64,000 nt of DNA from an uncultured Clostridia bacterium (lineage in GTDB: Bacteria; Bacillota; Clostridia; Oscillospirales; Acutalibacteraceae). Below are positions 1 to 64,000 of the stretch, in pieces. Position 1 is the stretch's first letter. Every line of letters begins with the position of its first letter. The stretch covers positions 24,690 through 88,689 of the forward strand of contig CALWDJ010000003.1 of assembly GCA_944376655.1 (NCBI GenBank). Direction: 5' to 3'. Below the pieces are notes generated by a model. The model saw only the letters and a list, made by a program, of their open reading frames with translations, searched no databases and was not told the DNA's origin. Position numbers and translations under genes: made by a program.

Positions 1-17
1 TGCTGTTCAACATTCAT
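1..17 (-). CDS. start of an unidentified gene, cut by window edge
   Basis: On the minus strand an ATG at 17-15 follows a GGAG box with a 4-nt gap and overlaps the stop of rdgB in an ATGA arrangement, which is typical of translational coupling. Only the first five codons (M-N-V-E-Q) are inside the window, so nothing can be said about function. Its position makes it the next gene of the rdgB-ftsY-smc operon. Confidence 0.35.
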
Positions 18-616
18 ATTTCTCCGTTATCGATTATTTTTTTAAGCTCTTTCTCAAATTTTCTTAGCGCTATTCCCCTGTGACTTACCCTGTCCTTCTC
101 CTCGGGTGACAGTTCGGCGTAGCAGCCTGCCTCGCACACAAAAAGCGGGTCATAGCCGAAGCCTCCGGTGCCGCTGCATTTGTCCGCGACATAGCCGGGG
201 CATTCCCCTCTTACCGTAAATTCTCTGCCGTCGGGAAACACGCATGCGATAGCCGAAACAAAAACCGCCGTGCGTTTTTCCTTCGGAACACCGTCAAGTG
301 CCGCAAGCAGCTTATTATTATTGCTTTCATATGTAGCTCCCTCGCCCGAATAGCGGGCGGAGTAAACTCCGGGAGCACCGTCAAGATAATCAACGCTCAG
401 TCCCGAGTCGTCCGCAACGGTCATTATTCCGGTTACTTTAAGTCCTGAATGCGCTTTTAAAAGAGCGTTTTCCTCATATGTCGTTCCGGTTTCCTCAACC
501 TCAGGCAGCGGCTCGCTTAAATCATTTTCACTGAGCACTTCAAATCCCATCGGCTTTAAAATACGTTCAAGCTCTTTGAGCTTATTGTGGTTTTTTGTCG
601 CGATAAATATTTTCAA
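14..616 (-). CDS. rdgB: non-canonical purine NTP pyrophosphatase, RdgB/HAM1 family
   Basis: Cytosolic house-cleaning enzyme that hydrolyses dITP, ITP and XTP to monophosphates so they are not built into DNA. The N-terminal IFIATKNHNKLKEL segment matches the family's nucleotide-binding start, and ADDSGLSVDYLDGAPGVYSA and GFGYDPLF are the two hallmark motifs. The open frame runs further upstream, but a GGAGG box lies 9 nt before a TTG at 616, which puts the family start exactly there. I therefore take TTG as the start, giving about 200 aa, the normal size. It follows ftsY after a short gap in the same operon. Confidence 0.93.
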   Translation of the reverse strand: MKIFIATKNHNKLKELERILKPMGFEVLSENDLSEPLPEVEETGTTYEENALLKAHSGLKVTGIMTVADDSGLSVDYLDGAPGVYSARYSGEGATYESNNNKLLAALDGVPKEKRTAVFVSAIACVFPDGREFTVRGECPGYVADKCSGTGGFGYDPLFVCEAGCYAELSPEEKDRVSHRGIALRKFEKELKKIIDNGEI

Positions 617-644
617 ATCGTTTTTCCTCCGTTCATCCGGCAAA

Positions 645-1550
645 TCATTCAAAAATCCCATCGGCAAATTCCGCAGCGTTAAAAGGCTGTAAATCGTCTA
701 TACCCTCTCCGACGCCGACAAATTTCACCGGTATTCCGAGCTCGTTTCTTATTGCTATTATTATACCGCCTTTTGCGGTTCCGTCAAGCTTTGTCAGGAC
801 AATTCCGGTAATATCTGCAACATTTTTGAACTCTCTTGCCTGATTAACCGCGTTCTGTCCGGTTGCCGCGTCAAGCACGAGCAGCGTTTCCACCGAAGCG
901 TCCGGAAGCTCCCTGCCTATCACACGGTAAATTTTAGCAAGCTCGTCCATCAGATTCTTTTTGTTATGAAGCCTGCCGGCGGTATCGCAGATTATGACGT
1001 CTGCTCCCTTAGCCTTCGCCGACGCTATTGTATCAAACACAACTGAGGCGGGGTCGGTTCCCTCAACGCTTCTCACCATCGAAACACCGGCGCGCTCTGC
1101 CCATATTCCGAGCTGGTCGATTGCCGCAGCCCTGAAGGTGTCCGCCGCGCCCAAAACAACCTTTTTGCCGTCTGCTTTAAGCTGTGAAGCCAGTTTTCCT
1201 ATTGTCGTGGTCTTTCCTACACCGTTTACACCGATAACAAGTATAACAGACGGCTTTGTATCGAGCTTCAGCCCCTCGTCCTCTCCGAGCATTTCGGCAA
1301 TGATTTCCTTCATAAGCCTCTTTATTTGGGACGGGTCGGTTATTCCGGTCTCCTTGATTTTTTTACGCAGCTGCCCGCAGATTGCTTCCGCGGTTACAAC
1401 CCCGACATCGGATATGACCAGAGTTTCCTCCAGCTCCTCAAAAAGCTCCTCGTCAATTTTTGTAAAGCTGTTTAATATGCTGTTTACACCGTTTGAAATG
1501 GAGTCCCTTGTTTTCTGAAGACCCTGTTTGATTTTACTGAATAATCCCAT
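645..1550 (-). CDS. ftsY: signal recognition particle receptor FtsY
   Basis: SRP-receptor GTPase that docks ribosome-SRP complexes at the membrane for co-translational insertion. The 301-aa protein has a short amphipathic N-terminus, an NG-domain helical bundle (about residues 25-95), then G1 GVNGVGKTTT, the DTFRAAA segment, DTAGR (G3) and TKLDGTAKGG (G4/G5). It lacks the long acidic A domain of E. coli FtsY, as is usual in Firmicutes. It sits directly downstream of smc with a 23-nt gap, the arrangement conserved across Clostridia and Bacilli (rnc-smc-ftsY). Confidence 0.97.
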   Translation of the reverse strand: MGLFSKIKQGLQKTRDSISNGVNSILNSFTKIDEELFEELEETLVISDVGVVTAEAICGQLRKKIKETGITDPSQIKRLMKEIIAEMLGEDEGLKLDTKPSVILVIGVNGVGKTTTIGKLASQLKADGKKVVLGAADTFRAAAIDQLGIWAERAGVSMVRSVEGTDPASVVFDTIASAKAKGADVIICDTAGRLHNKKNLMDELAKIYRVIGRELPDASVETLLVLDAATGQNAVNQAREFKNVADITGIVLTKLDGTAKGGIIIAIRNELGIPVKFVGVGEGIDDLQPFNAAEFADGIFE

Positions 1551-1573
1551 GGCTTTCCCGCCTTTACAGAAAT

Positions 1574-4500
1574 TTATGCGCCTTTTGTTTCGGCAAGCGT
1601 CTTTTCAAGCTCGGAAACATTAAGCTCAAGCAGCTTTGTGATTCCCTTTTCCTGCATCGTGACGCCGTAAAGCATATCCGCCGCTTCCATTGTTCCTCTG
1701 CGGTGCGTAACGCATATGAACTGTGTAGAATAATCGGATTTTTTCATATAATCCGCGAACCGCTCGACGTTAATATCGTCAAGCGCCGTGTCAACCTCGT
1801 CAAGGAAGCAGAACGGAGGAGCGTTTACACGCATAATCGCGAAGTATATGGAAAGAGCGATAAGCGCCTTTTCACCGCCCGAAAGCCCGTCAAGGCTCGG
1901 TACGTTCTTGCCCGGCAGCTTAACGTTTATGTCAATACCGCTTTCAAGCACGTTTTCGGGTTCTGAAAGCGTAAGGCTCGCGCTCCCGCCGCCGAAAAGC
2001 TCTGTAAATGTCTTTGAAAAGTTCTCGTTTATTTTCTCAAAGCCTTCCGTAAATATATCCTGCATCTGATGCGTCAGCTGATTTATGAGCTTATGAAGCT
2101 CGGCGCGGGTAGTTTCAACATCGTTTATCTGTGCCGACATAAACTCATACCGCTCGCTTACCTCTTTGTATTCCTCAATAGCCGAAACATTTACGTTTCC
2201 GAGTGAACGGATTTTTGATTTTACATCGGCAAGCTCACGCTTTGCGTCAGACGGCTTTTCTATTCTGATACCCATGCTTTCCGCTTCGCTTCTCGTAAGC
2301 TGATATTCATCGTAAAGCTGACGTATAACGTCGTCGTACTCCTTGAGCATTACTTCTTTTCGTTCGGTAAGACGGGCAAGCTCGCCGCCGATTTTTTCAC
2401 GCTGAGCGGTCTGCTCGCGCTCGCCCGACCTTAGCTCTATGCCGAGTTTCTCTGTACTGTTTCTTTTCTCGATAAGCTCGGCAATTTTGCTTTCAGACTC
2501 TGAAACCGATAATTTAAGTCCGGCGGTTTTTGCGGCGGCTTCCTCGGTCTTGGCGGCAAGCTCTTTGTTTTTAAGCTCAAACTGAGCGGACTCCCTTTCG
2601 ATTTCACGCTGCCTGTCCGCTCTGCCTGCGATCATTTCCTTTATATTATTGACCGAAAGCATGGTCGCTTCTATATCCTTTTGCTTCTCAATAACTGAAA
2701 GCTTGAGCGACGTTATTTCCCCGGCGATACGCTCTCTGTCGGAATTGAGGCTGTCTCTTCCGCCTGTCATCTTATCAATTCCCGACTGAACAGCGGATTT
2801 GCGCGCGTCAAGCTCGGCTATCGCCTTGGCGGCAGCGTCAGCCGCTTCTTGCAGCTTTATCAGCTTTTCCCCGCCTGAAATACGCTCATCTTCAATCTGT
2901 TTAACCGCTTTTTCAAGACTTGTCTTCATATCGGTAATTCTTTTTATTTCAGCTAAAGCTCGTATTTTATCCTCGTTGGCGGTAGTAAGCACGGCATTTT
3001 CGGCGGTTATATCGGCTTTTACTGAGGCAAGTGAGTTTTCAGCGTCTGACAGGCGTTTCTCCGCTTCGGCTGTTTTTTCATCGAGCTTTTTGACATCTTC
3101 TTCCAGCTTTTTAATATTGCTTATACGGCTTATCAGTCCCGCGTTTTTTACAAGCGAACCGCCTGTAAGCGAGCCGCCCGGATTTATTACCTGTCCGTCA
3201 AGTGTCACGACCTTTACGCGGTAACCGTATTTTTTGGCTATTGCCGCAGCCGAATCAATTTCCTCCGCGACAATAACGCCGCCGAGAAGATATTTAATAA
3301 TATCCCGGTATTTATCGTCGGTTTTTACCAGCTCGTCCGCAATTCCCACATATCCGGCAAGCGCCTCAAAGCCTTGCTCCTTAAATTCTCTCGGCCTGAT
3401 TGTCGCGACAGGCAGAAACGTTGCTCTTCCGCCCTTGCTTGTTTTCAGGAAATTTATGGCTCTTTTAGCGTCCGCCTCGGTTTCGGTCACGATATTCTGT
3501 ATCGCCGCGGCAAGCGCCGTCTCAACGGCGATGCTGTACTCACGTTCGACCGTAATCAGCTTTGAGACCGGTCCGCATATACCTCTTAACAGTCCGGTTT
3601 CCGCCTGCGACATAACAGCCTTGACAGAATGACTGAAGCCCTCCATATTGTTTTCAAGCTCTTTAAGTATCTGAACACGGCGCTTTTTAGCTTCCGTATC
3701 AAGCCTTAAGCCGTCAAGCTCCTCCTTGATGTCGGCGTAGGCTTTCTCACGGGATTCAAGCCGCATTTCGTATCCCTTAATGGTATTGCGGCAGCTTGTA
3801 ATGCTTTCTTCCGTTTCAGTAAGCATTCGGTCCGTCTCCGCAAGCTCGGTTTCAAGCTCTTTTATCTGAAGATTGTATTCATTCAGCTTTGTTTCAGAGG
3901 CAGCGGCACGTTCGGTGATCTCATCGGCAGCGGTCTGGGCGGTTACCATTTCAACTCGAAGGTCTGCGCTTTCAGAGGCAAGCGCGTTAAGCTGCTTAAC
4001 CTCTCCCTCAATCTGCCGTGAAATATTTTCACTGTCGGAAAGAAGCTCGGACAGCTTTTGCTCTAAAGCTGAGAGCTTTTCCTCTATCTGCTTTTTTTCG
4101 TTGATCTCTTCGGCGGCTTTGGCCTCTCTCTCCGATATTTCCGCCGCCGCGTCCTCGTCTGATTTACCGAGCTGCGCTGTCTCGTCGGCAAGACGTGCGA
4201 TTTGTTCTTTATTATGCTCAATATCGTTATTTATAACCGTGATATAGCTTTCGTTTTTGACTATTTCCTCATTGTAATTTGAAATATTAAGTCTTTCTCC
4301 CTCTATTTCCGATGTAAGACGAGCGAAATACGCTGTATTTTCCTCGGCGCGGCGGTCAAAATCGGACAAAGCCTCATCTATTTCACGGTAAGCGAGCTGA
4401 GCCGCCGCAATCTTGCTTTCCTGCGCGCGCAGCGCCTCCTTGGAATTGTCAAGCGTATGAATCCAAAGCCCTATCTCAAGTTTCTTTTTGTTTTCTGACA

Positions 4501-5152
4501 GCTCGAGAAATTTCTGCGCTTTTTTGCTCTGCTCGGCAAGAGGGCCGACACGTGATTCAAGCTCGTCCATAATATCATGAAGACGCAGGAGATTATCCTC
4601 TGCCGCCGTCAGCTTCTTTTCCGCCTCGAGCTTTCTGTAACGGTATTTTGATATTCCCGCCGCTTCCTCGAAAATATCCCTGCGCTCGCCGGATTTTGAG
4701 CTTATGATATTATCAATCTTACCCTGACCTATCATCGAATAACCGTCTCTTCCGAGTCCGGTATCCATAAACAGCTCATGTATATCCTTCAGTCTCACCG
4801 AAACACCGTTAATGGCGTATTCGCTTTCGTGCGAGCGGTAATAGCGCCTTGTCACGGCGACACTGTCATTATCAAAATTAAGCGTGCGGTCGGTATTGTC
4901 TATATTAAGCGTAACCTCGCAGTAACCGTGGGGACGGCGCGTTTCGGTTCCGCCGAAGATCACGTCCTCCATCGACTGACCTCGTAGACTTTTGGTAGAC
5001 TGCTCACCGAGCACCCAGCGAACCGCGTCCGATATGTTGCTTTTGCCGCTGCCGTTAGGCCCGACAACAGCGGTAATTCCCTTGCCGAATTTAAGAACGG
5101 TTTTATCCGCAAAAGATTTAAAGCCCTGTATCTGTATAGAGCTTAACAGCAT
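1574..5152 (-). CDS. smc: chromosome segregation ATPase SMC
   Basis: Condensin-type SMC that dimerises and, with ScpA/ScpB, extrudes DNA loops to segregate the chromosome. At 1192 aa it is full length. The N-terminal head has Walker A GPNGSGKSN near residue 32. Two long Glu/Lys/Ala-rich coiled coils flank a hinge at about residues 520-650, which contains the GG-x-LTGGS-type stretch. The C-terminal head has the ABC signature LSGGEKALIAL and Walker B FCFLDEVDTALDD. Its ATG abuts the stop of the upstream radical SAM gene with no gap, so the genes are co-transcribed and probably coupled. Confidence 0.98.
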   Translation of the reverse strand: MLLSSIQIQGFKSFADKTVLKFGKGITAVVGPNGSGKSNISDAVRWVLGEQSTKSLRGQSMEDVIFGGTETRRPHGYCEVTLNIDNTDRTLNFDNDSVAVTRRYYRSHESEYAINGVSVRLKDIHELFMDTGLGRDGYSMIGQGKIDNIISSKSGERRDIFEEAAGISKYRYRKLEAEKKLTAAEDNLLRLHDIMDELESRVGPLAEQSKKAQKFLELSENKKKLEIGLWIHTLDNSKEALRAQESKIAAAQLAYREIDEALSDFDRRAEENTAYFARLTSEIEGERLNISNYNEEIVKNESYITVINNDIEHNKEQIARLADETAQLGKSDEDAAAEISEREAKAAEEINEKKQIEEKLSALEQKLSELLSDSENISRQIEGEVKQLNALASESADLRVEMVTAQTAADEITERAAASETKLNEYNLQIKELETELAETDRMLTETEESITSCRNTIKGYEMRLESREKAYADIKEELDGLRLDTEAKKRRVQILKELENNMEGFSHSVKAVMSQAETGLLRGICGPVSKLITVEREYSIAVETALAAAIQNIVTETEADAKRAINFLKTSKGGRATFLPVATIRPREFKEQGFEALAGYVGIADELVKTDDKYRDIIKYLLGGVIVAEEIDSAAAIAKKYGYRVKVVTLDGQVINPGGSLTGGSLVKNAGLISRISNIKKLEEDVKKLDEKTAEAEKRLSDAENSLASVKADITAENAVLTTANEDKIRALAEIKRITDMKTSLEKAVKQIEDERISGGEKLIKLQEAADAAAKAIAELDARKSAVQSGIDKMTGGRDSLNSDRERIAGEITSLKLSVIEKQKDIEATMLSVNNIKEMIAGRADRQREIERESAQFELKNKELAAKTEEAAAKTAGLKLSVSESESKIAELIEKRNSTEKLGIELRSGEREQTAQREKIGGELARLTERKEVMLKEYDDVIRQLYDEYQLTRSEAESMGIRIEKPSDAKRELADVKSKIRSLGNVNVSAIEEYKEVSERYEFMSAQINDVETTRAELHKLINQLTHQMQDIFTEGFEKINENFSKTFTELFGGGSASLTLSEPENVLESGIDINVKLPGKNVPSLDGLSGGEKALIALSIYFAIMRVNAPPFCFLDEVDTALDDINVERFADYMKKSDYSTQFICVTHRRGTMEAADMLYGVTMQEKGITKLLELNVSELEKTLAETKGA

Positions 5153-6151
5153 TTACTGCACTTCCTTTTCAATGCGAAATTCAAGACCCGACAGACTGCT
5201 GTCAGGCACAACACGGCAGTCGAAGCCTTTTGAGGCGAGGAAAATAATGTTTTTCCTTGACTGTCCTGTCATTTTTGAAACGGCGCTACCGTTTACCTTT
5301 ATAATATATTTCCCTTTTTCCGTAAACTGCGGCAGAACACCCGTAAGCATAATCTGTGACTGGCACAGCTCGCTGAAGGCTGGGTGCCACGGTCCCGCAA
5401 TATACGCTTTTTCCTCTATCGAATGAAGTCCCAGCCTTATTACTCTTATTCCGTTTTCAGTAAACATTTTATACAGTTTGACCGCGAGTGTAACCGCAGC
5501 GTCAAGCGTTTGCGGCTTGTAAATTTTATCGGCGTAAAGAGCGGCAAGATCGGTATCTTTAAGCACTATCGTCGGATAAATGCGTACCGTATCAGGTTTT
5601 AAGGCAATCAGCTTTTCGGCTGTTTTCACCGCCGAAGAATCGCTGTCACCGTACAGTCCGGTCATCATCTGAAGTCCAAGCTCAAAGCCGTATTCACGTA
5701 TAAGCTCAGAAGCCTTTACCACATCTGCGGACGTATGACCTCTGTTATTCATTTTAAGCACACGATCGCTCATGCTCTGTGCGCCGAGTTCGATGGAAGT
5801 AACATGGCGACTTTTGAGCAGTTCAAGAATTTCCCTGTCAACAGCGTCAGGTCTCGTTGATATTCTTATGCCCTTTACGGTACCGTTTTCAACAAAGCCA
5901 GACGCGACATCCAACAGATCGGTCATATAATTCCGGTTTATCGCAGTAAAGCTGCCTCCGAAAAAGGCGATTTCAGCCGTTCCACTGTCAAAATTTTTGC
6001 TTTTAACAGCGGTTTTTACCGCTTTCGCCACATCAGAGCCACGCGGCGCCTTGCGGGCGCCGGTGATATACCTCTGGTCGCAGAAGCTGCATTTGTTAGG
6101 ACAGCCGATATGCGGTACAAAAATCGAAATATTGGAGTGTTTAAGGCTCAT
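5153..6151 (-). CDS. radical SAM protein, Elp3-like, of the rnc-smc operon
   Basis: A 332-aa radical SAM enzyme. The [4Fe-4S]-binding cysteines lie near residue 17 in HIGCPNKCSFCDQ (CxxxCxxC), followed by AFFGGSFTAI, the glycine-rich SAM-contact strand, and an Elp3-like core with SIELGAQSMSD. It lacks the acetyltransferase domain of true Elp3. Members of this group commonly sit between rnc and smc in Clostridia, but their substrate is not established; an RNA-modification role is suggested only by similarity to Elp3. Its start overlaps the end of rnc by 4 nt. Confidence 0.85.
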   Translation of the reverse strand: MSLKHSNISIFVPHIGCPNKCSFCDQRYITGARKAPRGSDVAKAVKTAVKSKNFDSGTAEIAFFGGSFTAINRNYMTDLLDVASGFVENGTVKGIRISTRPDAVDREILELLKSRHVTSIELGAQSMSDRVLKMNNRGHTSADVVKASELIREYGFELGLQMMTGLYGDSDSSAVKTAEKLIALKPDTVRIYPTIVLKDTDLAALYADKIYKPQTLDAAVTLAVKLYKMFTENGIRVIRLGLHSIEEKAYIAGPWHPAFSELCQSQIMLTGVLPQFTEKGKYIIKVNGSAVSKMTGQSRKNIIFLASKGFDCRVVPDSSLSGLEFRIEKEVQ

Positions 6152-6828
6152 ATCGCCGCACCCATAAGTATCAGCGCCTGCTTTGCCGCCATCTGCTCAG
6201 CCTGCTTTTTGCTCTTTCCAGTACCGGTCCCTATAACGTTTGAATTAAGGTGTACCTCAACCGTGAACACCTTATCGTGATCAGGTCCGCTTTCGCCGGT
6301 AAGAATATATGTCACGGACTCCTCGGGATTTCTCTGTATTATTTCCTGAAGAGCGGTTTTGTAGTCCTTGAAAACCTCATCGTCGGTATTTTTAAGCTCA
6401 CGAAGAACAAACCGCATAACATGCTTGCGCGCCGCCTCCATACCTCCGTCAAGATATATGGCGGCAAGCACAGCCTCAAATGCGTCGGCAAGAATAGACG
6501 GGCGTTCTCTCCCGCCGTTATGCTCCTCGCCCTTTCCGAGCTTTAAAAACTCTCCGAGGCCTATTTCCCTTGAAAACGCGCAAAGCGATTTTTCGCATAC
6601 AAGTGATGCTCTCAGCTTTGTAAGCTCACCTTCGGGCATAGCGGGAAAATGCTTGTAAATATAATCGGATACTATTACGGAAAGAACCGAGTCACCTAAA
6701 AATTCCAGTCTTTCGTTTGAGGAAAAACCGGTTCTGACCTCGTTGGCATAAGACGAATGCGTAAGCGAGTTTTTCAGAAGATTTATGTTTTTAAAATTAT
6801 ATCCGAGTCTTTGTTCAAGAGTTTCCAT
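6148..6828 (-). CDS. rnc: ribonuclease III
   Basis: Double-strand-specific endoribonuclease that matures rRNA and processes structured mRNAs. The 226-aa protein has the signature NERLEFLGDSVL (about residues 38-50) with the catalytic acidic residues, a second acidic cluster ADAFEAVLAAIYLDGG, and a C-terminal dsRNA-binding domain ending GTGKSKKQAEQMAAKQAL. It overlaps plsX by 14 nt upstream and the radical SAM gene by 4 nt downstream, so the operon is tightly packed. No acpP gene lies between plsX and rnc, although one is often found there. Confidence 0.97.
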   Translation of the reverse strand: METLEQRLGYNFKNINLLKNSLTHSSYANEVRTGFSSNERLEFLGDSVLSVIVSDYIYKHFPAMPEGELTKLRASLVCEKSLCAFSREIGLGEFLKLGKGEEHNGGRERPSILADAFEAVLAAIYLDGGMEAARKHVMRFVLRELKNTDDEVFKDYKTALQEIIQRNPEESVTYILTGESGPDHDKVFTVEVHLNSNVIGTGTGKSKKQAEQMAAKQALILMGAAI

Positions 6829-7837
6829 TTTCCTTTTCCTTTGCCGTCAACGCTTCTACGGAAGCTGATATTTTATCTATTACGCCGGTCTCGGTAAACC
6901 TAACCGCCTGACGCACCGCGTTTTTAAGCGCCTTGGCGTCAGAGCTCCCGTGAGCCTTGATAACGGTTTTTCTAACACCCAAAAGCGGCGCTCCGCCGAC
7001 CTCTGTGCTATCCATTATCTTCTTTACGGCTTTAAGATCATTCTTTACAACAAGAGCCGCCAGCTTATTTTTAAGATTTTTATAAAGCGCGGATTTAATA
7101 AGTCCGAAAAGAGTGGCCGCTGAACCTTCAATGAGCTTTAAGGCAATATTTCCGGTAAAGCCGTCGGTAATAACAGCGTCACACACGCCTTTCGGCATTT
7201 CCCTTGACTCAATGTTGCCGGCGAAGTTTATAGGAGATTCCTTCATCAGGGCGTATGCCGCTTTCTGAAGCTCACCGCCCTTTGAGTCTTCTGTTCCGAT
7301 ATTAAGAAGCCCGATCGACGGGTTTTTCCTGCCCTCAACATTTTCAAGATAAACGCTTGCCATTATTCCAAACTGGCAGAGCATCTCCGGCTTGCACTCG
7401 GCGTTTGCTCCCATATCCATAAGCATATAATGACCGTTAGGCGACGGAATCATACCGGCAAGCGCCGGACGCTTTATTCCCTTGATGCGTTTTATCATAA
7501 GCGTTCCGCCCACAACAAGCGCGCCGGTGGAGCCGGCCGAGACAAACGCGTCAGCTCTGTCCTCCGCAAGCTCTTTAAACGCTAAAGCCATTGAGCTTTC
7601 AGAATGTGCTTTCATAAGCGAGGTAGGGTCATCGTGCATTGAGATTATATCGTCGGTGTGAACTATTTTTAGCTCACCGTGAAATTTAAGTCCGTTATCG
7701 GAAATAATCTGTCTGATTTTTTCTTCGTTTCCGGTAAGAGTTATTTCAGTGCCGTATTCAATCGATGCATCTGATGCACCTTTTATTATCTCGAGCGGAG
7801 CATTGTCTCCGCCGAACGCGTCTACAACAACACGCAT
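6815..7837 (-). CDS. plsX: phosphate acyltransferase PlsX
   Basis: Makes acyl-phosphate from acyl-ACP, the first step of the PlsX/PlsY route to phosphatidic acid; plsY lies at 57.8-58.4 kb in this window. The 340-aa protein starts MRVVVDAFGGDNAP, the family's N-terminal signature, and has SAGSTGALVVGG and DGFTGNIALK in the usual order. It is peripheral to the membrane and has no transmembrane segment. Upstream is trmFO after 35 nt; downstream it overlaps rnc. Confidence 0.96.
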   Translation of the reverse strand: MRVVVDAFGGDNAPLEIIKGASDASIEYGTEITLTGNEEKIRQIISDNGLKFHGELKIVHTDDIISMHDDPTSLMKAHSESSMALAFKELAEDRADAFVSAGSTGALVVGGTLMIKRIKGIKRPALAGMIPSPNGHYMLMDMGANAECKPEMLCQFGIMASVYLENVEGRKNPSIGLLNIGTEDSKGGELQKAAYALMKESPINFAGNIESREMPKGVCDAVITDGFTGNIALKLIEGSAATLFGLIKSALYKNLKNKLAALVVKNDLKAVKKIMDSTEVGGAPLLGVRKTVIKAHGSSDAKALKNAVRQAVRFTETGVIDKISASVEALTAKEKENGNS

Positions 7838-7872
7838 TTTTATGTCCCCCGTTAAAATAATTATTATCTTCT

Positions 7873-9177
7873 TTAAGCGTATCCGTGCGAATCAAACCAT
7901 TCAAGCGATCTCGCTGAAAGCGCCGAATAGCGTTCACGCTTGTCCCGTATATGGGTATCAAGCGGCGGCAGTATCCCGAAATTTGCTCCCATCGGCTGAA
8001 AATCCTCAACCGACGGATTAGTTATATAAGAAAGCAAAGCTCCCGTCATAGTATATCCAGGCAATATAAGCGGGTCTGCGCCGCTAAGCCTTGCCGCGGC
8101 GTTTATGCCAGCTATTATGCCGCTTGCAGCCGATTCCATATATCCTTCGACACCCGAAAGCTGACCGGCAAAGAATACGTTTTCATCGCTTTTCAGTGAT
8201 AAATCACGCCCGAGCAGCTTCGGAGAATTTATAAATGTATTACGGTGCATTACGCCGTATCTCACAAATTCGGCATGTTCAAGACCGGGTATCATTGAAA
8301 ATACCCTTTTCTGCTCCGGAAATTTAAGATTAGTCTGAAATCCGACAAGATTAAAAAGGGTTGCCGCCGCGTTTTCACGCCTTAACTGCACCGCCGCCCA
8401 CGGTCTGTGACCGGTTCTCGGGTCTTTAAGTCCCACAGGCTTTAAGGGACCGAAACGTATTGAATCCTCACCGCGTTTGGCGAGAACCTCAACCGGCATA
8501 CAACCCTCATAAACCGTAATATTCCTGTCAAACTTATGAAGCGGAGCGGTCTCGGCACTGACAAGCTCGTTGTAAAACGCCGTATATTCCTCTTTATTCA
8601 TCGGGCAGTTAATATAATCGTCTGTTCCCCTGCCGTAGCGCGAAGCGTAGAAGGCTTTTTCCATATCAATACTCTCGGCGGTAACAATAGGCGCCGCCGC
8701 GTCATAAAAGCTTAAATTTCCGCCGTCACACAGCTCCGCTATGCTGTCGGCGAGGGCGGTATCGGTAAGCGGACCGGTGGCGATAACGCATACTCCGCCG
8801 CGCGGTATTTCTGTTACAACGCCCTCTGTAACCTTAATAAGAGGGTGATTTTTAATTTTCTCGGTAATAATACCCGAAAAAGCATCACGGTCAACTGCAA
8901 GCGCGCCGCCCGCCGCCACAGAGCATTTATCAGCCGCAAAAAGACAGAGCGAGCTAAACCGCCGCATTTCTTCCTTTAAAAGACCGGCGGCAGAGTCAAT
9001 CCTTGCAGCTTTAAGCGAATTTGAGCATACAAGCTCAGCGAGGAGATCGCTTTTGTGCGCCGGAGTCTTTTTCCCGGGCTTCATTTCGATTATCTCGGTA
9101 TAAATGCCTCGGTTAGCCGTCTGCCATGCCGCCTCGCAGCCGGCGAGACCGCCGCCTACAACGGTGATTTTGTTCAT
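7873..9177 (-). CDS. trmFO: tRNA (uracil-54,C5)-methyltransferase, folate/FAD-dependent
   Basis: Forms m5U54 (ribothymidine) in the T-loop of tRNA, using methylene-tetrahydrofolate and FAD instead of SAM. The 434-aa protein begins with the dinucleotide-binding motif VVGGGLAGCEAAW and carries LVCSNSLKAARIDSAAGLLKEE-like and GRGTDDYINCPM segments typical of TrmFO. A C-terminal GQLSGVEGYMESAASG segment closes the FAD site. It is separated from topA by 1 nt, the topA-trmFO order common in Firmicutes. Confidence 0.95.
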   Translation of the reverse strand: MNKITVVGGGLAGCEAAWQTANRGIYTEIIEMKPGKKTPAHKSDLLAELVCSNSLKAARIDSAAGLLKEEMRRFSSLCLFAADKCSVAAGGALAVDRDAFSGIITEKIKNHPLIKVTEGVVTEIPRGGVCVIATGPLTDTALADSIAELCDGGNLSFYDAAAPIVTAESIDMEKAFYASRYGRGTDDYINCPMNKEEYTAFYNELVSAETAPLHKFDRNITVYEGCMPVEVLAKRGEDSIRFGPLKPVGLKDPRTGHRPWAAVQLRRENAAATLFNLVGFQTNLKFPEQKRVFSMIPGLEHAEFVRYGVMHRNTFINSPKLLGRDLSLKSDENVFFAGQLSGVEGYMESAASGIIAGINAAARLSGADPLILPGYTMTGALLSYITNPSVEDFQPMGANFGILPPLDTHIRDKRERYSALSARSLEWFDSHGYA

Positions 9178-9178
9178 A

Positions 9179-11275
9179 TTATTTATCTCCGGTTTTCTTT
9201 GACGTCTTTTTGGCTCTTGTGGGACAATCGGAATTCATACAGTATTTTCTGCCCCTTAATCCGCTTATAATATAGCTTCCGCATTCCGGGCAGGTCTCAC
9301 CGGTAGGAATGCCGGGAGCAGCAAAATCACACTGCGGGTAATTAGAGCAGCCGTAAAACTTTTTGCCTTTTTTTGACGTCTTTTTAACGAGCTTTGCCCC
9401 GCATTTGGGACAGGGCTGCTTGACCTCGTCCTCGGGCATCGGTTTGGTGTTCTTGCATTCCGGATATCCCGGACATGCGAGGAATTTTCCGAACCTTCCC
9501 GATTTTATAACCATTTTTCTGCCGCATTTTTCGCAGACTATATCGGTTTCCTCAACAGGAACCTTTACTCTCTTGCCCTCAAGCGAGCTTTCCGCTTTGT
9601 CGTACAGCTTTTCAAAATCCTTGTAAAACGCTTTTATTGTATCTATCCAGCCTCTTTTTCCGGCTTCTATCTCATCGAGCTGTTCCTCAAGCGATGCGGT
9701 AAATTTTACATCGACTATTTTATCAAAATACTCAACCATAAGGTCTGAAACAACCGTACCGAGATTTGTAGGTTTAAGCGATTTCTTCTCCCGCTCAATA
9801 TAATCCCTGTTCATTATATTGGAGAGTATCGGTGCATAGGTAGACGGTCTTCCGATACCGTATTCATCAAGCGCCTTAATGAGAGTAGGCTCGGTATATC
9901 TCGCGGGCGGCTGCGTGAAATGCTGATTAGGAGTAAGCTCCTTGAGCTTAAGTACATCGCCCTCGGACATTTCGGGCAGGCTTGCTCCCTCGTCCGACTC
10001 CTCGTCCTTTCCCTCTTCGTAAAGAACGGTGAAGCCGTCAAACTTAACCGAATACCCGCTTGCCTTGAAAAGATAATCCCCCGCGGTAATATCTGCATTT
10101 ACCGTATTCTGAACACATACCGCCATAAGCGACGCTATAAAGCGCTCCCATATGAGCTTATACAGCTTATACTGTTCAGCGGTAAGCGAATCCTTTACGG
10201 CTTCCGGAGCAAGTGCGACCGATGTAGGTCTGATAGCCTCGTGGGCGTCCTGCGCGCCGCTTTTTGTTTTAAAATATCTCGGCTTTTCAGGCAGGTAGCT
10301 TTTGCCGTATTTTTCCGCGATATAAGCGTTTGCGGCAGCTCTCGCCTCTTCGGAAATACGCAGGGAGTCGGTTCTCATATATGTTATAAGACCGGTAGTG
10401 CCCGTGCCCTTGATATCAACACCCTCGTAAAGCTGCTGAGCGATACGCATAGTGCGCTGACCGGTAAAGCCGAGCTTTCTCGAGGCCTCCTGCTGCAAGG
10501 TAGAAGTAATAAACGGAGGAGCGGGCTGCTTTTTGCGTGTGCCTTTTTTGAGCTCCGAAACGGCATAAACCGCACCTTCAAGCGCTCCGACAATTTTTTC
10601 AGCCTCTTCACCGTTCGGGATTATATCTATTTTTCTGCCGTCAGCAAAGCCGTACAGCTTGGCGGTAAAGGTTTTACGTCCTGCCATCAGCTTGGCGTCT
10701 ACCGACCAGTATTCTTCTGAATTAAATTTTTCAATTTCACGCTCACGCTCTACAATAAGACGCAGGGCGACAGTCTGAACACGGCCGGCGGATAGTCCGC
10801 TTTTTACCTTTTTCCATAAAAACGGGCTTAATTTATATCCGACTATTCTGTCAAGCACACGTCTTGCCTGCTGAGCGTCAACCAAATCAAGATTTATTTT
10901 ATGCGGCGCGGCTATGCCCGATTTTACGCCGGTTTCGGTAATCTCATTGAACGCCACCCTGTTTTCCTCATTCAAATCAAGCGCCAGTATCTGCGCCAGA
11001 TGCCACGAAATCGCCTCTCCCTCACGGTCGGGGTCGGTCGCGAGCAGGACGCCGTCACTGTTTGCGGCGGCGGTTTTAAGCGATTTTATAAGATCCTTCT
11101 TGTCCGCCATATTGACATACTGCGGTTTAAAATCCTTATCTATATCAACACCGAGCTTGGATTTCGGCAGATCGCGTATATGACCCATAGAGGCCATTAC
11201 CTCGTATCCGCCGCCGAGATATTTTTTTATACTCTTAACCTTTGTCGGTGACTCAACTATCAAAAGCTTGGACAT
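9179..11275 (-). CDS. topA: DNA topoisomerase I (type IA)
   Basis: Relaxes negative supercoils by single-strand passage. The 698-aa protein has the N-terminal TOPRIM domain (LLIVESPTKVKSIKKYLG, then ATDPDREGEAISWHL with the Mg2+ acidic residues) and the catalytic tyrosine in GLITYMRTDS near residue 300. The C-terminus has three or four zinc-ribbon modules, seen as CxxC pairs at CEKCGRKM, CPGYPECKN, CPKCGAKL, CSNYPQC and CPECGSYI. It lies between dprA and trmFO on the same strand. Confidence 0.98.
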   Translation of the reverse strand: MSKLLIVESPTKVKSIKKYLGGGYEVMASMGHIRDLPKSKLGVDIDKDFKPQYVNMADKKDLIKSLKTAAANSDGVLLATDPDREGEAISWHLAQILALDLNEENRVAFNEITETGVKSGIAAPHKINLDLVDAQQARRVLDRIVGYKLSPFLWKKVKSGLSAGRVQTVALRLIVEREREIEKFNSEEYWSVDAKLMAGRKTFTAKLYGFADGRKIDIIPNGEEAEKIVGALEGAVYAVSELKKGTRKKQPAPPFITSTLQQEASRKLGFTGQRTMRIAQQLYEGVDIKGTGTTGLITYMRTDSLRISEEARAAANAYIAEKYGKSYLPEKPRYFKTKSGAQDAHEAIRPTSVALAPEAVKDSLTAEQYKLYKLIWERFIASLMAVCVQNTVNADITAGDYLFKASGYSVKFDGFTVLYEEGKDEESDEGASLPEMSEGDVLKLKELTPNQHFTQPPARYTEPTLIKALDEYGIGRPSTYAPILSNIMNRDYIEREKKSLKPTNLGTVVSDLMVEYFDKIVDVKFTASLEEQLDEIEAGKRGWIDTIKAFYKDFEKLYDKAESSLEGKRVKVPVEETDIVCEKCGRKMVIKSGRFGKFLACPGYPECKNTKPMPEDEVKQPCPKCGAKLVKKTSKKGKKFYGCSNYPQCDFAAPGIPTGETCPECGSYIISGLRGRKYCMNSDCPTRAKKTSKKTGDK

Positions 11276-11302
11276 ATTTTTCCTCCGATAAATTTTTTTG
11301 AC

Positions 11303-12448
11303 TCAGCATTTTTCATAGCAGCCGCCCGGAAGCGCGTGAATCAGTAACTCAATTTCAAGTTCGGTAAGCGCCGCAAGGAGCTGCTGTGAATCAAGACCTG
11401 TGCCGGTAATCTCTTCAGGATAAAATTTATGCTTATCCAGATGATTATATACTATTTTTGCTTCTTTGGAAAGGGTTTCACTCAATATTTTTTTGCCGTT
11501 TTCAGGTATTTTTTCCGTTTTTTCGGTTTTAGCCGTATTTTCACGCTTTTTATACGCGTTCGCAATATCGATTTTGTCCGGGAATTTAGGTATATATTCA
11601 TTAAAAATATCCGATGCGTCGAGTAAAGGACGCGCGCCGTCCCTCAAAAGAGCGTTCGAGCCTGCGTAATCCTCCGAATCAGGTGAGCCGGGTATCACAA
11701 AAACCTCCCTGCCCTGCTCAAGCGCATGATTTGCCGTTATAAGCGCGCCGCTTTTTTCCGGAGCCTCAACGACAACGGTAGTAAGCGCAAGCGCCGACAT
11801 AATGCGGTTCCTGACCGGAAAGCTGAACCTTGTGACCTTGGTTCCGGGCGGGTATTCGCTTATAATGCAGCCGACTTCCTCGACTCTTTTCCTTAACGGT
11901 TCGTTTTTTATCAGATATCCCGAGCCGATACCGCACGCCATAACAAGCACCGTTTTTCCTCCGGCTTTCAGCGCACCTGCGTGAGCATAATAATCGGCAC
12001 CTACCGCGCCGCCGCTCACCACGGTAATTCCCGCCGCAGAGAGACGCATACCAAGCGAATAGGCGGCTTTCTTTCCGTAGTCGCTTACCTTTCTCGGCCC
12101 TACGATACAAACCGCCGGTGTACTGTCAAAATCAGGAAAAGCACCGTTCACATAAAGTACAAGCGGCGGATTTTCCGTTGAAGAAAGACATTCCGGATAA
12201 CGCTTGTCGCCCAAAGTGATTATTTCGGTGCGGTAGCTGTGACAGTCGGCTATGACTTCCTTTGCCGAACTCAGCCTGTATTTTCTCATACGGTTAAGCT
12301 CTGCCTGCGTAAAAATACCCGATTTTGACCTTTCTGTTATATCTGCCGCATAAACCGCCTCGGCGCTGCCGAAATGCTCAAGAGCCTTCACCGCTCTGAT
12401 GCTTCCGGCACCCATAACCGCCTGAAGCCAAATCATATATTCTGTCAT
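11303..12448 (-). CDS. dprA: DNA-processing protein DprA
   Basis: Loads RecA onto incoming single-stranded DNA during natural transformation. The Rossmann-type DprA core is seen in CIVGPRKVSDYGK, VVSGGAVGADYYAHAGAL, FPVRNRIMSAL and EAPEKSGALITANHALEQGREVFVIPGS. The C-terminal part (about residues 330-380) is a winged-helix-like domain. The frame is also open to an ATG at 12463, but the ATG at 12448 overlaps the stop of the SpoU gene as ATGA, which favours coupled initiation there; the two starts differ by five residues. Confidence 0.93.
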   Translation of the reverse strand: MTEYMIWLQAVMGAGSIRAVKALEHFGSAEAVYAADITERSKSGIFTQAELNRMRKYRLSSAKEVIADCHSYRTEIITLGDKRYPECLSSTENPPLVLYVNGAFPDFDSTPAVCIVGPRKVSDYGKKAAYSLGMRLSAAGITVVSGGAVGADYYAHAGALKAGGKTVLVMACGIGSGYLIKNEPLRKRVEEVGCIISEYPPGTKVTRFSFPVRNRIMSALALTTVVVEAPEKSGALITANHALEQGREVFVIPGSPDSEDYAGSNALLRDGARPLLDASDIFNEYIPKFPDKIDIANAYKKRENTAKTEKTEKIPENGKKILSETLSKEAKIVYNHLDKHKFYPEEITGTGLDSQQLLAALTELEIELLIHALPGGCYEKC

Positions 12449-13227
12449 TTCATCATTTCCCATACGGCGATCGCCGCAGCTGCTGCTGCGTTCAACGATT
12501 CAGCCTTTCCTTTCATGGGAATTGTGACACGCCTGTATGCCGTCATGACGGTTTTTTCGGTGAGTCCGTTTGCCTCGTTCCCGATAAGAACCGCGCAGCC
12601 GTCAGAAAATTTCTGCACAGTAATGCTTTCGGCGGAGCTGTCCACAACACAGGCGTAAGTTTTCAGTCCTGAAGATTTGAGGAGAAGCTCAAAATCTTCA
12701 GCAACAAAAACCGGAAGCCTGAGCACCGTTCCCATAGATGAGCGCAGAACCTTTGGTGAGTAAGGGTCGCAGCCGTCAGAGGATACTATCAGTCCGTCCG
12801 CACCGAGAGCCTCCGCGGTACGCGCCACGGCGCCGAAATTAGAAGGATCCGAAATATTTTCAAGCGCAACATATCTGCCCGCAGAAGAAATCCCGCGCGC
12901 GTTATGTTCCGGTATGCGGCAGAGAGCGATTATTCCCTGCGGGCTTTTTGTATCGCTTATCTTTTCGAACAAATTATCCGGCACTTTAATACATTCGCCG
13001 GTTTTTGATAAAAATCCGGATATTTCATTATTATATTTTCCGGCAGCCGAAAAGGAGACAATTAACTTATCAAACCGGATTCCGTTAAGAAAGGCGTCCG
13101 AACAAAGCCTTAAGCCTTCGAGCACAAAAAGACCGTTCTCCCTCCTCGCGGAAGACGAGCTCTGCAATCTGGAAACAAGCTTGATAAGTGAATTATCCCT
13201 GCTTCTTATTTCTTTGAAATCAGGCAT
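12445..13227 (-). CDS. SpoU-family RNA 2'-O-methyltransferase
   Basis: A 260-aa SPOUT-class methyltransferase of the TrmH/RlmB type, which methylates a ribose 2'-OH in rRNA or tRNA. An N-terminal substrate-binding domain is followed by the knotted SAM domain with the three SpoU motifs: YVALENISDPSNFGAVARTA, VLIGNEANGL and IPMKGKAESLNAAAAAAIA. The exact target nucleotide cannot be told from sequence. It is the first gene of the minus-strand run leading into dprA and topA. Confidence 0.9.
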   Translation of the reverse strand: MPDFKEIRSRDNSLIKLVSRLQSSSSARRENGLFVLEGLRLCSDAFLNGIRFDKLIVSFSAAGKYNNEISGFLSKTGECIKVPDNLFEKISDTKSPQGIIALCRIPEHNARGISSAGRYVALENISDPSNFGAVARTAEALGADGLIVSSDGCDPYSPKVLRSSMGTVLRLPVFVAEDFELLLKSSGLKTYACVVDSSAESITVQKFSDGCAVLIGNEANGLTEKTVMTAYRRVTIPMKGKAESLNAAAAAAIAVWEMMK

Positions 13228-13249
13228 AATTTCACCCCTCCGTAAAAAT

Positions 13250-13286
13250 AAATAAAATTCGCCCGAGAATTAACCCCGGGCGAAAA
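13250..13286 (-). terminator. intrinsic terminator after rplT
   Basis: Read on the minus strand, an inverted repeat TTCGCCCGGGG / TCTCGGGCGAA with a 5-nt loop is followed by a T-rich tail. It immediately follows the rplT stop and closes the infC-rpmI-rplT operon. Confidence 0.85.
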
Positions 13287-13287
13287 A

Positions 13288-13647
13288 TTACTTTTCGAGA
13301 GCCTTTTGAGCGGCTTTTACAAGAGTTGTAAAGCCTGCGGCGTCATTTACCGCAAGGTCGGCAAGCATTTTACGGTTGATAGTTATACCGGCTTTGTTAA
13401 GACCGTTGATGAATGTTGAATAATTCATACCGTTCATCTTGCAGGCAGCCGAAATACGGGTAATCCAAAGGCGACGGAAATCGCGTTTTTTCTGTCTGCG
13501 TCCGATATAAGCGTAATTGCCGGATTTCATTACGGCTTCTTTCGCGGTTTTAAAAAGCTTGGACTTTGCGCCGAAATAGCCCTTAGCGAGCTTTAAAATC
13601 TTTTTTCTTCTTTTGCGTGTTGCCAACGCACCTTTAACACGTGCCAT
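13288..13647 (-). CDS. rplT: 50S ribosomal protein L20
   Basis: Large-subunit protein that binds 23S rRNA early in assembly and, in Firmicutes, represses its own operon through the infC leader. The 119-aa sequence starts [19 protein letters not shown] and contains the [20 protein letters not shown] and [13 protein letters not shown] segments found in all L20 proteins. Last gene of infC-rpmI-rplT. Confidence 0.98.
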
Positions 13648-13676
13648 ATCTGTTAACCTCCACTTTCAAGCTGACC

Positions 13677-13874
13677 TTATTTATAAGGAATCATTTTTTT
13701 TATCTTCGCTACATTTGTTACGTCTGCGGTAACGGTTTTACGAAGATTTCTCTTGCGTTTTGTTGTTTTCTTGTTGAGAATGTGCGACTTGAAAGCGTGA
13801 GCACGCTTTACCATTCCGTTTTTGGTCAGCTTAAAGCGCTTTTTCGCGCCGCTGTGTGTTTTGATCTTAGGCAT
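13677..13874 (-). CDS. rpmI: 50S ribosomal protein L35
   Basis: Small basic ribosomal protein of 65 aa: [20 protein letters not shown] followed by [15 protein letters not shown], the family pattern. It lies between infC and rplT, the universal bacterial order, with a good GGAGG ribosome-binding site upstream. Confidence 0.97.
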
Positions 13875-13906
13875 TATAAGTCCCTCCTGATAAAATTCAA
13901 CTGCAA

Positions 13907-14425
13907 TTATTTATTGGTTTTCGGAGCTAAAAACATTATCATGTTTCTGCCTTCCATTTTAGCAGGTTTCTCAACCGCGCAATGCTCTGCGCAGTATTCC
14001 GCAAAACGCTTCATTGTATCAAGTCCGATTTCCGGATGACCAAGCTCTCTTCCCCTGAAACGGATTGAAACCTTGACCTTGTTTCCTTCATCGAGAAAAC
14101 GCATTGCGTGCCTGCCTTTTGTTTCAAAGTCATGCACATCGATGCTGAGACCCAGTCTGATTTCCTTGATCTCCACTGTCTTCTGATTCTTTTTGGCTTC
14201 CTTTTCGCGTTTTGCCTGCTCAAAGCGGTATTTGCCGTAATCCATTATCTTGCATACCGGCGGCTGCGCGTTAGGCGAAATGCAAACCAAATCGAGGTCT
14301 GCCGCATACGCCGCCTCCAGTGCCTTTGCGATCGGCATTATACCGAGCTGAGAACCGTCAGACCCGATCGTGCGTACTTCCTTGAATTTAATGTTTTCGT
14401 TTACGGAAAGCTCTTTACTGCTGAT
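13907..14425 (-). CDS. infC: translation initiation factor IF-3, probable AUC start
   Basis: IF3 binds the 30S subunit and proofreads start-codon choice. The first in-frame ATG (14338) would give only 143 aa and would remove most of the N-domain. The frame continues upstream through [19 protein letters not shown], which is canonical IF3 N-terminus. A strong GGAGG at 14439-14435 lies 9 nt from an ATC codon at 14425-14423, so I place the start there, giving 172 aa, the family length. Near-cognate start codons are known in infC and make its translation sensitive to IF3 itself. The C-domain IRFRGREL motif is present. Confidence 0.88.
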
Positions 14426-14439
14426 ATTGATGCACCTCC

Positions 14440-14603
14440 AAAAAATCCTTTTGCAGCCAGATTAGCCGTAAGGCAAATCAAAAAGCGCGGACGCCAATAC
14501 GCCCGCGCATAAAAATACCGAGATAACTCTGCATTCTTATTGACCTTTAAGGACGTGACCCGAAAGGTGAGGACGATTAACGTACTGCTTCATTGTAAAT
14601 ACT
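14440..14603 (-). promoter_or_regulatory. infC-rpmI-rplT leader with attenuator hairpin
   Basis: Between the promoter and infC lies a structured leader of about 160 nt. Near its end, GCGCGGGCG / CGTCCGCGC with a TATTGG loop is followed by TTTTTG (about 14479-14509), a Rho-independent terminator placed before the coding region. Placement and content fit the L20-responsive autoregulatory leader known in front of infC in Bacillus-like bacteria. A covariance search against the Rfam L20 leader would settle the identification. Confidence 0.75.
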
Positions 14604-14631
14604 ATTATAACGCATTTTTACGGTTTGTCAA
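14604..14631 (-). promoter_or_regulatory. sigma-A promoter of infC operon
   Basis: On the minus strand TTGACA (14631-14626) and TATAAT (14609-14604), a perfect consensus pair with a 16-nt spacer, face the infC leader. Confidence 0.8.
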
Positions 14632-14639
14632 GTATTTTT

Positions 14640-15824
14640 TTAATTGCCGAGCGCTTTTTTGAGCTCCTCTGTGCGGTCGGTTTTTTCCCACTCAACATCA
14701 AGATCGGTTCTTCCCATATGCCCGTATGCCGAAAGCTCTTGGTAAATCGGACGGCGGAGCTTGAGCGTGTCGATTATCGCCGCCGGTCTTAAATCAAACA
14801 CCTTTTTAACCGCTTCGGCGATTTTTTCATCATCGCAAACGCCGGTGCCGAATGTGTCAACCATTACCGAGACAGGGTGGGCAACTCCTATCGCGTAAGC
14901 GAGCTGAACCTCGCATTTTGAGGCAATGCCTGCGGCAACAATGTTTTTCGCGATATATCTTGCCGCGTAAGCCGCGCTCCTGTCCACCTTTGTCGGGTCT
15001 TTTCCGGAAAAGGCGCCGCCGCCGTGACGGGCAAAACCGCCGTACGTGTCAACTATTATCTTTCTGCCGGTAAGTCCCGTATCGCCCTGCGGACCGCCTA
15101 CTACAAACCTTCCCGTCGGATTTATGTAAACCTTTGTGTTTCCGTCAAAAAGCTCTGACGGAACGGTAGGCTTTATAACCTTTTCGAGAATATCCGCGCG
15201 CAGCTTCGACAGCTCCACATCGGCGCTGTGCTGCGAAGAAACTACCACCGCGTCTATCCTTGACGGCTTACCGTCGTCATATTCGACAGTCACCTGAGTT
15301 TTTCCGTCAGGTCTTAAATAATCAAGCTCACCGCTTTTCCTGACCTCTGTCAGTCTGCGCGCCATTTTATGAGCAAGTGAAATCGAAAGCGGCATAAGCT
15401 CCGGAGTCTCATCGCAGGCGTACCCGAACATCATCCCCTGGTCCCCAGCGCCGTTAAGGTTATAAGGGTCATTTTCGCCGTCCTTATATTCAAGAGAATT
15501 ATCAACACCGAGCGCAATATCCGGCGACTGCTTGTCTATCGCGGTCATAACAGCACAGGTATTGCCGTCAAAGCCCGCTTCAGGACAGTTATATCCGATT
15601 TCACACACGACATCGCGCGCTATCTGCGGAATATCGACATAACATTCCGTCGTAATCTCACCCATAACCGTTATGCTTCCTGTTGTGCAGAAAGTCTCGC
15701 AGGCGACACGCGCTTGCGGGTCATTCCTTATTATCTCGTCGAGTATCGCGTCCGATATGCGGTCGCATACCTTATCGGGATGACCCTCCGTCACCGATTC
15801 AGATGTAAAAAGCATTTTTGACAT
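14640..15824 (-). CDS. metK: S-adenosylmethionine synthetase
   Basis: Makes SAM from methionine and ATP. The 394-aa protein begins [20 protein letters not shown], contains [12 protein letters not shown] (ATP site) and [19 protein letters not shown] (phosphate-binding loop), and ends in the conserved [13 protein letters not shown]. It stands alone behind a SAM-I riboswitch, giving direct product feedback. It is followed by the infC promoter. Confidence 0.98.
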
Positions 15825-15857
15825 TAAAATTCCTCCGTTTTTTTACCGAAAAGCCAA

Positions 15858-15886
15858 GAAAAAAACCGCTCCGAAACGAAGCGGTA
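15858..15886 (-). terminator. riboswitch-controlled terminator before metK
   Basis: On the minus strand ACCGCTTCG / CGGAGCGGT with a TTT loop is followed by a run of T. It is the expression platform of the adjacent SAM-I aptamer. Confidence 0.85.
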
Positions 15887-15888
15887 TA

Positions 15889-15998
15889 AAAGCCTCATCT
15901 TTCGGATAATCCGCCGGAATTGGCACCTTGATATAAAATCAGGTTGCCGGGCATCACAGGGCCGGTTCCCTCCGCCGCTCTTGATAAGGATATATTCA
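15889..15998 (-). promoter_or_regulatory. SAM-I (S-box) riboswitch
   Basis: The minus strand shows the S-box consensus in order: CTTATCAAGAGCGGCGGAGG, then GGACCGGCCC-like P2/P3 with TGATGCCCGGCAACC, AAGGTGCCAATTCC and GAAAGATGAGG. These form the four-way junction and SAM pocket. SAM binding should stabilise the terminator at 15858-15886 and shut off metK. Confidence 0.95.
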
Positions 15999-16033
15999 AT
16001 TCTTAAATTATTCTAACACATAAATTGAATTTG

Positions 16034-16618
16034 TCAACTGTAAATTTTTGCAAAGGCTTTATTAAGCGCGTAATAAACCGGGAAAAACGGCAGAAGATTG
16101 AATGCCGCCTTTACCGCGTTAAGCAAAGTCGAGCCCCATACTCCGGCAAGAACCGCTGCGGACGTGGTGGGGATACCCATAACGGAAAAATAAAGCGGAG
16201 TGAGTACGGCGTTCAGAATCCAGCCCGCGAGTATCGCCGCCGCGATCGCCCCAATGCTTGCCAAATAATAAACAGGAGCGGACATTCCGTTCTTTTTAAG
16301 TAATTTTGAGAACAAGCGTGAGAAAAGATACAGCGCGACAATTATAGCTGCACCGACGCCGACGTTTATGACTTCCCCTACCCCGAGTGTAGTGCTTCTG
16401 AAAAGGTGAAGAGCGTTTTTCACCACTTCAACGCACACGCCGCTCAATGGTCCGAATGTAACACCCGCTATTATCGCAGGAATATCCGAAAAATCAATTT
16501 TCAGATAATCAATCCCCGGCACTATCGGAATTTCCGGAAGAACAAGATAAAGCACTGTTGAGAGTGCCGACATTACGGCAATAAAGGTTACCGCTCTGAT
16601 GTTCATTTTAATTTTCAT
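16034..16618 (-). CDS. ribU: riboflavin ECF transporter substrate-binding subunit
   Basis: Integral-membrane S-component that captures riboflavin and works with a shared EcfT/EcfA/EcfA' energising module encoded elsewhere. The 194-aa protein has about six hydrophobic segments and the RibU signature YLKIDFSDIPAIIAG near residue 38. The upstream FMN riboswitch independently supports riboflavin as the substrate. No flavin biosynthesis genes accompany it here. Confidence 0.92.
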   Translation of the reverse strand: MKIKMNIRAVTFIAVMSALSTVLYLVLPEIPIVPGIDYLKIDFSDIPAIIAGVTFGPLSGVCVEVVKNALHLFRSTTLGVGEVINVGVGAAIIVALYLFSRLFSKLLKKNGMSAPVYYLASIGAIAAAILAGWILNAVLTPLYFSVMGIPTTSAAVLAGVWGSTLLNAVKAAFNLLPFFPVYYALNKAFAKIYS

Positions 16619-16649
16619 GATACATTTTCCTTTCTTTTTTCAGGGGCTA

Positions 16650-16683
16650 AAAAAAGAAAGCGCCCGCACAATGTGAGGGCGCA
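16650..16683 (-). terminator. FMN-riboswitch terminator before ribU
   Basis: Minus-strand GCGCCCTCAC / GTGCGGGCGC hairpin followed by TTTCTTTTTTT, placed between the FMN aptamer and the ribU start. It is the likely expression platform. Confidence 0.85.
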
Positions 16684-16705
16684 AAAATGCAATATCTCTA
16701 TAACA

Positions 16706-16816
16706 TTCTTCTTTCATCCGGACTTTAACCGTCGGCTTTGGAATTTCACCAAATCAACCAAAATGGCTCGCGGGCTGTACCGCCGGTGAGGAATTACACC
16801 TCGCCCTGAAGATTAT
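16706..16816 (-). promoter_or_regulatory. FMN riboswitch (RFN element)
   Basis: The minus strand carries the RFN consensus blocks: TCTTCAGGGCGAGGTG, ATTCCTCACCGGCGGT, AGCCCGCGAGCC, GATTTGGTGAAATTCC, AAAGCCGACGGTTAAAGTCC and GGATGAAAGAAGA. High FMN should favour the following terminator and lower riboflavin uptake. Confidence 0.96.
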
Positions 16817-16900
16817 ATAAATATAATATTACTAAAATCCGATTTTGTCAATAGGAATATTAGAATTATTCTTCCTTCAAAAAAATCCCTGACAATCACT

Positions 16901-17965
16901 TTAATTTCCGGGCAAAGCTTTTTCCAAAATATCTCCGACAGCCTTAGCCATACAGGCAAAGCCCCAGTCGTTCGGATGACAGTTGTCGACCGTTCCGTTA
17001 TCTGCCGCGTCAGCCATAAGGGTTCTTCCGTCAATAAAGTAAACGTTTTCGTCTCCCGAAGCGACGGCGCTGTCATAAGTTGCTTTTATGATTTCAAAGC
17101 GCCGTTTTTCATCAGCCGTAAGATAATATTTCGGTCGCGGCAGAATAATAACCGGAATGCCGGGATGCGCCCGCCTGATAATTTTAAACATCTGACTGTG
17201 CGTCTTTTCAAGATGCTCGGCAGACGGCGCGTTATGGTCGTAATCGTAAACAAACGCCGACATATCAAGTCCTGCAATATATTCCGCCATCAGCGGCTCG
17301 CCTTTCGCGTTCCCCGAAAATCCCAGATTTATAAAATCGCAGCCGAGCCTGCGTGAAATTATACCTTGATATGTGTTGCCGGGTCTTGACGAACAGGCTC
17401 CCTGCGTAATTGAAGAACCGTAGTAAACCACCGGAGAGGAAATCTTATACGCGGCAGACTTTTCCAAACGACTGCCGGCGTCGACTCCTATATACAATTC
17501 AGAAACCGTGCTGTAAGTCGGTAAAAAAATTGTAATTGCTCGCATTTTCCTGCCGGAAAATCCTACGGTGCCCTCAAAACCGTCGGTTATGCCGTACGGA
17601 GGGATAAAGGTTCCGGAATACTGCTCCCTGCCTTCACATTCCGCAAAAGCGTCAAGTCCGGCGGAGCCTGTCAAGGCAAAATGCGGCATTTTGCCCACGC
17701 TGCTCATTTTAACAATCACTGAAATATGCTCACTGTCCGTTTTAAACCTGACTCTGCCGCCAGCCGAATTTTTACTGAGACTCAGAACCGCCATGCTTAT
17801 AAGTTTTGCATCACTTTCGGGAATACGCCTGTAGCAGCCGCCTTCCTTAAACACGCCGTATACCGAAAACGGCTTTTCATCGACGCTGAAAAAGCTCATT
17901 CCGTCTTTTTCTATTGACGCTTTCACCGCGAAATTAGCATCAAGCCGGTCTATCTCATTTTCCAT
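16901..17965 (-). CDS. SGNH/GDSL-type hydrolase
   Basis: A 354-aa predicted esterase or deacylase with no signal peptide. About 170 N-terminal residues form a beta-rich domain. The SGNH blocks follow: YGSSITQGACS with the nucleophile serine, a GFSGNAKGEP block with Asn, and NCHPNDWGFACMA with the catalytic Asp/His near the C-terminus. The open frame extends to 18085 but would overlap the upstream methyltransferase by 104 nt; the ATG at 17965 has GAGGTG just upstream and is preferred. The substrate is unknown; relatives with this architecture act on acylated carbohydrates. Confidence 0.8.
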   Translation of the reverse strand: MENEIDRLDANFAVKASIEKDGMSFFSVDEKPFSVYGVFKEGGCYRRIPESDAKLISMAVLSLSKNSAGGRVRFKTDSEHISVIVKMSSVGKMPHFALTGSAGLDAFAECEGREQYSGTFIPPYGITDGFEGTVGFSGRKMRAITIFLPTYSTVSELYIGVDAGSRLEKSAAYKISSPVVYYGSSITQGACSSRPGNTYQGIISRRLGCDFINLGFSGNAKGEPLMAEYIAGLDMSAFVYDYDHNAPSAEHLEKTHSQMFKIIRRAHPGIPVIILPRPKYYLTADEKRRFEIIKATYDSAVASGDENVYFIDGRTLMADAADNGTVDNCHPNDWGFACMAKAVGDILEKALPGN

Positions 17966-17981
17966 GTCAAACACCTCATTT

Positions 17982-19109
17982 TCAATTATTATTTTTAAAA
18001 TACATATACAACTGGCACTTAAGCATGCCGTTATATAATTTACGGCGTTTATCCGCCGTTCTTCCGAAAAAGCGCTCAAATTCATCGTCAGGGCTTATTA
18101 TAAAGTATTTTCTGCCGTATCCCGGATTGAATCTGTTTCCCATAACGGCATAAAGCTCTTCCGCCGCCTTAACATCCAGAAGCCGTTCTCCGTACGGCGG
18201 GTTTGTAACCGTAAGGCAGCGCTCCTCCGGCAGGGAAAAATTATGTATATCCCCTGCCTTTGCCGAAACGTATTTTAACACTCCTGCCCTGCGCGCGTTT
18301 TCAAGAGTGAGCTCCGCCGCGGCTTTATCAATATCAGAGCCGTGCGCCCTGAAATCAACATTATGCAGTATCAAATCCTGTGCCCTTGTTCTTTCCTCCC
18401 GCCAGACACTTTCGGGTATAAACCCGAAGCGCTCTGCGGCAAAAAAGCGCCTTAAGCCGGGCGCGATATTCGCAGCCATAAGCGCCGACTCTATAAGCAG
18501 GGTGCCGCTGCCGCAGAACGGGTCATACATCTGCGTGTCAGGATATATTCTCGCTAAAGCGCACATAGCGGCGGCAAGGGTTTCCTTAATGGGAGCGCTG
18601 TTGGAATTGCGCCTGTACCCGCGCTTATGCAGTCCCTCGCCCGACGTGTCAATCATCATAGTCACATTATTTTTGTGTATCGAAAATCTGACCCTGTATT
18701 CCGCGCCGGTCTCCGAAAAGCGGGAAAGATGATATTTTGTTTTAAGGCGCTCCACTATAGCCTTCTTAATTATCGACTGGCAGTCGGGAATGCTGAAAAG
18801 CTGAGATGAAATGCTCCAGCCGTTTACCGGGAAAGCGTCATCTCTGCCGATATAATTTTCCCAGGGAAGCGCCCTTACACCGTCGAACAGCTCGGTAAAG
18901 GTAACGGCGCTGAATTCGCCCAAATTTATAAGAATCCTTTCGGCGAAGCGGGAACAGATATTAGCGCGGGCAAGCATATTAAAGCTGCCGGACAGCCTTA
19001 CCCTGCCGTTTTCAGCCACGGCATCCTCAAAGCCCATACGCCGAAATTCGTCAGCCGCGATACTCTCAATTCCGAAAAGACAGGGAGCCGCGAGTTTTAT
19101 TTTTTCCAT
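17982..19109 (-). CDS. THUMP-domain 23S rRNA/RNA N2-guanine methyltransferase (RlmL/YpsC-like)
   Basis: SAM-dependent class I methyltransferase of 375 aa. An N-terminal ferredoxin-like/THUMP RNA-binding domain (about residues 1-160) is followed by the Rossmann domain with YDPFCGSGTLLIESAL (SAM motif I) and the catalytic VTNPPYGERL motif, typical of N2-guanine methylation. The exact site is not decidable from sequence. Its start overlaps the fumarase alpha stop by one base. Confidence 0.88.
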   Translation of the reverse strand: MEKIKLAAPCLFGIESIAADEFRRMGFEDAVAENGRVRLSGSFNMLARANICSRFAERILINLGEFSAVTFTELFDGVRALPWENYIGRDDAFPVNGWSISSQLFSIPDCQSIIKKAIVERLKTKYHLSRFSETGAEYRVRFSIHKNNVTMMIDTSGEGLHKRGYRRNSNSAPIKETLAAAMCALARIYPDTQMYDPFCGSGTLLIESALMAANIAPGLRRFFAAERFGFIPESVWREERTRAQDLILHNVDFRAHGSDIDKAAAELTLENARRAGVLKYVSAKAGDIHNFSLPEERCLTVTNPPYGERLLDVKAAEELYAVMGNRFNPGYGRKYFIISPDDEFERFFGRTADKRRKLYNGMLKCQLYMYFKNNN

Positions 19110-19957
19110 TATCTGACCTCCGCTGTCGCGTGCCTTGTCACATGGCAGCCTATATTGACAGCAACAGGCAAACCGGCAATATGCGTCGGCGCCGTCTCTA
19201 TATTAACCGCAAGGGCGGTTGTCTTGCCGCCGAAGCCCTGAGGCCCTATATCAAGCAGATTTATTTTCTCAAGCAGCTCGTCCTCAAGCTCTCTGTAATA
19301 CCTGTCGGGATTGCGCTCCTCTGTGTTGCGGCACAAAGCGAGCTTTGAAAGCAGCGCGCACTGCTCAAAATCTCCCCCGATGCCTACTCCCACCACCATC
19401 GGCGGACATGGATTATTGGAGGCTTTTTTAACTATATCAAGCACGGCGTTTACTACTCCGTCTCTGCTGTCAAACGGAGTAAGCATTTTTGTTCCGCTCA
19501 TATTTTCGCTTCCGAAGCCCTTAGGCGCCACGGTTATTTTCACGGAATCACCGTCGGTAATAAAAGTATGTATCACAGCAGGTGTATTGTCACCGGTATT
19601 TACGCGTCTTAACGGGTCGCCTACCACTGATTTTCTCAAAAGGCCTTTTTCATATCCCAGTCTTACGCCCTCGTTTACTGCGTCATACAATAAACCGTCT
19701 GTAAAATGGACATCTTGTCCTATTTCAAGAAAAACCACCGCCATTCCGGTGTCCTGACAAACCGGAAGGTCATATTTTTCGGCTGCCGCGATATTCGTCG
19801 TAAGATCACCGAGCACACTGCATGCGGTCGCGGAGGTTTCCGACTCCTCCGCCGATTTTATCCTCTCTTTAATATCACAGGGAAGCTGCTTATTTGCTTT
19901 GATGCAAAGCTCACTTACTTTCTCGGTAATTTTATGCACAGAAATTTCATTTATCAT
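19109..19957 (-). CDS. class I fumarate hydratase, alpha subunit (Fe-S)
   Basis: Alpha subunit of a two-subunit iron-sulfur hydro-lyase (fumarase or L(+)-tartrate dehydratase type), which interconverts fumarate and malate. The 282-aa sequence has LPVCQDTGMAVVFLEIG, NPCPPMVVGVGIGGDFEQCA and AVNIGCHVTRHATAEV, giving the three cysteines for the [4Fe-4S] cluster. The beta subunit normally follows immediately; here the next gene is the THUMP methyltransferase and the preceding one is the S1 protein, so no beta subunit is adjacent or anywhere else in the window. Confidence 0.9.
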   Translation of the reverse strand: MINEISVHKITEKVSELCIKANKQLPCDIKERIKSAEESETSATACSVLGDLTTNIAAAEKYDLPVCQDTGMAVVFLEIGQDVHFTDGLLYDAVNEGVRLGYEKGLLRKSVVGDPLRRVNTGDNTPAVIHTFITDGDSVKITVAPKGFGSENMSGTKMLTPFDSRDGVVNAVLDIVKKASNNPCPPMVVGVGIGGDFEQCALLSKLALCRNTEERNPDRYYRELEDELLEKINLLDIGPQGFGGKTTALAVNIETAPTHIAGLPVAVNIGCHVTRHATAEVR

Positions 19958-20020
19958 ATTTTTCTCCGTAAATCAAAAGGCAGAAATCGCCTTACGGCAA
20001 AATCCGCCTGTTTTTTCTTA

Positions 20021-20470
20021 TTATTTTGCCGCGCCGCGCTTTGTACGCCTTGCTTCGGGATTTTTGCGCTTAAGATCTGAAAACTTTTCCTCACTGGTCT
20101 GCTTGAAGCGGTTCATCATTTCTTCAAAGCTCTGCGGTTCGGCTTTTTTAGGTGTCCAAGTGTAAGAGCCGTCTATCTTCGGCTGCTGGAAGGTGCGGCG
20201 TTCACCGCGTTCTTTTGGAGCAGACGTTTTTTCCGGTTCGAGTGCCCGTTTTATACTGAGGCTGATTTTACCGTCCTCCCCGACGTTGAGCACTTTCATT
20301 TTAAGCACATCGCCCACCTTAACGAATTCTTTAATATCGCTGACATAGGTGCGCGCCACTTCGGAAATATGTACCATTCCGGATTTTCCTTCACCCAAAT
20401 CCGCAAATACTCCGAAATTGGTTATGCCGGTAATTTTACCTTCAACAATCTGTCCCACTGTAAGCTCCAT
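20021..20470 (-). CDS. yabR: S1-domain RNA-binding protein, YabR-like
   Basis: A 149-aa protein with one S1 domain at residues 1-75 (VGQIVEGKITGITNFGVFADL, then KSGMVHISEVA) and a basic, low-complexity tail. In Bacillus the same protein (YabR) follows divIC, as here, where a 29-nt gap separates them. The biochemical role is unknown; RNA or ribosome binding follows from the domain. Confidence 0.85.
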   Translation of the reverse strand: MELTVGQIVEGKITGITNFGVFADLGEGKSGMVHISEVARTYVSDIKEFVKVGDVLKMKVLNVGEDGKISLSIKRALEPEKTSAPKERGERRTFQQPKIDGSYTWTPKKAEPQSFEEMMNRFKQTSEEKFSDLKRKNPEARRTKRGAAK

Positions 20471-20499
20471 AAAAGCTTTTTGTCCTCCTCAAATAAAAT

Positions 20500-20790
20500 T
20501 CAATTTCCTGATATATCGATAAAGACCTGCTCGTCCGGATAGACATATCCAAGTCTCTCTCTTGCCGCTTTTTCAATAATTTTATATTCCGAGCCCTCTT
20601 CAAGCATTGCTTTAAGCTCGTCAATATCGTTTTGACTTTCAGCGTACTGCTCCTCATATTCGGAAAGCCGGGTCCGGCTTTCGTTTAACGTGCTCCACAA
20701 TCCCGCAAGCGTAAATATCATATACGCAAAAACACCGAGCACTGCTAATCTTAACAAAATGCTTTTATTTTTTCTGTTCTTCTTTTTCAT
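20500..20790 (-). CDS. divIC: septum formation initiator, DivIC/FtsB family
   Basis: Single-pass divisome protein that pairs with FtsL. The 96-aa protein has a basic N-terminal stretch (KKKNRKNKS), one transmembrane helix (about residues 10-32), a leucine/glutamate-rich coiled coil and a short extracytoplasmic tail ending YVYPDEQVFIDIS. Its place between yabQ and yabR matches the Bacillus yabP-yabQ-divIC-yabR order. Confidence 0.88.
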   Translation of the reverse strand: MKKKNRKNKSILLRLAVLGVFAYMIFTLAGLWSTLNESRTRLSEYEEQYAESQNDIDELKAMLEEGSEYKIIEKAARERLGYVYPDEQVFIDISGN

Positions 20791-20868
20791 ATTGCGCTCT
20801 CCGGAAAAAAGCCGACTGTATCCATAACTCTTCTATCGCTTAAGTATACAACATTCTTCACTTATTTT

Positions 20869-21315
20869 TCAAGCTTTTTTTGCATCTTTTGAAAATTTTT
20901 TGAAAAAAATAATTATTTTACACTTCATCTTTCCCGAAATTGCAAACAGTAAAGAAAAAAAGCGGCAAAACAAATCCGAAATCAGCTTTTTAAGCGTATA
21001 AAAAAATTTTACTGTCCTTTTCAATACCATAAAAAATATTTTTGATACGGTCATCCTGACTGCAACAAATCCGGCAATCAGTCCGACAAAAACAAAAGAG
21101 CGCAATTCCCCGCCGGTTATTCCGAGCAAAAACAAAAAACAAATAATGGCGGCAGTGAAAGAAAAAACAATATCCTGAACAAATATACAAAAATTGCTGA
21201 AAAAAGTCTCGGCTCTTACCGCCCGTAAAATATCATAGCCTAAACAGAAAATTCCGCCGAGCGATGCGGAATACAGAAATCCTAAAAGCTGTTCAACGCT
21301 GTCTATTTCCCACAT
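20869..21315 (-). CDS. yabQ: spore cortex biosynthesis protein YabQ
   Basis: Membrane protein required in Bacillus subtilis for spore cortex formation. The 148-aa product has about four hydrophobic helices in the first 100 residues (LLGFLYSASLGGIFCLGYDI is typical of YabQ) and a Lys/Phe-rich cytosolic tail. It starts 3 nt after the yabP stop. Family knowledge suggests mother-cell expression; no sigma-E site was identified here. Confidence 0.88.
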   Translation of the reverse strand: MWEIDSVEQLLGFLYSASLGGIFCLGYDILRAVRAETFFSNFCIFVQDIVFSFTAAIICFLFLLGITGGELRSFVFVGLIAGFVAVRMTVSKIFFMVLKRTVKFFYTLKKLISDLFCRFFSLLFAISGKMKCKIIIFFKKFSKDAKKA

Positions 21316-21318
21316 ATT

Positions 21319-21588
21319 TCACCTGAACATACGGGATAAAAATCCGCCGTTTTTTTCGTCCGAGGTGTACACAAGAGCGTACAGCTTCCCCTCTGCCGAA
21401 AAATCCCCGCTTTTAGTATCAAAATTTATGATATGAAGTCCGGAGCCTTTGACCGTCATTTTTCCGAGCGACGTATCAAGAACAAACGTCTCGTCATCGA
21501 ATGACAGCACATCTTTTACGCCCGTAAGTGTCATTTTCTTACGGTCCTCAACAATGATATTATGATTGACGCGAATATTTTCTTCCAC
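21319..21588 (-). CDS. yabP: sporulation protein YabP
   Basis: An 89-aa protein of the YabP/YqfC family with the core LTGVKDVLSFDDETFVLDT, then LGKMTVKGSGLHI, the usual family pattern. In Bacillus yabP is transcribed with yabQ in sporulating cells. Here it follows yabO after 68 nt and is tightly linked to yabQ. Confidence 0.9.
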   Translation of the reverse strand: MEENIRVNHNIIVEDRKKMTLTGVKDVLSFDDETFVLDTSLGKMTVKGSGLHIINFDTKSGDFSAEGKLYALVYTSDEKNGGFLSRMFR

Positions 21589-21656
21589 AGTAAACCACTC
21601 CTCATTTTAACTATATTTGGAAAAGAGCGGGTTTATTACGGTATGAAAAAGCATTT

Positions 21657-21899
21657 TTACGGAATAATACGGTACATTCCCGAGGCGTCGTCCTTTTTTA
21701 CGGTTTCCGCAACAGATAAAACCTCCGCCTTGAAATTTCGCGTGCCGAAAGATATTTCTATGATATCTCCGGTTTTTACATCGTAAGAAGCTCTCGCCGG
21801 CTTTCCGTTGACCGTTACTCTTCCGGCGTCGCACGCTTCATTCGCCACCGTGCGGCGTTTAATAATGCGTGAAACCTTAAGGTATTTATCAAGTCTCAT
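21657..21899 (-). CDS. rqcP: S4-domain RNA-binding protein, YabO/RqcP
   Basis: An 80-aa protein made almost wholly of one S4 domain (MRLDKYLKVSRIIKRRTVAN, with VNGKPARASYDVKTGD). Family members (YabO, Hsp15-like) bind obstructed 50S subunits and help RqcH add C-terminal alanine tails in ribosome quality control. It heads the yabOPQ-divIC-yabR cluster. Confidence 0.88.
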   Translation of the reverse strand: MRLDKYLKVSRIIKRRTVANEACDAGRVTVNGKPARASYDVKTGDIIEISFGTRNFKAEVLSVAETVKKDDASGMYRIIP

Positions 21900-21918
21900 T
21901 TAATCACTTCCCAGTTCT

Positions 21919-21951
21919 AAAAAATAAGCCGCCCTTAATGGGCGGCTTATT
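21919..21951 (-). terminator. intrinsic terminator after HU gene
   Basis: Minus-strand AATAAGCCGCCC / GGGCGGCTTATT with a short loop followed by TTTT. It separates the HU gene from the yabO cluster. Confidence 0.85.
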
Positions 21952-21968
21952 CGCCGTAACATTTTAAA

Positions 21969-22244
21969 TTATTTGGAAACAGCGTCCTTAAGAGCTTTGC
22001 CGGCCTTGAATACAGGATTCTTTGAAGCGGCAATTTTTATTGTCTGCTTTGTCTGCGGATTTATGCCGGTTCTCTCAGCGCGCTCACGTACCTCAAAAGT
22101 ACCGAAGCCTACGAGCTGAATCTTCTCGCCCTTCTTCATCTCATCGGTAACGGTCTCAAGGAAAGCGGCAAGAGCTTTGTCTGCATCTTTCTTGGAAATA
22201 CCTGCCTTTTCGGCGATTGCTGCAACTAATTCTGTTTTGTTCAT
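21969..22244 (-). CDS. hup: DNA-binding protein HU
   Basis: Nucleoid-compacting protein of 91 aa: [20 protein letters not shown], the helical dimer core, [20 protein letters not shown] as the DNA-binding arm, and [19 protein letters not shown]. The complete HU pattern is present. A GGAGG ribosome-binding site lies upstream and a strong terminator downstream, consistent with a monocistronic, highly expressed gene. Confidence 0.96.
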
Positions 22245-22326
22245 TTTTTAGAACCTCCAAAAAAATTTTTCAACGATCAGCTCGTTTGAAAGCTTTATGG
22301 TACAAGCATAAAACTTGTACTATATA

Positions 22327-22355
22327 TATTTACCATACTTTAAAAGAAAAATCAA
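22327..22355 (-). promoter_or_regulatory. probable promoter of the HU gene
   Basis: Minus-strand TTGATT (22355-22350) and TAAATA (22332-22327) with a 17-nt spacer, in a very A+T-rich 180-nt gap between spoVB and HU. Downstream, GTACAAG and CTTGTAC form a small inverted repeat in the 5' leader. Confidence 0.45.
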
Positions 22356-22422
22356 TCCATTTTAGTTTATTTCTTGATTTTTCTGCAAAAAAAATAAATT
22401 TTTGCGTGAAAAAAACGATTTA

Positions 22423-24087
22423 TCAGCGAATAATTTTACACTTTTTACAAAATTGAATTATTTTTTCGCCCTTCGGCATTGACAGAAAATCGCTTTCCTC
22501 AAAAGAATTAAGCAAAATCAGTGCCAAAAAAAACGTCAATGCGGAAACCGCAATAGCTAAAACAGTAATCAAAGAAGACTTCCCTGCGGCTAAAATCAGA
22601 AACGCTGCTGCCCCGCTTAAGCACGCGGCGGTCAAAGGTTTAATAAATGTTTTTATAATATCCGGAAAAGCTCCGAGAGTTTTTATGAGAACATAATATT
22701 CCGCGGCGAATATAAACGCATAGCAGGCCAAGGTGCTTATCGCTGCGCCCGCTATATTTATTTCAGGCTGAGAAACAGTAATAAACGAGACAATAAATTT
22801 AACGGCAGCTCCTGCGGCGATAATTAAAAGCGCTTTTTTCTGTTTGCCGAACGCCTGAAGGATTCCCGTCATCGGAATAGAAATCCCCGAGAAAATCACT
22901 GCGGCGCCGAATATCCGCAGCAAAACTCCTCCGATTTCACCGGATGCATCGGTATCGTACAAAAGCTCCATTACAGGTTCGCCAGCGGCAATAAATCCGA
23001 TACCGGCAGGCAATGAGATTAAAGCCGACCATTTCAGCACTGTCTCAACGCTGCCTTTAGCCGCCGAAACGCCGCCTGAAGCGTTATCCGAGGCTATTGC
23101 CGGCACAGCGCTTACCGCAAGCACAGACACAAAGGCCGGAATCAGATTGTAAAGAGTATACGCTTTTCCTCTTATTCCGTACAGCCATACGGAAATATCT
23201 CCCGTATCATAGCTTTGTGAGGTGTTGAGAAATTCAGCAAAGGAAGCCGGAAACAAATTTTTCAAAGCATCAGACAGCTGTGCTGACAGACCGTTGAGCT
23301 GCCACTTAACCGTTACAGCGTCGGCAATAACCGGAATATTGACCGAAAGCGAGGCAAACGCGACAGGTACCGCGACCGCAAAAAAGGAGATGACCGTTTT
23401 TCTGCTCAATTTGCTCTCATCAGATGCTTTGAGCTTATTTTCTTTCGCGTGATAAACCACAAGCACAAGAAACGCCGCCGCAGTTCCGACCGTTATACCC
23501 GATATCGCCGCCGCCGCGGCTATTACGGTGCTGCCGGTGATTTTAATGGCAGTATACGCGAAGCCGAGCCCCAAAATCAGCTTGCACAGCGCTTCCGCGA
23601 GTTCCGAAAAAGCGGTAGGATACATATTGCGCATACCCTCATAGTACCCGCGGTAAGCTGACATAACAAAGCAGAAAATAACAGACGGAAAGCAGGCGGC
23701 AAGGCTGTAAAACGTATCTCCCGTGGGGTCGGTGATTTTCACAAAAGGATAAATTCCGGCACACATAAAGAGGAAGACCGCGCATCCCGCCGCTAAATAT
23801 ATCTTTCTGCTTACTTTGAAAAGTCCGGCGGCACGGTTATATTTACCCGCGGCGGCATACTCGGCAGTAAGTTTTGCGACGGCAACGGGCAGACCCGTCA
23901 TTGCCATTGTGTAAAAGGGAGTGAAAATATCATACGCCGAAGAAAAGTAGCCAAACCCTATATCTCCGAGGCAGTTTTTACCTGACAGAGGAATTTTAAA
24001 AAGCGCGCCTATCAGCTTCACGGCAAACGCGGAAAAAAGCAGTATTACAGCTCCGTACTGGAAACTCTGTTTTTTATTCGCTGACAT
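22423..24087 (-). CDS. spoVB: lipid flippase / polysaccharide biosynthesis protein, SpoVB (YabM) family
   Basis: MOP-superfamily membrane protein of 554 aa with about 14 hydrophobic helices. FQYGAVILLFSAFAVKLIGA and FKIPLSGKNCLGDIGFGYFS in the first two segments are typical of the SpoVB/YabM/MurJ-like group. In Bacillus, SpoVB acts in spore cortex peptidoglycan assembly. Its place beside HU and the yabOPQ genes supports the sporulation assignment over a general O-antigen flippase. It begins directly after the mtnN-like gene. Confidence 0.85.
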   Translation of the reverse strand: MSANKKQSFQYGAVILLFSAFAVKLIGALFKIPLSGKNCLGDIGFGYFSSAYDIFTPFYTMAMTGLPVAVAKLTAEYAAAGKYNRAAGLFKVSRKIYLAAGCAVFLFMCAGIYPFVKITDPTGDTFYSLAACFPSVIFCFVMSAYRGYYEGMRNMYPTAFSELAEALCKLILGLGFAYTAIKITGSTVIAAAAAISGITVGTAAAFLVLVVYHAKENKLKASDESKLSRKTVISFFAVAVPVAFASLSVNIPVIADAVTVKWQLNGLSAQLSDALKNLFPASFAEFLNTSQSYDTGDISVWLYGIRGKAYTLYNLIPAFVSVLAVSAVPAIASDNASGGVSAAKGSVETVLKWSALISLPAGIGFIAAGEPVMELLYDTDASGEIGGVLLRIFGAAVIFSGISIPMTGILQAFGKQKKALLIIAAGAAVKFIVSFITVSQPEINIAGAAISTLACYAFIFAAEYYVLIKTLGAFPDIIKTFIKPLTAACLSGAAAFLILAAGKSSLITVLAIAVSALTFFLALILLNSFEESDFLSMPKGEKIIQFCKKCKIIR

Positions 24088-24786
24088 TTATAAAATCTCC
24101 GCCGCCCTGCGGGCACATTCAAGAATGAAATCGGAAAGCTCGGTTTGAGATGAGCAGTTCATTTCCCTGTAACTTTCCGCAGCGTCCGCTCCGGCATCGT
24201 CTGATATTCGTCTGACGCAGGCGAACGGAACAGAAGCGTATTCGCACACAAAAGCGACAGCCGCCGTTTCCATATCGCAGGACATGGCTCCGAATTCATC
24301 CTTTAAAAAGGCGCGTGTTTTATCGTCGCAGATAAAACGGTCACCGCTTACCGCGGTCCCCTGCTTTATATCGGGCATAAGACTTTTAACAAGCCCGTTT
24401 AATCTTTTATCAGATTTATAAGTATATGTCTGTCCGGGCTTTTCACAGGGCTTGTACCCGATCATTGTAAGGTCAAAATCGTGCTCGAGAAATTCTGTTC
24501 CCAAAAACATATCTCCGCGTCTTACGCCGCTGATACCGCCTGAGAGTCCGTAATTAAACACGGCGCCGCAGCCGATATCGACAAGATGCACCGCCGCAGC
24601 CGCGGCGTTGACCTTTCCTATCCCGCAGTGAACGGTGACAATCTGTGTAAAACCGTCCGTCATAAAAGACAGCTTTTCTCTTCTCAAAAAGGTTTCTTTA
24701 ACATATTCGCCTTTTTTGATTTTCTCAGCGAGCAGGCGGAACTCATCGGTGTCAGCGACGATTATTCCTATTTTTTTTATTTCCAT
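24088..24786 (-). CDS. 5'-methylthioadenosine/S-adenosylhomocysteine nucleosidase family
   Basis: A 232-aa nucleoside-phosphorylase-fold enzyme that removes adenine from MTA or SAH, a salvage step fed by SAM use. The N-terminal IGIIVADTDEFRLL carries the catalytic acid, FNYGLSGGI is the ribose loop, and CDMETAAVAFVC plus RRISDDAGADA give the nucleoside-binding Met-Glu and catalytic Asp. Related futalosine hydrolases share this fold and cannot be fully excluded. Its stop abuts the spoVB start. Confidence 0.82.
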   Translation of the reverse strand: MEIKKIGIIVADTDEFRLLAEKIKKGEYVKETFLRREKLSFMTDGFTQIVTVHCGIGKVNAAAAAVHLVDIGCGAVFNYGLSGGISGVRRGDMFLGTEFLEHDFDLTMIGYKPCEKPGQTYTYKSDKRLNGLVKSLMPDIKQGTAVSGDRFICDDKTRAFLKDEFGAMSCDMETAAVAFVCEYASVPFACVRRISDDAGADAAESYREMNCSSQTELSDFILECARRAAEIL

Positions 24787-24804
24787 ATTTTTTCACCCTG
24801 AAAC

Positions 24805-24832
24805 TAAAAAATAAGGGGCGGAAATCCGCCCC
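24805..24832 (-). terminator. terminator after the zinc-ribbon gene
   Basis: Minus-strand GGGGCGGA / TCCGCCCC hairpin with a 2-nt loop, followed by TTATTTTTT, 20 nt beyond the stop at 24853. Confidence 0.85.
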
Positions 24833-24852
24833 GGATATATCATATAAAAGCT

Positions 24853-25239
24853 TTATTCGTCAGTGTTTTCGGCGTTTTCGTATGTGAGCTTCGCGCCGCA
24901 TGAGTTACAGTAATTGGACGTATCATCAACCGCCGCGCCGCATTCAGGGCATATACGCTTATGCTTAATGCTGTTTATCTCGTTTTTAAGCGTGTTGATT
25001 TTTCCGATTTTTTCATTGATGGCATTTACTATCGCGGCTGCGCTTTCGTCGGTTTCCTTACCGCTTTTTATCTTTTTATAATAAAGTTCGCCGAGAGACT
25101 GAAAATCCTTTGCGAGCTTGCTTTCAATCGCCGCAATATCGAATTTCTGTTTCTGAACAGCCACCGCGTCACCGGTTTTTTTAGATGCAATGTCTATCGC
25201 TTCTTTAGCCTTTGAAACTACATCGTCAAGAAAATCCAT
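24853..25239 (-). CDS. zinc-ribbon coiled-coil protein, unknown function
   Basis: A 128-aa protein: a helical, Lys/Ala/Asp-rich segment at residues 1-88 likely to form a coiled coil, then a zinc ribbon with two knuckles, CPECGAAV and CNSCGAKL (residues about 96-118). Such small proteins are frequent in Clostridia, but no function is assigned. It has its own terminator and no tightly linked neighbour. Confidence 0.75.
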   Translation of the reverse strand: MDFLDDVVSKAKEAIDIASKKTGDAVAVQKQKFDIAAIESKLAKDFQSLGELYYKKIKSGKETDESAAAIVNAINEKIGKINTLKNEINSIKHKRICPECGAAVDDTSNYCNSCGAKLTYENAENTDE

Positions 25240-25303
25240 TGCAGATACCTCCGTCTTCTTTTTTTATATTTTAACATAAATCCTCATTTTTTTCAAGCAA
25301 AAG

Positions 25304-26233
25304 TCAGTTATACTTTCCCTCGCCGATAAATTCGCGTATCAGCGAGTTATGCGGTATAAGCGCCTCGTCAAGCGGAACAAATTTACGTACCGCTTCGGCG
25401 GTTTTTAGAAAATAATCGCGGCAATCGGTTATATTTTGAGTCTCGTCGCATAAAGCGCAGAAATCGTTTCTGTATAGACACGGCTCATATATGTGCAGTG
25501 TTTTTATAAGCACGTCCGCAGTGTCCTTGAAGCAATAAAGATATTTCTTTTCTCCCTCAACAACGCCCTTCCACAGCGCCAGCGTCTCGTTTACCGAAGA
25601 ACCCCTGAAGATACGGTCGCGCAGAACCCTGCGCATCAGCCGTATCTGGCGGCTTGTAAGCAAAACATCACCGTTGTCATCAAAGACTGAACGGTTGACG
25701 CTTATATACGCCTTGAAAATATTTTTCCGAGGGACAAGGTCTGTTATAACCGGATTAAGGGCGTGCAGTCCCTCCACGATAACTATTCCCCTTCCCGATA
25801 TATCAATGCTCCTCGCGGAAAGGATGCGGCGCTTTTCGGCAAAATTATACTTCGGCAGTTCGGTTCTGCCGGTATTTATTATCTCGCCGAAGCATTTTTT
25901 CATAAGAGCCTTATCAAGTGCGTTTACCGACTCAATATCATATTTCCCGTCTTCCGTAAGCGGAAGCTGCTCAGTCGGAAGATAAAAGTCGTCGAGAGAG
26001 ACAACCTCGGTTTGTTCTCCGAGTTTTTGTAGCTTTTCCGAAAGTATATGTGCTGTTGTGGTCTTTCCGGACGCGGACGGTCCGGCAATGGCGACTATTT
26101 TAAGCGAATCGTCGTCCGCGATTCGCTGCGCCGTTTCCGTTATTTCACGGTCATAATGATTTTCGGCCTTTTCTACCAGACCGGCAGGGTCATTCAGCGC
26201 GTATTCATTTATTGTCTGCAGAGTACTTTTCAT
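25304..26233 (-). CDS. uridine kinase-like nucleoside kinase
   Basis: P-loop kinase of 309 aa. IAGPSASGKTTTAHILSEKL (residues about 48-67) is the Walker A region, VSLDDFYLP contains the uridine-kinase Asp pair, and IVIVEGLHAL is the Walker B strand. Unlike many clostridial homologues it has no N-terminal TGS/ThrRS-like domain, so it is a shorter form. It starts inside the 3' end of hemZ (29-nt overlap), which implies co-transcription. Confidence 0.82.
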   Translation of the reverse strand: MKSTLQTINEYALNDPAGLVEKAENHYDREITETAQRIADDDSLKIVAIAGPSASGKTTTAHILSEKLQKLGEQTEVVSLDDFYLPTEQLPLTEDGKYDIESVNALDKALMKKCFGEIINTGRTELPKYNFAEKRRILSARSIDISGRGIVIVEGLHALNPVITDLVPRKNIFKAYISVNRSVFDDNGDVLLTSRQIRLMRRVLRDRIFRGSSVNETLALWKGVVEGEKKYLYCFKDTADVLIKTLHIYEPCLYRNDFCALCDETQNITDCRDYFLKTAEAVRKFVPLDEALIPHNSLIREFIGEGKYN

Positions 26234-27692
26234 AAAATTCAGTTATTCCGTCCTTTTTCGCAAGTATTTCACCGAACCGGCTAATATATTCATATGGATA
26301 TTTGTAGTTAAAAATTCGTTCGATATAATCTCCGTTCGGTTCTCTCAGCTTTGTAACGGCAGACGCACCGCACGCAAGCACCGAATGAGTCTCGTCCATA
26401 GTGAAAACGTTATAAAGACATTCAGAGCCTCTTTTCGAGTATCCCACATTTTCAAGATTGCCAACCGTTTTGCTCTGACGGTACATATAATACGGGAATA
26501 TTCCGGCCTCCGTAAGGGTTTTTTTCGCGTATTCAACCATCATATCCGCTGTTTTGCCTGCCTGAGCTTCGGGGAACTCACCGTTTATGTTAAGGGTTGA
26601 TGCCCTTTTCATAGCGAGGGAATGTACCGTAACGCTTTCCGGTTCCAGCTTTAAAACACGGCTTAAAGTATCTTTAAAGCTCACATAATCGTCTCCGGGA
26701 AGTCCGGCAATCAAATCGGTATTTATGTTGTCAAATCCGCATTTTCTCGCAAGCATAAAGGCTTTTACGGTATCCTCTGACGTGTGCCGCCTGCCTATTC
26801 TCTCGAGAACCCTGTCATTCATTGTCTGCGGATTTATGCTTATTCTCGTGGCTCCGAGTGATTTTATAGCTTTGAGCTTATCCTCCGTCACGGTATCGGG
26901 TCTACCCGCCTCTACGGTATATTCCCTTAAATGCGATAAATCAAAATTATCGGAAACTGCCGACATAACAGAGGAAAGCTGAGCGGCGGTAAGCGACGTA
27001 GGTGTTCCCCCGCCTATGTAAACCGTCTCAAGCCTTAAACCGAGCAATGATGATATCCCGGCGGTTTTTTCTATTTCCCGTACAAGCAAATCAACATACC
27101 GCGGTATAAGTCCCTTTGCCTGCTCTACCGAATGGGATACAAACGAGCAGTACGAGCACCTTGACGGGCAGAACGGCACCGAAATATAAAGACTGAAGGA
27201 ATCGGGAAGCGAAAGCCCGGTTATACGTTTTTCAGAAGTGACCGTTTCACGGCATAAAGAAATTTTGCTTTCGTCCGCCAAAAGTGCGTTTTTGAACCAA
27301 TCGGCGGCTTTTTCGTCACCGTATGCGGCGGAAAGTCTTGAAAACAGCTTCGCCGGACGCACACCGGTTAAAATCCCCCATTTAGGGATATAGCCGGAAG
27401 CCTCGGTAAAGCACCTGTAAAGCGCAACCGCGAGCAGTCTCTCGCACTCGTTTTCGTAATCGCTGTCTGTATCGGAAAGCGTTTCCTCCGCAGAATAGGT
27501 TTTGCCGTAAATATTCAAAACGGCGGAGAGCACGGTTTTCTCGCCCTTTTCAAGGCGTGTGACCGCTGTTCCGTCACCGTAAAAAGGCTCATCGGAAAAC
27601 TCCACCTTCTCAAACGGAAGAAAAATCCTTATAAGCTTTTCAAGTTCGTATTTAAAGGAATGATTTATAAGACAGAGCTTCATTTTTACCAC
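26205..27692 (-). CDS. hemZ: coproporphyrinogen III dehydrogenase-like radical SAM protein HemZ
   Basis: A 495-aa radical SAM protein related to oxygen-independent coproporphyrinogen oxidase. An N-terminal extension of about 165 residues is followed by VPFCPSRCSYCSFVSHS with the cluster cysteines, YIGGGTPTSL (SAM-contact strand), INPQTMNDRVLERIGR and NTDLIAGLPGDD. The extension and CPSRCSYCSF form fit HemZ rather than HemN or HemW. Whether it makes heme precursors or acts as a heme chaperone in this anaerobe is unclear. It overlaps the genes on both sides. Confidence 0.87.
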   Translation of the reverse strand: MVKMKLCLINHSFKYELEKLIRIFLPFEKVEFSDEPFYGDGTAVTRLEKGEKTVLSAVLNIYGKTYSAEETLSDTDSDYENECERLLAVALYRCFTEASGYIPKWGILTGVRPAKLFSRLSAAYGDEKAADWFKNALLADESKISLCRETVTSEKRITGLSLPDSFSLYISVPFCPSRCSYCSFVSHSVEQAKGLIPRYVDLLVREIEKTAGISSLLGLRLETVYIGGGTPTSLTAAQLSSVMSAVSDNFDLSHLREYTVEAGRPDTVTEDKLKAIKSLGATRISINPQTMNDRVLERIGRRHTSEDTVKAFMLARKCGFDNINTDLIAGLPGDDYVSFKDTLSRVLKLEPESVTVHSLAMKRASTLNINGEFPEAQAGKTADMMVEYAKKTLTEAGIFPYYMYRQSKTVGNLENVGYSKRGSECLYNVFTMDETHSVLACGASAVTKLREPNGDYIERIFNYKYPYEYISRFGEILAKKDGITEFYEKYSADNK

Positions 27693-28297
27693 ACAAACAT
27701 ATTGTTTTCTCTTTCACGCGATATAGTCGTAAAATCCCCGTGACCGGGATAAACCTTAACGTCACCCGGAAGCAGCATAAGCCTTCTGAGTGATTTTTTA
27801 AGTGCTTTCATGTCCCCGCCCGGAAAATCGGTGCGTCCTGCGGAGCTTTCAAAAAGCGTGTCACCTGAAAAAAGACAGTCCTCTGTATAATAGCATACAC
27901 CGCCTACCGTATGTCCCGGCGTATGTATAACGCGGAATTTAATGTCCCCCACCGAAAAATCATCGCCGTTTTTAAAGGTTATATCCGCTTCAAACGGAGG
28001 AATATCCGAGTGGAAACAGTCGGCAAGGTTAAGCGTTTTATCCGAAAGCGCCGGGGCATCTTCCTCGCCTATCGCTATTTTAACTCCGGTTTTTTCTCGC
28101 AGATCCGCTGCGCCACCTATATGGTCAAAATGCGCGTGCGTAAGCAGGATAAGGCGCTCCTTATCGCTGTTCTGATCAAGAAAATCATATGTTCCTTCTC
28201 TTATAAAGCCGGGATCAATCACAACTGCCGCTTTTTGTGTGCTTACAAGATAACAGTTTGTTTTGATAAGTCCCAAATGCAAAACTTTAATTTCCAT
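27686..28297 (-). CDS. MBL-fold metallo-hydrolase, glyoxalase II-like
   Basis: A 203-aa zinc hydrolase. The metal motif LTHAHFDHIGG (HxHxDH), IHTPGHTVGGVC, SGDTLF and YPGHGDFTT supply the remaining ligands. It resembles the short glyoxalase-II-like thioester hydrolases common in anaerobes; the true substrate is unknown. It overlaps dtd upstream by 11 nt and hemZ downstream by 7 nt, inside the recJ-relA-dtd operon. Confidence 0.85.
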   Translation of the reverse strand: MEIKVLHLGLIKTNCYLVSTQKAAVVIDPGFIREGTYDFLDQNSDKERLILLTHAHFDHIGGAADLREKTGVKIAIGEEDAPALSDKTLNLADCFHSDIPPFEADITFKNGDDFSVGDIKFRVIHTPGHTVGGVCYYTEDCLFSGDTLFESSAGRTDFPGGDMKALKKSLRRLMLLPGDVKVYPGHGDFTTISRERENNMFVW

Positions 28298-28751
28298 TTT
28301 TTCTCCATATCACGGTATCAAAAAGTATTGTCACCGGTCCGTCGTTTACGAGCGAAACCTTCATATCGGCGCCGAAGATGCCTGTCGCCACCTTCCTGAC
28401 GCCGAGCTTTTCAAGCTCTTTGCAGTAGATTTCATACAATTCCTTTGCCTTTTCAGGCTCTAAAGCGCCGGTAAATGACGGGCGGTTTCCTTTTTTAACA
28501 TCGGCGCACAGTGTGAACTGCGAAACCGCCAGAATTTCCCCGCCTACATCGGCGATGGATCTATTCATTTTTCCGTCACTGTCTGAAAAGACCCTCAGGC
28601 TCGCGGTTTTTTTAGCGAGTATCAACGCGTCATCGGCGGTATCGCCCTGAGCGGCTCCGACAAGCACGAGAAAGCCGTTTTTGCAGCTTCCCGTTTCAAT
28701 GCCGTCAACAGTCACACTGGCATTTTCCACCCTCTGAATAACAGCTTTCAT
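28287..28751 (-). CDS. dtd: D-aminoacyl-tRNA deacylase
   Basis: Removes D-amino acids and mischarged glycine from tRNA. The 154-aa protein starts MKAVIQRVENASVTVDG and has the signature AVSQFTLCADVKKGNRPSF (SQFTL) and the Gly-cisPro region LVNDGPVTILFDT. The relA-dtd pair is conserved in Firmicutes; here the dtd ATG overlaps the relA stop by one base. Confidence 0.96.
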   Translation of the reverse strand: MKAVIQRVENASVTVDGIETGSCKNGFLVLVGAAQGDTADDALILAKKTASLRVFSDSDGKMNRSIADVGGEILAVSQFTLCADVKKGNRPSFTGALEPEKAKELYEIYCKELEKLGVRKVATGIFGADMKVSLVNDGPVTILFDTVIWRKNGN

Positions 28752-30946
28752 TACTGGTTTATCCTTTCCACACTGAATACGCCGTTAACCTTTTCAAGCT
28801 TTGAAATAATGCTTTTAAGGTGCTCGACGCTTTCCGCGGAAACACTCATCACAACTATACAGTTTCCGCTCTTTGTCTGTCTGGCGTTTACTCCGTGAAC
28901 CGGAACACGCATATTGTATACCGAGTTCATAATATCAAGCAGCAGCCCGTCACGGTCTATCGCCGCAATCTGAAGCGTTGAAACGAAAGCGTCTGATTTT
29001 GTACCGTCCCAATGGGCGGCAATCCAGCGTTCGGGCTCGGCAGAATCCGCGATATTCACAGGTACATTCGGACAGTCGCGCTTATGGATTGAAACACCGT
29101 GTCCTCTCGTTATAAAACCGATTATATCGTCGCCCGGAAGCGGGGCGCAGCATTTTGAGAGCTTTACAAGACAGTTATCTATTCCTTCCACTATTACGCC
29201 GTCAGACGATTTTGTACGGCGCTTTTCGGGTATCGCGGTTATAACGTTTTGCGGCGAAGAAGCGGAAATGCGTTTCGAATAGTCCTCCTTGATTCGGGGC
29301 ATTATCCTTGAAAGCAGCACTCCGCCGTAGCCGATAGCTGCGTAAAACTCATCGGCGCCGGAAAATCTCAGCTTCTTGGCAATTTCCTCAATAAAATCAT
29401 TATAATCATCTTCTGAAAGGTCAATGCCCGCGCGTCGAAATTCCTTTTCAATTTCCAGCTTGCCCGCGGCGATATTCTCAGTCCGCTTTTCTTTCTTGAA
29501 CCATGAGCGTATTTTTGACTTTGCCTGTGAGGTAACCGCAATATTCAGCCAGTCGCGGCTGGGGCCGTGACCCGGCTGATTTGTAGTCAGAATCTCAATT
29601 ACCTCTCCGGTCTTAACCTCGTGATTTATAGGAACGATTTTTCCGTCAACCTTGGCGCCTATCATTCGCGTTCCCACTGCCGAATGAATGGCAAAGGCGA
29701 AATCCACAACAGTAGAGCCTACCGGAAGATTTATTACATCTCCCTTAGGAGTCACCGCAAAAACATCCTCCTGCGACAAATCAACCTTAATGCTTCTGAC
29801 AAGATCGGAAACATCGGTTGAGTTGGCCTGGGAGTCGAGTATCTGTCTTATCCACGCGAGGCGGTCTTCCATTCTGCGGTTGTTTTCGGTTATGCCCTCC
29901 TTGTATTTCCAGTGAGCCGCTATACCGAACTCCGCAGTATGGTGCATATCGAATGTGCGTATCTGTATCTCAAAAGGTATGCCCGCGCGGCTGATTACCG
30001 TGGTATGAAGCGACTGGTACATATTAGGCTTAGGCGTTGAGATATAGTCCTTGAACCTGTTAGGTATCGGTCTGAACATATCGTGCATTATGCCGAGGAT
30101 ATTGTAGCAGTTCGCGACCGTGTCGGTTATTATCCTGATCGCGTAAATATCGTATATTTCATCAAAATCCTTGCCCTGAACATACATTTTGCGGTATATT
30201 CCGTGAATCGACTTTATGCGTCCCTGAAAAGCCATTTCCACACCCGGCATAGCTTCGTGCAGACGTTCCTCGATACGCTGCTTTATTTCCTCAAGTATCT
30301 GCTCTCTGTGCTGCTTTCTGAGCATAAGCAAATCTTCTATTTCCTTATAGGCCACCGGATCAAGGTGCTTTATAGCGAGATCCTCAAGCTCCTCTTTTAC
30401 GGGACGGATACCGAGTCTGTGCGCTATCGGAGCGTAAATTTCAAGCGTTTCAAGCGATTTGTCTCGCTGCTTCTGCTCAGGCATAGCGTCTATTGTGCGC
30501 ATATTGTGCAGACGGTCGGCTAATTTTATAATAATAACCCTTATGTCCTGACCCATCGCGATAAGCATTTTTCTCAGGCTCTCCGCCTGCTGCTGCTCCT
30601 TTGTAGAAAAGTTCAGCTTGCCTATTTTTGTAACGCCGTCAACAAGTAAAGCGACTTCGTCACCGAATTCGCGCTTGATATCGTCAATCGTGCTGTCGGT
30701 ATCCTCCACAACGTCATGAAGAAGCGCCGCGGCTATCGATTCACTGTCCATTCCGAGCGAAACAATAATCGAAGCAACATTAAACGGGTGAATATAATAT
30801 TCCTCGTTTGTATAACGCTTCTGGCCGCGGTGCATTTCAACGCAGTACTCAAACGCTTTTTTGATAAGGTCCGTGTTGTAGGTGCCGCCGAAATCGCGCA
30901 TCTGCTTTTCGAGCTTTTCGTAATTTTTCTGCTGCTCCGCGTTCAT
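28751..30946 (-). CDS. relA: bifunctional (p)ppGpp synthetase/hydrolase RelA/SpoT (Rsh)
   Basis: Controls the stringent response. The 731-aa Rsh protein has an HD hydrolase domain at about residues 45-195 (VASIIVSLGMDSESIAAALL then HDVVEDTD), a synthetase domain at 240-350 (YDIYAIRII, FKDYISTPKPNMYQSLHT), a TGS domain at 390-450 (VFAVTPKGDVINLP), a helical region, and a C-terminal ACT domain. Both catalytic domains look intact, so it should make and degrade the alarmone. Confidence 0.96.
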   Translation of the reverse strand: MNAEQQKNYEKLEKQMRDFGGTYNTDLIKKAFEYCVEMHRGQKRYTNEEYYIHPFNVASIIVSLGMDSESIAAALLHDVVEDTDSTIDDIKREFGDEVALLVDGVTKIGKLNFSTKEQQQAESLRKMLIAMGQDIRVIIIKLADRLHNMRTIDAMPEQKQRDKSLETLEIYAPIAHRLGIRPVKEELEDLAIKHLDPVAYKEIEDLLMLRKQHREQILEEIKQRIEERLHEAMPGVEMAFQGRIKSIHGIYRKMYVQGKDFDEIYDIYAIRIITDTVANCYNILGIMHDMFRPIPNRFKDYISTPKPNMYQSLHTTVISRAGIPFEIQIRTFDMHHTAEFGIAAHWKYKEGITENNRRMEDRLAWIRQILDSQANSTDVSDLVRSIKVDLSQEDVFAVTPKGDVINLPVGSTVVDFAFAIHSAVGTRMIGAKVDGKIVPINHEVKTGEVIEILTTNQPGHGPSRDWLNIAVTSQAKSKIRSWFKKEKRTENIAAGKLEIEKEFRRAGIDLSEDDYNDFIEEIAKKLRFSGADEFYAAIGYGGVLLSRIMPRIKEDYSKRISASSPQNVITAIPEKRRTKSSDGVIVEGIDNCLVKLSKCCAPLPGDDIIGFITRGHGVSIHKRDCPNVPVNIADSAEPERWIAAHWDGTKSDAFVSTLQIAAIDRDGLLLDIMNSVYNMRVPVHGVNARQTKSGNCIVVMSVSAESVEHLKSIISKLEKVNGVFSVERINQ

Positions 30947-32961
30947 TGTTTTCCGCTCCTTTCAAGTAAATTTCTGTAAACGGCAGAGTTGGCAAGCTCC
31001 GTGCGCCTGCCTGCTCCGGTTATTTTGTAAAAGCCGGCGCCGTCCTTTTGTATTAAACCGAGTTCTGAAAGAACCATGAGTGATATTTCACATTTTGCGT
31101 ATCCTACCGTATTGAGCGTAAGATATTTTATTCTCTCGCCTGTGACAGGCTTTGAAGCTATAAGCCGGTATACAGAGCCTGTTTCCTCACGGGACGGGAG
31201 AAGCTGTTCGGCATCAACCTGTCTGCCTGCCATATAATCGTTAAAGCAGGAAATTTCACCGAAAAGCCGGACATCGTCCGTTCCGTTCATACGAAGTGCC
31301 TTTACCTGTACGGAAAGACGCGTTTCCCCGTTATATATATCCGAGCTTACCGTTACCGCGAGATCAAGCAGGTCTCCGCACTCAAAGCAGAACTGCTCTG
31401 CAGTAACACCGAAAAGCAAAGCCTGAAACGAATTGTCTCCCTTTGAGAAAATCAGTCTTAAATGCTTGCCGCCGCCTATCGGGTTTATGCGTTCGAGCTT
31501 AACCCCGAAAACACCGAAAAGCGGACTCGGATTGCCCTGACCAAACGGTTCAAGCTCTTTAAGCGCCTCCGCCAGCTCTACTGTAAGACCGGACGGATTA
31601 AGTTTGCAGTCGAGCTTTAAAACAGGCGGAACAAAATCGCACCCTGACGCGTACTCATTTATTTTTTCCCTGAAGGCAGGTATATTATCTGAAGAAAGAC
31701 TTATTCCCGCCGCGAGCTCATGACCGCCGAACTTTGAAAGCGTATCGGAAGCCGCGTTAATAGCGTCATAGAGCGAAAATCCCTCAATGCTTCTCCCCGA
31801 GCCCGAAGCGGCGTTGCCGTTTCTTGATATCACTATCGACGGACAGCCGTAACGCTCGGTTATGCGTGACGCCACTATCCCGAGTACACCGTTATGCCAG
31901 CCTTCTCCGTCAACAACTATTACCCTGTCGTAAAAATAACCTTTTTTCTCTATTTCAGCCGAAGCCTCGGCAAATATTTCCTTTTCAATACGCTGACGCT
32001 CGCTGTTGTCGTCATCAATTTCGTTCGCAATTCCGAGAGCGTTGAGCATATTATCGCTGAGCAGAAGCTCAACCGCTCTTGCGGCGCTGCCCATTCTTCC
32101 GGCGGCATTGATGCGCGGAGCAATTCCGAAAGCAATTCTGCCTGCCGAAATATTCTCGCGCTGAATAGCCGCAACGCTCATAAGCGCCGAAAAGCCTGTC
32201 AGAGGAGACTGCTTCAGCTTTTCAATACCGTATTTTACAATAGCGCGGTTCTCGTATATAAGCGGCATAACGTCAGCCGTAAGCGCCACACTCAGCAAAT
32301 CGGAGTAATAAGGCAAAAGCTCCTCAGGCTCGCGCTCCTCCAAAACACAAATCAGCTTGAAAGCGACTTCGGCGCCGCATATTTCCTTAAATTCCGAGCG
32401 GCAGTCCGCCCTGTGAGGGTCAACAACGGCATCGGCTTGGGGCAGAGTTTCTATAGGAAGATGATGGTCGGTAACCACGACCGACATACCGAGTTCCTTT
32501 GCCCGTTTTATTTCATTATGGCAGGCAATACCGTTATCCACCGTTATAAGCAGCTTTACTCCCTCTCCGGCGAGTTTTTCCACTGCGCCGGTATTCATGC
32601 CGTAGCCCTCGTCAAAACGGTCAGGTATATAATATACGCAGTCAGCTCCCCTGCTTTTGAGGTAGCTGAACATCAGAACGGTAGAGGTAATACCGTCGCA
32701 GTCATAATCGCCGTATACCGCAATTCTGCTTCCGTCTTCAATATATGAATTTATAATATCTGCGGCCTTTTCTATATCGACGAGGTTCCGCGGGTCGTCG
32801 AAGCATGGCTCGTCGGACAAAAACTCCTCAAGAGAAGCCGGGTCTGTATATCCGCGCGCGGAAGCGATAAGCGCAACTATCGGGTCAATATCACATTCTA
32901 CGGCAAGCTCTTTCGCCAGCATTTTATTAAAACCGGCAATCTGCCATTTTTTCATACCCAT
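30943..32961 (-). CDS. recJ: single-stranded-DNA-specific exonuclease RecJ
   Basis: 5'-3' exonuclease used in recombination and mismatch/base-excision repair. The 672-aa protein has the DHH phosphoesterase motifs RIAVYGDYDCDGITSTV (motif I), LLITVDNGIACHNEI, VVVTDHHLP (motif III, DHH) and the DHHA1 motif GRSIEGFSLYDAINA with GGHELAAG. A C-terminal OB-fold and helical tail follow. The TIGR00644-type core is complete. It heads the operon recJ-relA-dtd-MBL-hemZ-kinase. Confidence 0.95.
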   Translation of the reverse strand: MGMKKWQIAGFNKMLAKELAVECDIDPIVALIASARGYTDPASLEEFLSDEPCFDDPRNLVDIEKAADIINSYIEDGSRIAVYGDYDCDGITSTVLMFSYLKSRGADCVYYIPDRFDEGYGMNTGAVEKLAGEGVKLLITVDNGIACHNEIKRAKELGMSVVVTDHHLPIETLPQADAVVDPHRADCRSEFKEICGAEVAFKLICVLEEREPEELLPYYSDLLSVALTADVMPLIYENRAIVKYGIEKLKQSPLTGFSALMSVAAIQRENISAGRIAFGIAPRINAAGRMGSAARAVELLLSDNMLNALGIANEIDDDNSERQRIEKEIFAEASAEIEKKGYFYDRVIVVDGEGWHNGVLGIVASRITERYGCPSIVISRNGNAASGSGRSIEGFSLYDAINAASDTLSKFGGHELAAGISLSSDNIPAFREKINEYASGCDFVPPVLKLDCKLNPSGLTVELAEALKELEPFGQGNPSPLFGVFGVKLERINPIGGGKHLRLIFSKGDNSFQALLFGVTAEQFCFECGDLLDLAVTVSSDIYNGETRLSVQVKALRMNGTDDVRLFGEISCFNDYMAGRQVDAEQLLPSREETGSVYRLIASKPVTGERIKYLTLNTVGYAKCEISLMVLSELGLIQKDGAGFYKITGAGRRTELANSAVYRNLLERSGKQ

Positions 32962-32995
32962 ACGCTTCGCCTCCTTTTTTGCTTATACAGTGATT

Positions 32996-33024
32996 ATTTT
33001 ACCACCGCAGCCGTTTTTTTTCAA
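32996..33024 (-). promoter_or_regulatory. sigma-A promoter of the recJ operon
   Basis: Minus-strand TTGAAA (33024-33019), 17-nt spacer, TAAAAT (33001-32996); recJ starts 35 nt further on behind a GGAGG box. Confidence 0.7.
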
Positions 33025-33079
33025 CTTTTTTATTTTTGAATGTCATCAAATTTATACTTGTTTTTTGTATATACAAAAT

Positions 33080-33110
33080 TTAAAGCGCCGATTTTATTTT
33101 ACGGCGCTCT
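33080..33110 (-). terminator. probable terminator of the cotJ operon
   Basis: Minus-strand AGCGCCG / CGGCGCT hairpin with an A/T-rich loop, followed by TTTAAATTTTG. The T-tract is imperfect. It lies just after the stop of the cotJC C-terminal segment and before the recJ promoter. Confidence 0.6.
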
Positions 33111-33141
33111 CTCATAAACGGATTAAATTTATTTCAGAACA

Positions 33142-33350
33142 TTATTTTTTCATATTCCTGCGGTCAAAGCCGGGATTGAAAGCATAAAAATTCTTGCAGT
33201 CAAGACGGTCTGTCGTAAGCCGCAGTGCTTCGCCGAAGCGCTGATAGTGGACTATTTCCCTCGCCCTTAAAAATTTCAGCGGCTCAATAATATCAGGATC
33301 ATCAATAAGCCTCAGAAGATTATCGTAAGTCACTCTTGCCTTCTGCTCTG
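33142..33350 (-). CDS. cotJC: cotJC C-terminal segment (interrupted spore coat gene)
   Basis: This is the last third of the manganese-catalase-like spore coat protein CotJC, from QKARVTYDNLLRLIDDPD to FYAFNPGFDRRNMKK. It includes REIVHYQRFGEALR, which carries the last histidine ligand of the di-Mn site (H169 of the rebuilt protein). Upstream of codon 137 the similarity stops exactly at the CAGAG core of element 1. The remaining open frame to 33414 is element sequence. The segment has no stop or frameshift and joins in frame to 38109-38336 when element 1 is removed. Confidence 0.9.
33346..33350 (-). other. element 1 attachment core, cotJC-3' side
   Basis: Minus-strand CAGAG, identical to the core at 38109-38113. 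Sequence 5' of it (to about 33372) is element arm; sequence 3' of it is cotJC codon 137 onward. Together with the other end it rebuilds a 50-bp palindromic attP centred on the GA of CAGAG. Confidence 0.85.
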
Positions 33351-33473
33351 GTACGATTATAAATGCACAACCGATCCCGAAACCCCTTGATTTTACTGGC
33401 TTTTTCGTTGGCACTTGCCTTTTCTGCCTACATTGTTAAAAGAACAACATCGGTTAAAATTTGTGCAAAATGA

Positions 33474-35027
33474 TTAGAAATTCCAGTGAATTTCAACGGG
33501 CGCGTGCTTCATACCCTTGAGGCGTTTCCCGATGATAATGTAGTCAATCATCTCCACAACCATCTCTCTGGTAAGGTGCTTGAGGTTGGCGTATTGTTCT
33601 ATCAACTCTCTGCGATTGTCACCGACCGCAATCTTTTCGTCCAGCTCGGCAATCTGCTTTTCGTTCTGGGTAATCAGCTTTTCCAAACGGTCACGATTAC
33701 TCATAAAATCCTTTGTCATTTCAGTATAATCGCTCTCATTCAGTAACCCCTTTACTTTATCCAAATAAAGGTCTCTGATGCCCTTTGAGTATTCCTCGAT
33801 CTTTTTCTGATAGGCAGTGTTATCGTCCAGCAACCCGGCTTTTTGCTCCTGTAGATTCGTGCAAAATACGATGCTGCGTTCTGCTTCATCCAAGTCCAAA
33901 TATTCTTTCGATAATCGGTTTAACTCTTCAATTACAAGCTGCTCCAAAGTATCTACCGAGATAAAGGAACCGATGCAGGAATCCTTTGCCACATGGCGGT
34001 TGGAGCATTGCAGATAGTGCTTGCCACGGTTTTTTGAGGAGCGCATCACATAACCGCAGCCCATACAGCGAGCCTTTCTTGCGAACAGTCCGACCGTTCC
34101 CACATCAAAGGGCTTTGCCCTTTCTCCAACCAGCTTCTGCACCCTGTCCCACAGCTCACGGTCGATAATCGGCTCGTGCGTGCCTTCCACCACATACCAT
34201 TCTTCTTTTGGGCGCGGCTTGCACTGCTTGGTCTTGTAGGAAATACTGCCGTACTTGCCCTGCACCATGTTGCCGATATAAATTTCGTTCGTCAGCATAT
34301 CGGAAATCGCAAAGTATTTCCAAAGGGTGCTGTTCTTGCCTTTGGGCTGCTTATATCGCAGACCGTGCAGGCGTTTGTATTCGGTCGGATTGGGAATGCC
34401 TCGGTCATTGAGCATACGGGCGATTGCGGTTTTTCCGTAGCCCCCGGCAAATAGGGTAAAAACTTCTCTTACAACTGCGGCGGCTTCTTCATCGATAATT
34501 AAATGTCCCTTGTGCTCCGGGTCTTTCTTGTACCCGTAAAGTGCAAAAGCGCCGATATGAAAGCCGTTCAGCCGTCTGTTTGTCAAGACGCTTCGGATGT
34601 TGTCTGACATATCCTCTAAGTACCATTCGTTGACAAGCCCGTTGATCTGGCGAGATTTTTTGTTGCCCTTATTGGCGGTATCCGCGTTGTCAACGATGCT
34701 GACAAAGCGAATCCCCCAAACAGGAAACAGACCGTGGATATACTTTTCCACAAGCTCCAGTTCACGGGTAAATCGCGACTGTGTCTTGCAGAGAATAATG
34801 TCAAAGCGTTTCGCCTCGGCGTCGGCAAGCAAACGGTTAAACTCGGGGCGGCGTCTGTCCGCGCCGGTATAGTCGTCATCGCTGTAAATATTGTAAAGCT
34901 CCCACCCCTGTTCCATGGCATATTGCAGCAGCATTGTTTTCTGATTTTGTATGCTGTTGCTATCATCGGTTTCAAATTGCTTGTTCCGATCTTCTTCGGA
35001 TAAGCGGCAATATATAGCTACTTTCAA
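33474..35027 (-). CDS. large serine recombinase of element 1
   Basis: Site-specific recombinase of 517 aa, full length. Catalytic domain: VAIYCRLSEED with the nucleophile serine at residue 10, DDYTGADRRRPEFNRLL, and the KTQSRFTRE arginine region. A recombinase domain follows (AALYGYKK..., GKTAIARMLNDRGIPNPTEYKR), then a zinc ribbon (CMGCGYVMRSS with CSNRH...C) and a coiled-coil segment with KMIDYIIIGKRL-like end. It starts at TTG with AAGGAG 8 nt upstream. It is the only intact recognisable gene in element 1 and the obvious enzyme for excising it from cotJC. Confidence 0.92.
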   Translation of the reverse strand: MKVAIYCRLSEEDRNKQFETDDSNSIQNQKTMLLQYAMEQGWELYNIYSDDDYTGADRRRPEFNRLLADAEAKRFDIILCKTQSRFTRELELVEKYIHGLFPVWGIRFVSIVDNADTANKGNKKSRQINGLVNEWYLEDMSDNIRSVLTNRRLNGFHIGAFALYGYKKDPEHKGHLIIDEEAAAVVREVFTLFAGGYGKTAIARMLNDRGIPNPTEYKRLHGLRYKQPKGKNSTLWKYFAISDMLTNEIYIGNMVQGKYGSISYKTKQCKPRPKEEWYVVEGTHEPIIDRELWDRVQKLVGERAKPFDVGTVGLFARKARCMGCGYVMRSSKNRGKHYLQCSNRHVAKDSCIGSFISVDTLEQLVIEELNRLSKEYLDLDEAERSIVFCTNLQEQKAGLLDDNTAYQKKIEEYSKGIRDLYLDKVKGLLNESDYTEMTKDFMSNRDRLEKLITQNEKQIAELDEKIAVGDNRRELIEQYANLKHLTREMVVEMIDYIIIGKRLKGMKHAPVEIHWNF

Positions 35028-35057
35028 TTTTCCATCTCCTTAGAGACAGAACAAGCT

Positions 35058-35098
35058 GTTTTCGTATATAGTATACCATACGAAAACCTATTTGTCAT
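35058..35098 (-). promoter_or_regulatory. recombinase promoter with overlapping palindromic operator
   Basis: Minus-strand ATGACA (35098-35093), 17-nt spacer, TATACT (35075-35070). A perfect inverted repeat, GTTTTCGTAT at 35058-35067 and ATACGAAAAC at 35078-35087 (plus strand), covers the spacer and -10 region. This looks like an operator whose binding protein would block recombinase transcription; the regulator is unknown. Confidence 0.7.
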
Positions 35099-35271
35099 CG
35101 TTTTTCACGCAAAAGCTCACGCTTTTGCTCCTTTCCAGCTTGTTGATAAGTTCTATCCAGATCTTTGTGAATACCTCTTTTGAGGTCGTGCTTTCGCCGC
35201 TTTTGAAAACACTTTTCACAAGGCCCGTTTCCATAAAAAGCCTCCTTCTCAGTTAAGGCGGCACAAGTCAT
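35095..35271 (-). CDS. possible small basic Cys-pair protein, element 1
   Basis: A 58-codon frame (ATG at 35271, weak TTGGA upstream; open to 35337) encodes a Lys/Arg-rich product with GPCEKCFQKRRK. It resembles nothing I recognise. It ends inside the -35 region of the recombinase promoter. Small basic proteins next to serine integrases can be recombination directionality factors, so the gene is worth testing, but it may be a chance frame. The plus-strand stretch 35281-35475 is open but has no support as a gene. Confidence 0.3.
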   Translation of the reverse strand: MTCAALTEKEAFYGNGPCEKCFQKRRKHDLKRGIHKDLDRTYQQAGKEQKRELLREKR

Positions 35272-35499
35272 TCCAACTTTATGATATATGAGCAGATTTT
35301 CGAGGGATTTTTTTGTTATGAGGTCACAGGAATACAAATGTATTTCAAAACCGAATACGGAAAAAGCACCGAAAATATGCCATATAGGGCTGGGCGGAAT
35401 GGCTTGCGCCGCCTTTTAGTACACTATATGAAAGGCGGCAAGTCCGCTATTCTTTACAGCGCGCAAGCAATATGAAAAGCGGCATTCATTTTGGCAAGT

Positions 35500-35531
35500 A
35501 AAAAAGCCCTTTGAACAAGTCAAAGAGCTTT
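35500..35531 (-). terminator. terminator after the MATE fragment
   Basis: Minus-strand AAAAGCTCTTTGA / TTCAAAGGGCTTTT with a CTTG loop and T-run, 22 nt beyond the MATE stop. Confidence 0.8.
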
Positions 35532-35552
35532 TATCAAATCATTTTTGCTATT

Positions 35553-36358
35553 TTAATTTTTTACGCAATCCTTTTTTATAAAAAATCGTTGTTGAATGAT
35601 TGAAATAATAAGGTGGACAACCATTCCGAAGCCGAACATCAGTATAATGGTATTTATATTAAATTTGATTAACCCGGTCAGATACAGTATATAAAATATA
35701 CCGTAATAGCCAAGATTGATTATGAGAGAATTGACTGCATTATAGACCGTTTTTCCAAACCCGATAAAAATATTATCGATAATGGCACAGCCTGCATAGG
35801 CAATATAGAACGGTGCAAGCTTGAGAGTAATTATAAATATCTCATTTGCATTGGATAGATTTTCGGCATAGCGGAAAAAAGGTAGCCATGCAGGTGTTGT
35901 GATCGCCAACAAGATAACAACCGCGCCGCCGATCAGGTAGTAATTTGTCTGTTTTAAGTTCTGATAGCCATCCTTGCAGTCGCTTCGGATAACCTCGGAA
36001 AGCGCCGTGATAGGTATCAGCAGCCAGCCCCAAATAAAGTTATTGGCAACCCAGTAGTTGCCCTGTTCGGCAACCATATTTACCATTTTGCAAACCATTA
36101 CGGCATAAATCAGATTATCCGCAAACTGTTGCAGTCCCGAAAAGGCACCGACTTTGCACCATTCCTTGAAAATACCGATATCCGACCTTCTGAATCGGGA
36201 AAAGCGAATGTATTTTTGCTTATATAGAATGAAAATACTTACAACTGCAAGCAGTGTGTTTGTGATAATATTTGAAATTGCAACGCCGTATACTTGAAAG
36301 CTCGGTATCAACAAAAAATCTGCAATCAAAGACAGAATGGTGCGTACACCTAAGAATA
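35553..36358 (-). pseudogene. MATE-family efflux transporter, 3' fragment
   Basis: From about 36358 the frame encodes a MATE C-terminal half: FLGVRTILSLIADFLLIPSF, VYGVAISNIITNTLLAVVSI and several further helices, ending with a Lys-rich tail. About 265 residues remain of a family of about 450. The listed upstream start is an artefact, because the first 40 codons are the recombinase fragment read in another frame. The 5' half is not in the window. The fusion point is inside the recombinase codons for GELPQY. Confidence 0.8.
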
Positions 36359-37002
36359 CTGTGGAAGCTCGCCGTAATTCTTTCTGCGGTGTTTGGTGAT
36401 GGGGTCTTCGCAGTATTCCTTCTGGAAAAGCATGTTCCCTGTGTAGGTGATGTTTGTTAGGATGACCTTCACATTGGAGTCCACCCACGGCTTTCCTTGC
36501 CGGGTATAAATGCCTCGTTGCATCAGGGCTCTGCCGATTTCTATGCGTGATGCGCCTTTCATATACTCAGCATACATCCAGCGGACGATCTCGGCTTCCT
36601 CCGGAATGATGACCAGCTTGTCATCCTGCCACTCATATCCGAATATCGAGAACTTGCCGTTGGGAATGCCTTGCTTGAATCGCTTTATCATGCCCCATTT
36701 GACGTTTTCCGAAATGCTGCGGCTCTCTTCCTGCGCAAAAGAAGCGAGGATGGAAAGCATCAGCTCTCCGTCACCACTCAAGGAATTGATATTTTCCTTT
36801 TCGAAGCGAACCTCAATTCCGAGATCCTTTAGGTGCCGGACTGTGTTCAAAAGATCCACAGTGTTCCTCGCAAATCGCTGAATCGACTTGGTGAGGATAA
36901 TGTCGATGTTTCCGGCTTCACACTCTGCCAGCATGCGATTAAACTCCTCACGTTTTTTGGTGTCGGTGCCAGAGATCCCGTAATCCGCAAAAACTCCAGC
37001 AT
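36350..37002 (-). pseudogene. second serine recombinase, internal fragment
   Basis: Homology starts abruptly at YAGVFADYGISGTDTKKREE and runs through ILTKSIQRFARNTVDLLNT, ASFAQEESRSISENVKWG and TGNMLFQKEY to KNYGELPQY. It then stops at a TAG where the MATE sequence begins. The N-terminal catalytic-serine segment and the C-terminal zinc-ribbon region are both missing, so it cannot be active. The GTG at 37054 only reads into the antisense of the helicase fragment. Confidence 0.85.
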
Positions 37003-37869
37003 AACTTAGTTGGGAGAACAGGGCGTTTATTTCAGCATTATTTAGGAGTAGCACATTACATAAAAACTCCGTCTGATCCGGTCTACGAGAAATCGCAGGC
37101 TTTGAAATCTATAGAATTTGAATTAACTGATTCAAGTATTGATATGGATATCAATTTTGGTGATTATAGAAAGCACCCCGAATTTGTCGATGTTCTTCAA
37201 AAGTTAGGAATTAGCTATGACGAGTATAAAGCTCAAATTGCTCGTAAACACCGGTTTTCAACGGTCGCATTTTTGCTAAATAGATATACGCAATCCAAAG
37301 CCAAACTTCTTGATATATTGTATAGACAAATGAGAGATCCAAATCAAAGTAAGCTGGAATTGGTTCGTGTGTTGTATGAAATATTGGAGGACAAGCCCCG
37401 AGATTTCAAACTTAATACTTTTATTATTAATCGCCTTACTTATAAATATCGTCAATCTGTAAGAGAAGTTGTTGATGCTACTGCTGAATATTACAAAAAT
37501 ACTGGTATATCGAAAATAATCAATACAACAATACGTTACAAATCAAGTTATATTGAGTTCGATTTTTATAACAAAGTAGATTTAATTCGCTACTTCATGC
37601 GTTGTGAAAATGTCAATGATTCTCTAATAAATACACTGCATGAACGATTGCTTAAAAATATCGAAATACTATACTATTTGACCACTCCAAGCAAGAAAAT
37701 GCTCAAGGACATGGGAATCTACGAGGGTGATATAGATCAAATTATCGCCATTATCGGGGACGATTTCACAAGCATTGCAGAACTCCAGCAATTGTTAACA
37801 GAGCACCTTGATAAGCTTGGAAAAATAAGTATTGTATCAAGATATATAATTAATCGCTTACTCAATTAA
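36998..37869 (+). pseudogene. SF2 helicase, C-terminal fragment
   Basis: The plus-strand frame is open from about 36998. Before the TTG at 37102 it reads NLVGRTGRLFQHYLGVAHYI, which is helicase motif VI (GRxGR), followed by a 255-residue helical C-terminal domain I do not recognise. The 5' part is lost at the junction with the recombinase fragment, and TTG-37102 has no ribosome-binding site. The stretch is visibly A+T-richer than the host genes, pointing to separate origin. Helicases of this form occur in phage-defence systems, but that link is only a guess. Confidence 0.6.
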
Positions 37870-37890
37870 CATATAGTAGAACGGTTATTC

Positions 37891-37936
37891 AAAAGACAAT
37901 GGCAGCTGGAATTTTTCCAACAGCCATTGTCTTTTT
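37891..37936 (+). terminator. terminator after the helicase fragment
   Basis: AAAGACAATGGC...GCCATTGTCTTT stem with inner CTGGAATTTTTCCAAC, followed by TTTT. A strong plus-strand hairpin. The remaining 170 nt to the element end hold nothing else recognisable. Confidence 0.85.
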
Positions 37937-38108
37937 ACTTGAATTTTTCTTTCAGAAAACAGCTTGTCCTATCGTATTTTTGTGATTTGTTGTTCTTATG
38001 AGGTCGCAGGCGGCGATTTGGAGCAAGAACCCTGAAAGTCCGGAAAACCGCATGAAATAAGGCTTTCTGGGGTATTGAAAACACAGGTTGTTCTTTCGTC
38101 ATCGTGCC

Positions 38109-38113
38109 CTCTG
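38109..38113 (-). other. element 1 attachment core, cotJC-middle side
   Basis: Minus-strand CAGAG, identical to 33346-33350. cotJC sequence (to codon 136) lies 5' of it and the element arm GGCACGATGACGAAAGAACA lies 3' of it. The arm is the mirror of the arm at the other end. Confidence 0.85.
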
Positions 38114-38336
38114 CCGCAAGGTCTTCATGAAGGTCGGTTATCGCGTCGCCTTTCGCCTGGATATAGGTAGCGGTCCACGGAAGACCCGACGCGGCCACCG
38201 GATATACGGCGTTGGTATGGTCCACAAAGTAGGTTTCAAAGCCGCTTTTCTTTATTTGCTCCGGAGTAAGATTTTTTGTAAGCTGGTGAACCATGGCGCA
38301 GATCATTTCCAGGTGTCCGAGCTCCTCTGTACCTAT
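38109..38336 (-). CDS. cotJC: cotJC middle segment (interrupted spore coat gene)
   Basis: Codons 61-136 of the rebuilt CotJC: IGTEELGHLEMICAMVHQLT, then FVDHTNAVYPVAASGLPWT, then GDAITDLHEDLAAE. It carries three of the five expected metal ligands (E65, H68, E136). It is bounded by the element 2 core on its 5' side and the element 1 core on its 3' side, with no internal stop. In the present arrangement it has no start codon of its own, so no CotJC is made unless both elements leave. Confidence 0.92.
38323..38336 (-). repeat. element 2 attachment core (attachment site at cotJC-middle side)
   Basis: Minus-strand ATAGGTACAGAGGA, a 14-bp direct repeat of 43918-43931. It encodes I-G-T-E-(E) of CotJC. 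The element arm begins at 38337. Confidence 0.93.
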
Positions 38337-38364
38337 TGAAGAACAAAATTGTTTATGATATAAT
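38336..38364 (+). promoter_or_regulatory. sigma-A promoter of element 2, overlapping its att arm
   Basis: TTGAAG (38336-38341), 17-nt spacer, TATAAT (38359-38364), reading into the small ORF and recombinase. The -35 and most of the spacer lie within the palindromic att arm (38337-38356), so recombinase bound at the site should block its own promoter. Confidence 0.75.
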
Positions 38365-38397
38365 AAGTACAACAAAATAAAAAAAGAGGTGTAAAAA

Positions 38398-38742
38398 ATG
38401 CCCTTAGATGATGAACTCAAAAACCACATTTTTAATTTTGTGAAACATCATACAACCTTAAGACAAGCACGAAATGCCCAAAAACTTCTGGAGAAACCTG
38501 ATTTGCTTCTTATCTACATCTTATCCGCATACAATATGCATGAGATAACCCAATTTGGGGGTATGCGGATGATAACAAACCCCGAAGCATTTTTACCCAC
38601 AGAGAAAGAGAAGAATGCTTTTATTCAAGAATTGAAAAAGTATGTTGCCACTCTTTATACATACAACGGAAAGGAAGTAAATTTTAATGGATACAACAGT
38701 AATTGCTCCGATTCACAAACCGCTGAAGACCGAAACGGATGA
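38398..38742 (+). CDS. small protein upstream of element 2 recombinase
   Basis: A 114-aa, helix-rich product behind GAGGTG, the first gene after the att site. I do not recognise a family. Features are LKNHIFNFVKHHTTLRQARN and a C-terminal half rich in charged residues. Its 3' end overlaps the recombinase start by 56 nt in another frame, so the two are co-transcribed and probably coupled. It could be a recombination partner (directionality factor) or a regulator; both are guesses. Confidence 0.65.
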   Translation: MPLDDELKNHIFNFVKHHTTLRQARNAQKLLEKPDLLLIYILSAYNMHEITQFGGMRMITNPEAFLPTEKEKNAFIQELKKYVATLYTYNGKEVNFNGYNSNCSDSQTAEDRNG

Positions 38743-40441
38743 ACAGTTAAAGGTTTGTGCTTACTGTCGTGTATCTACTGATGAAGCGGACCAGCGGAAC
38801 TCTTTAAAATCTCAAAAAAAGTTTTTTGCTGATATTTTCAAAAAACACCCGAACTGGACGAATGTTGGCATATTTGCAGATGAAGGAATCAGCGGAACAT
38901 CTTTAGAAAAGCGGGACCGTTTCAATGCTATGATAGCACTTGCAAAGCGAAAAGGTGTTGATGTTATTTTAACGAAAGAAGTATCCCGATTTTCACGAAA
39001 TGCCACCGATTTATTAAGCATAGTAAAAGACCTGCAAGACCGCAAGGTCTTTATATGGTTTTTATCGGATGACATCAATACCGAAAACCCGAACAGTATC
39101 CAACAATTAACCGAAACCGCCACATCCGCACAGGGCGAAAGCTTAAGAACATCCCGCCGAGTTGTTTGGGGGCAACAAAGACAGATGGAAAAAGGTATTG
39201 TGTTCGGGCGGAAAGAAATGTATGGGTATCGCATAGAAAGAGACAGCGAGGGCATACAACACTTTATTGTCGTTGAGGAAGAAGCGGAAATCATCAAAAA
39301 AATATTTGAATGGTTTGTGTCTGGCGATGGAACAACGATTATTGCCCGCCGTTTGGAAAACATGGGTATCAAAACCCTACGGTATAAAAACGGTTGGACG
39401 AATACCGTCATTCTGCGGATATTGCGGAATGAAAAATATGTCGGAGATTTAGCACAGGGCAAAACCTACACACCCGACCCGCTTACCCACAAGAAGAAAT
39501 ACAACAGAGGGGAAGCATATCGCTATTATATCACCGACCACCACCCCGAAAGTGCCATTATTGACCGGGATACATGGAACAAGGCACAGGTAATTCTTGC
39601 CGAGCGGAAACCGTCTGAAGAAGTGCGGGCAAAACATTCCGCCCGATACTGGACAAGCGGTAAAGTGTATTGCGGGTTGTGTGGCGGGCGATATGTCAGT
39701 TACCACAAGAAGCAGAAGACCATCCCTTATAAAGCATGGGTCTGCTTTGAGAACCACCAAAGAGGGAGATATAAAGAGAGCGAACAAAACGGGGAAATTG
39801 TTTCCACCGGTTGTAATGGGTTGCGGGTAAATGACAGAGTCTTAAAAATGGCAATGCATGACATCATCACACAGCTTGTTATCCCGCACAAGCAAGATAT
39901 TTGCGATAGTATCCTCAAGGAAATCAACACCGCACAAAAACCAAAAGACAACACCAAAAAGATACAGACCGCCAAAAAGAAAATAGAGCAAAAGCAGGCG
40001 GAAATTCAAACTCTAACCCGCAAGAACCTAAACGGTATCATCCCCGATAATGCCTACCAATTAACCTATAAGGCGATAGAAAGCGAAATAGAGGAATTGC
40101 AAATAACTATCGCCCAAATGGAAGCGGAAAGCGATATAGAAGCACCGGAAACGATTTTATATGACAGATATATGAAACAGGTTGAGGAAATTGTTAATTT
40201 GTCTGATGAACAGATAAACGAAGAACTATATGGGCGGATAACAAAAAAAGTTGTGGTATATCCGCTTGCCGTTTTGGAACTGCATTTGTCATTTATGTTT
40301 GCACCTGTTTATCTTCAATACAAAACATCTGGCAGGGGGGAGCAATATGATGTTGCCTTTACCATTCTAACCCACGAACAGTTTGAAAAACTAAAACAGA
40401 CTATGCCGAAAAACGAAATAGAAAAGGCAAAAGAGATATGA
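38687..40441 (+). CDS. large serine recombinase of element 2
   Basis: A 584-aa site-specific recombinase, apparently complete. Catalytic serine S30 lies in CAYCRVSTDE, followed by FADEGISGTSLEKRDRFN and LTKEVSRFSRNATDLLS. The recombinase domain spans about residues 190-300 (MYGYRIERD, TTIIARRLENMGIKT, YVGDLAQGKTYTPDP), the zinc ribbon is YCGLCGGRYVSYH with a distal Cys pair, and a long coiled coil lies at about 420-490. It reads away from the nearby att site and is only distantly similar to the element 1 enzyme, so the two elements arrived separately. Confidence 0.94.
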   Translation: MDTTVIAPIHKPLKTETDEQLKVCAYCRVSTDEADQRNSLKSQKKFFADIFKKHPNWTNVGIFADEGISGTSLEKRDRFNAMIALAKRKGVDVILTKEVSRFSRNATDLLSIVKDLQDRKVFIWFLSDDINTENPNSIQQLTETATSAQGESLRTSRRVVWGQQRQMEKGIVFGRKEMYGYRIERDSEGIQHFIVVEEEAEIIKKIFEWFVSGDGTTIIARRLENMGIKTLRYKNGWTNTVILRILRNEKYVGDLAQGKTYTPDPLTHKKKYNRGEAYRYYITDHHPESAIIDRDTWNKAQVILAERKPSEEVRAKHSARYWTSGKVYCGLCGGRYVSYHKKQKTIPYKAWVCFENHQRGRYKESEQNGEIVSTGCNGLRVNDRVLKMAMHDIITQLVIPHKQDICDSILKEINTAQKPKDNTKKIQTAKKKIEQKQAEIQTLTRKNLNGIIPDNAYQLTYKAIESEIEELQITIAQMEAESDIEAPETILYDRYMKQVEEIVNLSDEQINEELYGRITKKVVVYPLAVLELHLSFMFAPVYLQYKTSGRGEQYDVAFTILTHEQFEKLKQTMPKNEIEKAKEI

Positions 40442-40474
40442 GGGACTTTTCATTTTCCCTCATATCTCTTTTTT
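40433..40474. terminator. bidirectional terminator
   Basis: A 13-bp perfect stem GAGATATGAGGGA / TCCCTCATATCTC followed by TTTTTT on the plus strand. It overlaps the ends of both the recombinase and the convergent XRE gene. Confidence 0.85.
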
Positions 40475-40789
40475 ATCATTTAAGCGGTAGATTAAACCCT
40501 CTACCATTTTAAAATCTTCGGGCGAGAGTTTTGAAAGAACCTTGCAAATCTCGCTTAATTCCTTATCTGATTTTGTGCCTGTAAGGATATAATCGGCGGT
40601 GGTATCCAAAGCGATACAAAGATTGACAAGATTATCGGGGCGGATAGCTTTCTTGCCGAGTTCAATACAAGAAACCGATTGCAAACTGATACCCATTTCC
40701 TCTGCAACCTGTTCCTGTGTTTTATGCAACACTTTCCGCCGTTCTGCTATCCGTTTCCCCATATCTGTTAAAAATTTAGTTTCACTCAC
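40460..40789 (-). CDS. XRE-family helix-turn-helix regulator
   Basis: A 109-aa protein with the Cro/CI HTH at residues 10-65 (MGKRIAERRKVLHKTQEQVA, then ISLQSVSCIELGKKAIRPDN). The C-terminal 40 residues are helical and acidic. It is divergent from the zinc-ribbon gene across a short gap with a consensus promoter, so it is a candidate repressor of element 2. Repeated CATAG motifs near 40853 and 40884 could be its operators. Confidence 0.85.
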   Translation of the reverse strand: MSETKFLTDMGKRIAERRKVLHKTQEQVAEEMGISLQSVSCIELGKKAIRPDNLVNLCIALDTTADYILTGTKSDKELSEICKVLSKLSPEDFKMVEGLIYRLNDKKEI

Positions 40790-40868
40790 CGCTTTATACC
40801 TCGCTTTTTATATACAATCATTATATGAAAAAACAAGATATTTTATAATCAATCATAGTTTTAATATC

Positions 40869-40897
40869 TTGACATATTACAACCATAGTGTTATAAT
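40869..40897 (+). promoter_or_regulatory. consensus sigma-A promoter in element 2
   Basis: TTGACA (40869-40874), 17-nt spacer, TATAAT (40892-40897), 32 nt before the start of the zinc-ribbon gene. Both hexamers match consensus perfectly. Confidence 0.8.
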
Positions 40898-40928
40898 GTA
40901 TAAAAATGAAAAATGCGAGGGGAACAGT

Positions 40929-41627
40929 ATGACCAAAGAGATGCAGTGCCCTTTATGCGGCAAACAAATAGTAAAAAAGTTTATGGGCAGCGAACACGAT
41001 TATGTTAATTTGGGTGAATATTCAATTACCTGTTGTGCGGAGTGTGGGGAAAAGTATAACGATTTTGCAAATACATATCGTAAAATGATGGAAGCAAAGA
41101 TATATAACTTCAAATATAAAAGAAAACAAAAAATGGATGACCAAACCCTAAGTCAATTATTCCTTCAGTTTTATAAAGAAGCACAAAAATACTTGGAAAC
41201 AATGTCTGTTGCTACTTACAGTCGGGCCTTTTACTGCTTTGATGATAATGGGCACTTTGCCATTACCGAGAGCAAACTAGGGTCTTCAAATCGGGATATA
41301 AGTGCTAAGGATATGTTGAAATCCTTTAAAAAATCCCAACAGAACGATATTATTTATTTCACCAAAGCAGACATAGATAGAATTGAATACTGCATATTAT
41401 CCGGTGCTCCGCTTGGCATATTTAAAACAGCCTTTCCGGTTATGGTTCGACTTAACGACCACAAAGTTATGACCTTTAAACCTTGCATATCCAAAACCGC
41501 TGTAATCGGCAAAGGTATTTTCAAAAAAAGGTCTGCTGACAAGCAAGCATACCAACAACTCGTAACTTTTTGTCAGGATATAAAGGCAAGCAACATCCCG
41601 ATTGTAAGAGTAAAAAACTTCATTTAA
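40929..41627 (+). CDS. zinc-ribbon cargo protein, unknown function
   Basis: A 232-aa protein with an N-terminal Cys4 ribbon (MQCPLCGKQIV ... CCAECGEKY), a helical linker and a mixed C-terminal domain containing FCQDIKASNIPIVRVKNFI. No known function. The ATG at 40929 is chosen because GAGGGG precedes it and the promoter lies just upstream; the longer frame reads through the promoter. It is followed after 12 nt by a small membrane protein gene. Confidence 0.75.
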   Translation: MTKEMQCPLCGKQIVKKFMGSEHDYVNLGEYSITCCAECGEKYNDFANTYRKMMEAKIYNFKYKRKQKMDDQTLSQLFLQFYKEAQKYLETMSVATYSRAFYCFDDNGHFAITESKLGSSNRDISAKDMLKSFKKSQQNDIIYFTKADIDRIEYCILSGAPLGIFKTAFPVMVRLNDHKVMTFKPCISKTAVIGKGIFKKRSADKQAYQQLVTFCQDIKASNIPIVRVKNFI

Positions 41628-41639
41628 GGAGAATGTAAA

Positions 41640-41936
41640 ATGGAACAAACACAAACAAACGAGATACTGAAAAAAGAAGAAACAATTGCTGAAAATAAGC
41701 CTATGACCGTTTTGGACTACATTTTATTAAGCAGATATTTCCTTCCGATTTTAACAACTGTCGGCTGGGTTATAGGTTTTACTATCAGCCAAATCAAGTT
41801 TTTTGAAATACTCGCCTATTTCAGCATATCAATACTGCCCCGCAACCCCTGCTCTCGGCGGAGACTGCTTTCTCCTGTCATTATGCTGACCTTATACCCC
41901 AAAGAGGACTCAACCGCTTTGCTCAACCTATCGTGA
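41640..41936 (+). CDS. small membrane protein, 3' end probably altered
   Basis: A 98-codon frame behind AAGGAG. Residues 1-60 are plausible (charged N-terminus, then a hydrophobic segment LPILTTVGWVIGFTI). Beyond about residue 62 the frame simply reads the antisense of the relaxase, so the real protein was likely longer or different before the junction near 41820. Confidence 0.5.
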   Translation: MEQTQTNEILKKEETIAENKPMTVLDYILLSRYFLPILTTVGWVIGFTISQIKFFEILAYFSISILPRNPCSRRRLLSPVIMLTLYPKEDSTALLNLS

Positions 41937-42457
41937 AAAGTTTTCAGTTCGCTGCGGGTAATCAATTCATTTGCGGATATTTTATAAATATCTTTCTTCT
42001 TGTCGTAGAACACAGGCACAAAAGCAAAATGAATATGGTGCTTTCCTGCTTCATCCATATGCACCCAAGCAGAGACACAATGCTGATATTCACCTTTTAG
42101 AAAATCATAGACCGCTTGAAAAAACTTCCGTTCATCTTCCTTTTTCACATCATCCGGCAAGGACACCACCCAACTACACAACACCTTCAGGTCTTTCCGA
42201 TTATTGACCGTCAGGGAATACCCTTCAGGCAAGGTGTCCCCTCGCAATATCCTTTCATACATCTTTTGCTGATTTGCTGGGACACCCTGCTCGTTCAGGT
42301 TCAAGTTATAGTTCAAATGCGACCTGCTGGTGTCTATCTCCTTGTTGCTGTAATTGACATATATCCTTTGCCCATCTTCCCCGATACGGTACCCCCTGCG
42401 GAGATGCAAGAATATATGCCCCAAGCCTTGCCGACTGAACTTCTCATAGTGTGCCAC
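41816..42457 (-). CDS. MobV/Pre-type relaxase, C-terminally truncated
   Basis: Relaxases nick oriT to start conjugal mobilisation. The GTG at 42457 has GGAG 8 nt upstream and gives 213 aa. Visible motifs are SRSHLNYNLN (motif I region) and WVHMDEAGKHHIHFAFVP (HxDE...HxH metal motif III). Full MobV proteins exceed 400 aa; this one stops at a TAG right after SIDMLK, at the junction with the membrane-protein ORF. The nuclease domain may be intact while the C-terminal part is lost, so mobilisation ability is doubtful. Confidence 0.8.
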   Translation of the reverse strand: MAHYEKFSRQGLGHIFLHLRRGYRIGEDGQRIYVNYSNKEIDTSRSHLNYNLNLNEQGVPANQQKMYERILRGDTLPEGYSLTVNNRKDLKVLCSWVVSLPDDVKKEDERKFFQAVYDFLKGEYQHCVSAWVHMDEAGKHHIHFAFVPVFYDKKKDIYKISANELITRSELKTFHDRLSKAVESSLGYKVSIMTGESSLRREQGLRGSIDMLK

Positions 42458-42540
42458 CTTGACAACTCCTTTCAAAATCACCCTGCGGGTGAATACTGAA
42501 ATCAAATGCACTCCCGCTGCATTTAACTTCAGTATGTCGC

Positions 42541-42641
42541 TTTGCAACTTTTTTTGAAAGAAGTTGTAGCACGGTATGGGTTGCAAGCAACCCCCGTGCT
42601 CTGCGAGGCAAAGAAAAAGACACGGAACTCCGTGCCTTTTT
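42541..42641. other. hairpin cluster upstream of mob: candidate oriT and terminator
   Basis: Three inverted repeats in 100 nt: CAACTT/AAGTTG at 42545-42566; a strong nested hairpin at 42568-42600 (AGCACGG...CCGTGCT around GGGTTGC AA GCAACCC); and a terminator-like GACACGGA/TCCGTGCC with T-run at 42616-42641. MobV oriT sites lie upstream of mob and contain such repeats. Confidence 0.5.
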
Positions 42642-42656
42642 CTAATCGGGCATACT

Positions 42657-43196
42657 TTATTCAATGGAAAAGTCCTCAATCTCATTGTCTGCATTGATAT
42701 GCAATACCACACAATACCCCACGGTATCTTTGAGTTCAGCACCAAAATACCCGACATTAAAAGTAAAGACTTCATCATTATCCAATGTCAAGCGACCCTT
42801 TTCCATATCCACATCCATCACTATGCCCTCAATATGTCTGTTTTCCGCTGGTGGAAGAACCGCCAGCGGACTTTCTTTTTCTCCGTCAAAATCTTTGTGG
42901 GTGATATACCGCCCCTCACTATCGTATAAGTCCTTGTGATTTGCTTTGTTGATATTGTGCCATGCTCTGCTCGCTCGGTTTTGCTGGTTCGTATATACTT
43001 TGAACAATGTATAGGCGAGGGGGTCCGTCTGCAATTCCTCAAACCGTTCTCTCTCCTTGTCAATTTCGCCCGTCTCGTCCAGTTCGGCCAGAACGAAAAG
43101 GATATTGACCTTTTGCCTGTCGCTCAATGCTTCCATTTCCGAACGATAATTATAGTAAAATAAAATGCCTTTCTTTTCTCCGTTTTTCAGTCCCAT
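42657..43196 (-). CDS. element 2 protein with replication-organiser-like N-terminus
   Basis: A 179-aa protein. The N-terminal half (FYYNYRSEMEALSDRQKVNI, then ETGEIDKE) resembles small Firmicutes plasmid/phage DUF proteins related to replisome organisers. The C-terminal half is a beta-rich domain with GIVMDVDMEKGRLTLDNDEV. Function is not known. Its start overlaps the stop of the next upstream gene, so the two form a pair. Confidence 0.6.
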   Translation of the reverse strand: MGLKNGEKKGILFYYNYRSEMEALSDRQKVNILFVLAELDETGEIDKERERFEELQTDPLAYTLFKVYTNQQNRASRAWHNINKANHKDLYDSEGRYITHKDFDGEKESPLAVLPPAENRHIEGIVMDVDMEKGRLTLDNDEVFTFNVGYFGAELKDTVGYCVVLHINADNEIEDFSIE

Positions 43197-43441
43197 TATG
43201 CTTTTTCTCCTTTCTTGTTCTCATAATATCCCCTGTGTCTGTTCTGCTCTTTTTTAATGCTCTCCATTTTGGGAACAAAAACCGAGGTCATTAAGAGACG
43301 GACAACGGGCGACAATTCATCCCCATTGATATACCCATACTTTTCGTAATAGAGCAATGCCCTCATCAGTTCCCCAAAGTCCTCGTTAGACAGGTCTCCC
43401 GTCCATTTGTCTAATAGGGTTCTAATACTTTTCTTAATCAT
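43196..43441 (-). CDS. small element 2 protein paired with the previous gene
   Basis: An 81-aa protein: LLDKWTGDLSNEDFGELMRA, then YGYINGDELSPVVRLLMTSV, which is the same organiser-like pattern as the N-terminus of its downstream partner. This pattern is typical of small phage/plasmid DUF proteins whose job is unclear. It is the first gene after the iteron array, which fits a replication or copy-control role by position only. Confidence 0.55.
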   Translation of the reverse strand: MIKKSIRTLLDKWTGDLSNEDFGELMRALLYYEKYGYINGDELSPVVRLLMTSVFVPKMESIKKEQNRHRGYYENKKGEKA

Positions 43442-43629
43442 AGTTTGAAATGTCTCCTTTTCTTTTTTTATTTCCTTTTTTCAAGGGTAAAAAAAGTATG
43501 AAAGATTGAAATAAAAAAAGATTTTCTCTCATATCAAAAAAAACTCCGTGTGAGTTTGGGAACAGCTTGTTAATTTCCGCATAGGTTCAGAAACTTCCGT
43601 TTTTTCTCTTTTCCCTAATAACGAATAAC

Positions 43630-43782
43630 ACTTGGCAGTTGGAGTTCTCTTTCCTGATGACGGTTCTCCCTTGGGAATACCTGTTGGCGGTTGGAGTTCT
43701 CTTTCCTAATGGCGGTTTGCTCTTTGAAATTACGATAGCGGTTTTCTTTTCCTGTTGGCGGTTGCTTTATCTGTTGGCACTT
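43630..43782 (+). repeat. seven degenerate iterons, consensus TGTTGGCGGTT
   Basis: Copies start at 43630, 43655, 43682, 43707, 43733, 43753 and 43772, spaced 19-27 bp; best-conserved bases are TGGCGGTT. Two of them lie inside a larger 34-bp near-repeat (43632-43665 and 43684-43717). The whole gap 43442-43917 has no gene. Spaced iterons next to replication-like genes suggest a plasmid-type origin or regulator-binding array. Confidence 0.7.
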
Positions 43783-43917
43783 ATATAAAGAGGAATCAAT
43801 CTATACAAGGAATAAATGATATAAGAGGAAACACACACCCATTGACTTAAAACCAATGCTTTACTGTGACCATTACATACCCTTAAAACAGCAACAAAAT
43901 AAAATAAACAATATTTT

Positions 43918-43931
43918 TCCTCTGTACCTAT
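43918..43931 (-). repeat. element 2 attachment core (attachment site at cotJC-5' side)
   Basis: Minus-strand ATAGGTACAGAGGA, identical to 38323-38336. The element arm is immediately downstream on the minus strand (43904-43917), with ATTGTTTAT mirroring ATAAACAAT of the other arm. Confidence 0.93.
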
Positions 43932-44111
43932 ATCGGTAAGCATTCCCTTGATTTCATTGTAGGGCTGCGAATAACGCTGTGTAAGATAACGCATCGACGC
44001 GCCGAGCTCGCCATCGGGTCCTCCGTACTGTGATATTATTATTTGAGCGTATTTAGGATTGGGATTTTTTATTTTAACCGGATATTGCAGTTTTTTCTCG
44101 TATTGCCACAT
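43918..44111 (-). CDS. cotJC: cotJC N-terminal segment (interrupted spore coat gene)
   Basis: Codons 1-65 of spore coat protein CotJC, a manganese-catalase-family protein: MWQYEKKLQYPVKIKNPNPK, then SQYGGPDGELGASMRYLTQR with metal ligand E35, ending at TDIGTEE. After the 14-bp core the frame runs about 50 codons into element 2 (to 43767). That tail is unrelated to CotJC, so the present product would be a nonfunctional 114-aa chimera. It begins 4 nt after the cotJB stop, the normal operon spacing. Confidence 0.93.
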
Positions 44112-44114
44112 AAC

Positions 44115-44381
44115 TCAACCCTCCATAAAGTCGGTATCCCACGGCCACGGACCGTCAATCCATTTCCAGCTGTCTGACATCGGTACATCGTTTGTCGTAA
44201 CTATATACTTGCCGTATTTTGATTCATATTCTGCCACGGCGCTGTCCCGTTTTTTTCTGTATTCCTCCATAAGCTGCATTGCTCTGCGGCTTGTCGGGTG
44301 AGAATCAAGAAACAGAACAAGCTCATACAGCGCAAAGTCTAACTCGTATATTTTTTTCTTCATTGCCGCGCGCTCATTCAT
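44115..44381 (-). CDS. cotJB: spore coat protein CotJB
   Basis: An 88-aa coat protein: YELDFALYELVLFLDSHPTS, DSAVAEYESKYG and a C-terminal WKWIDGPWPWD, the CotJB signature. In Bacillus cotJABC is a sigma-E operon whose products enter the inner coat. Its start overlaps the cotJA stop by 8 nt. Intact. Confidence 0.93.
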   Translation of the reverse strand: MNERAAMKKKIYELDFALYELVLFLDSHPTSRRAMQLMEEYRKKRDSAVAEYESKYGKYIVTTNDVPMSDSWKWIDGPWPWDTDFMEG

Positions 44382-44625
44382 ATTTCTCGCCCCCCATAAA
44401 CGGTTTGTTCAAATCCGGAAACAGCGTACCGTTCTCAAACGCTTCTTCAGTATCGTATACTCTCCCGAAGGGCTGCACATTTATAAATACCATTGTAAGC
44501 GGATCCTTGCATTCTCTGACCGGCCGAAAAGCCGTATCAGGCTGCTGCATCTGCGCTAATACGGGAATCGCCTCGTTATAGCTGTTTGTCCTGTAAAAAT
44601 CGGACATATCAAACATTTTATGCAT
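44374..44625 (-). CDS. cotJA: spore coat-associated protein CotJA
   Basis: An 83-aa protein with IPVLAQMQQPDTAFRP, MVFINVQPFGRVYDTEEAFE and GTLFPDLNKPFMG, the CotJA pattern. First gene of the cotJABC operon; CotJA is needed with CotJC for coat assembly in Bacillus. AAGGAG boxes lie upstream. I could not fix a convincing sigma-E promoter in the upstream 120 nt. Confidence 0.9.
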   Translation of the reverse strand: MHKMFDMSDFYRTNSYNEAIPVLAQMQQPDTAFRPVRECKDPLTMVFINVQPFGRVYDTEEAFENGTLFPDLNKPFMGGEKYE

Positions 44626-44811
44626 AATTCCTTCTTTCTCCTTTCAGAACATATCCGCATCTCCGAAATATAATTCCGGATTACTGTTTAAGATGTTGTC
44701 CTATACTATTTTATTTTGACTCATAGAATTTGTTACACAGTTTTAATAATTAAGAAAATCTTAAATAATCGAATTTACTGTTAAGAAATGGATAAGAATA
44801 TAATTTAATTA

Positions 44812-44840
44812 TTGTAAATGCTTGATATCGTATATATAAT
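44812..44840 (+). promoter_or_regulatory. promoter of the decarboxylase operon
   Basis: TTGTAA (44812-44817), 17-nt spacer, TATAAT (44835-44840). It lies in the 306-nt divergent gap between cotJA and the decarboxylase gamma gene, about 90 nt upstream of the first start codon. Confidence 0.65.
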
Positions 44841-44931
44841 AAGGTTAATTGGGCAAATATGTTATTTTTATGACAAACAGATTTTTGTGATAAAAATGAG
44901 TATTTTTTTTTGCCGTGGGGAGGTGCGTTTT

Positions 44932-45195
44932 ATGTCTAATGCGTTCATTGTCGCAATGGGAATCGGAACAGTTTTCGTAGGTCTTATCTGTATTGTTATC
45001 CTGTGTAAAATTCTCGGTGCAATATGCTGTGCTGCCGAAAAAAATGTTCATACCGAGGAAACCGCTCCGGCTGCTGAAGCTCCTAAGGTCATTGAAAACC
45101 GTCAGGAGATAATCGCCGCGGTATCCGCCGTGCTCGCAGAGGAAATGGGAACCGATGTTTCCGCAATAAGAATTCATTCATTCAGAAAAATATAA
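44932..45195 (+). CDS. Na+-pumping decarboxylase, gamma subunit (OadG family)
   Basis: Small membrane anchor and assembly subunit of a biotin-dependent sodium-pumping decarboxylase. The 87-aa protein has one N-terminal transmembrane helix (FIVAMGIGTVFVGLICIVIL), an acidic linker and a C-terminal RQEIIAAVSAVLAEEMG helix. The open frame extends to 44818, but that stretch contains the promoter; the ATG at 44932 has GGGGAGG just upstream. Confidence 0.85.
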   Translation: MSNAFIVAMGIGTVFVGLICIVILCKILGAICCAAEKNVHTEETAPAAEAPKVIENRQEIIAAVSAVLAEEMGTDVSAIRIHSFRKI

Positions 45196-45212
45196 GAAAA
45201 AGGTGTTTAAAA

Positions 45213-45581
45213 ATGAAAAAATACAATGTAACTGTAAACGGTACCGCATATGAAGTAACTGTTGAAGCTGTAAACGCGGCTGACATTAAGGCTCCGGCTG
45301 CGCCCGCAACTCCTGCTCCTGCTGCCGCACCATCTCCGGCCGCAGCTCCCGCTGCCGCTCCTGCCGGCGGTGAGAAAATCTCAAGCCCGATGCCCGGCAC
45401 CATACTGAGCGTAAATGTTTCAAACGGTTCAGCAGTGAAAAAGGGCGATGTCCTTATGATTCTTGAAGCCATGAAGATGGAAAATGAAATTATGGCTCCG
45501 TGTGACGGAACAGTAGCTTCCGTTAGCGTTACCAAGGGCGCTTCAGTAAACACTGGAGATCTTCTTTGCGTCATCGGTTAA
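45213..45581 (+). CDS. biotin carboxyl carrier protein of the decarboxylase
   Basis: Separate biotin-carrying subunit (GcdC/MmdC type), 122 aa: MKKYNVTVNGTAYEVTVEA, an Ala/Pro linker at about residues 28-52, then a biotinyl domain with EAMKMENEI, whose lysine carries biotin. The swinging linker shuttles CO2 from the alpha to the beta subunit. Together with an alpha subunit lacking its own biotin domain, this shows a split architecture. Confidence 0.95.
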   Translation: MKKYNVTVNGTAYEVTVEAVNAADIKAPAAPATPAPAAAPSPAAAPAAAPAGGEKISSPMPGTILSVNVSNGSAVKKGDVLMILEAMKMENEIMAPCDGTVASVSVTKGASVNTGDLLCVIG

Positions 45582-45604
45582 TTACCTTTTAAGGAGACAG
45601 AACA

Positions 45605-46813
45605 ATGGAGGAAATAATAAATTTTGCAAAGGAGACCGGTTTCTACCTTCTTTTTGCGAACCTGAAAGAACACTGGACTTCTCTCATTATGATACTTGTT
45701 TCTTTACTTCTTCTTTGGCTTGGAATCAAGAAACAGTTTGAGCCCCTTCTGCTTGTCGGAATCGCTTTCGGTATGCTGCTGACAAATCTCACTGCGTTCA
45801 CACCGAACGACGCGATGTACCACACAGAGCTTTGGAATCAGTTTATGGATTCCGGAAGCGAATTTTATCACAGCTACGGTCACATCGTAAGCAACGGAGG
45901 ACTGCTTGATATACTTTACATCGGTGTCAAGACATGTCTGTACCCCTGCCTCATATTTGTCGGCATAGGAGCAATGACCGATTTCGGGCCCCTTATTGCC
46001 AATCCGAAATCCCTGCTTTTGGGAGCAGCCGCCCAGATAGGAATTTTTGTTACATTTGTCGGCTGCGTATACTTAGGTTTTTCTCAGGAAGCCGCTGCTT
46101 CAATCGGTATCATCGGCGGTGCAGACGGTCCTACCGCTATTTACACCACATCAAAGCTGTATCCTAACCTTTTAGGTCCGATTGCGGTTGCAGCTTATTC
46201 CTATATGGCGCTTGTTCCGGTTATTCAGCCGCCAATAATGAAGCTGCTTACCACTAAGAAAGAGCGTCAGATAGTTATGAAGCCGCTTCGTCAGGCTACA
46301 AAGACCGAAAGGATTATATTTCCTATTGCCGTAACCATTTTTGTCGCGCTTCTTGTTCCTTCTGCTACCCCGCTGGTCGGATGTCTTATGCTCGGTAACC
46401 TCTGGAAAGAGTCTGGTGTAGCGGAAAGACTTTGCAAAACCGCTCAGAATGAGCTTATGAATATTGTTACTATATTCCTCGGAATATCTGTCGGAGCCAC
46501 TGCTACTGCCGAGGCTTTCCTCAATATTCAGACCCTTAAGATTCTTGCGATGGGCGTTGTCGCTTTCGGTCTCGGAACCGCCGGCGGCGTACTGCTCGCG
46601 AAGTTTATGAACCTCTTCTCAAAGAACAAGATAAATCCCCTTATCGGCTCTGCCGGTGTTTCGGCGGTTCCGATGGCTGCTCGTGTTTCACAGTCTGTCG
46701 GCCAGAAGGAAAATCCGTCAAACTTCCTGCTTATGCACGCTATGGGTCCGAATGTGGCAGGTGTTATCGGTTCGGCTATTGCCGCCGGTGTTCTCATCTC
46801 GCTGCTCGGCTGA
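45605..46813 (+). CDS. oadB: Na+-pumping decarboxylase, beta subunit
   Basis: Integral membrane subunit that releases CO2 from carboxybiotin and exports Na+. The 402-aa protein has about nine to eleven hydrophobic helices, with the conserved [19 protein letters not shown] re-entrant motif that contains the essential Asp. OadB, MmdB and GcdB are too similar to separate by sequence; oxaloacetate is favoured by the alpha subunit next door. Confidence 0.93.
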
Positions 46814-46830
46814 TTTAAGGAGTATCTTTT

Positions 46831-48255
46831 ATGGAAAACAAAAAGCTTTATATTACAGATACCATTCTGCGTGACGCCCACCAATCTCAGGCGGCTACCA
46901 GAATGAGAATTGAAGATATGCTTCCGGCGCTTGAAAAGCTCGACGCCGCCGGCTACTGGAGCCTTGAGTGCTGGGGCGGAGCGACCTTTGACGCCTGTAT
47001 GCGTTTTCTCGGCGAAGACCCGTGGGAAAGGCTCCGCACACTTAAAAAGCATATGCCCAACACCAAGCTGCAGATGCTTCTGCGCGGTCAGAATATTCTC
47101 GGCTACAAGCACTACGCCGACGATGTAGTCGATATGTTCGTAAAGAAATCCATTGAGAACGGTATTGACGTTATCAGGATTTTTGACGCACTCAATGATA
47201 CCCGCAATATGGAGCAGGCTATGAAAAGCTGCAAAAAATACGGCGGTATCTGCGAAGCCGCAATGAGTTATACGGTAAGTCCGGTACACAATGAGGACTA
47301 CTTTGTTGAGCTTGCCAAAACTCTTGAAAAAATGGGGGCGGACGTTATCTGTATCAAGGATATGGCTAACCTCCTTCTTCCCTACAATGCTTATTCGCTT
47401 GTCAAAAAGCTGAAAGAAAATATTTCTGTTCCGATTCATCTGCACACACACAACACGACTGGTACAGGTGATATGACCTACCTTATGGCGGCTCAGGCTG
47501 GTGTTGATATAGTTGACTGTGCCCTCTCTCCTTTCGCGAACGGAACCTCAAATCCGTCAACCGAAGCGCTTGTTGCTACGCTTCAGGGAACCGAACGCGA
47601 CACCGGTCTTGATCTTGCCAAGCTCGGCGATATCGCGGCTCATTTCCGCAAGGTTGCCGACAGGATGAAGGCTGAAGGTATTCTTGATCCCAAGGTTCTT
47701 AATGTTGATACCAAAACTTTGATTTATCAGGTTCCGGGCGGAATGCTCTCTAACCTTCTTTCACAGCTTAAGCAGGCAAACGCCGAGGATAAGTACTATG
47801 ATGTTCTGGCTGAAGTTCCGAAGGTAAGAAAAGATTTCGGTTATCCTCCGCTTGTAACGCCTACTTCGCAGATAGTAGGAACGCAGGCAGTGCTCAATGT
47901 ACTTTCCGGCGAGCGCTACAAGATGATAACAAAAGAATCAAAGGGTCTTTTGCGCGGCGAATACGGCAGACTTCCCGCGCCTGTAAATGAGGAAGTCCGC
48001 AAGAAGGCGATAGGCGACGACAAGGTTATCACCTGCCGTCCTGCAGACCTTATTGAGCCCGAGCTTAAAACCTATGCTGACGAAATGAAGGCGAAGGGTC
48101 TCGGAAAATGTGAGGAAGATGTATTAAGCTACGCTCTCTTCCCTCAGGTCGCCGAAAAATTCCTTGCTGAACGGGACAAAGCGCCTGAAGAAAAGAAGGC
48201 TGTTACAGACGAAAACGGTGTCCGCACTCTTATTGTCGAAGATCTTTCTGTATAA
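46831..48255 (+). CDS. oadA: oxaloacetate decarboxylase, alpha (carboxyltransferase) subunit
   Basis: Moves the carboxyl group of oxaloacetate to biotin. The 474-aa TIM-barrel protein starts LYITDTILRDAHQSQAATRM and has the metal site LHTHNTTGTGD, ALSPFANGTSNPSTEAL and the conserved QVPGGMLSNLLSQL segment. Unlike E. coli-type OadA it ends without a biotinyl domain, which is supplied by the separate carrier gene. With the gamma and beta subunits it makes a pump that couples decarboxylation to a sodium gradient. Confidence 0.92.
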   Translation: MENKKLYITDTILRDAHQSQAATRMRIEDMLPALEKLDAAGYWSLECWGGATFDACMRFLGEDPWERLRTLKKHMPNTKLQMLLRGQNILGYKHYADDVVDMFVKKSIENGIDVIRIFDALNDTRNMEQAMKSCKKYGGICEAAMSYTVSPVHNEDYFVELAKTLEKMGADVICIKDMANLLLPYNAYSLVKKLKENISVPIHLHTHNTTGTGDMTYLMAAQAGVDIVDCALSPFANGTSNPSTEALVATLQGTERDTGLDLAKLGDIAAHFRKVADRMKAEGILDPKVLNVDTKTLIYQVPGGMLSNLLSQLKQANAEDKYYDVLAEVPKVRKDFGYPPLVTPTSQIVGTQAVLNVLSGERYKMITKESKGLLRGEYGRLPAPVNEEVRKKAIGDDKVITCRPADLIEPELKTYADEMKAKGLGKCEEDVLSYALFPQVAEKFLAERDKAPEEKKAVTDENGVRTLIVEDLSV

Positions 48256-48257
48256 TT

Positions 48258-48296
48258 TAAAAAGGGCTGCCGCAAAAAAATGGCAGCCCTTAACTG
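48258..48296. terminator. terminator between oadA and the M14 peptidase
   Basis: AAGGGCTGCC / GGCAGCCCTT stem with a 10-nt A-rich loop between convergent genes; A and T flanks allow it to work in both directions. Confidence 0.85.
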
Positions 48297-48308
48297 TAAT
48301 TACCCTCT

Positions 48309-49211
48309 TCACATCATTATACAAAGCATAAGCATTTCACTTACGCGGTCAAGTATTTTTCCGGCGTTTTCGGCAGGCAGAGGATTTTTTCCCTGTCCCA
48401 ACTCAACAGTAAAACCCGGTCTTCCGAACTCATTTATGAACCAGTCTTTGAATCCACCGCCCTCCGCTATTCCGACAGGGGTATCAAGCGAATATCCTGA
48501 CGAGGTCGCCATTATTTCCGCCATCTTTTTTCCTCTTGCCGGCGTATTTCCGGCATAGCTCCAGTAAATTACCTCGCCCTGAGAATGTAGCGCAGTTACA
48601 TGGCGAATATTTACTGTCCGGCAAAGCTCGGTAAGCGCAAGGGTCTCCGGCTCGCTTTCCGGTCTGAAGCCTCCGAATCTCGTAGGTCCGGGGCAGTAAA
48701 TACCTGCCGCCATTTCCCTTTCGCGCAGCTGCTGCCATCCGGCATTAAAATTATGGTTTATATCTACTCCCCTTAAGTTAGCGTTCCAATGAGCAAAATC
48801 ATTTCGGCACATTTTACCGATTGTCCCCGCAAGCTCTCCGCAGGCTACCGAACCCCTTAACGATATTTCACAGCCGTCCGGATTGACACAGGGAACAAAT
48901 ATTACGCCCTTTCCGTTCAGCGCTCTTGCCGCCCTTATCCCTTTTATATCACCGCCTTCAGCTATCGCGCCGCACAGCTTCTCGATAAACATAAGAAGCA
49001 CCACAGACGTTATGCGCTCGCTTCCGTGAAAAGCGGCGGCGATAAGGCAGTATTCCTCCCCCGCCCCTATTTTCAGGGCTGTAATATCACGTCCTCCGCA
49101 GCTTCTTCCTATAACCCGTTTTTTTATGAACCCGTATTTTTCGCAAAGTGAATCAATAAGTTTTCTTCTGCCGGCATAATCATACTCCGCAGAGTTTACA
49201 ATATTACCCAT
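48309..49211 (-). CDS. M14-family zinc carboxypeptidase-like peptidase
   Basis: A 300-aa metallopeptidase. AAFHGSERIT gives the HxxE zinc motif, ANLRGVDINHNFNAGW the substrate-binding Asn/Arg region, TALHSQGEVIYW the third zinc His, and FTVELGQGKNPL the catalytic Glu. The pattern resembles gamma-D-glutamyl-diamino-acid peptidases acting on cell-wall peptides. No signal peptide is seen. The ATG at 49211, 8 nt after AGGAG, is preferred; a longer frame would overlap the divergent Nudix gene. Confidence 0.85.
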   Translation of the reverse strand: MGNIVNSAEYDYAGRRKLIDSLCEKYGFIKKRVIGRSCGGRDITALKIGAGEEYCLIAAAFHGSERITSVVLLMFIEKLCGAIAEGGDIKGIRAARALNGKGVIFVPCVNPDGCEISLRGSVACGELAGTIGKMCRNDFAHWNANLRGVDINHNFNAGWQQLREREMAAGIYCPGPTRFGGFRPESEPETLALTELCRTVNIRHVTALHSQGEVIYWSYAGNTPARGKKMAEIMATSSGYSLDTPVGIAEGGGFKDWFINEFGRPGFTVELGQGKNPLPAENAGKILDRVSEMLMLCIMM

Positions 49212-49267
49212 CAGTATCGCTCCTAAAAATAACCTATACATAATTATATTTAAAGAAGGCAAGGATA

Positions 49268-49816
49268 ATGAATTTAGAAGAAAAACAATTATCAAAAGAA
49301 TACGTTTACCGTGGAAAAATTATAAATGTCAGAAAAGATAAGGCGCTTCTGCCGAACGGCAATACCTCAACGCGTGAAGTAATCGAGCACCCGGGCGGAG
49401 TATGCGTCGCGGCACTTACCGATAATAACGAGATGCTTTTTGTAAAGCAGTTCCGTTATCCTTATATGGAGGTTATTCCGGAAATTCCGGCGGGTAAGCG
49501 CGATAAAAACGGCGAAGACCCGCTCGAGTGCGGAATAAGGGAACTTAAAGAAGAAACAGGAGCAAGCGCCGAAAAATTCATACCTCTCGGAAAACTGTAT
49601 CCATCTCCCGGATACTGCGGCGAAATAATCTGGATGTATGCAGCGACAGGTCTGACCTACGGTGAGCAGCAGCCGGACGACGACGAATTTCTGACTGTCG
49701 AGAAAATACCGCTTGATACCGCCGTTAAAATGATACTTTCCGGCGAAATAACCGACGCGAAAACACAGACCGCGGTTTTAAAACTGAAGCTGCTGAGAGA
49801 CAGCGGCAAAATCTGA
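49268..49816 (+). CDS. Nudix hydrolase, ADP-ribose pyrophosphatase type
   Basis: A 182-aa hydrolase that probably cleaves ADP-ribose. The Nudix box lies near residues 75-98 (ECGIRELKEETGASAE), preceded by the ADPRase-type EVIPEIPAGKRD segment. It is divergent from the peptidase gene and 26 nt ahead of the nitrilase gene, with which it is likely co-transcribed. Confidence 0.9.
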   Translation: MNLEEKQLSKEYVYRGKIINVRKDKALLPNGNTSTREVIEHPGGVCVAALTDNNEMLFVKQFRYPYMEVIPEIPAGKRDKNGEDPLECGIRELKEETGASAEKFIPLGKLYPSPGYCGEIIWMYAATGLTYGEQQPDDDEFLTVEKIPLDTAVKMILSGEITDAKTQTAVLKLKLLRDSGKI

Positions 49817-49842
49817 CCTTCCGCCTTAAAGGAGTTTTTTAA

Positions 49843-50679
49843 ATGATTTTCAGAGCTGCGATACTCCAACAGCAGCCGCAAAAAGGATTGGTAAAAGAAA
49901 ACCTTGAAACTGTTTTGGCAGCTGTTAAATCCGCTTCGGAACGGCACGCCGATATTCTTCTGCTTCCCGAATGCTTTCTTACCGGTTACTTTTTCCCCGT
50001 AACAAACAAGGACGCGCTTGAGACCGACTGCGCGGAAATACAGACCGTATGCCGCGCCGCGGCCGAATACAGTACCGGAGTTGTGCTTACCGCCTTTACC
50101 AAAGGCTACGAAAAGCCCGGAAATTCAGCAATAGTCATAGACAAAAGCGGAAAAATTTTAATGAGCTATTCAAAGGTTCACACCTGTGATTTTTCGGATG
50201 AGAAATGCCTTGAAAGCGGCAGCGAATTTAAGGTTTGCGATTTTCACGGAATTAAGCTCGGTATTATGATATGCTATGACCGTGAATATCCCGAAAGCGC
50301 CCGCATCCTAATGCTTAAAGGCGCTGAAATAATTCTTGTACCTAATGACTGCGCAAGTATGTCACCCCGCCTAAACGCGCTGTCAACACGCGCTTACGAG
50401 AATATGACAGGGATTGCGATGGCAAATCCGCCGGGTGATAACGCGGGAAACTCCTGCGCTTTTTCTCCTATATGCTGGGACGAAAACGGTATATGCACCG
50501 ATAATACGCTGCTTATGGCAGGTGAAAAGGAAACAGGTCTATTTTATGCCGATTTTGATATGGAGTCTATCAGAAAATACCGTGAAACAGAAATGATGGG
50601 AAATACCTTCAGAAAAGTAAAAGCATATTCAGAACTTCTTAATTCACAAATTTTACCGCCGTTTATAAGGAAAATCTGA
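49843..50679 (+). CDS. carbon-nitrogen hydrolase (nitrilase superfamily)
   Basis: A 278-aa amidase-type hydrolase with the catalytic Glu in LLLPECFLTGYF, Lys in SYSKVHTCDF and Cys in IMICYDREYPE. This is the full Glu-Lys-Cys triad. The physiological amide is unknown. Convergent with the DMT transporter, with a terminator between. Confidence 0.88.
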   Translation: MIFRAAILQQQPQKGLVKENLETVLAAVKSASERHADILLLPECFLTGYFFPVTNKDALETDCAEIQTVCRAAAEYSTGVVLTAFTKGYEKPGNSAIVIDKSGKILMSYSKVHTCDFSDEKCLESGSEFKVCDFHGIKLGIMICYDREYPESARILMLKGAEIILVPNDCASMSPRLNALSTRAYENMTGIAMANPPGDNAGNSCAFSPICWDENGICTDNTLLMAGEKETGLFYADFDMESIRKYRETEMMGNTFRKVKAYSELLNSQILPPFIRKI

Positions 50680-50739
50680 TTAGATACTTTTTCCGTCATT
50701 TACTATTTTATAATCTCTTTTGTCTGAAAAACAAAGCGT

Positions 50740-50790
50740 AAAAAAAGACATTTTTCGCGTAATTGGCGGAAAATGTCTTTAAATTTTTAT
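50740..50790. terminator. bidirectional terminator
   Basis: AAAGACATTTTTCGC / GCGGAAAATGTCTTT stem, with A-run before and T-rich sequence after, between convergent nitrilase and DMT genes. Confidence 0.85.
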
Positions 50791-51739
50791 ATTTTGCATT
50801 GATCTTGGTTTTTAACTGACGATTTTTTGCCTTTTGAGGAAAGAATTTCAGGAAGCTGCGCCGCGATAATCGCAGCAAAAACAAGCGCGCATCCGACAAA
50901 TTCCTGCGGCTTGAGAACATTGCCGGAAATCAGCCAGCCGCCGAGCGCCGCGAAAACGCTTTCAAGACTCATTGAAAGCGACGCGACCGAAGGCTCGGCG
51001 TACTTCTGACCTACAATCTGTAAAGTGTAGGCTACCCCGCTTGACATTATTCCGAGATAAAGAATCTGCGGAGCCGCCGCAATTATATCGGAAAGAACCG
51101 GCTTTTCAAATATTAAAGCAAGCACAGCCGACAATATGCCGACAACTGTAAACTGCATTACCGAAAGTCTGATTCCTCCTGTAATACCGACAAACTTGTC
51201 CACCGACATAATATGAAAGCTGAAGCTTACCGCGCAGATAAAAATCAGTACATCACCTATGTAAATTCCCCCTGCTCCGCCCGAAAGGCACAGCAGATAA
51301 AATCCGGCGAGAGCCACGGCGACGCTTACCCATATTACCGCGCTTATCTTCTTTCCGGCAAAAAACGAGAAAACCGGAACAAGAACAACATACAGCGCCG
51401 TAATAAAGCCTCCGCGTGCCGCCGCGGCAGCTCCGTCAGGATAAGCCGCGAGTCCGAACTGCTGAAGATTTACCGACAGAGCAAGCATAAAGCCGCATAT
51501 GAGCGCCGCGATATAAAACTGCTTTCTTACCGGTTTTTCAGCCGGCAAAAAAGGTTTTTGCCGCGTGTCGTCACAAGATAGAACACGTACAGCGCCGCAG
51601 CTCCGATAAATGAACGCAGTGCATTGACGGTAAACGGCGGTATAAGCTCCGCGGCATCGCTCTGGGCGACAAAGGCAAGTCCCCAGATAAGCGCCGCCGT
51701 ACAGAGAATAAGGCTGCCCTTAATATTGTTATGCTTCAT
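50787..51739 (-). pseudogene. DMT/EamA-family transporter, frameshifted
   Basis: Two overlapping frames encode one ten-helix drug/metabolite transporter. The first 60 or so residues (LCTAALIWGLAFVAQSDAAE, two helices) are in the frame starting 51739. The remaining 250 residues continue in the -1 frame, from LPAEKPVRKQ to 50787. The switch falls in a run of six T on the minus strand (about 51550-51556); one extra T would restore a single protein of about 315 aa. This may be a real mutation, phase variation at the homopolymer or an assembly error. Its start overlaps the tex stop. Confidence 0.8.
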
Positions 51740-53894
51740 TGTTTATCTTTTCTTTTCTCATTGTAAGTGAAATTCTTTTCTTCTGAACGTCAACAGACAG
51801 CACCCATACTTTAACTATATCCCCGACCTTAAGCACCTCAGACGGGTGCTTTATAAAGCGGTTTGTTATCTGGGAGATATGGACAAGTCCGTCCTGATGG
51901 ACGCCTATATCGATAAATGCTCCGAAATCTATAACATTTCTGACCGTACCGGTAAGCTCCATTCCGGGCTTTAAATCCTCCATGGACATTATATCGCTTC
52001 GCAGCAGCGGAGGCGGAAGCTCCTCACGCGGGTCTCTTCCCGGCCGCTCAAGCTCTTTTATAATATCCTCAAGGGTCGGTATGCCGATTTCAAGCTCCGC
52101 GGCGATATTATCTATTCCGCGCGCCTGCGCGTTTTCAGAAAGCTGCTTTGCGCTGCCTTTTCTGACATCGTCGTCCGTATATCCGCAGATTTTTAGCAGC
52201 TTTTCCGCCGCAGCGTAGCTTTCGGGATGAACAGAGGTATTGTCAAGCACCTGTGTACCGTCTGACACTCTAAGAAATCCGGCGCACTGCTCAAACGCCT
52301 TCGGTCCGAGCTTAGGTACCTTTTTAAGCTGAGCGCGGCTTGTGAATCTGCCGTTTTCCTCTCTGTATGTCACGATATTTTTAGCCACCGCCGCCCCGAG
52401 ACCGGAAACACGTGCCAAAAGCTGTACCGACGCGGTATTAAGATCCACACCGACGCTGTTTACGCAGTCCTCGACAACCCCGTCAAGCGCTGAACTCAGC
52501 TTTGCGGCAGGCATATCGTGCTGATACTGTCCTACGCCGATTGCTTTCGGATCGATTTTAACAAGCTCGGCAAGCGGGTCTTCAAGTCTTCTCGCGATTG
52601 AAACAGCGCTTCTGAGCGAAACATCATATTCCGGAAATTCCTCGGCCGCCAGCTTTGAGGCGGAATAAACGCTCGCTCCCGCTTCACTGACAACCATATA
52701 TGAAATGCCGCCGCCCAGCTCTTTTATTACGTCAGCCGCGAAAACCTCAGTCTCGTGGCTTGCTGTACCGTTTCCTATCGCGAAAACAGTGACATTGTAT
52801 TTTTTGACAAGTCCCTTGATTATCTGCCTGGCTTCCTCTACCTTGTTTTTGGGCGGTACCGGATAAATCACACCGGTATCAAGCACCTTTCCGGTGCCGT
52901 CCACCACGGCGACCTTGCAGCCGGTTCTGTAACCGGGGTCAAGGCCTATTGTCACCGCGTTTTTAACCGGAGGCTGCATTAAAAGCTGGCGGAGATTCGT
53001 TGAAAATACCTTAATCGCCGACGTGCTCGCGCGTTCAGTAAGCTCAGAACGTATTTCACGTTCTATCGATGGGAAAATCAGACGGCTGTACGCGTCCTCC
53101 GCCGCGCGTTTTACGTACTCGGTAGCAGGAGAGCCTTCCCTGATATGGGTTTTCCCGATTATGAACATCGCCTTATCACGGTCAAACTCAACCGAAACCT
53201 TTAAAAATTCTTCTTTTTCCCCGCGGTTTATCGCGAGAATCCTGTGATCCGCTATTTTTGAAAGAGGTTCTGAAAAATCCTTATACATTTCATATACGTC
53301 AAGCTCCTCGCCCGCCGCCTTAGCCGTAAGGCTGCCGTGAGCAAGACAGACAAACCGCATACGCTTTCTTACGTCCGCGTCGTCCGATATCATTTCGGCT
53401 ATTATATCCATAGCGCCCTGAAGCGCATCCTCAGCCGTTTCGACTCCCTTTTCGGAATCAATGTATTTTTCAGCTTCATTAAGCGGGTCATCGCAATCCG
53501 GCTCCTGCGCGTATATCATTTCGGCAAGCGGAGAAAGTCCCTTCTCTTTTGCGACAGACGCCCTCGTCTTGCGTTTTTTCTTGAAAGGACGGTAGATATC
53601 ATCAAGCTCCGTAAGCGTTTTTGCGGCGTCCACAGCAGCCGAAAGCTCGTCCGTAAGTGCGCCCTGCTCCTCTATCGCCGCCTTTATTTTTTCCCGCGTT
53701 TCGTCCATATTGCGAAGATAGGAAAGCCGGTCAGCGAGCTCTCTTAGCACCTGGTCGTCAAGCGAGCCGGTGGCCTCCTTGCGGTAGCGCGCTATAAACG
53801 GAATTGTGTTGCCCTCGTCTATTAGCTTTACGGTATTCTCTACCTGAAAAGGCTTTAGGGAAAATTCCTCCGCAAGCTGTTTGTTTATTTCCAT
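51729..53894 (-). CDS. tex: Tex family transcription accessory / RNA-binding protein
   Basis: A 721-aa Tex protein with an N-terminal helical domain, a YqgF/RNase H-like domain (VTIGLDPGYRTGCKVAVVDG near residue 320), helix-hairpin-helix motifs (SVGVDLNTASVQLLARVSGL) and a C-terminal S1 domain (ELTGTVRNVIDFGAFIDIGV). Its cellular task is not fully defined; members help transcription and RNA turnover. Confidence 0.94.
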   Translation of the reverse strand: MEINKQLAEEFSLKPFQVENTVKLIDEGNTIPFIARYRKEATGSLDDQVLRELADRLSYLRNMDETREKIKAAIEEQGALTDELSAAVDAAKTLTELDDIYRPFKKKRKTRASVAKEKGLSPLAEMIYAQEPDCDDPLNEAEKYIDSEKGVETAEDALQGAMDIIAEMISDDADVRKRMRFVCLAHGSLTAKAAGEELDVYEMYKDFSEPLSKIADHRILAINRGEKEEFLKVSVEFDRDKAMFIIGKTHIREGSPATEYVKRAAEDAYSRLIFPSIEREIRSELTERASTSAIKVFSTNLRQLLMQPPVKNAVTIGLDPGYRTGCKVAVVDGTGKVLDTGVIYPVPPKNKVEEARQIIKGLVKKYNVTVFAIGNGTASHETEVFAADVIKELGGGISYMVVSEAGASVYSASKLAAEEFPEYDVSLRSAVSIARRLEDPLAELVKIDPKAIGVGQYQHDMPAAKLSSALDGVVEDCVNSVGVDLNTASVQLLARVSGLGAAVAKNIVTYREENGRFTSRAQLKKVPKLGPKAFEQCAGFLRVSDGTQVLDNTSVHPESYAAAEKLLKICGYTDDDVRKGSAKQLSENAQARGIDNIAAELEIGIPTLEDIIKELERPGRDPREELPPPLLRSDIMSMEDLKPGMELTGTVRNVIDFGAFIDIGVHQDGLVHISQITNRFIKHPSEVLKVGDIVKVWVLSVDVQKKRISLTMRKEKINNEA

Positions 53895-53961
53895 TTTATC
53901 ACTCCGTTTTATTCATAACAGTCTGATTTTACCATATATGCACCGTTTTGGCAACAAAAAA

Positions 53962-54004
53962 GCGCAAAATACCGGCCGGCGCGTTATTACGCCGACCGGA
54001 AAAA
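53962..54004 (-). terminator. terminator after the dCMP deaminase gene
   Basis: Minus-strand CCGGTCGGCG / CGCCGGCCGG stem followed by TATTTTGCGCTTTTTT, between the deaminase stop and the tex start. Confidence 0.75.
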
Positions 54005-54026
54005 ATTTAAAAGTCCGATATAATTC

Positions 54027-54515
54027 TTATAGCGAAAGAGAAATCTGCCTGTCAGTCACGTCATACTGGCGGAAGCTGACCCCTGCTGTTTCAAACATAC
54101 GCTTTGAGGCGAGCACGCTGTCAGAATTCGAATATTTATCAGACATATAAACAACCTCTTTAATCCCCGACTGGATAATCGCCTTAGCGCATTCGTTGCA
54201 TGGAAAAAGCGTTGTATATACCGTGCAGCCGCGGACGTTGCCGCTCGCGCAGTTGAGTATCGCGTTAAGCTCAGCGTGGCATACATAGAGGTACTTTGAG
54301 TCAAGCGGCTCACCGTCTCTCTCCCACGGGAAAACATCATCGCTGCAGCAGCGGGGCATTCCGTTATAACCTACCGACAGTATCCTTTTTTCGGTATTGA
54401 CAATACAAGCGCCCACCTGTGTTGACGGGTCTTTGCTGCGCATCGCGGAAAGCAGCGCTATACCCATAAAATATTCGTCCCAGCTTAAATATCCGTCTCT
54501 TTTCAAACCATTCAC
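54027..54515 (-). CDS. deoxycytidylate deaminase (ComEB-type)
   Basis: Deaminates dCMP to dUMP for thymidylate synthesis. The 162-aa enzyme has [20 protein letters not shown], the zinc His/Glu motif [12 protein letters not shown] and the Cys pair in [12 protein letters not shown]. The extra Cys and His residues of the dCMP type are also present. It follows the MFS gene on the same strand after 36 nt. Confidence 0.92.
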
Positions 54516-54551
54516 CTCTTATGCCTATTTTATACTGCTTCAAACAATTTT

Positions 54552-55727
54552 TCAATCTTTTTCTTTTAAGAAAAGCAGTGCCGCCGCGAGCATTCCCGCG
54601 GGGAATACCGCTGTTACAGCAAATCCGATATTAAGATTCAGCGCTTCCGCCACGATTCCGAGTATCCATGGTCCCAAACAGCAGCCGAGGTCTCCGCACA
54701 TGGCGAATACGCTGAACATAACCGCATCGCCGCGCGGGAAATATCGCGCCCCGGCAGAATAGGTACCCGGCCAGAAAATACTAACAGTAAATCCGCACAC
54801 CGCGCAGGAAAGCAGCGCGAGAAACGGAATTTGTACGAAGGCTGTCACAAGATAGCATACTGTACAAAGAGCACTCATTATAATTACCGCGGTTTTAAAA
54901 GGAATTTTTTCCGAAAAAGCCGCGTAAATAACACGCCCGAGTCCCATAAATACCGCAAACGCGCACGGTCCGGCAAGGTCGCCCACAACCTTTGAAACGC
55001 CAAGCGCCTGCTGGGCGAACATCGACGCCCACTCCGCCATGGCTATCTCGCTCGCGCCTGCGCACAGCATCATAAACATAAAGCATCTGAACAGACGTGA
55101 CTTAATAAGGTCTTTGAGCCGGTCGCTTTTTCTCTCCGGTTCAGGCTCTATTATAGGTACTTTAAGAAAACTGAACATATTTATCAAGGGTATTACTGCC
55201 CATATAAGCGGAATATATGTCCAGTTGATAAAACCAAGACGGTTTATCAGCAGTGTTGTAACAAGAGCAGTGACCGCCTGTCCCCAGCAGTAGAACGAAT
55301 GAAGTATCGACATATTGCCGCTTTTATTCGAGGTCGGTAGCATTTCAATCATGGGGCTTAATATAACCTCCATAAGTCCGCTCGCAAATGCGTATACCAT
55401 AACCGAAATGACAATTCCGGTATAAGCGTCCGGCATAATGTGCGGCATAAATGAAAGCATGGAAAGTCCTACCGCCGCCACACCCTGACACATAACCGCC
55501 GCTTTTCTGTACCCGATAATACCGACTATTTTAGGAGTAAGCATATCGGTGACAAGCTGCGTCAGAAAATTGAACATAATAAGCCTGCCGAGCTTCTCAT
55601 AACCTATTCCGTAAACGTCCTGTATAGCTATAAAAAGTATAGGCAGAAAATTATTTACTATTGCCTGCACAAAAAATCCAGCATACGAGGCAATTTTTGT
55701 AGGTAAAAAACTTATTTTTTTATCCAT
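54552..55727 (-). CDS. MFS transporter
   Basis: A 391-aa major-facilitator protein with about 12 helices, two six-helix halves and a basic central loop at about residues 190-205 (EPEPERKSDRLKDLIKSR). It resembles the fucose/sugar-type or uncharacterised clostridial MFS families; the substrate is not predictable. Its start overlaps the HAD phosphatase stop by 8 nt. Confidence 0.85.
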   Translation of the reverse strand: MDKKISFLPTKIASYAGFFVQAIVNNFLPILFIAIQDVYGIGYEKLGRLIMFNFLTQLVTDMLTPKIVGIIGYRKAAVMCQGVAAVGLSMLSFMPHIMPDAYTGIVISVMVYAFASGLMEVILSPMIEMLPTSNKSGNMSILHSFYCWGQAVTALVTTLLINRLGFINWTYIPLIWAVIPLINMFSFLKVPIIEPEPERKSDRLKDLIKSRLFRCFMFMMLCAGASEIAMAEWASMFAQQALGVSKVVGDLAGPCAFAVFMGLGRVIYAAFSEKIPFKTAVIIMSALCTVCYLVTAFVQIPFLALLSCAVCGFTVSIFWPGTYSAGARYFPRGDAVMFSVFAMCGDLGCCLGPWILGIVAEALNLNIGFAVTAVFPAGMLAAALLFLKEKD

Positions 55728-56382
55728 GATTTATTTTCCTTATTATTTCCGGTATTTCCGCCGGAGATTTAACAATATACCGCGCCCCGTTTTTTAAAAG
55801 CTCATCTTCAAGACGGAAGCCCCACAGCACACCTATGCCTGTCGCTCCGGCGTTTACCGAAGCCGCCATATCCATTCCCGAGTCACCCACAAGAACACTT
55901 TCCTGCGGTTTGACTCCGAGCTGCCTTATAACCTCAAGCGTAAGCGCCGGATCGGGTTTTGTAGGAAATCCCTCTCTTTTTCCGGCTACAACATCAAAAA
56001 TGCTTCCAAAGAGCTTTTCTGTCACCTTTACCGCCATATCATCCGCTTTGTTTGAAATAACGGCAATTTTCATACCGTCCGATTTAAGCCTTGATAGCAT
56101 ATCGGGTATTCCGTCATAAGCCACGGTTTTATCGTGATAATGCTCTTTGTAACGTCTCATAAAGATATCAAGGCATTGCTTTTGGTTCTGCTCTGTCTTT
56201 TCGCCCTCAGGCAGGGCACGCTCAATCAGTTTCGGGATACCGTCACCTACGAGATATTTGTATTCGTCACGCCTGTGAAGCGGGAGCCCCATTTCAGAAA
56301 GCGCGAAATTCGTACTGTCCGCGAGGTCGCTCAAAGAATCGGCCAGCGTACCGTCAAGGTCAAATAAAACCGCTTTAATCAT
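55720..56382 (-). CDS. HAD hydrolase, phosphoglycolate phosphatase-like
   Basis: A 220-aa HAD phosphatase: VLFDLDGTLADS (motif I, nucleophile Asp), AVISNKADD (motif II), KPDPALTLEVI (Lys of motif III) and VLVGDSGMDMAASVNAGA (motif IV). A helical cap domain lies at residues 18-85. The ATG at 56382 is preferred to an in-frame GTG three codons upstream, because GGTGG sits just before it. Gph- or PgmB-like; the substrate is uncertain. Confidence 0.87.
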   Translation of the reverse strand: MIKAVLFDLDGTLADSLSDLADSTNFALSEMGLPLHRRDEYKYLVGDGIPKLIERALPEGEKTEQNQKQCLDIFMRRYKEHYHDKTVAYDGIPDMLSRLKSDGMKIAVISNKADDMAVKVTEKLFGSIFDVVAGKREGFPTKPDPALTLEVIRQLGVKPQESVLVGDSGMDMAASVNAGATGIGVLWGFRLEDELLKNGARYIVKSPAEIPEIIRKINHG

Positions 56383-56416
56383 TTCAACCACCGTTATATG
56401 TATTATTAGGATACAA

Positions 56417-56446
56417 AAAATCCCTCAGTTTACACCGAGGGTTATT
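56417..56446 (-). terminator. terminator after rpmB
   Basis: Minus-strand ACCCTCGGTG...ACTGAGGGA hairpin followed by TTTTTT, 20 nt after the rpmB stop. Confidence 0.85.
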
Positions 56447-56465
56447 TTTGTAAGTATAAACTTCA

Positions 56466-56654
56466 TTATATCGCTCTGGTGACCTTACCTGAACGAAGGC
56501 AGCGGGTGCAAACATTGATACGGCGAGGAGTGCCGTTTACGATTGCCTTTACCTTCTTAACATTGGGTTTCCATGTTCTGTTGGAACGTCTGTGTGAATG
56601 GGAAACCTTTATACCGAAAGCAATTTCCTTGCTGCAGATATCACATTTAGCCAT
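56466..56654 (-). CDS. rpmB: 50S ribosomal protein L28
   Basis: A 62-aa ribosomal protein: MAKCDICSKEIAFGIKVSHS, then RTWKPNVKKVKA and a C-terminal INVCTRCLRSGKV. The four cysteines (CxxC ... CxxC) make this the zinc-binding form of L28. The ATG at 56654 follows GGAGG; the longer open frame upstream is not family sequence. Confidence 0.96.
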   Translation of the reverse strand: MAKCDICSKEIAFGIKVSHSHRRSNRTWKPNVKKVKAIVNGTPRRINVCTRCLRSGKVTRAI

Positions 56655-56795
56655 GGTCTGCACCTCCTTCTTTCTGTCGGCTTCTATGCCGACCCACATA
56701 GCAAACATAATAATAACAGATTTTAAGACAAAAATCAAGTATTTTTTTGAATAATAGTCTTTAAATCATAAAATTTGTTCCGGTCAGATAAAAAA

Positions 56796-57779
56796 TCAGT
56801 GTTCGCTGCGCATGGGACGTTTCATAAGGTCATCAGGAACCTCCTTAACGTCCTTGCCGCCGTAAAGCACGGCATAACAGCCTTCGACAATCGGCATTTC
56901 AATATTATACTTTTTTGAAAGCGAATACGCCATCTCAGTAGCGTAATATCCCTCTACCGTGCCGACTTCACAGAGCGCTTCAGCGATAGGCATACCCTCT
57001 CCCACCTTTTTGCCGAACCTGTGGTTGCGGCTGTGTCTTGAAGTGCAGGTAACAATAAGGTCGCCTACACCCGCAAGACCCGAAAAGGTATATTCCTCTG
57101 CTCCCATACAGACGCCCAGTCTTGACATCTCGGCAAGTCCGCGCGTTATGAGTGCCGCCCTTGAATTGTCGCCGAGTCCCAGTCCCTCGCAAAATCCGGA
57201 AGCAATGGCAATAATATTCTTGAGCGCGCCCCCGAGCTCTACTCCTATAAGGTCCTCAGATGTATATATTCTCAGGCAGTCTGACGACATTATATCCTGC
57301 ACTATCTGCGCCGTAACAGGCGACTCCGCCGCCGCGACAACAGTGGTATATTCTCCTCTCGCGACCTCCTCGGCATGGGAAGGTCCCGAGAGCACAGCAA
57401 CCTTCGCACCGGGGATTTCTTCCTTAATAACCTGTGACAGCCTTAAAAGCGAGCCTTTTTCAAGTCCCTTCGCAACATTTACTACAATACCTATATCCCT
57501 GTGTGCCGAAAGCTGTGCCGCAACACCGCGTATTGTAGTTGAAGGCGTGGCGATAACGGTTACTGACGAACCTGTGACAACTGACAAATCCGTTGTGATT
57601 CCTATGCCGTCAGGCAGCTTTACACCGCTTAAAAGACGCTCATTTCCGCGGTTCTTTTTAAGACCCTCAACTTCTTCCTTAAACGGAGACCATAATGTAA
57701 CCTCATGCCCGCTGCTGTGCGCCGAAACAGCAAGTGCCATTCCCCAGCCGCCTGAGCCTAAAATAGTTATTTTAGCCAT
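56796..57779 (-). CDS. gpsA: glycerol-3-phosphate dehydrogenase [NAD(P)+]
   Basis: Reduces DHAP to sn-glycerol-3-phosphate, the backbone for PlsY. The 327-aa enzyme begins ITILGSGGWGMALAVSAHSS (NAD-binding) and has VNVAKGLEKGS, AVLSGPSHAEEVA, GVELGGALKNIIAIASG and GLGDNSRAALITRGL. It overlaps the plsY stop by one base, so G3P production and use are encoded together. Confidence 0.96.
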   Translation of the reverse strand: MAKITILGSGGWGMALAVSAHSSGHEVTLWSPFKEEVEGLKKNRGNERLLSGVKLPDGIGITTDLSVVTGSSVTVIATPSTTIRGVAAQLSAHRDIGIVVNVAKGLEKGSLLRLSQVIKEEIPGAKVAVLSGPSHAEEVARGEYTTVVAAAESPVTAQIVQDIMSSDCLRIYTSEDLIGVELGGALKNIIAIASGFCEGLGLGDNSRAALITRGLAEMSRLGVCMGAEEYTFSGLAGVGDLIVTCTSRHSRNHRFGKKVGEGMPIAEALCEVGTVEGYYATEMAYSLSKKYNIEMPIVEGCYAVLYGGKDVKEVPDDLMKRPMRSEH

Positions 57780-58429
57780 TATTTACGTCTCCTTATCTTT
57801 ATTTTCTTTTCCTCACCCTTAACAAGCCTTTTAATATTTTCCGAATGCTTCAAAAAAACTATTATACCCATCACAATGCTCAAAACCGCGGAAACGGCAA
57901 GACCCGCCCCGTCACCGAAAAAGACGATCGACAGGGTTACTACCGTTACGGTAGCCAAAAGGGAGCTTAAGGATACTATTCCGGAAATAATAACCGAAAG
58001 CGCGAAAACGACAAGCCCCGAAATAATCGCTATCGGACAGCACACCGCATATATTCCTACGCTTGTCGCGACGCCTTTTCCGCCTTTGAACTGGAAAAAC
58101 ACCGGAAAAACATGTCCGAGCATACATGCGACACCGCAGAGATATGCGCCGTATACCGGCAGCGACCATTCGCTTCCCGTGCTTGTATATACATAATCAA
58201 AAACCGTTTTGCCTATAAAGCATGCCGCAAAGCCTTTAAGCGCATCGCAGATAAAAGTAAGTGCGCCGGGAAGAAATCCGGCCGTGCGCATGACATTTGT
58301 GGTTCCGGCATTACCGCTGCCGAGCTCTCTGACATCTTTTTTCAGAAACGCGCCGGCAAAAATAACAGCAAAATTTATGCTGCCGAGCAGATACGCGGCT
58401 ATTACCGCGCCGATACAAAAAAACGCCAT
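57779..58429 (-). CDS. plsY: acyl-phosphate:glycerol-3-phosphate acyltransferase PlsY
   Basis: Membrane enzyme that moves the acyl group from acyl-phosphate (made by PlsX) to G3P. The 216-aa protein has six or seven hydrophobic helices and the three PlsY motifs GSINFAVI, VRELGSGNAGTTNVMRTAG and HVFPVFFQFKGGKGVATSVG. It overlaps der upstream by one base. Confidence 0.95.
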   Translation of the reverse strand: MAFFCIGAVIAAYLLGSINFAVIFAGAFLKKDVRELGSGNAGTTNVMRTAGFLPGALTFICDALKGFAACFIGKTVFDYVYTSTGSEWSLPVYGAYLCGVACMLGHVFPVFFQFKGGKGVATSVGIYAVCCPIAIISGLVVFALSVIISGIVSLSSLLATVTVVTLSIVFFGDGAGLAVSAVLSIVMGIIVFLKHSENIKRLVKGEEKKIKIRRRK

Positions 58430-59751
58430 TATTTGTCTCCCCTTTCACGGATTACAAAGCGCACCGGAGTACCCTCAAGCCCGAAAGTCGAGCGTATCTG
58501 GTTCTCAAGGTAACGCTGATACGAAAAATGGAAAAGCTCAGCTTTATTGCAGAAGCAAACGAATGTAGGCGGTTTGGTTGAGGCCTGCGTCATATAATAT
58601 ATACGCAGTCTCTTTCCCTTATCCGTCGGCGGCTGGACACGGGCGGTAGCGTCCGCCAAAATATCATTCAGCTTACCGGTGGAAATCCGCATGGTGTTTT
58701 GCGAATACACATATTTTATAAGTTCAAAAAGACGGTCTATTCTCTGCCCTGTCTTTGCGGATATAAATATTATCGGGGCATACGGCATAAACGAAAAATC
58801 GTTCATAAGGCTTTTGCGCGTACTGTCCATTGTTCTGCCGTCCTTATCGACAGCGTCCCATTTATTAACGGCGATAATGCACGCCTTGCCCTGCTCCACC
58901 GCAAGACCCGCAACCTTTGAGTCCTGCTCGGTAAAGCCTTCCTTTCCGTCTATCATTATAACACAAACATCTGCGCGTTCAACAGCCATTTCCGCACGGA
59001 TTACACTGTATTTCTCAATTTTATCGTCAACACGGCTTTTGCGGCGCAGTCCGGCGGTATCAATAAAATTATATTTCACGCCGCCCTTTTCTATTCTTGT
59101 GTCAACCGCGTCACGCGTTGTTCCGGCAACATCGGAAACTATCGAGCGTTCTTCTCCGGAAATCCTGTTAATAAGCGACGACTTTCCGGCGTTAGGCTTT
59201 CCTATCACCGCGACATTTATAATATCGTCGTCCTCGTCCTCAAACTCCTCCGACGGTATATGCGCTATTACCGCGTCAAGAAGGTCTCCGGTGCCGTGGC
59301 CGTGCACGGACGAAACCGCTATCGGCTCGCCGATGCCGAGATTGTAGAATTCATAAAAATCAGCCGGAAGCTCGCCTACTGTATCGCATTTATTGACACA
59401 CAGCACTACGGGTTTGCCGCTTTTCTGAAGAATGGACGCGACCTCCATATCAGCCGCCGTAACCCCTGACCTTATATCAGTGACAAAAATTATGGCGGAA
59501 GCCGTATCAATGGCAAGCTGCGCCTGCGCGCGCATACCCGAAAGTATGACATCGCCGTTGTCCGGCTCTATTCCGCCGGTATCTACCAGCATAAACTTCT
59601 TTCCGAGCCACTCGCCGTCCCCGTAAATCCTGTCGCGTGTGACGCCCGGAGTATCATCGACTATTGAAAGGCGTTTCCCTATTATTTTATTGAAAAGCGT
59701 GGATTTTCCGACATTCGGACGCCCCACTACCGCCACTACCGGTTTTGCCAT
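58429..59751 (-). CDS. der: ribosome-associated GTPase Der (EngA)
   Basis: Tandem-domain GTPase needed for 50S assembly. The 440-aa protein has GD1 with GRPNVGKSTLFN, DTPGVTRD, DTGG and NKCD; GD2 with GKPNAGKSSLIN, DTAG and NKWD; and a C-terminal KH-like domain. First gene of der-plsY-gpsA, the order common in Firmicutes. Confidence 0.97.
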   Translation of the reverse strand: MAKPVVAVVGRPNVGKSTLFNKIIGKRLSIVDDTPGVTRDRIYGDGEWLGKKFMLVDTGGIEPDNGDVILSGMRAQAQLAIDTASAIIFVTDIRSGVTAADMEVASILQKSGKPVVLCVNKCDTVGELPADFYEFYNLGIGEPIAVSSVHGHGTGDLLDAVIAHIPSEEFEDEDDDIINVAVIGKPNAGKSSLINRISGEERSIVSDVAGTTRDAVDTRIEKGGVKYNFIDTAGLRRKSRVDDKIEKYSVIRAEMAVERADVCVIMIDGKEGFTEQDSKVAGLAVEQGKACIIAVNKWDAVDKDGRTMDSTRKSLMNDFSFMPYAPIIFISAKTGQRIDRLFELIKYVYSQNTMRISTGKLNDILADATARVQPPTDKGKRLRIYYMTQASTKPPTFVCFCNKAELFHFSYQRYLENQIRSTFGLEGTPVRFVIRERGDK

Positions 59752-59772
59752 AACGCCGTTCCCCCTTTAATA

Positions 59773-61074
59773 TTACTCGCCGAGAATAGCGCCTACAAGC
59801 TCATATCCGTCATTCCCGACCGGTGTTATTTTAACATTAAGCCGCTCTGACAGTTCGTCCACCGTCACACTGTCAAGAAACATATCGCCCTCCTGCCTTA
59901 ACATTACAGAAGGAATAAGAAGCTCCTCGCCGAGCTGCTTTCCCGCCAGCTGCTCGGCAATATCCGTTGCCGTAACAAGTCCGGCGACATTGATTTTTCC
60001 GCCGAAGAAATTATTTTTCACTGCATAAACGCTCACGTCGAGCAGCGGATTTTTTCTCTGACATTCGCCGGCTATCGTCCTGATAAGAGGATATGCCGCT
60101 TCTCCTGTCGCCATGGTTATTTTCCTTTTTCTGCTATGCGGTTTCGTCTCCTTCAGAGCTTCAAACGCCTCACTTCTTAAAAGCGACCACAGCCCTACGC
60201 CGTTTTCAAGCTGAAGAAAATCGCCGTAATAATCCGCTTCGGGTATTTCCCTGCCGGAAAGCAGATAAAACTCATCGGCGCCGTATATCCTACGCTGACC
60301 GTATTTTTGTATACATTTATCCCCGTACCTGTCTATTATATCAAGGACCTGCGCCGCCGTATCGCTGTTAAACGGCTCGATTTCCGCAAGACCGTCGCGG
60401 TACCTTGTAAGTCCGACAGGAACAGCCGCTATGCACTCGGCGTTTTCAAGAAGGCTTAAATCCTCAAGCGTTCTCTCAAGCTCTTTACCGTCATTATATC
60501 CGGGGCAGAGCACAAGCTGACAGTTGATTTTTATCCCGGCGCTGTTGAAGCGGTCGATGATTTCAAGCACCTTTCCGGCATTCCTGTTTGTCATCATTTT
60601 AACGCGAAGCTCCGGATTTGTGGTATGAACAGAAATATTCACGGGACTGATATGCATTTTTATAATGCGTTCAACCTCATGCTCTGTAATATTTGTAAGC
60701 GTTATATAATTACCGAAAAGAAAGGAAAGACGCGAATCATCGTCCTTAAAATAAAGGCTGTCTCTCAAGCCTTTTGGAAGCTGGTCAATAAAGCAGAAAA
60801 CACACTTATTAAGGCAGGAATGCTTTTTATCCATAAGATATGTCTCAAACCCGAGACCGAGCTCCTCATACTCGTCCTTTTTTATCGTTACGCTTCTGAT
60901 ATTTCCGGACTCATCTGTATATTCAAGCTGAATACCGCAGCTGTTCTGATAAAAGCGGTAGTCAAGCACATCCATTATACTGTTGCCGTTAAGTGACAGG
61001 AGCGTCTCGCCGCCGCGGAGCCCCGCTCTGTATGCCGGACTTCCTTTATCAACAGATTTAATTATAACTGACAT
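59773..61074 (-). CDS. DUF512 radical SAM protein with PDZ-like N-terminus
   Basis: A 433-aa protein: an N-terminal PDZ-like segment (IKSVDKGSPAYRAGLRGGET), a cysteine cluster CLNKCVFCFIDQLPKGLR, where CxxxCxFC marks a radical SAM-like Fe-S site, and a C-terminal DUF512 domain. Such genes often precede der in Clostridia. The reaction is unknown. The frame is open to 61218, but the ATG at 61074 with AAGGAGG upstream is where family similarity starts. Confidence 0.88.
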   Translation of the reverse strand: MSVIIKSVDKGSPAYRAGLRGGETLLSLNGNSIMDVLDYRFYQNSCGIQLEYTDESGNIRSVTIKKDEYEELGLGFETYLMDKKHSCLNKCVFCFIDQLPKGLRDSLYFKDDDSRLSFLFGNYITLTNITEHEVERIIKMHISPVNISVHTTNPELRVKMMTNRNAGKVLEIIDRFNSAGIKINCQLVLCPGYNDGKELERTLEDLSLLENAECIAAVPVGLTRYRDGLAEIEPFNSDTAAQVLDIIDRYGDKCIQKYGQRRIYGADEFYLLSGREIPEADYYGDFLQLENGVGLWSLLRSEAFEALKETKPHSRKRKITMATGEAAYPLIRTIAGECQRKNPLLDVSVYAVKNNFFGGKINVAGLVTATDIAEQLAGKQLGEELLIPSVMLRQEGDMFLDSVTVDELSERLNVKITPVGNDGYELVGAILGE

Positions 61075-61104
61075 ACGCCGCCCCCTCCTTAATCCGTTTA
61101 CCAA

Positions 61105-61138
61105 CAAAAAGCAGAGGAGGAACACTTCCCCCTCTGCC
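61105..61138 (-). terminator. terminator after rpmF
   Basis: Minus-strand GCAGAGGGGGAA / TTCCTCCTCTGC stem with a GTG loop followed by TTTTTG, 25 nt beyond the rpmF stop. Confidence 0.85.
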
Positions 61139-61163
61139 CCTGTTACAAAGACAAACCGCGCGA

Positions 61164-61346
61164 TTATTCGCCGACCTTTACTACCTCGCGTCCGTCGTAC
61201 TGGCCGCAGGCAGAGCAAAGTCTGTGCGGACGCTTATATTCACCGCAGTTGGAACATCTTACCAATGTGGGAGCGTTCAGCTTCCAGAGATTGTTTCTTC
61301 TTTTATCGCGTCTTGCCTTAGAGGTCTTTCTCTTTGGTACTGCCAT
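61164..61346 (-). CDS. rpmF: 50S ribosomal protein L32
   Basis: A 60-aa protein, [18 protein letters not shown], with the zinc knuckles [14 protein letters not shown] and C. The ATG at 61346 is the family start and has AGGAGG upstream. The YceD-rpmF pair (with the DUF177 gene) is conserved in bacteria. Confidence 0.97.
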
Positions 61347-61380
61347 TTTGAGCACCTCCTTAAAATAATAAAAGTGTTTT

Positions 61381-61878
61381 TTAATCATCAAGTAATTCGG
61401 CAAGCGCCGAAAGCCTCGGGTCGATTTCCTTTTCAGGACAGCCGCAGGCACCCTCGTTAAGATTTTTGCCGCATTTCGGACAAAGCCCCTTGCAGTCCTC
61501 CCTGCACAGGTGCTTCATCGGAAGACTCATTATTACCTCCGAATAAACAAGCTCGTCCAGGTCGAGCTTCATATCCGGAACAATAATGATACTGTCGCTG
61601 TCCTCCCCCTCAATGCTCGGGGCGAGCGGTTTGTTTATCTTAACTGTGTGGCTTTTTGCGGTATAAGTACCGCAGCGGTCGCACGGAGCTTCATATTTAT
61701 ATATAATCTCCGCGTTTAACTCAACCAGGCTTGCTTTGCCGGAAACGGTACCGGTTATCCTTACAGGCTCTTTGAGCGGATAAACGCCTGAAAAATCAAC
61801 AGTACTCATATCCAGCAAATACTCAATCGGTAAGGAAGAATCCTCATTGACGAAAACACGTTTTAAATCAATAATCAT
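61381..61878 (-). CDS. DUF177 (YceD-like) protein
   Basis: A 165-aa protein with an N-terminal beta-rich domain and a C-terminal Cys cluster ([20 protein letters not shown]), the DUF177 signature. An internal CDRCGTYT pair is also present. It is co-transcribed with rpmF and linked to 23S rRNA/ribosome assembly by family work; the precise role is not certain. Confidence 0.92.
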
Positions 61879-61905
61879 ACTTCCACCTCTATCGTCACAA
61901 AGAAT

Positions 61906-61934
61906 ATTATATCGTTGACAAGCCCCTTTGTCAA
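61906..61934 (-). promoter_or_regulatory. sigma-A promoter of the DUF177-rpmF operon
   Basis: Minus-strand TTGACA (61934-61929), 17-nt spacer, TATAAT (61911-61906); both hexamers match consensus. Confidence 0.85.
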
Positions 61935-62017
61935 GAATTTATTTTAATATTTTTAGCGCGCTTTTCTGCGGTCTTGATAATTCGGCAAATAAAAATGTAT
62001 AATAAGTAAAAAAAGGG

Positions 62018-62047
62018 TTGACAAAGCATACCTTTTAGTGTGATAAT
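62018..62047 (+). promoter_or_regulatory. promoter of the rsmD-coaD operon
   Basis: TTGACA (62018-62023), 18-nt spacer, GATAAT (62042-62047), 58 nt before rsmD. With the minus-strand promoter at 61906-61934 it forms a divergent control region. Confidence 0.75.
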
Positions 62048-62104
62048 ATATTAAGTTATAAAGAGAAGTATGTCTCTTAAAACTTATTTGTTTTGGTGAT
62101 ACTA

Positions 62105-62647
62105 ATGCGAATCATAACCGGTACCGCAAGGGGCAAACGCCTCTCCCCGCCGGACGGCAGAGACGTAAGACCAACACCGGAACGTGTAAAGGAAGGTATT
62201 TTCAGCGCCCTTCAGTTTGACATTGAGGGCAGACGGGTCCTTGACCTTTTCGCGGGCTCCGGTCAGCTCGGTCTTGAGGCCTTAAGCAGAGGCGCCGAAA
62301 GCGCCGTCTTTGTTGACGCTTCGGATACGTCGGTCAAAAATATAAAAAAGAATATTGAAATCACGGGGCTTGGTGATAAAGCGCGTGTCTTCCACACGGA
62401 TTATGCCGCCTTTGCCGCAGCCTCCCGCGATACGTTTGATATTGTTTTTATTGACCCTCCCTATTCGGCAGGTCTCCTGATGCCGGCGGTCAAAGCGACT
62501 CTGCCGCTCATGAGCGATTACGGAACGATCGTTTGCGAGCACCCGCCGGAAATCACTCCCGAGCAGGCGGTCGGCGCTTTTTCGGTCGACAGGTTTTACC
62601 GCTACGGTAAGGTCATCATAACGGTCTACCGGAAAGGAGAGATATGA
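62105..62647 (+). CDS. rsmD: 16S rRNA (guanine-966-N2)-methyltransferase
   Basis: Methylates G966 in 16S rRNA. The 180-aa protein starts MRIITGTARGKRLSPP and has VKEGIFSALQF, VLDLFAGSGQLGLEALSRGA (SAM motif I) and the catalytic IVFIDPPYSAGL (DPPY). The ATG at 62105 is the family start rather than the in-frame codon at 62093. Its stop overlaps the coaD start. Confidence 0.95.
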   Translation: MRIITGTARGKRLSPPDGRDVRPTPERVKEGIFSALQFDIEGRRVLDLFAGSGQLGLEALSRGAESAVFVDASDTSVKNIKKNIEITGLGDKARVFHTDYAAFAAASRDTFDIVFIDPPYSAGLLMPAVKATLPLMSDYGTIVCEHPPEITPEQAVGAFSVDRFYRYGKVIITVYRKGEI

Positions 62648-63150
62648 TGAACAGTCTTACAGCGGTTTGTCCGGGCAGCTTTGACCCGGTCACCTTCGGA
62701 CATCTTGACATCATAACCAGAGCTTCACATCTGTTCGGAAAGGTTATAGTTGTGGTCGCCAGCAACGGCGCGAAGCACTGCTCCTTCACACCTGAAGAGC
62801 GTGTAAATATGATTAAAAAATGTATAACCGGTCTTGATAATGTCGAAGTAGCACATTATGACGGCTTGCTTGCCGACTATGCCGCTAAGCGGAACGCTAC
62901 CGCCATTGTAAAAGGTCTCCGCGCTATGTCTGACTTTGAGTATGAGTTTCAGATGGCACTCGCAAACAAAAAGCTCAACCCGAATGTGGAAACCGTGTTT
63001 CTCACAACGGCGAGCCAGAATATGTATTTAAGCTCAAGCATGGTAAAACAGATTGCGAGCATGGGCGGAGATATTTCGAGCTTTGTTCCGGATGTTATTA
63101 AAGGTGATATAATGAACAGGATATACCAAAAAAACAGAAAAGACAGTTAG
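62644..63150 (+). CDS. coaD: phosphopantetheine adenylyltransferase
   Basis: Makes dephospho-CoA from 4'-phosphopantetheine and ATP. The 168-aa protein carries AVCPGSFDPVTFGHLDII (HxGH nucleotidyltransferase motif), IVKGLRAMSDFEYEFQMALA and SSSMVKQIASMGGD. The rsmD-coaD pair is a typical Firmicutes arrangement. Confidence 0.97.
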   Translation: MMNSLTAVCPGSFDPVTFGHLDIITRASHLFGKVIVVVASNGAKHCSFTPEERVNMIKKCITGLDNVEVAHYDGLLADYAAKRNATAIVKGLRAMSDFEYEFQMALANKKLNPNVETVFLTTASQNMYLSSSMVKQIASMGGDISSFVPDVIKGDIMNRIYQKNRKDS

Positions 63151-63165
63151 TCTATTTTACGGAGG

Positions 63166-63633
63166 ATGAAAAAAATGACACTTGATGAATTACTTGAACA
63201 GTTTGACGAAGTTCTTGACAGCGGTATTAAGATTCCCGGCAAAAAGACCGTAGTTGATATTGAAAAGCTGCGCGCTGTTGTTGACGATATACGCCTTAAC
63301 ATTCCGGCTGAAATCAAGCAGGCAAAGGGTATTGTCGCCGACCGTGCCGATATCATTACCAACGCCAAGCGTGAGGCCGACGGCATTATCAGAAGCGCCG
63401 AAGAACGCGCAAAGGCGATGACGGCTCAGGAAGAAATCGTGAAGCTCGCCCAGCAGAAGGCTGCGGAAATAATCGCTTCCGCGCAGACAAAGAGCCGTGA
63501 GATGCGCAAAGCGGCGCAGGATTTTGTCGATGATATTATGCGCCGTGCCGACGAAGGTCTTACCGCAAATCTCGGAGACGTCCGCAAAACACGCGCCGCG
63601 CTTAAGCAGCAGATTCCTTCCGCAAAGGAATAA
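63166..63633 (+). CDS. coiled-coil protein following coaD
   Basis: A 155-aa, almost wholly helical protein: LDELLEQFDEVLDSGIKIPG, then a long Ala/Glu/Lys/Arg helix at residues 55-150. It resembles ATP synthase b-subunit-like or DivIVA-like helices superficially, but it is a small family of unknown function that sits after coaD in many Clostridia. The start has GGAGG upstream. Confidence 0.75.
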   Translation: MKKMTLDELLEQFDEVLDSGIKIPGKKTVVDIEKLRAVVDDIRLNIPAEIKQAKGIVADRADIITNAKREADGIIRSAEERAKAMTAQEEIVKLAQQKAAEIIASAQTKSREMRKAAQDFVDDIMRRADEGLTANLGDVRKTRAALKQQIPSAKE

Positions 63634-63639
63634 TTTGCC

Positions 63640-63911
63640 TGCGAACTTATAAAATTGATTAAACGCTGTGACGGAGACAGTGCTTTTGAATACGGCTTTT
63701 ATCCTTTACGGGTAAGCAAGCGAACCGGGGACGGTGTGAGCCCGGCAGCCGCGCGAAAGCAGTATCACTCCCGAGCGGACGGCCCAAAGCTCGGTACGAG
63801 CCGAAGCCGCTCCGGTTTTCCGCCGTTAAAAGGAACGCAGATGTTTGTCTGCCGTAATAGGTGGTTTGAAGTTTTCGGTCTTCGTCCTATTATGGACGGA
63901 GACCTTTTATT
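63640..63911 (+). promoter_or_regulatory. T-box leader, isoleucine-specific
   Basis: A Gram-positive tRNA-sensing leader. Stem I ends near GTATCACTCCCGAGC, giving the specifier ATC (Ile) at 63764-63766. The T-box sequence AATAGGTGGTT lies near 63855-63866, and the terminator GGTCTTCGTCC / GGACGGAGACC with T-run lies at 63877-63909. Uncharged tRNA-Ile should favour the antiterminator and allow ileS expression. The open frame inside this region is not a gene. Confidence 0.92.
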
Positions 63912-63931
63912 CTGAAAGGAGAATTATTGCC

Positions 63932-64000
63932 GTGTATAAAAGTATTTCCCCGAATCTGAATTTCGTGGAAAAAGAAAAAAAAATTAAAAAATTCTGGGAC
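63932..64000 (+). CDS. ileS: isoleucyl-tRNA synthetase, N-terminus, cut by window edge
   Basis: A GTG at 63932 with AAAGGAG upstream starts YKSISPNLNFVEKEKKIKKF, which matches the IleS N-terminus (SLNFVEREKEIL-like pattern). Only 23 codons lie in the window. The T-box with an Ile specifier upstream confirms the identity. Confidence 0.88.
   Translation, partial: MYKSISPNLNFVEKEKKIKKFWD

Follow-up and report, generated by a model that had tools for sequence, protein, structure and literature searches.

Introduction

The sporulation gene-intervening elements described in the literature cited here are a handful, from Bacilli and a few Clostridia (PMC5025042, PMC5595907, PMC4191935, PMC10747680). 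In the skin element of Clostridioides difficile, as described in PMC5025042, precise excision rebuilds sigK; the small recombination directionality factor (RDF), CD1234, is controlled by sigma-E and SpoIIID, and the large serine recombinase (LSR) is not sporulation-specific. The gin element, which interrupts gerE in Bacillus cereus ATCC10987, is reported with a 9-bp core, an RDF-like factor, GirX, and a rearrangement that takes place in sporulation (PMC5595907). A full-text literature search found no published interruption of cotJC, the gene that is divided in the DNA analysed here, a stretch of 64,000 nucleotides from an uncultured Clostridia bacterium (the window).

The cotJC pieces and the empty site

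The Pfam Mn-catalase profile PF05067 finds exactly three pieces of cotJC in the genome to which the window belongs, collinear and all on the minus strand. Piece 1 (43918..44111), codons 1 to about 65 and ending in core A, matches profile positions 1-66; piece 2 (38109..38336), from core A to core B, matches 56-151; and piece 3 (33142..33350), from core B to the stop codon, matches 149-196. Each piece scores above the PF05067 cut-off and is free of stops. Directly upstream of cotJC, also on the minus strand, is an open reading frame (ORF) that we take to be cotJB (44115..44381); the minus-strand ORF at 44374..44625 is taken to be cotJA. A virtual join of the three pieces yields an uninterrupted CotJC of 203 codons that has E35, E65, H68, E136 and H169, presumably the Mn ligands. 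Since these residues are distributed across the pieces, the possibility of three separate working proteins was rejected by reasoning.

An unsplit cotJC is present in a species of the same genus (genome G023, locus L013). Its product and the joined window protein align over 203/203 residues with 99.0% identity and 0 gaps, and the genes differ by 63 synonymous and 2 nonsynonymous codons (synonymous/nonsynonymous 19/0 in piece 1, 25/0 in piece 2 and 19/2 in piece 3). The DNA flanking cotJC is 87-89% identical between the two. G023 has neither element A nor element B, and thus displays an exact in-frame empty site. A sequence-only reading of the window had placed cotJC in three in-frame minus-strand pieces, had predicted an uninterrupted 203-codon gene with the five putative ligand positions after removal of two elements, and had proposed that relatives be searched for an intact copy; the profile matches and the virtual join bear this out, and the intact copy, in frame and without gaps, is that of G023.

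The two elements

Element A (38337..43931; 5595 bp with one repeat copy) lies at codon 64, site A, between 14-bp direct repeats, ATAGGTACAGAGGA, at 43918-43931 and 38323-38336. Its recombinase, LSR2 (38687..40441, plus strand, 584 aa; Pfam Resolvase and Recombinase), has homologues at codon 64 of cotJC, and 28/30 of the homologues are inside cotJC. A 114-aa ORF ahead of LSR2 (38398..38742, plus strand), a possible directionality factor, resembles by eye the ORFs in the same place in loci L048 and L253. A sigma-A-like promoter, TTGAAG-N17-TATAAT (38336..38364, plus strand), also recognised by eye, precedes both genes at the end of the element. Element A further encodes, on the minus strand, an HTH_3 regulator (40460..40789; Pfam) and a MobV-type relaxase (41816..42778; Pfam Mob_Pre), the latter scoring 77.1 bits with the NCBIfam MobV model, below its cut-off of 100.

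Element B (33351..38113; 4763 bp with one core included) lies at codon 137, site B, and is likewise absent from G023. At this second junction the common core is only CAGAG (33346-33350 and 38109-38113). The three genes described here are on the minus strand. LSR1 (33474..35027, 517 aa) has the Pfam domains Resolvase, Recombinase, Zn_ribbon_recom and DUF4368, the last at 31.3 bits (cut-off 25). Ahead of it is a small ORF of 48 aa (35088..35234), a member of a conserved family. A further serine recombinase (36350..37054) is truncated, with a Resolvase and a partial Recombinase domain in Pfam, and element B looks composite. No NCBIfam or PHROGs family was found for the 48-aa or the 114-aa protein. 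Each element thus has one complete LSR, with catalytic and recombinase domains complete by Pfam, and a direct repeat or core at its ends, in agreement with the earlier reading of two separate serine-recombinase elements.

Recurrence and horizontal movement

cotJC is split in 28/149 relatives, counted among the loci fetched as pieces bounded by the same breaks and leaving out candidates at contig edges (G106, G063 and G007; loci L056, L058 and L073). The breaks recur at three positions, near codons 29, 64 and 137, and in 17 of the 28 an LSR was found in or beside the element; some elements in relatives are inverted. The LSR1 family is in cotJC at codon 137 in 30/30 loci examined in its order and in 75 of the best 80 loci in GTDB genomes, the remaining 5/80 being unassigned to a site. 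Cultured Roseburia, Blautia and Anaerotignum are among these GTDB carriers. Carriers among cultured commensals include Anaerotignum lactatifermentans DSM 14214 (L114), Flintibacter muris DSM 110149 (L146) and Roseburia faecis M72 (L165). It should be noted that the sets of 30 and 80 loci, and the set of 104 used below, overlap (for example, L075 pairs with L104 and L079 with L119). A boundary is left unexplained in only 2/258 cotJC pieces, a count that includes overlapping loci and comes from an open-frame search that can miss decayed pieces.

Near-identical LSRs are found in hosts whose cotJC genes are very diverged, to saturation, which argues that the elements move horizontally; the target, cotJC, is unchanged despite this movement. 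Only the pair L159/L162 resembles recent common descent (LSR dS 0.08; cotJC C piece dS 0.20, dN 0). Vertical domestication was considered, but a dN/dS test on split genes was rejected as proof of it, because near-identical LSRs occur across saturated cotJC divergence. As the elements are mobile, much of the constraint on cotJC may be older than their insertion. The sequence-only reading had described a two-element developmental device in a coat gene. The two elements, the exact empty site and a principle like that of skin, SPbeta, vfbin and gin all stand; however the device is not private to this genome but belongs to a recurrent, horizontally moving class.

Excised forms

No attP circle junction was found in the genome's own assembly at up to 3 mismatches. 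In 394 genomes of the order the attP pattern gave five matches, versus three for a reversed control pattern. Three of the five were inspected: G129 and G130 are attL junctions by position, and G111 has no match to LSR1 or cotJC within 20 kb; the other two are in G230 and G439. A Subdoligranulum 'plasmid' with LSR1 was rejected as an excised circle because its LSR1 adjoins the cotJC C piece. The phage collection gave a single match, distant and partial.

The small ORF ahead of LSR1 and promoter motifs

Of 104 LSR1 sequences 98 were usable, six having been dropped for short upstream DNA, including L003, a cut copy of the window LSR1. The small ORF is found ahead of LSR1 in 93/98 loci and is lacking in 5/98; its conserved position makes it a candidate RDF. 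Promoters were typed with sigma consensus sequences that we assume to apply. After removal of four small ORFs with no usable start or <100 nt upstream, the sigma-E-type motif ATA-N15..18-CATANNNT precedes 65/89, and when similar sequences are removed it precedes 44/59, versus a mean of 0.95 and a maximum of 4 in shuffles. Background ORFs have it in 13/561.

The bipartite motif is absent from the window's own small ORF and also from that of its closest relative, L041. Neither window element shows a recognisable mother-cell promoter signature, LSR2 being behind the sigma-A-like promoter. To the earlier reading of excision in the mother cell the relatives add a candidate excision factor whose promoter is of mother-cell type, but no sporulation-type promoter is recognisable in either window element. 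At site A, the strict sigma-E motif precedes 5/25 small ORFs and is weak as a signature. Among 20 second-tier LSRs, one of which has no upstream DNA, 18/20 are without a match to the small ORF and two have chance-level scores (3.3 and 6.8 bits); in four (L259, L260, L264 and L269) the bipartite motif is present within 220 nt, whether by chance or not.

The cotJ operons display a sigma-K-type promoter in 18/33 cases and a sigma-E-type promoter in 0/33, by a pattern that did not catch the window's own cotJA. In B. subtilis cotJ is sigma-E-dependent, which weakens the sigma-K reading. The SpoIIID box, in the form of the B. subtilis consensus, is not clearly enriched ahead of the small ORFs (7/59, versus a shuffle mean of 4.0 and maximum of 9). 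SigE-like and SpoIIID-like genes are present in the window's own genome, both just below curated cut-offs.

Proposed mechanism and alternatives

We consider it probable that two mobile elements are attached in cotJC and that the class to which element B belongs is excised in the sporulating mother cell. The gene itself would be the attachment site, for element A via LSR2 at codon 64 and for element B via LSR1 at codon 137. As both cores are short and fall within conserved codon motifs, exact recombination between attL and attR would restore the frame and leave no scar, and the empty site in the sister species indicates such restoration at the level of sequence. Excision of the element-B class would most likely be turned on in the mother cell, with the small protein ahead of LSR1 acting as directionality factor. 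Its promoter, of sigma-E type, would act one step ahead of that of cotJ, which is of sigma-K type. Excision is thus predicted just before cotJC is needed, and cotJC would be whole by then; the forespore would retain the element, as for C. difficile skin. With two elements in one gene, two excisions would be needed. Since the window's own pair has no promoter signature, we infer its sporulation timing from relatives.

With somewhat less confidence, we favour a broader reading in which mobile DNA of gut spore-formers uses cotJC as a developmental docking site. In records titled Oscillospiraceae and Lachnospiraceae, two LSR lineages or more, and probably three, would use conserved codon motifs next to putative Mn-ligand residues; one lineage would have its excision factor wired to an early mother-cell sigma factor, leaving one sigma step before cotJ transcription; and many hosts would need two independent excisions for one coat protein.

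Alternatively, cotJC may be merely a favoured integration site for ordinary mobile elements that excise sporadically, with carriers sporulating without a dispensable CotJC. The horizontal movement, the relaxase of element A and the missing promoter signature in the window fit such a site, and C. difficile coat-catalase mutants are reported to have no significant coat-formation defect (PMC11222575). However, the candidate excision factor has a sigma-E-type promoter so much more often than background ORFs do that it is difficult to account for unless development is involved, and so few cotJC boundaries are unexplained, even if decayed pieces can escape the search, that we hold this to be unlikely. 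It is much less likely still that the insertions have permanently inactivated cotJC in this lineage, with decay to come: no excised form is in the assembly and element B is composite, but the three pieces are open, synonymous changes far outnumber nonsynonymous ones relative to G023 (a recent insertion would look alike), and neither LSR lacks any part of its catalytic and recombinase domains. A chimeric contig or other assembly artefact is scarcely credible, for although the assembly has 55 contigs and the breaks of several relatives are near contig ends, the pieces are in order on one contig and the same breaks are seen in genomes of one or two contigs (G076 in L047; G415 in L184) and in cultured-isolate records.

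The cotJC elements make up a large class that can pass between hosts. It is found in common gut anaerobes, some of them cultured species, and is marked by repeated double insertion into a single gene and by a candidate excision factor that brings its own developmental promoter with it. The class offers a new family of LSRs and candidate RDFs with a defined attB, and opens to test how mobile DNA adopts the cell-fate programme of its host and what draws these elements to a coat gene for a Mn-catalase.

Comparison with known systems

The window elements share with the sporulation gene-intervening class an in-frame interruption, an empty site elsewhere, repeats at the ends and an element-encoded serine recombinase. 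Like skin, they are LSR elements in a mother-cell gene. The target gene is different, and the skin RDF, as described, does not adjoin its LSR in this way, whereas in the cotJC elements a small ORF with another sequence is immediately ahead of the LSR; many hosts, horizontal spread and two elements per gene also set the cotJC elements apart. Excision is demonstrated for skin (PMC5025042) and is predicted here.

The gin element is similarly non-phage, uses serine recombinases and interrupts a small sporulation gene, but is described as 28.6 kb with three recombinases in one element, versus two separate elements of 4.8 and 5.6 kb in one gene (PMC5595907). Serine-recombinase excision of SPbeta rebuilds the spore-envelope gene spsM in the mother cell (PMC4191935, where skin, vfbin and vrin are also cited); SPbeta is a prophage, in another gene, and is presented as a single element per gene.

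The phi027 prophage of C. difficile has its attachment site adjoining a CotJC-like gene, and by the published accounts lies next to that gene and leaves it undivided (PMC11222575, PMC12122855). LSR1 has the DUF4368 domain of a multi-targeting LSR clade (PMC10083194), but its close relatives are in cotJC, in the proportions given above, and not in many genes.

The yin element in yabG of Clostridium botulinum is also an LSR element with a 14-bp repeat in a sporulation gene, with an excised circle and a putative RDF in yin (PMC10747680). It is reported there as unique to one strain, whereas the cotJC elements form a recurrent class.

The split cotJC gene and its unsplit counterpart

In the genome of the window (1.99 Mb in 55 contigs, 95.9% complete), cotJC is found on the minus strand as three pieces, with two neighboring genes, cotJA (44374-44625) and cotJB (44115-44381), on the same strand. 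Element A (38337-43931) lies between pieces 1 and 2 and has 14-bp direct repeats at its ends, and element B (33351-38113) lies between pieces 2 and 3 and has CAGAG cores at its ends. A Mn-catalase profile search of the genome returned exactly these three pieces, in order, all open and all over the cut-off.

An unsplit cotJC is present in a species of the same genus, G023, where the flanking DNA is 87-89% identical to that of the window. The virtual join of the three pieces aligns with the G023 CotJC over 203/203 residues, with 99.0% identity and no gap. Thus the sequence-only reading, which had cotJC split in three in-frame pieces by two elements, a single 203-codon gene upon joining, and an uninterrupted gene to be sought in related genomes, is borne out by the profile matches, the alignment and G023 respectively. 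Codon differences between the joined gene and that of G023 are 63 synonymous and 2 nonsynonymous (19/0, 25/0 and 19/2 in pieces 1, 2 and 3), and they point to strong constraint on cotJC, at least up to the insertions.

Element B has a composite make-up and contains, at 36350-37054, a truncated large serine recombinase (LSR) gene. An imperfect direct repeat (35 nt, 74%) that resembles att arms, at 35296-35330 and 37976-38010, both inside element B, suggests that at least two insertions are stacked there. Two ORFs of this element have no Pfam family, one at 37102-37869 (255 aa, plus) and one at 35553-36488 (311 aa, minus), the latter membrane-like by eye.

Recurrence of cotJC breaks

A PF05067 match is found in 120 of 149 relatives, from which candidate broken places were fetched for inspection. 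Pieces bounded by breaks are present in 28 genomes. The breaks occupy three positions, site A (~codon 64), site B (~codon 137) and site C (~codon 29), at or near the ligand-residue motifs GGPDGEL, TEELGHLE and LAAEQKAR. For 17 of the 28, an LSR lies within the element or next to it; with the two queries used, none was detected in the other 11 within the fetched stretch. Double breaks, scored by a piece bounded on both sides, combine A and B in the window, in the genomes (loci in brackets) G124 (L034), G118 (L035), G415 (L184), G439 (L097), G316 (L198), G383 (L196), G298 (L208), G337 (L230) and Blautia sp. An249 (L113), in locus L182, and on viral contigs L237-L239; L180 also has A and B, in a locus that starts at a contig edge. 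Sites C and B are combined in L117 and L135, and C and A in L227 and L229. The split of cotJC is real and recurrent.

Target fidelity and mobility

LSR1 (33474-35027, minus), of element B, was used to search 394 genomes of the order and returned a group of close relatives. At 29 of the 30 loci a cotJC break is beside the LSR, and the 30th has a C piece ~4.3 kb off. From GTDB species genomes the best 80 loci were taken of at least 572 relatives; 71 of these 80 adjoin a cotJC break, four more (L133, L173, L180, L181) lie a few kb from a cotJC piece, and five (L107, L115, L144, L155, L174) are not counted as cotJC. Among 20 more distant LSRs (~35-50% identity to LSR1) six are in cotJC, and no cotJC piece was seen at the other 14. 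For homologues of LSR2 (38687-40441, plus; element A), at 37-100% identity, a cotJC break is no more than 1.5 kb away at 26 of 30 loci; longer stretches show L206 and L207 to be within cotJC too, and L222 and L231 are not counted. Both families are dedicated to cotJC. A viral contig, L253, has a 61% LSR2 relative and a left end that by eye is like the site A core; no cotJC piece was detected on it.

The elements are mobile. Some pairs of cotJC genes whose synonymous divergence is saturated contain LSR1 genes that differ by a dS of 0-0.3 and a dN close to 0, examples being Diplocloster modestus (L156) with Clostridium fessum (L158), and Blautia (L113) with Anaerotignum (L114). The 18 complete elements at site B measure 3.2-16.7 kb, and the six at site A 5.6-14.4 kb. 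Both orientations are seen, inverted elements making up 6/29 in the order genomes (L084, L086, L090, L092, L096, L097) and 12/71 among the best GTDB loci (L111-L114, L117, L135, L156, L158, L160, L161, L165, L182); in these the LSR end abuts the upstream cotJC piece. The attP arms are by eye inverted repeats, which fits insertion in either orientation.

Some loci are more complex. L133 (7040-14223) has in one cotJC insertion an intact LSR1 and, beside the C piece, a second LSR1-like copy that is broken up over several frames, as if elements were stacked. At L175 (4802-11778) a single locus has both an N and a C piece of cotJC, the latter with LSR1, as well as a cotJC copy that looks intact; this copy may be inside or beside the element. 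In L199 (10321-18357) the LSR1-type gene at the cotJC C piece has three more LSR genes, arranged in tandem, on its upstream side.

The small ORF ahead of LSR1 and its promoter

Of 98 sequences that reach far enough upstream of LSR1, 93 have a small ORF ahead of it; the five without one are L197, L099, L085, L080 and L174. The protein is conserved (consensus ~CKSVFKSGENTTTKxxFTKxWIELINxLEKxK) and is a candidate excision switch. Within 100 nt ahead of the ORF, CATANNNT is found in 85/89 and the bipartite motif ATA-N15..18-CATANNNT in 65/89. With similar sequences removed the bipartite motif is in 44/59, whereas over 200 dinucleotide shuffles its count averages 0.95 and never exceeds 4; its background ahead of other ORFs of at least 200 aa at the same loci is 13/561. 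A Subdoligranulum variabile record outside the motif set shows by eye the same gene order and promoter.

The cotJ operon promoter has the same -10 as the small ORF but a different -35. AC-N16/17-CATANNNT is found in 18/33 cotJ operons, a set without the window's cotJA, versus 4/89 small ORFs, and ATA-N16..18-CATANNNT in 0/33 versus 64/89. In B. subtilis terms the small-ORF type is a sigma-E promoter and the cotJ type a sigma-K promoter, sigma-E acting early and sigma-K late in the mother cell. Since cotJ of B. subtilis is sigma-E-dependent, the sigma-K reading of the cotJ promoters is a prediction. Scored with the B. subtilis consensus, SpoIIID boxes show no clear enrichment ahead of the small ORF (7/59). 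At site A a different small protein family precedes many LSRs, with the strict sigma-E motif in 5/25. The bipartite motif is also in 4/18 second-tier LSRs without any small-ORF match, over a longer, 220-nt stretch.

The window's own small ORF (35088-35234, minus, 48 aa) lacks the bipartite motif, as does its closest relative, L041; by eye, the sequence upstream of the window's ORF is like that of the relatives except that it has lost the -10 stretch. In element A, LSR2 and a 114-aa ORF are preceded by a sigma-A-like promoter located at the end of the element. No excised form was found in the genome's assembly. Given this, these promoters and the composite element B, it is from the class of cotJC elements that we infer a probable exit of the window's two elements during sporulation. 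SigE-like and SpoIIID-like genes of this genome score just below their curated cut-offs (321.7 bits, cut-off 348.6, and 106.9 bits, cut-off 111.5).

Comparison with known elements

No description of an interrupted cotJC was found in the open full-text literature, where most subscription papers and preprints are absent, and the sequence-only reading likewise knew of no two-element version in a coat gene. As far as searched, the target gene, the recombinase families and the double occupancy are new. LSR1 has a DUF4368 domain, which, according to Durrant et al. 2022 (PMC10083194), is common in a multi-targeting LSR clade; in contrast, the LSR1 family is single-site. The nearest published case is phi027 of C. 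difficile, beside a CotJC-like gene (PMC11222575, PMC12122855). For the C. difficile skin element, PMC5025042 places the recombination directionality factor CD1234 under sigma-E and SpoIIID, with an LSR that is not sporulation-specific. The cotJC elements are predicted to work like such known gene-intervening elements, both in excision and in its timing.
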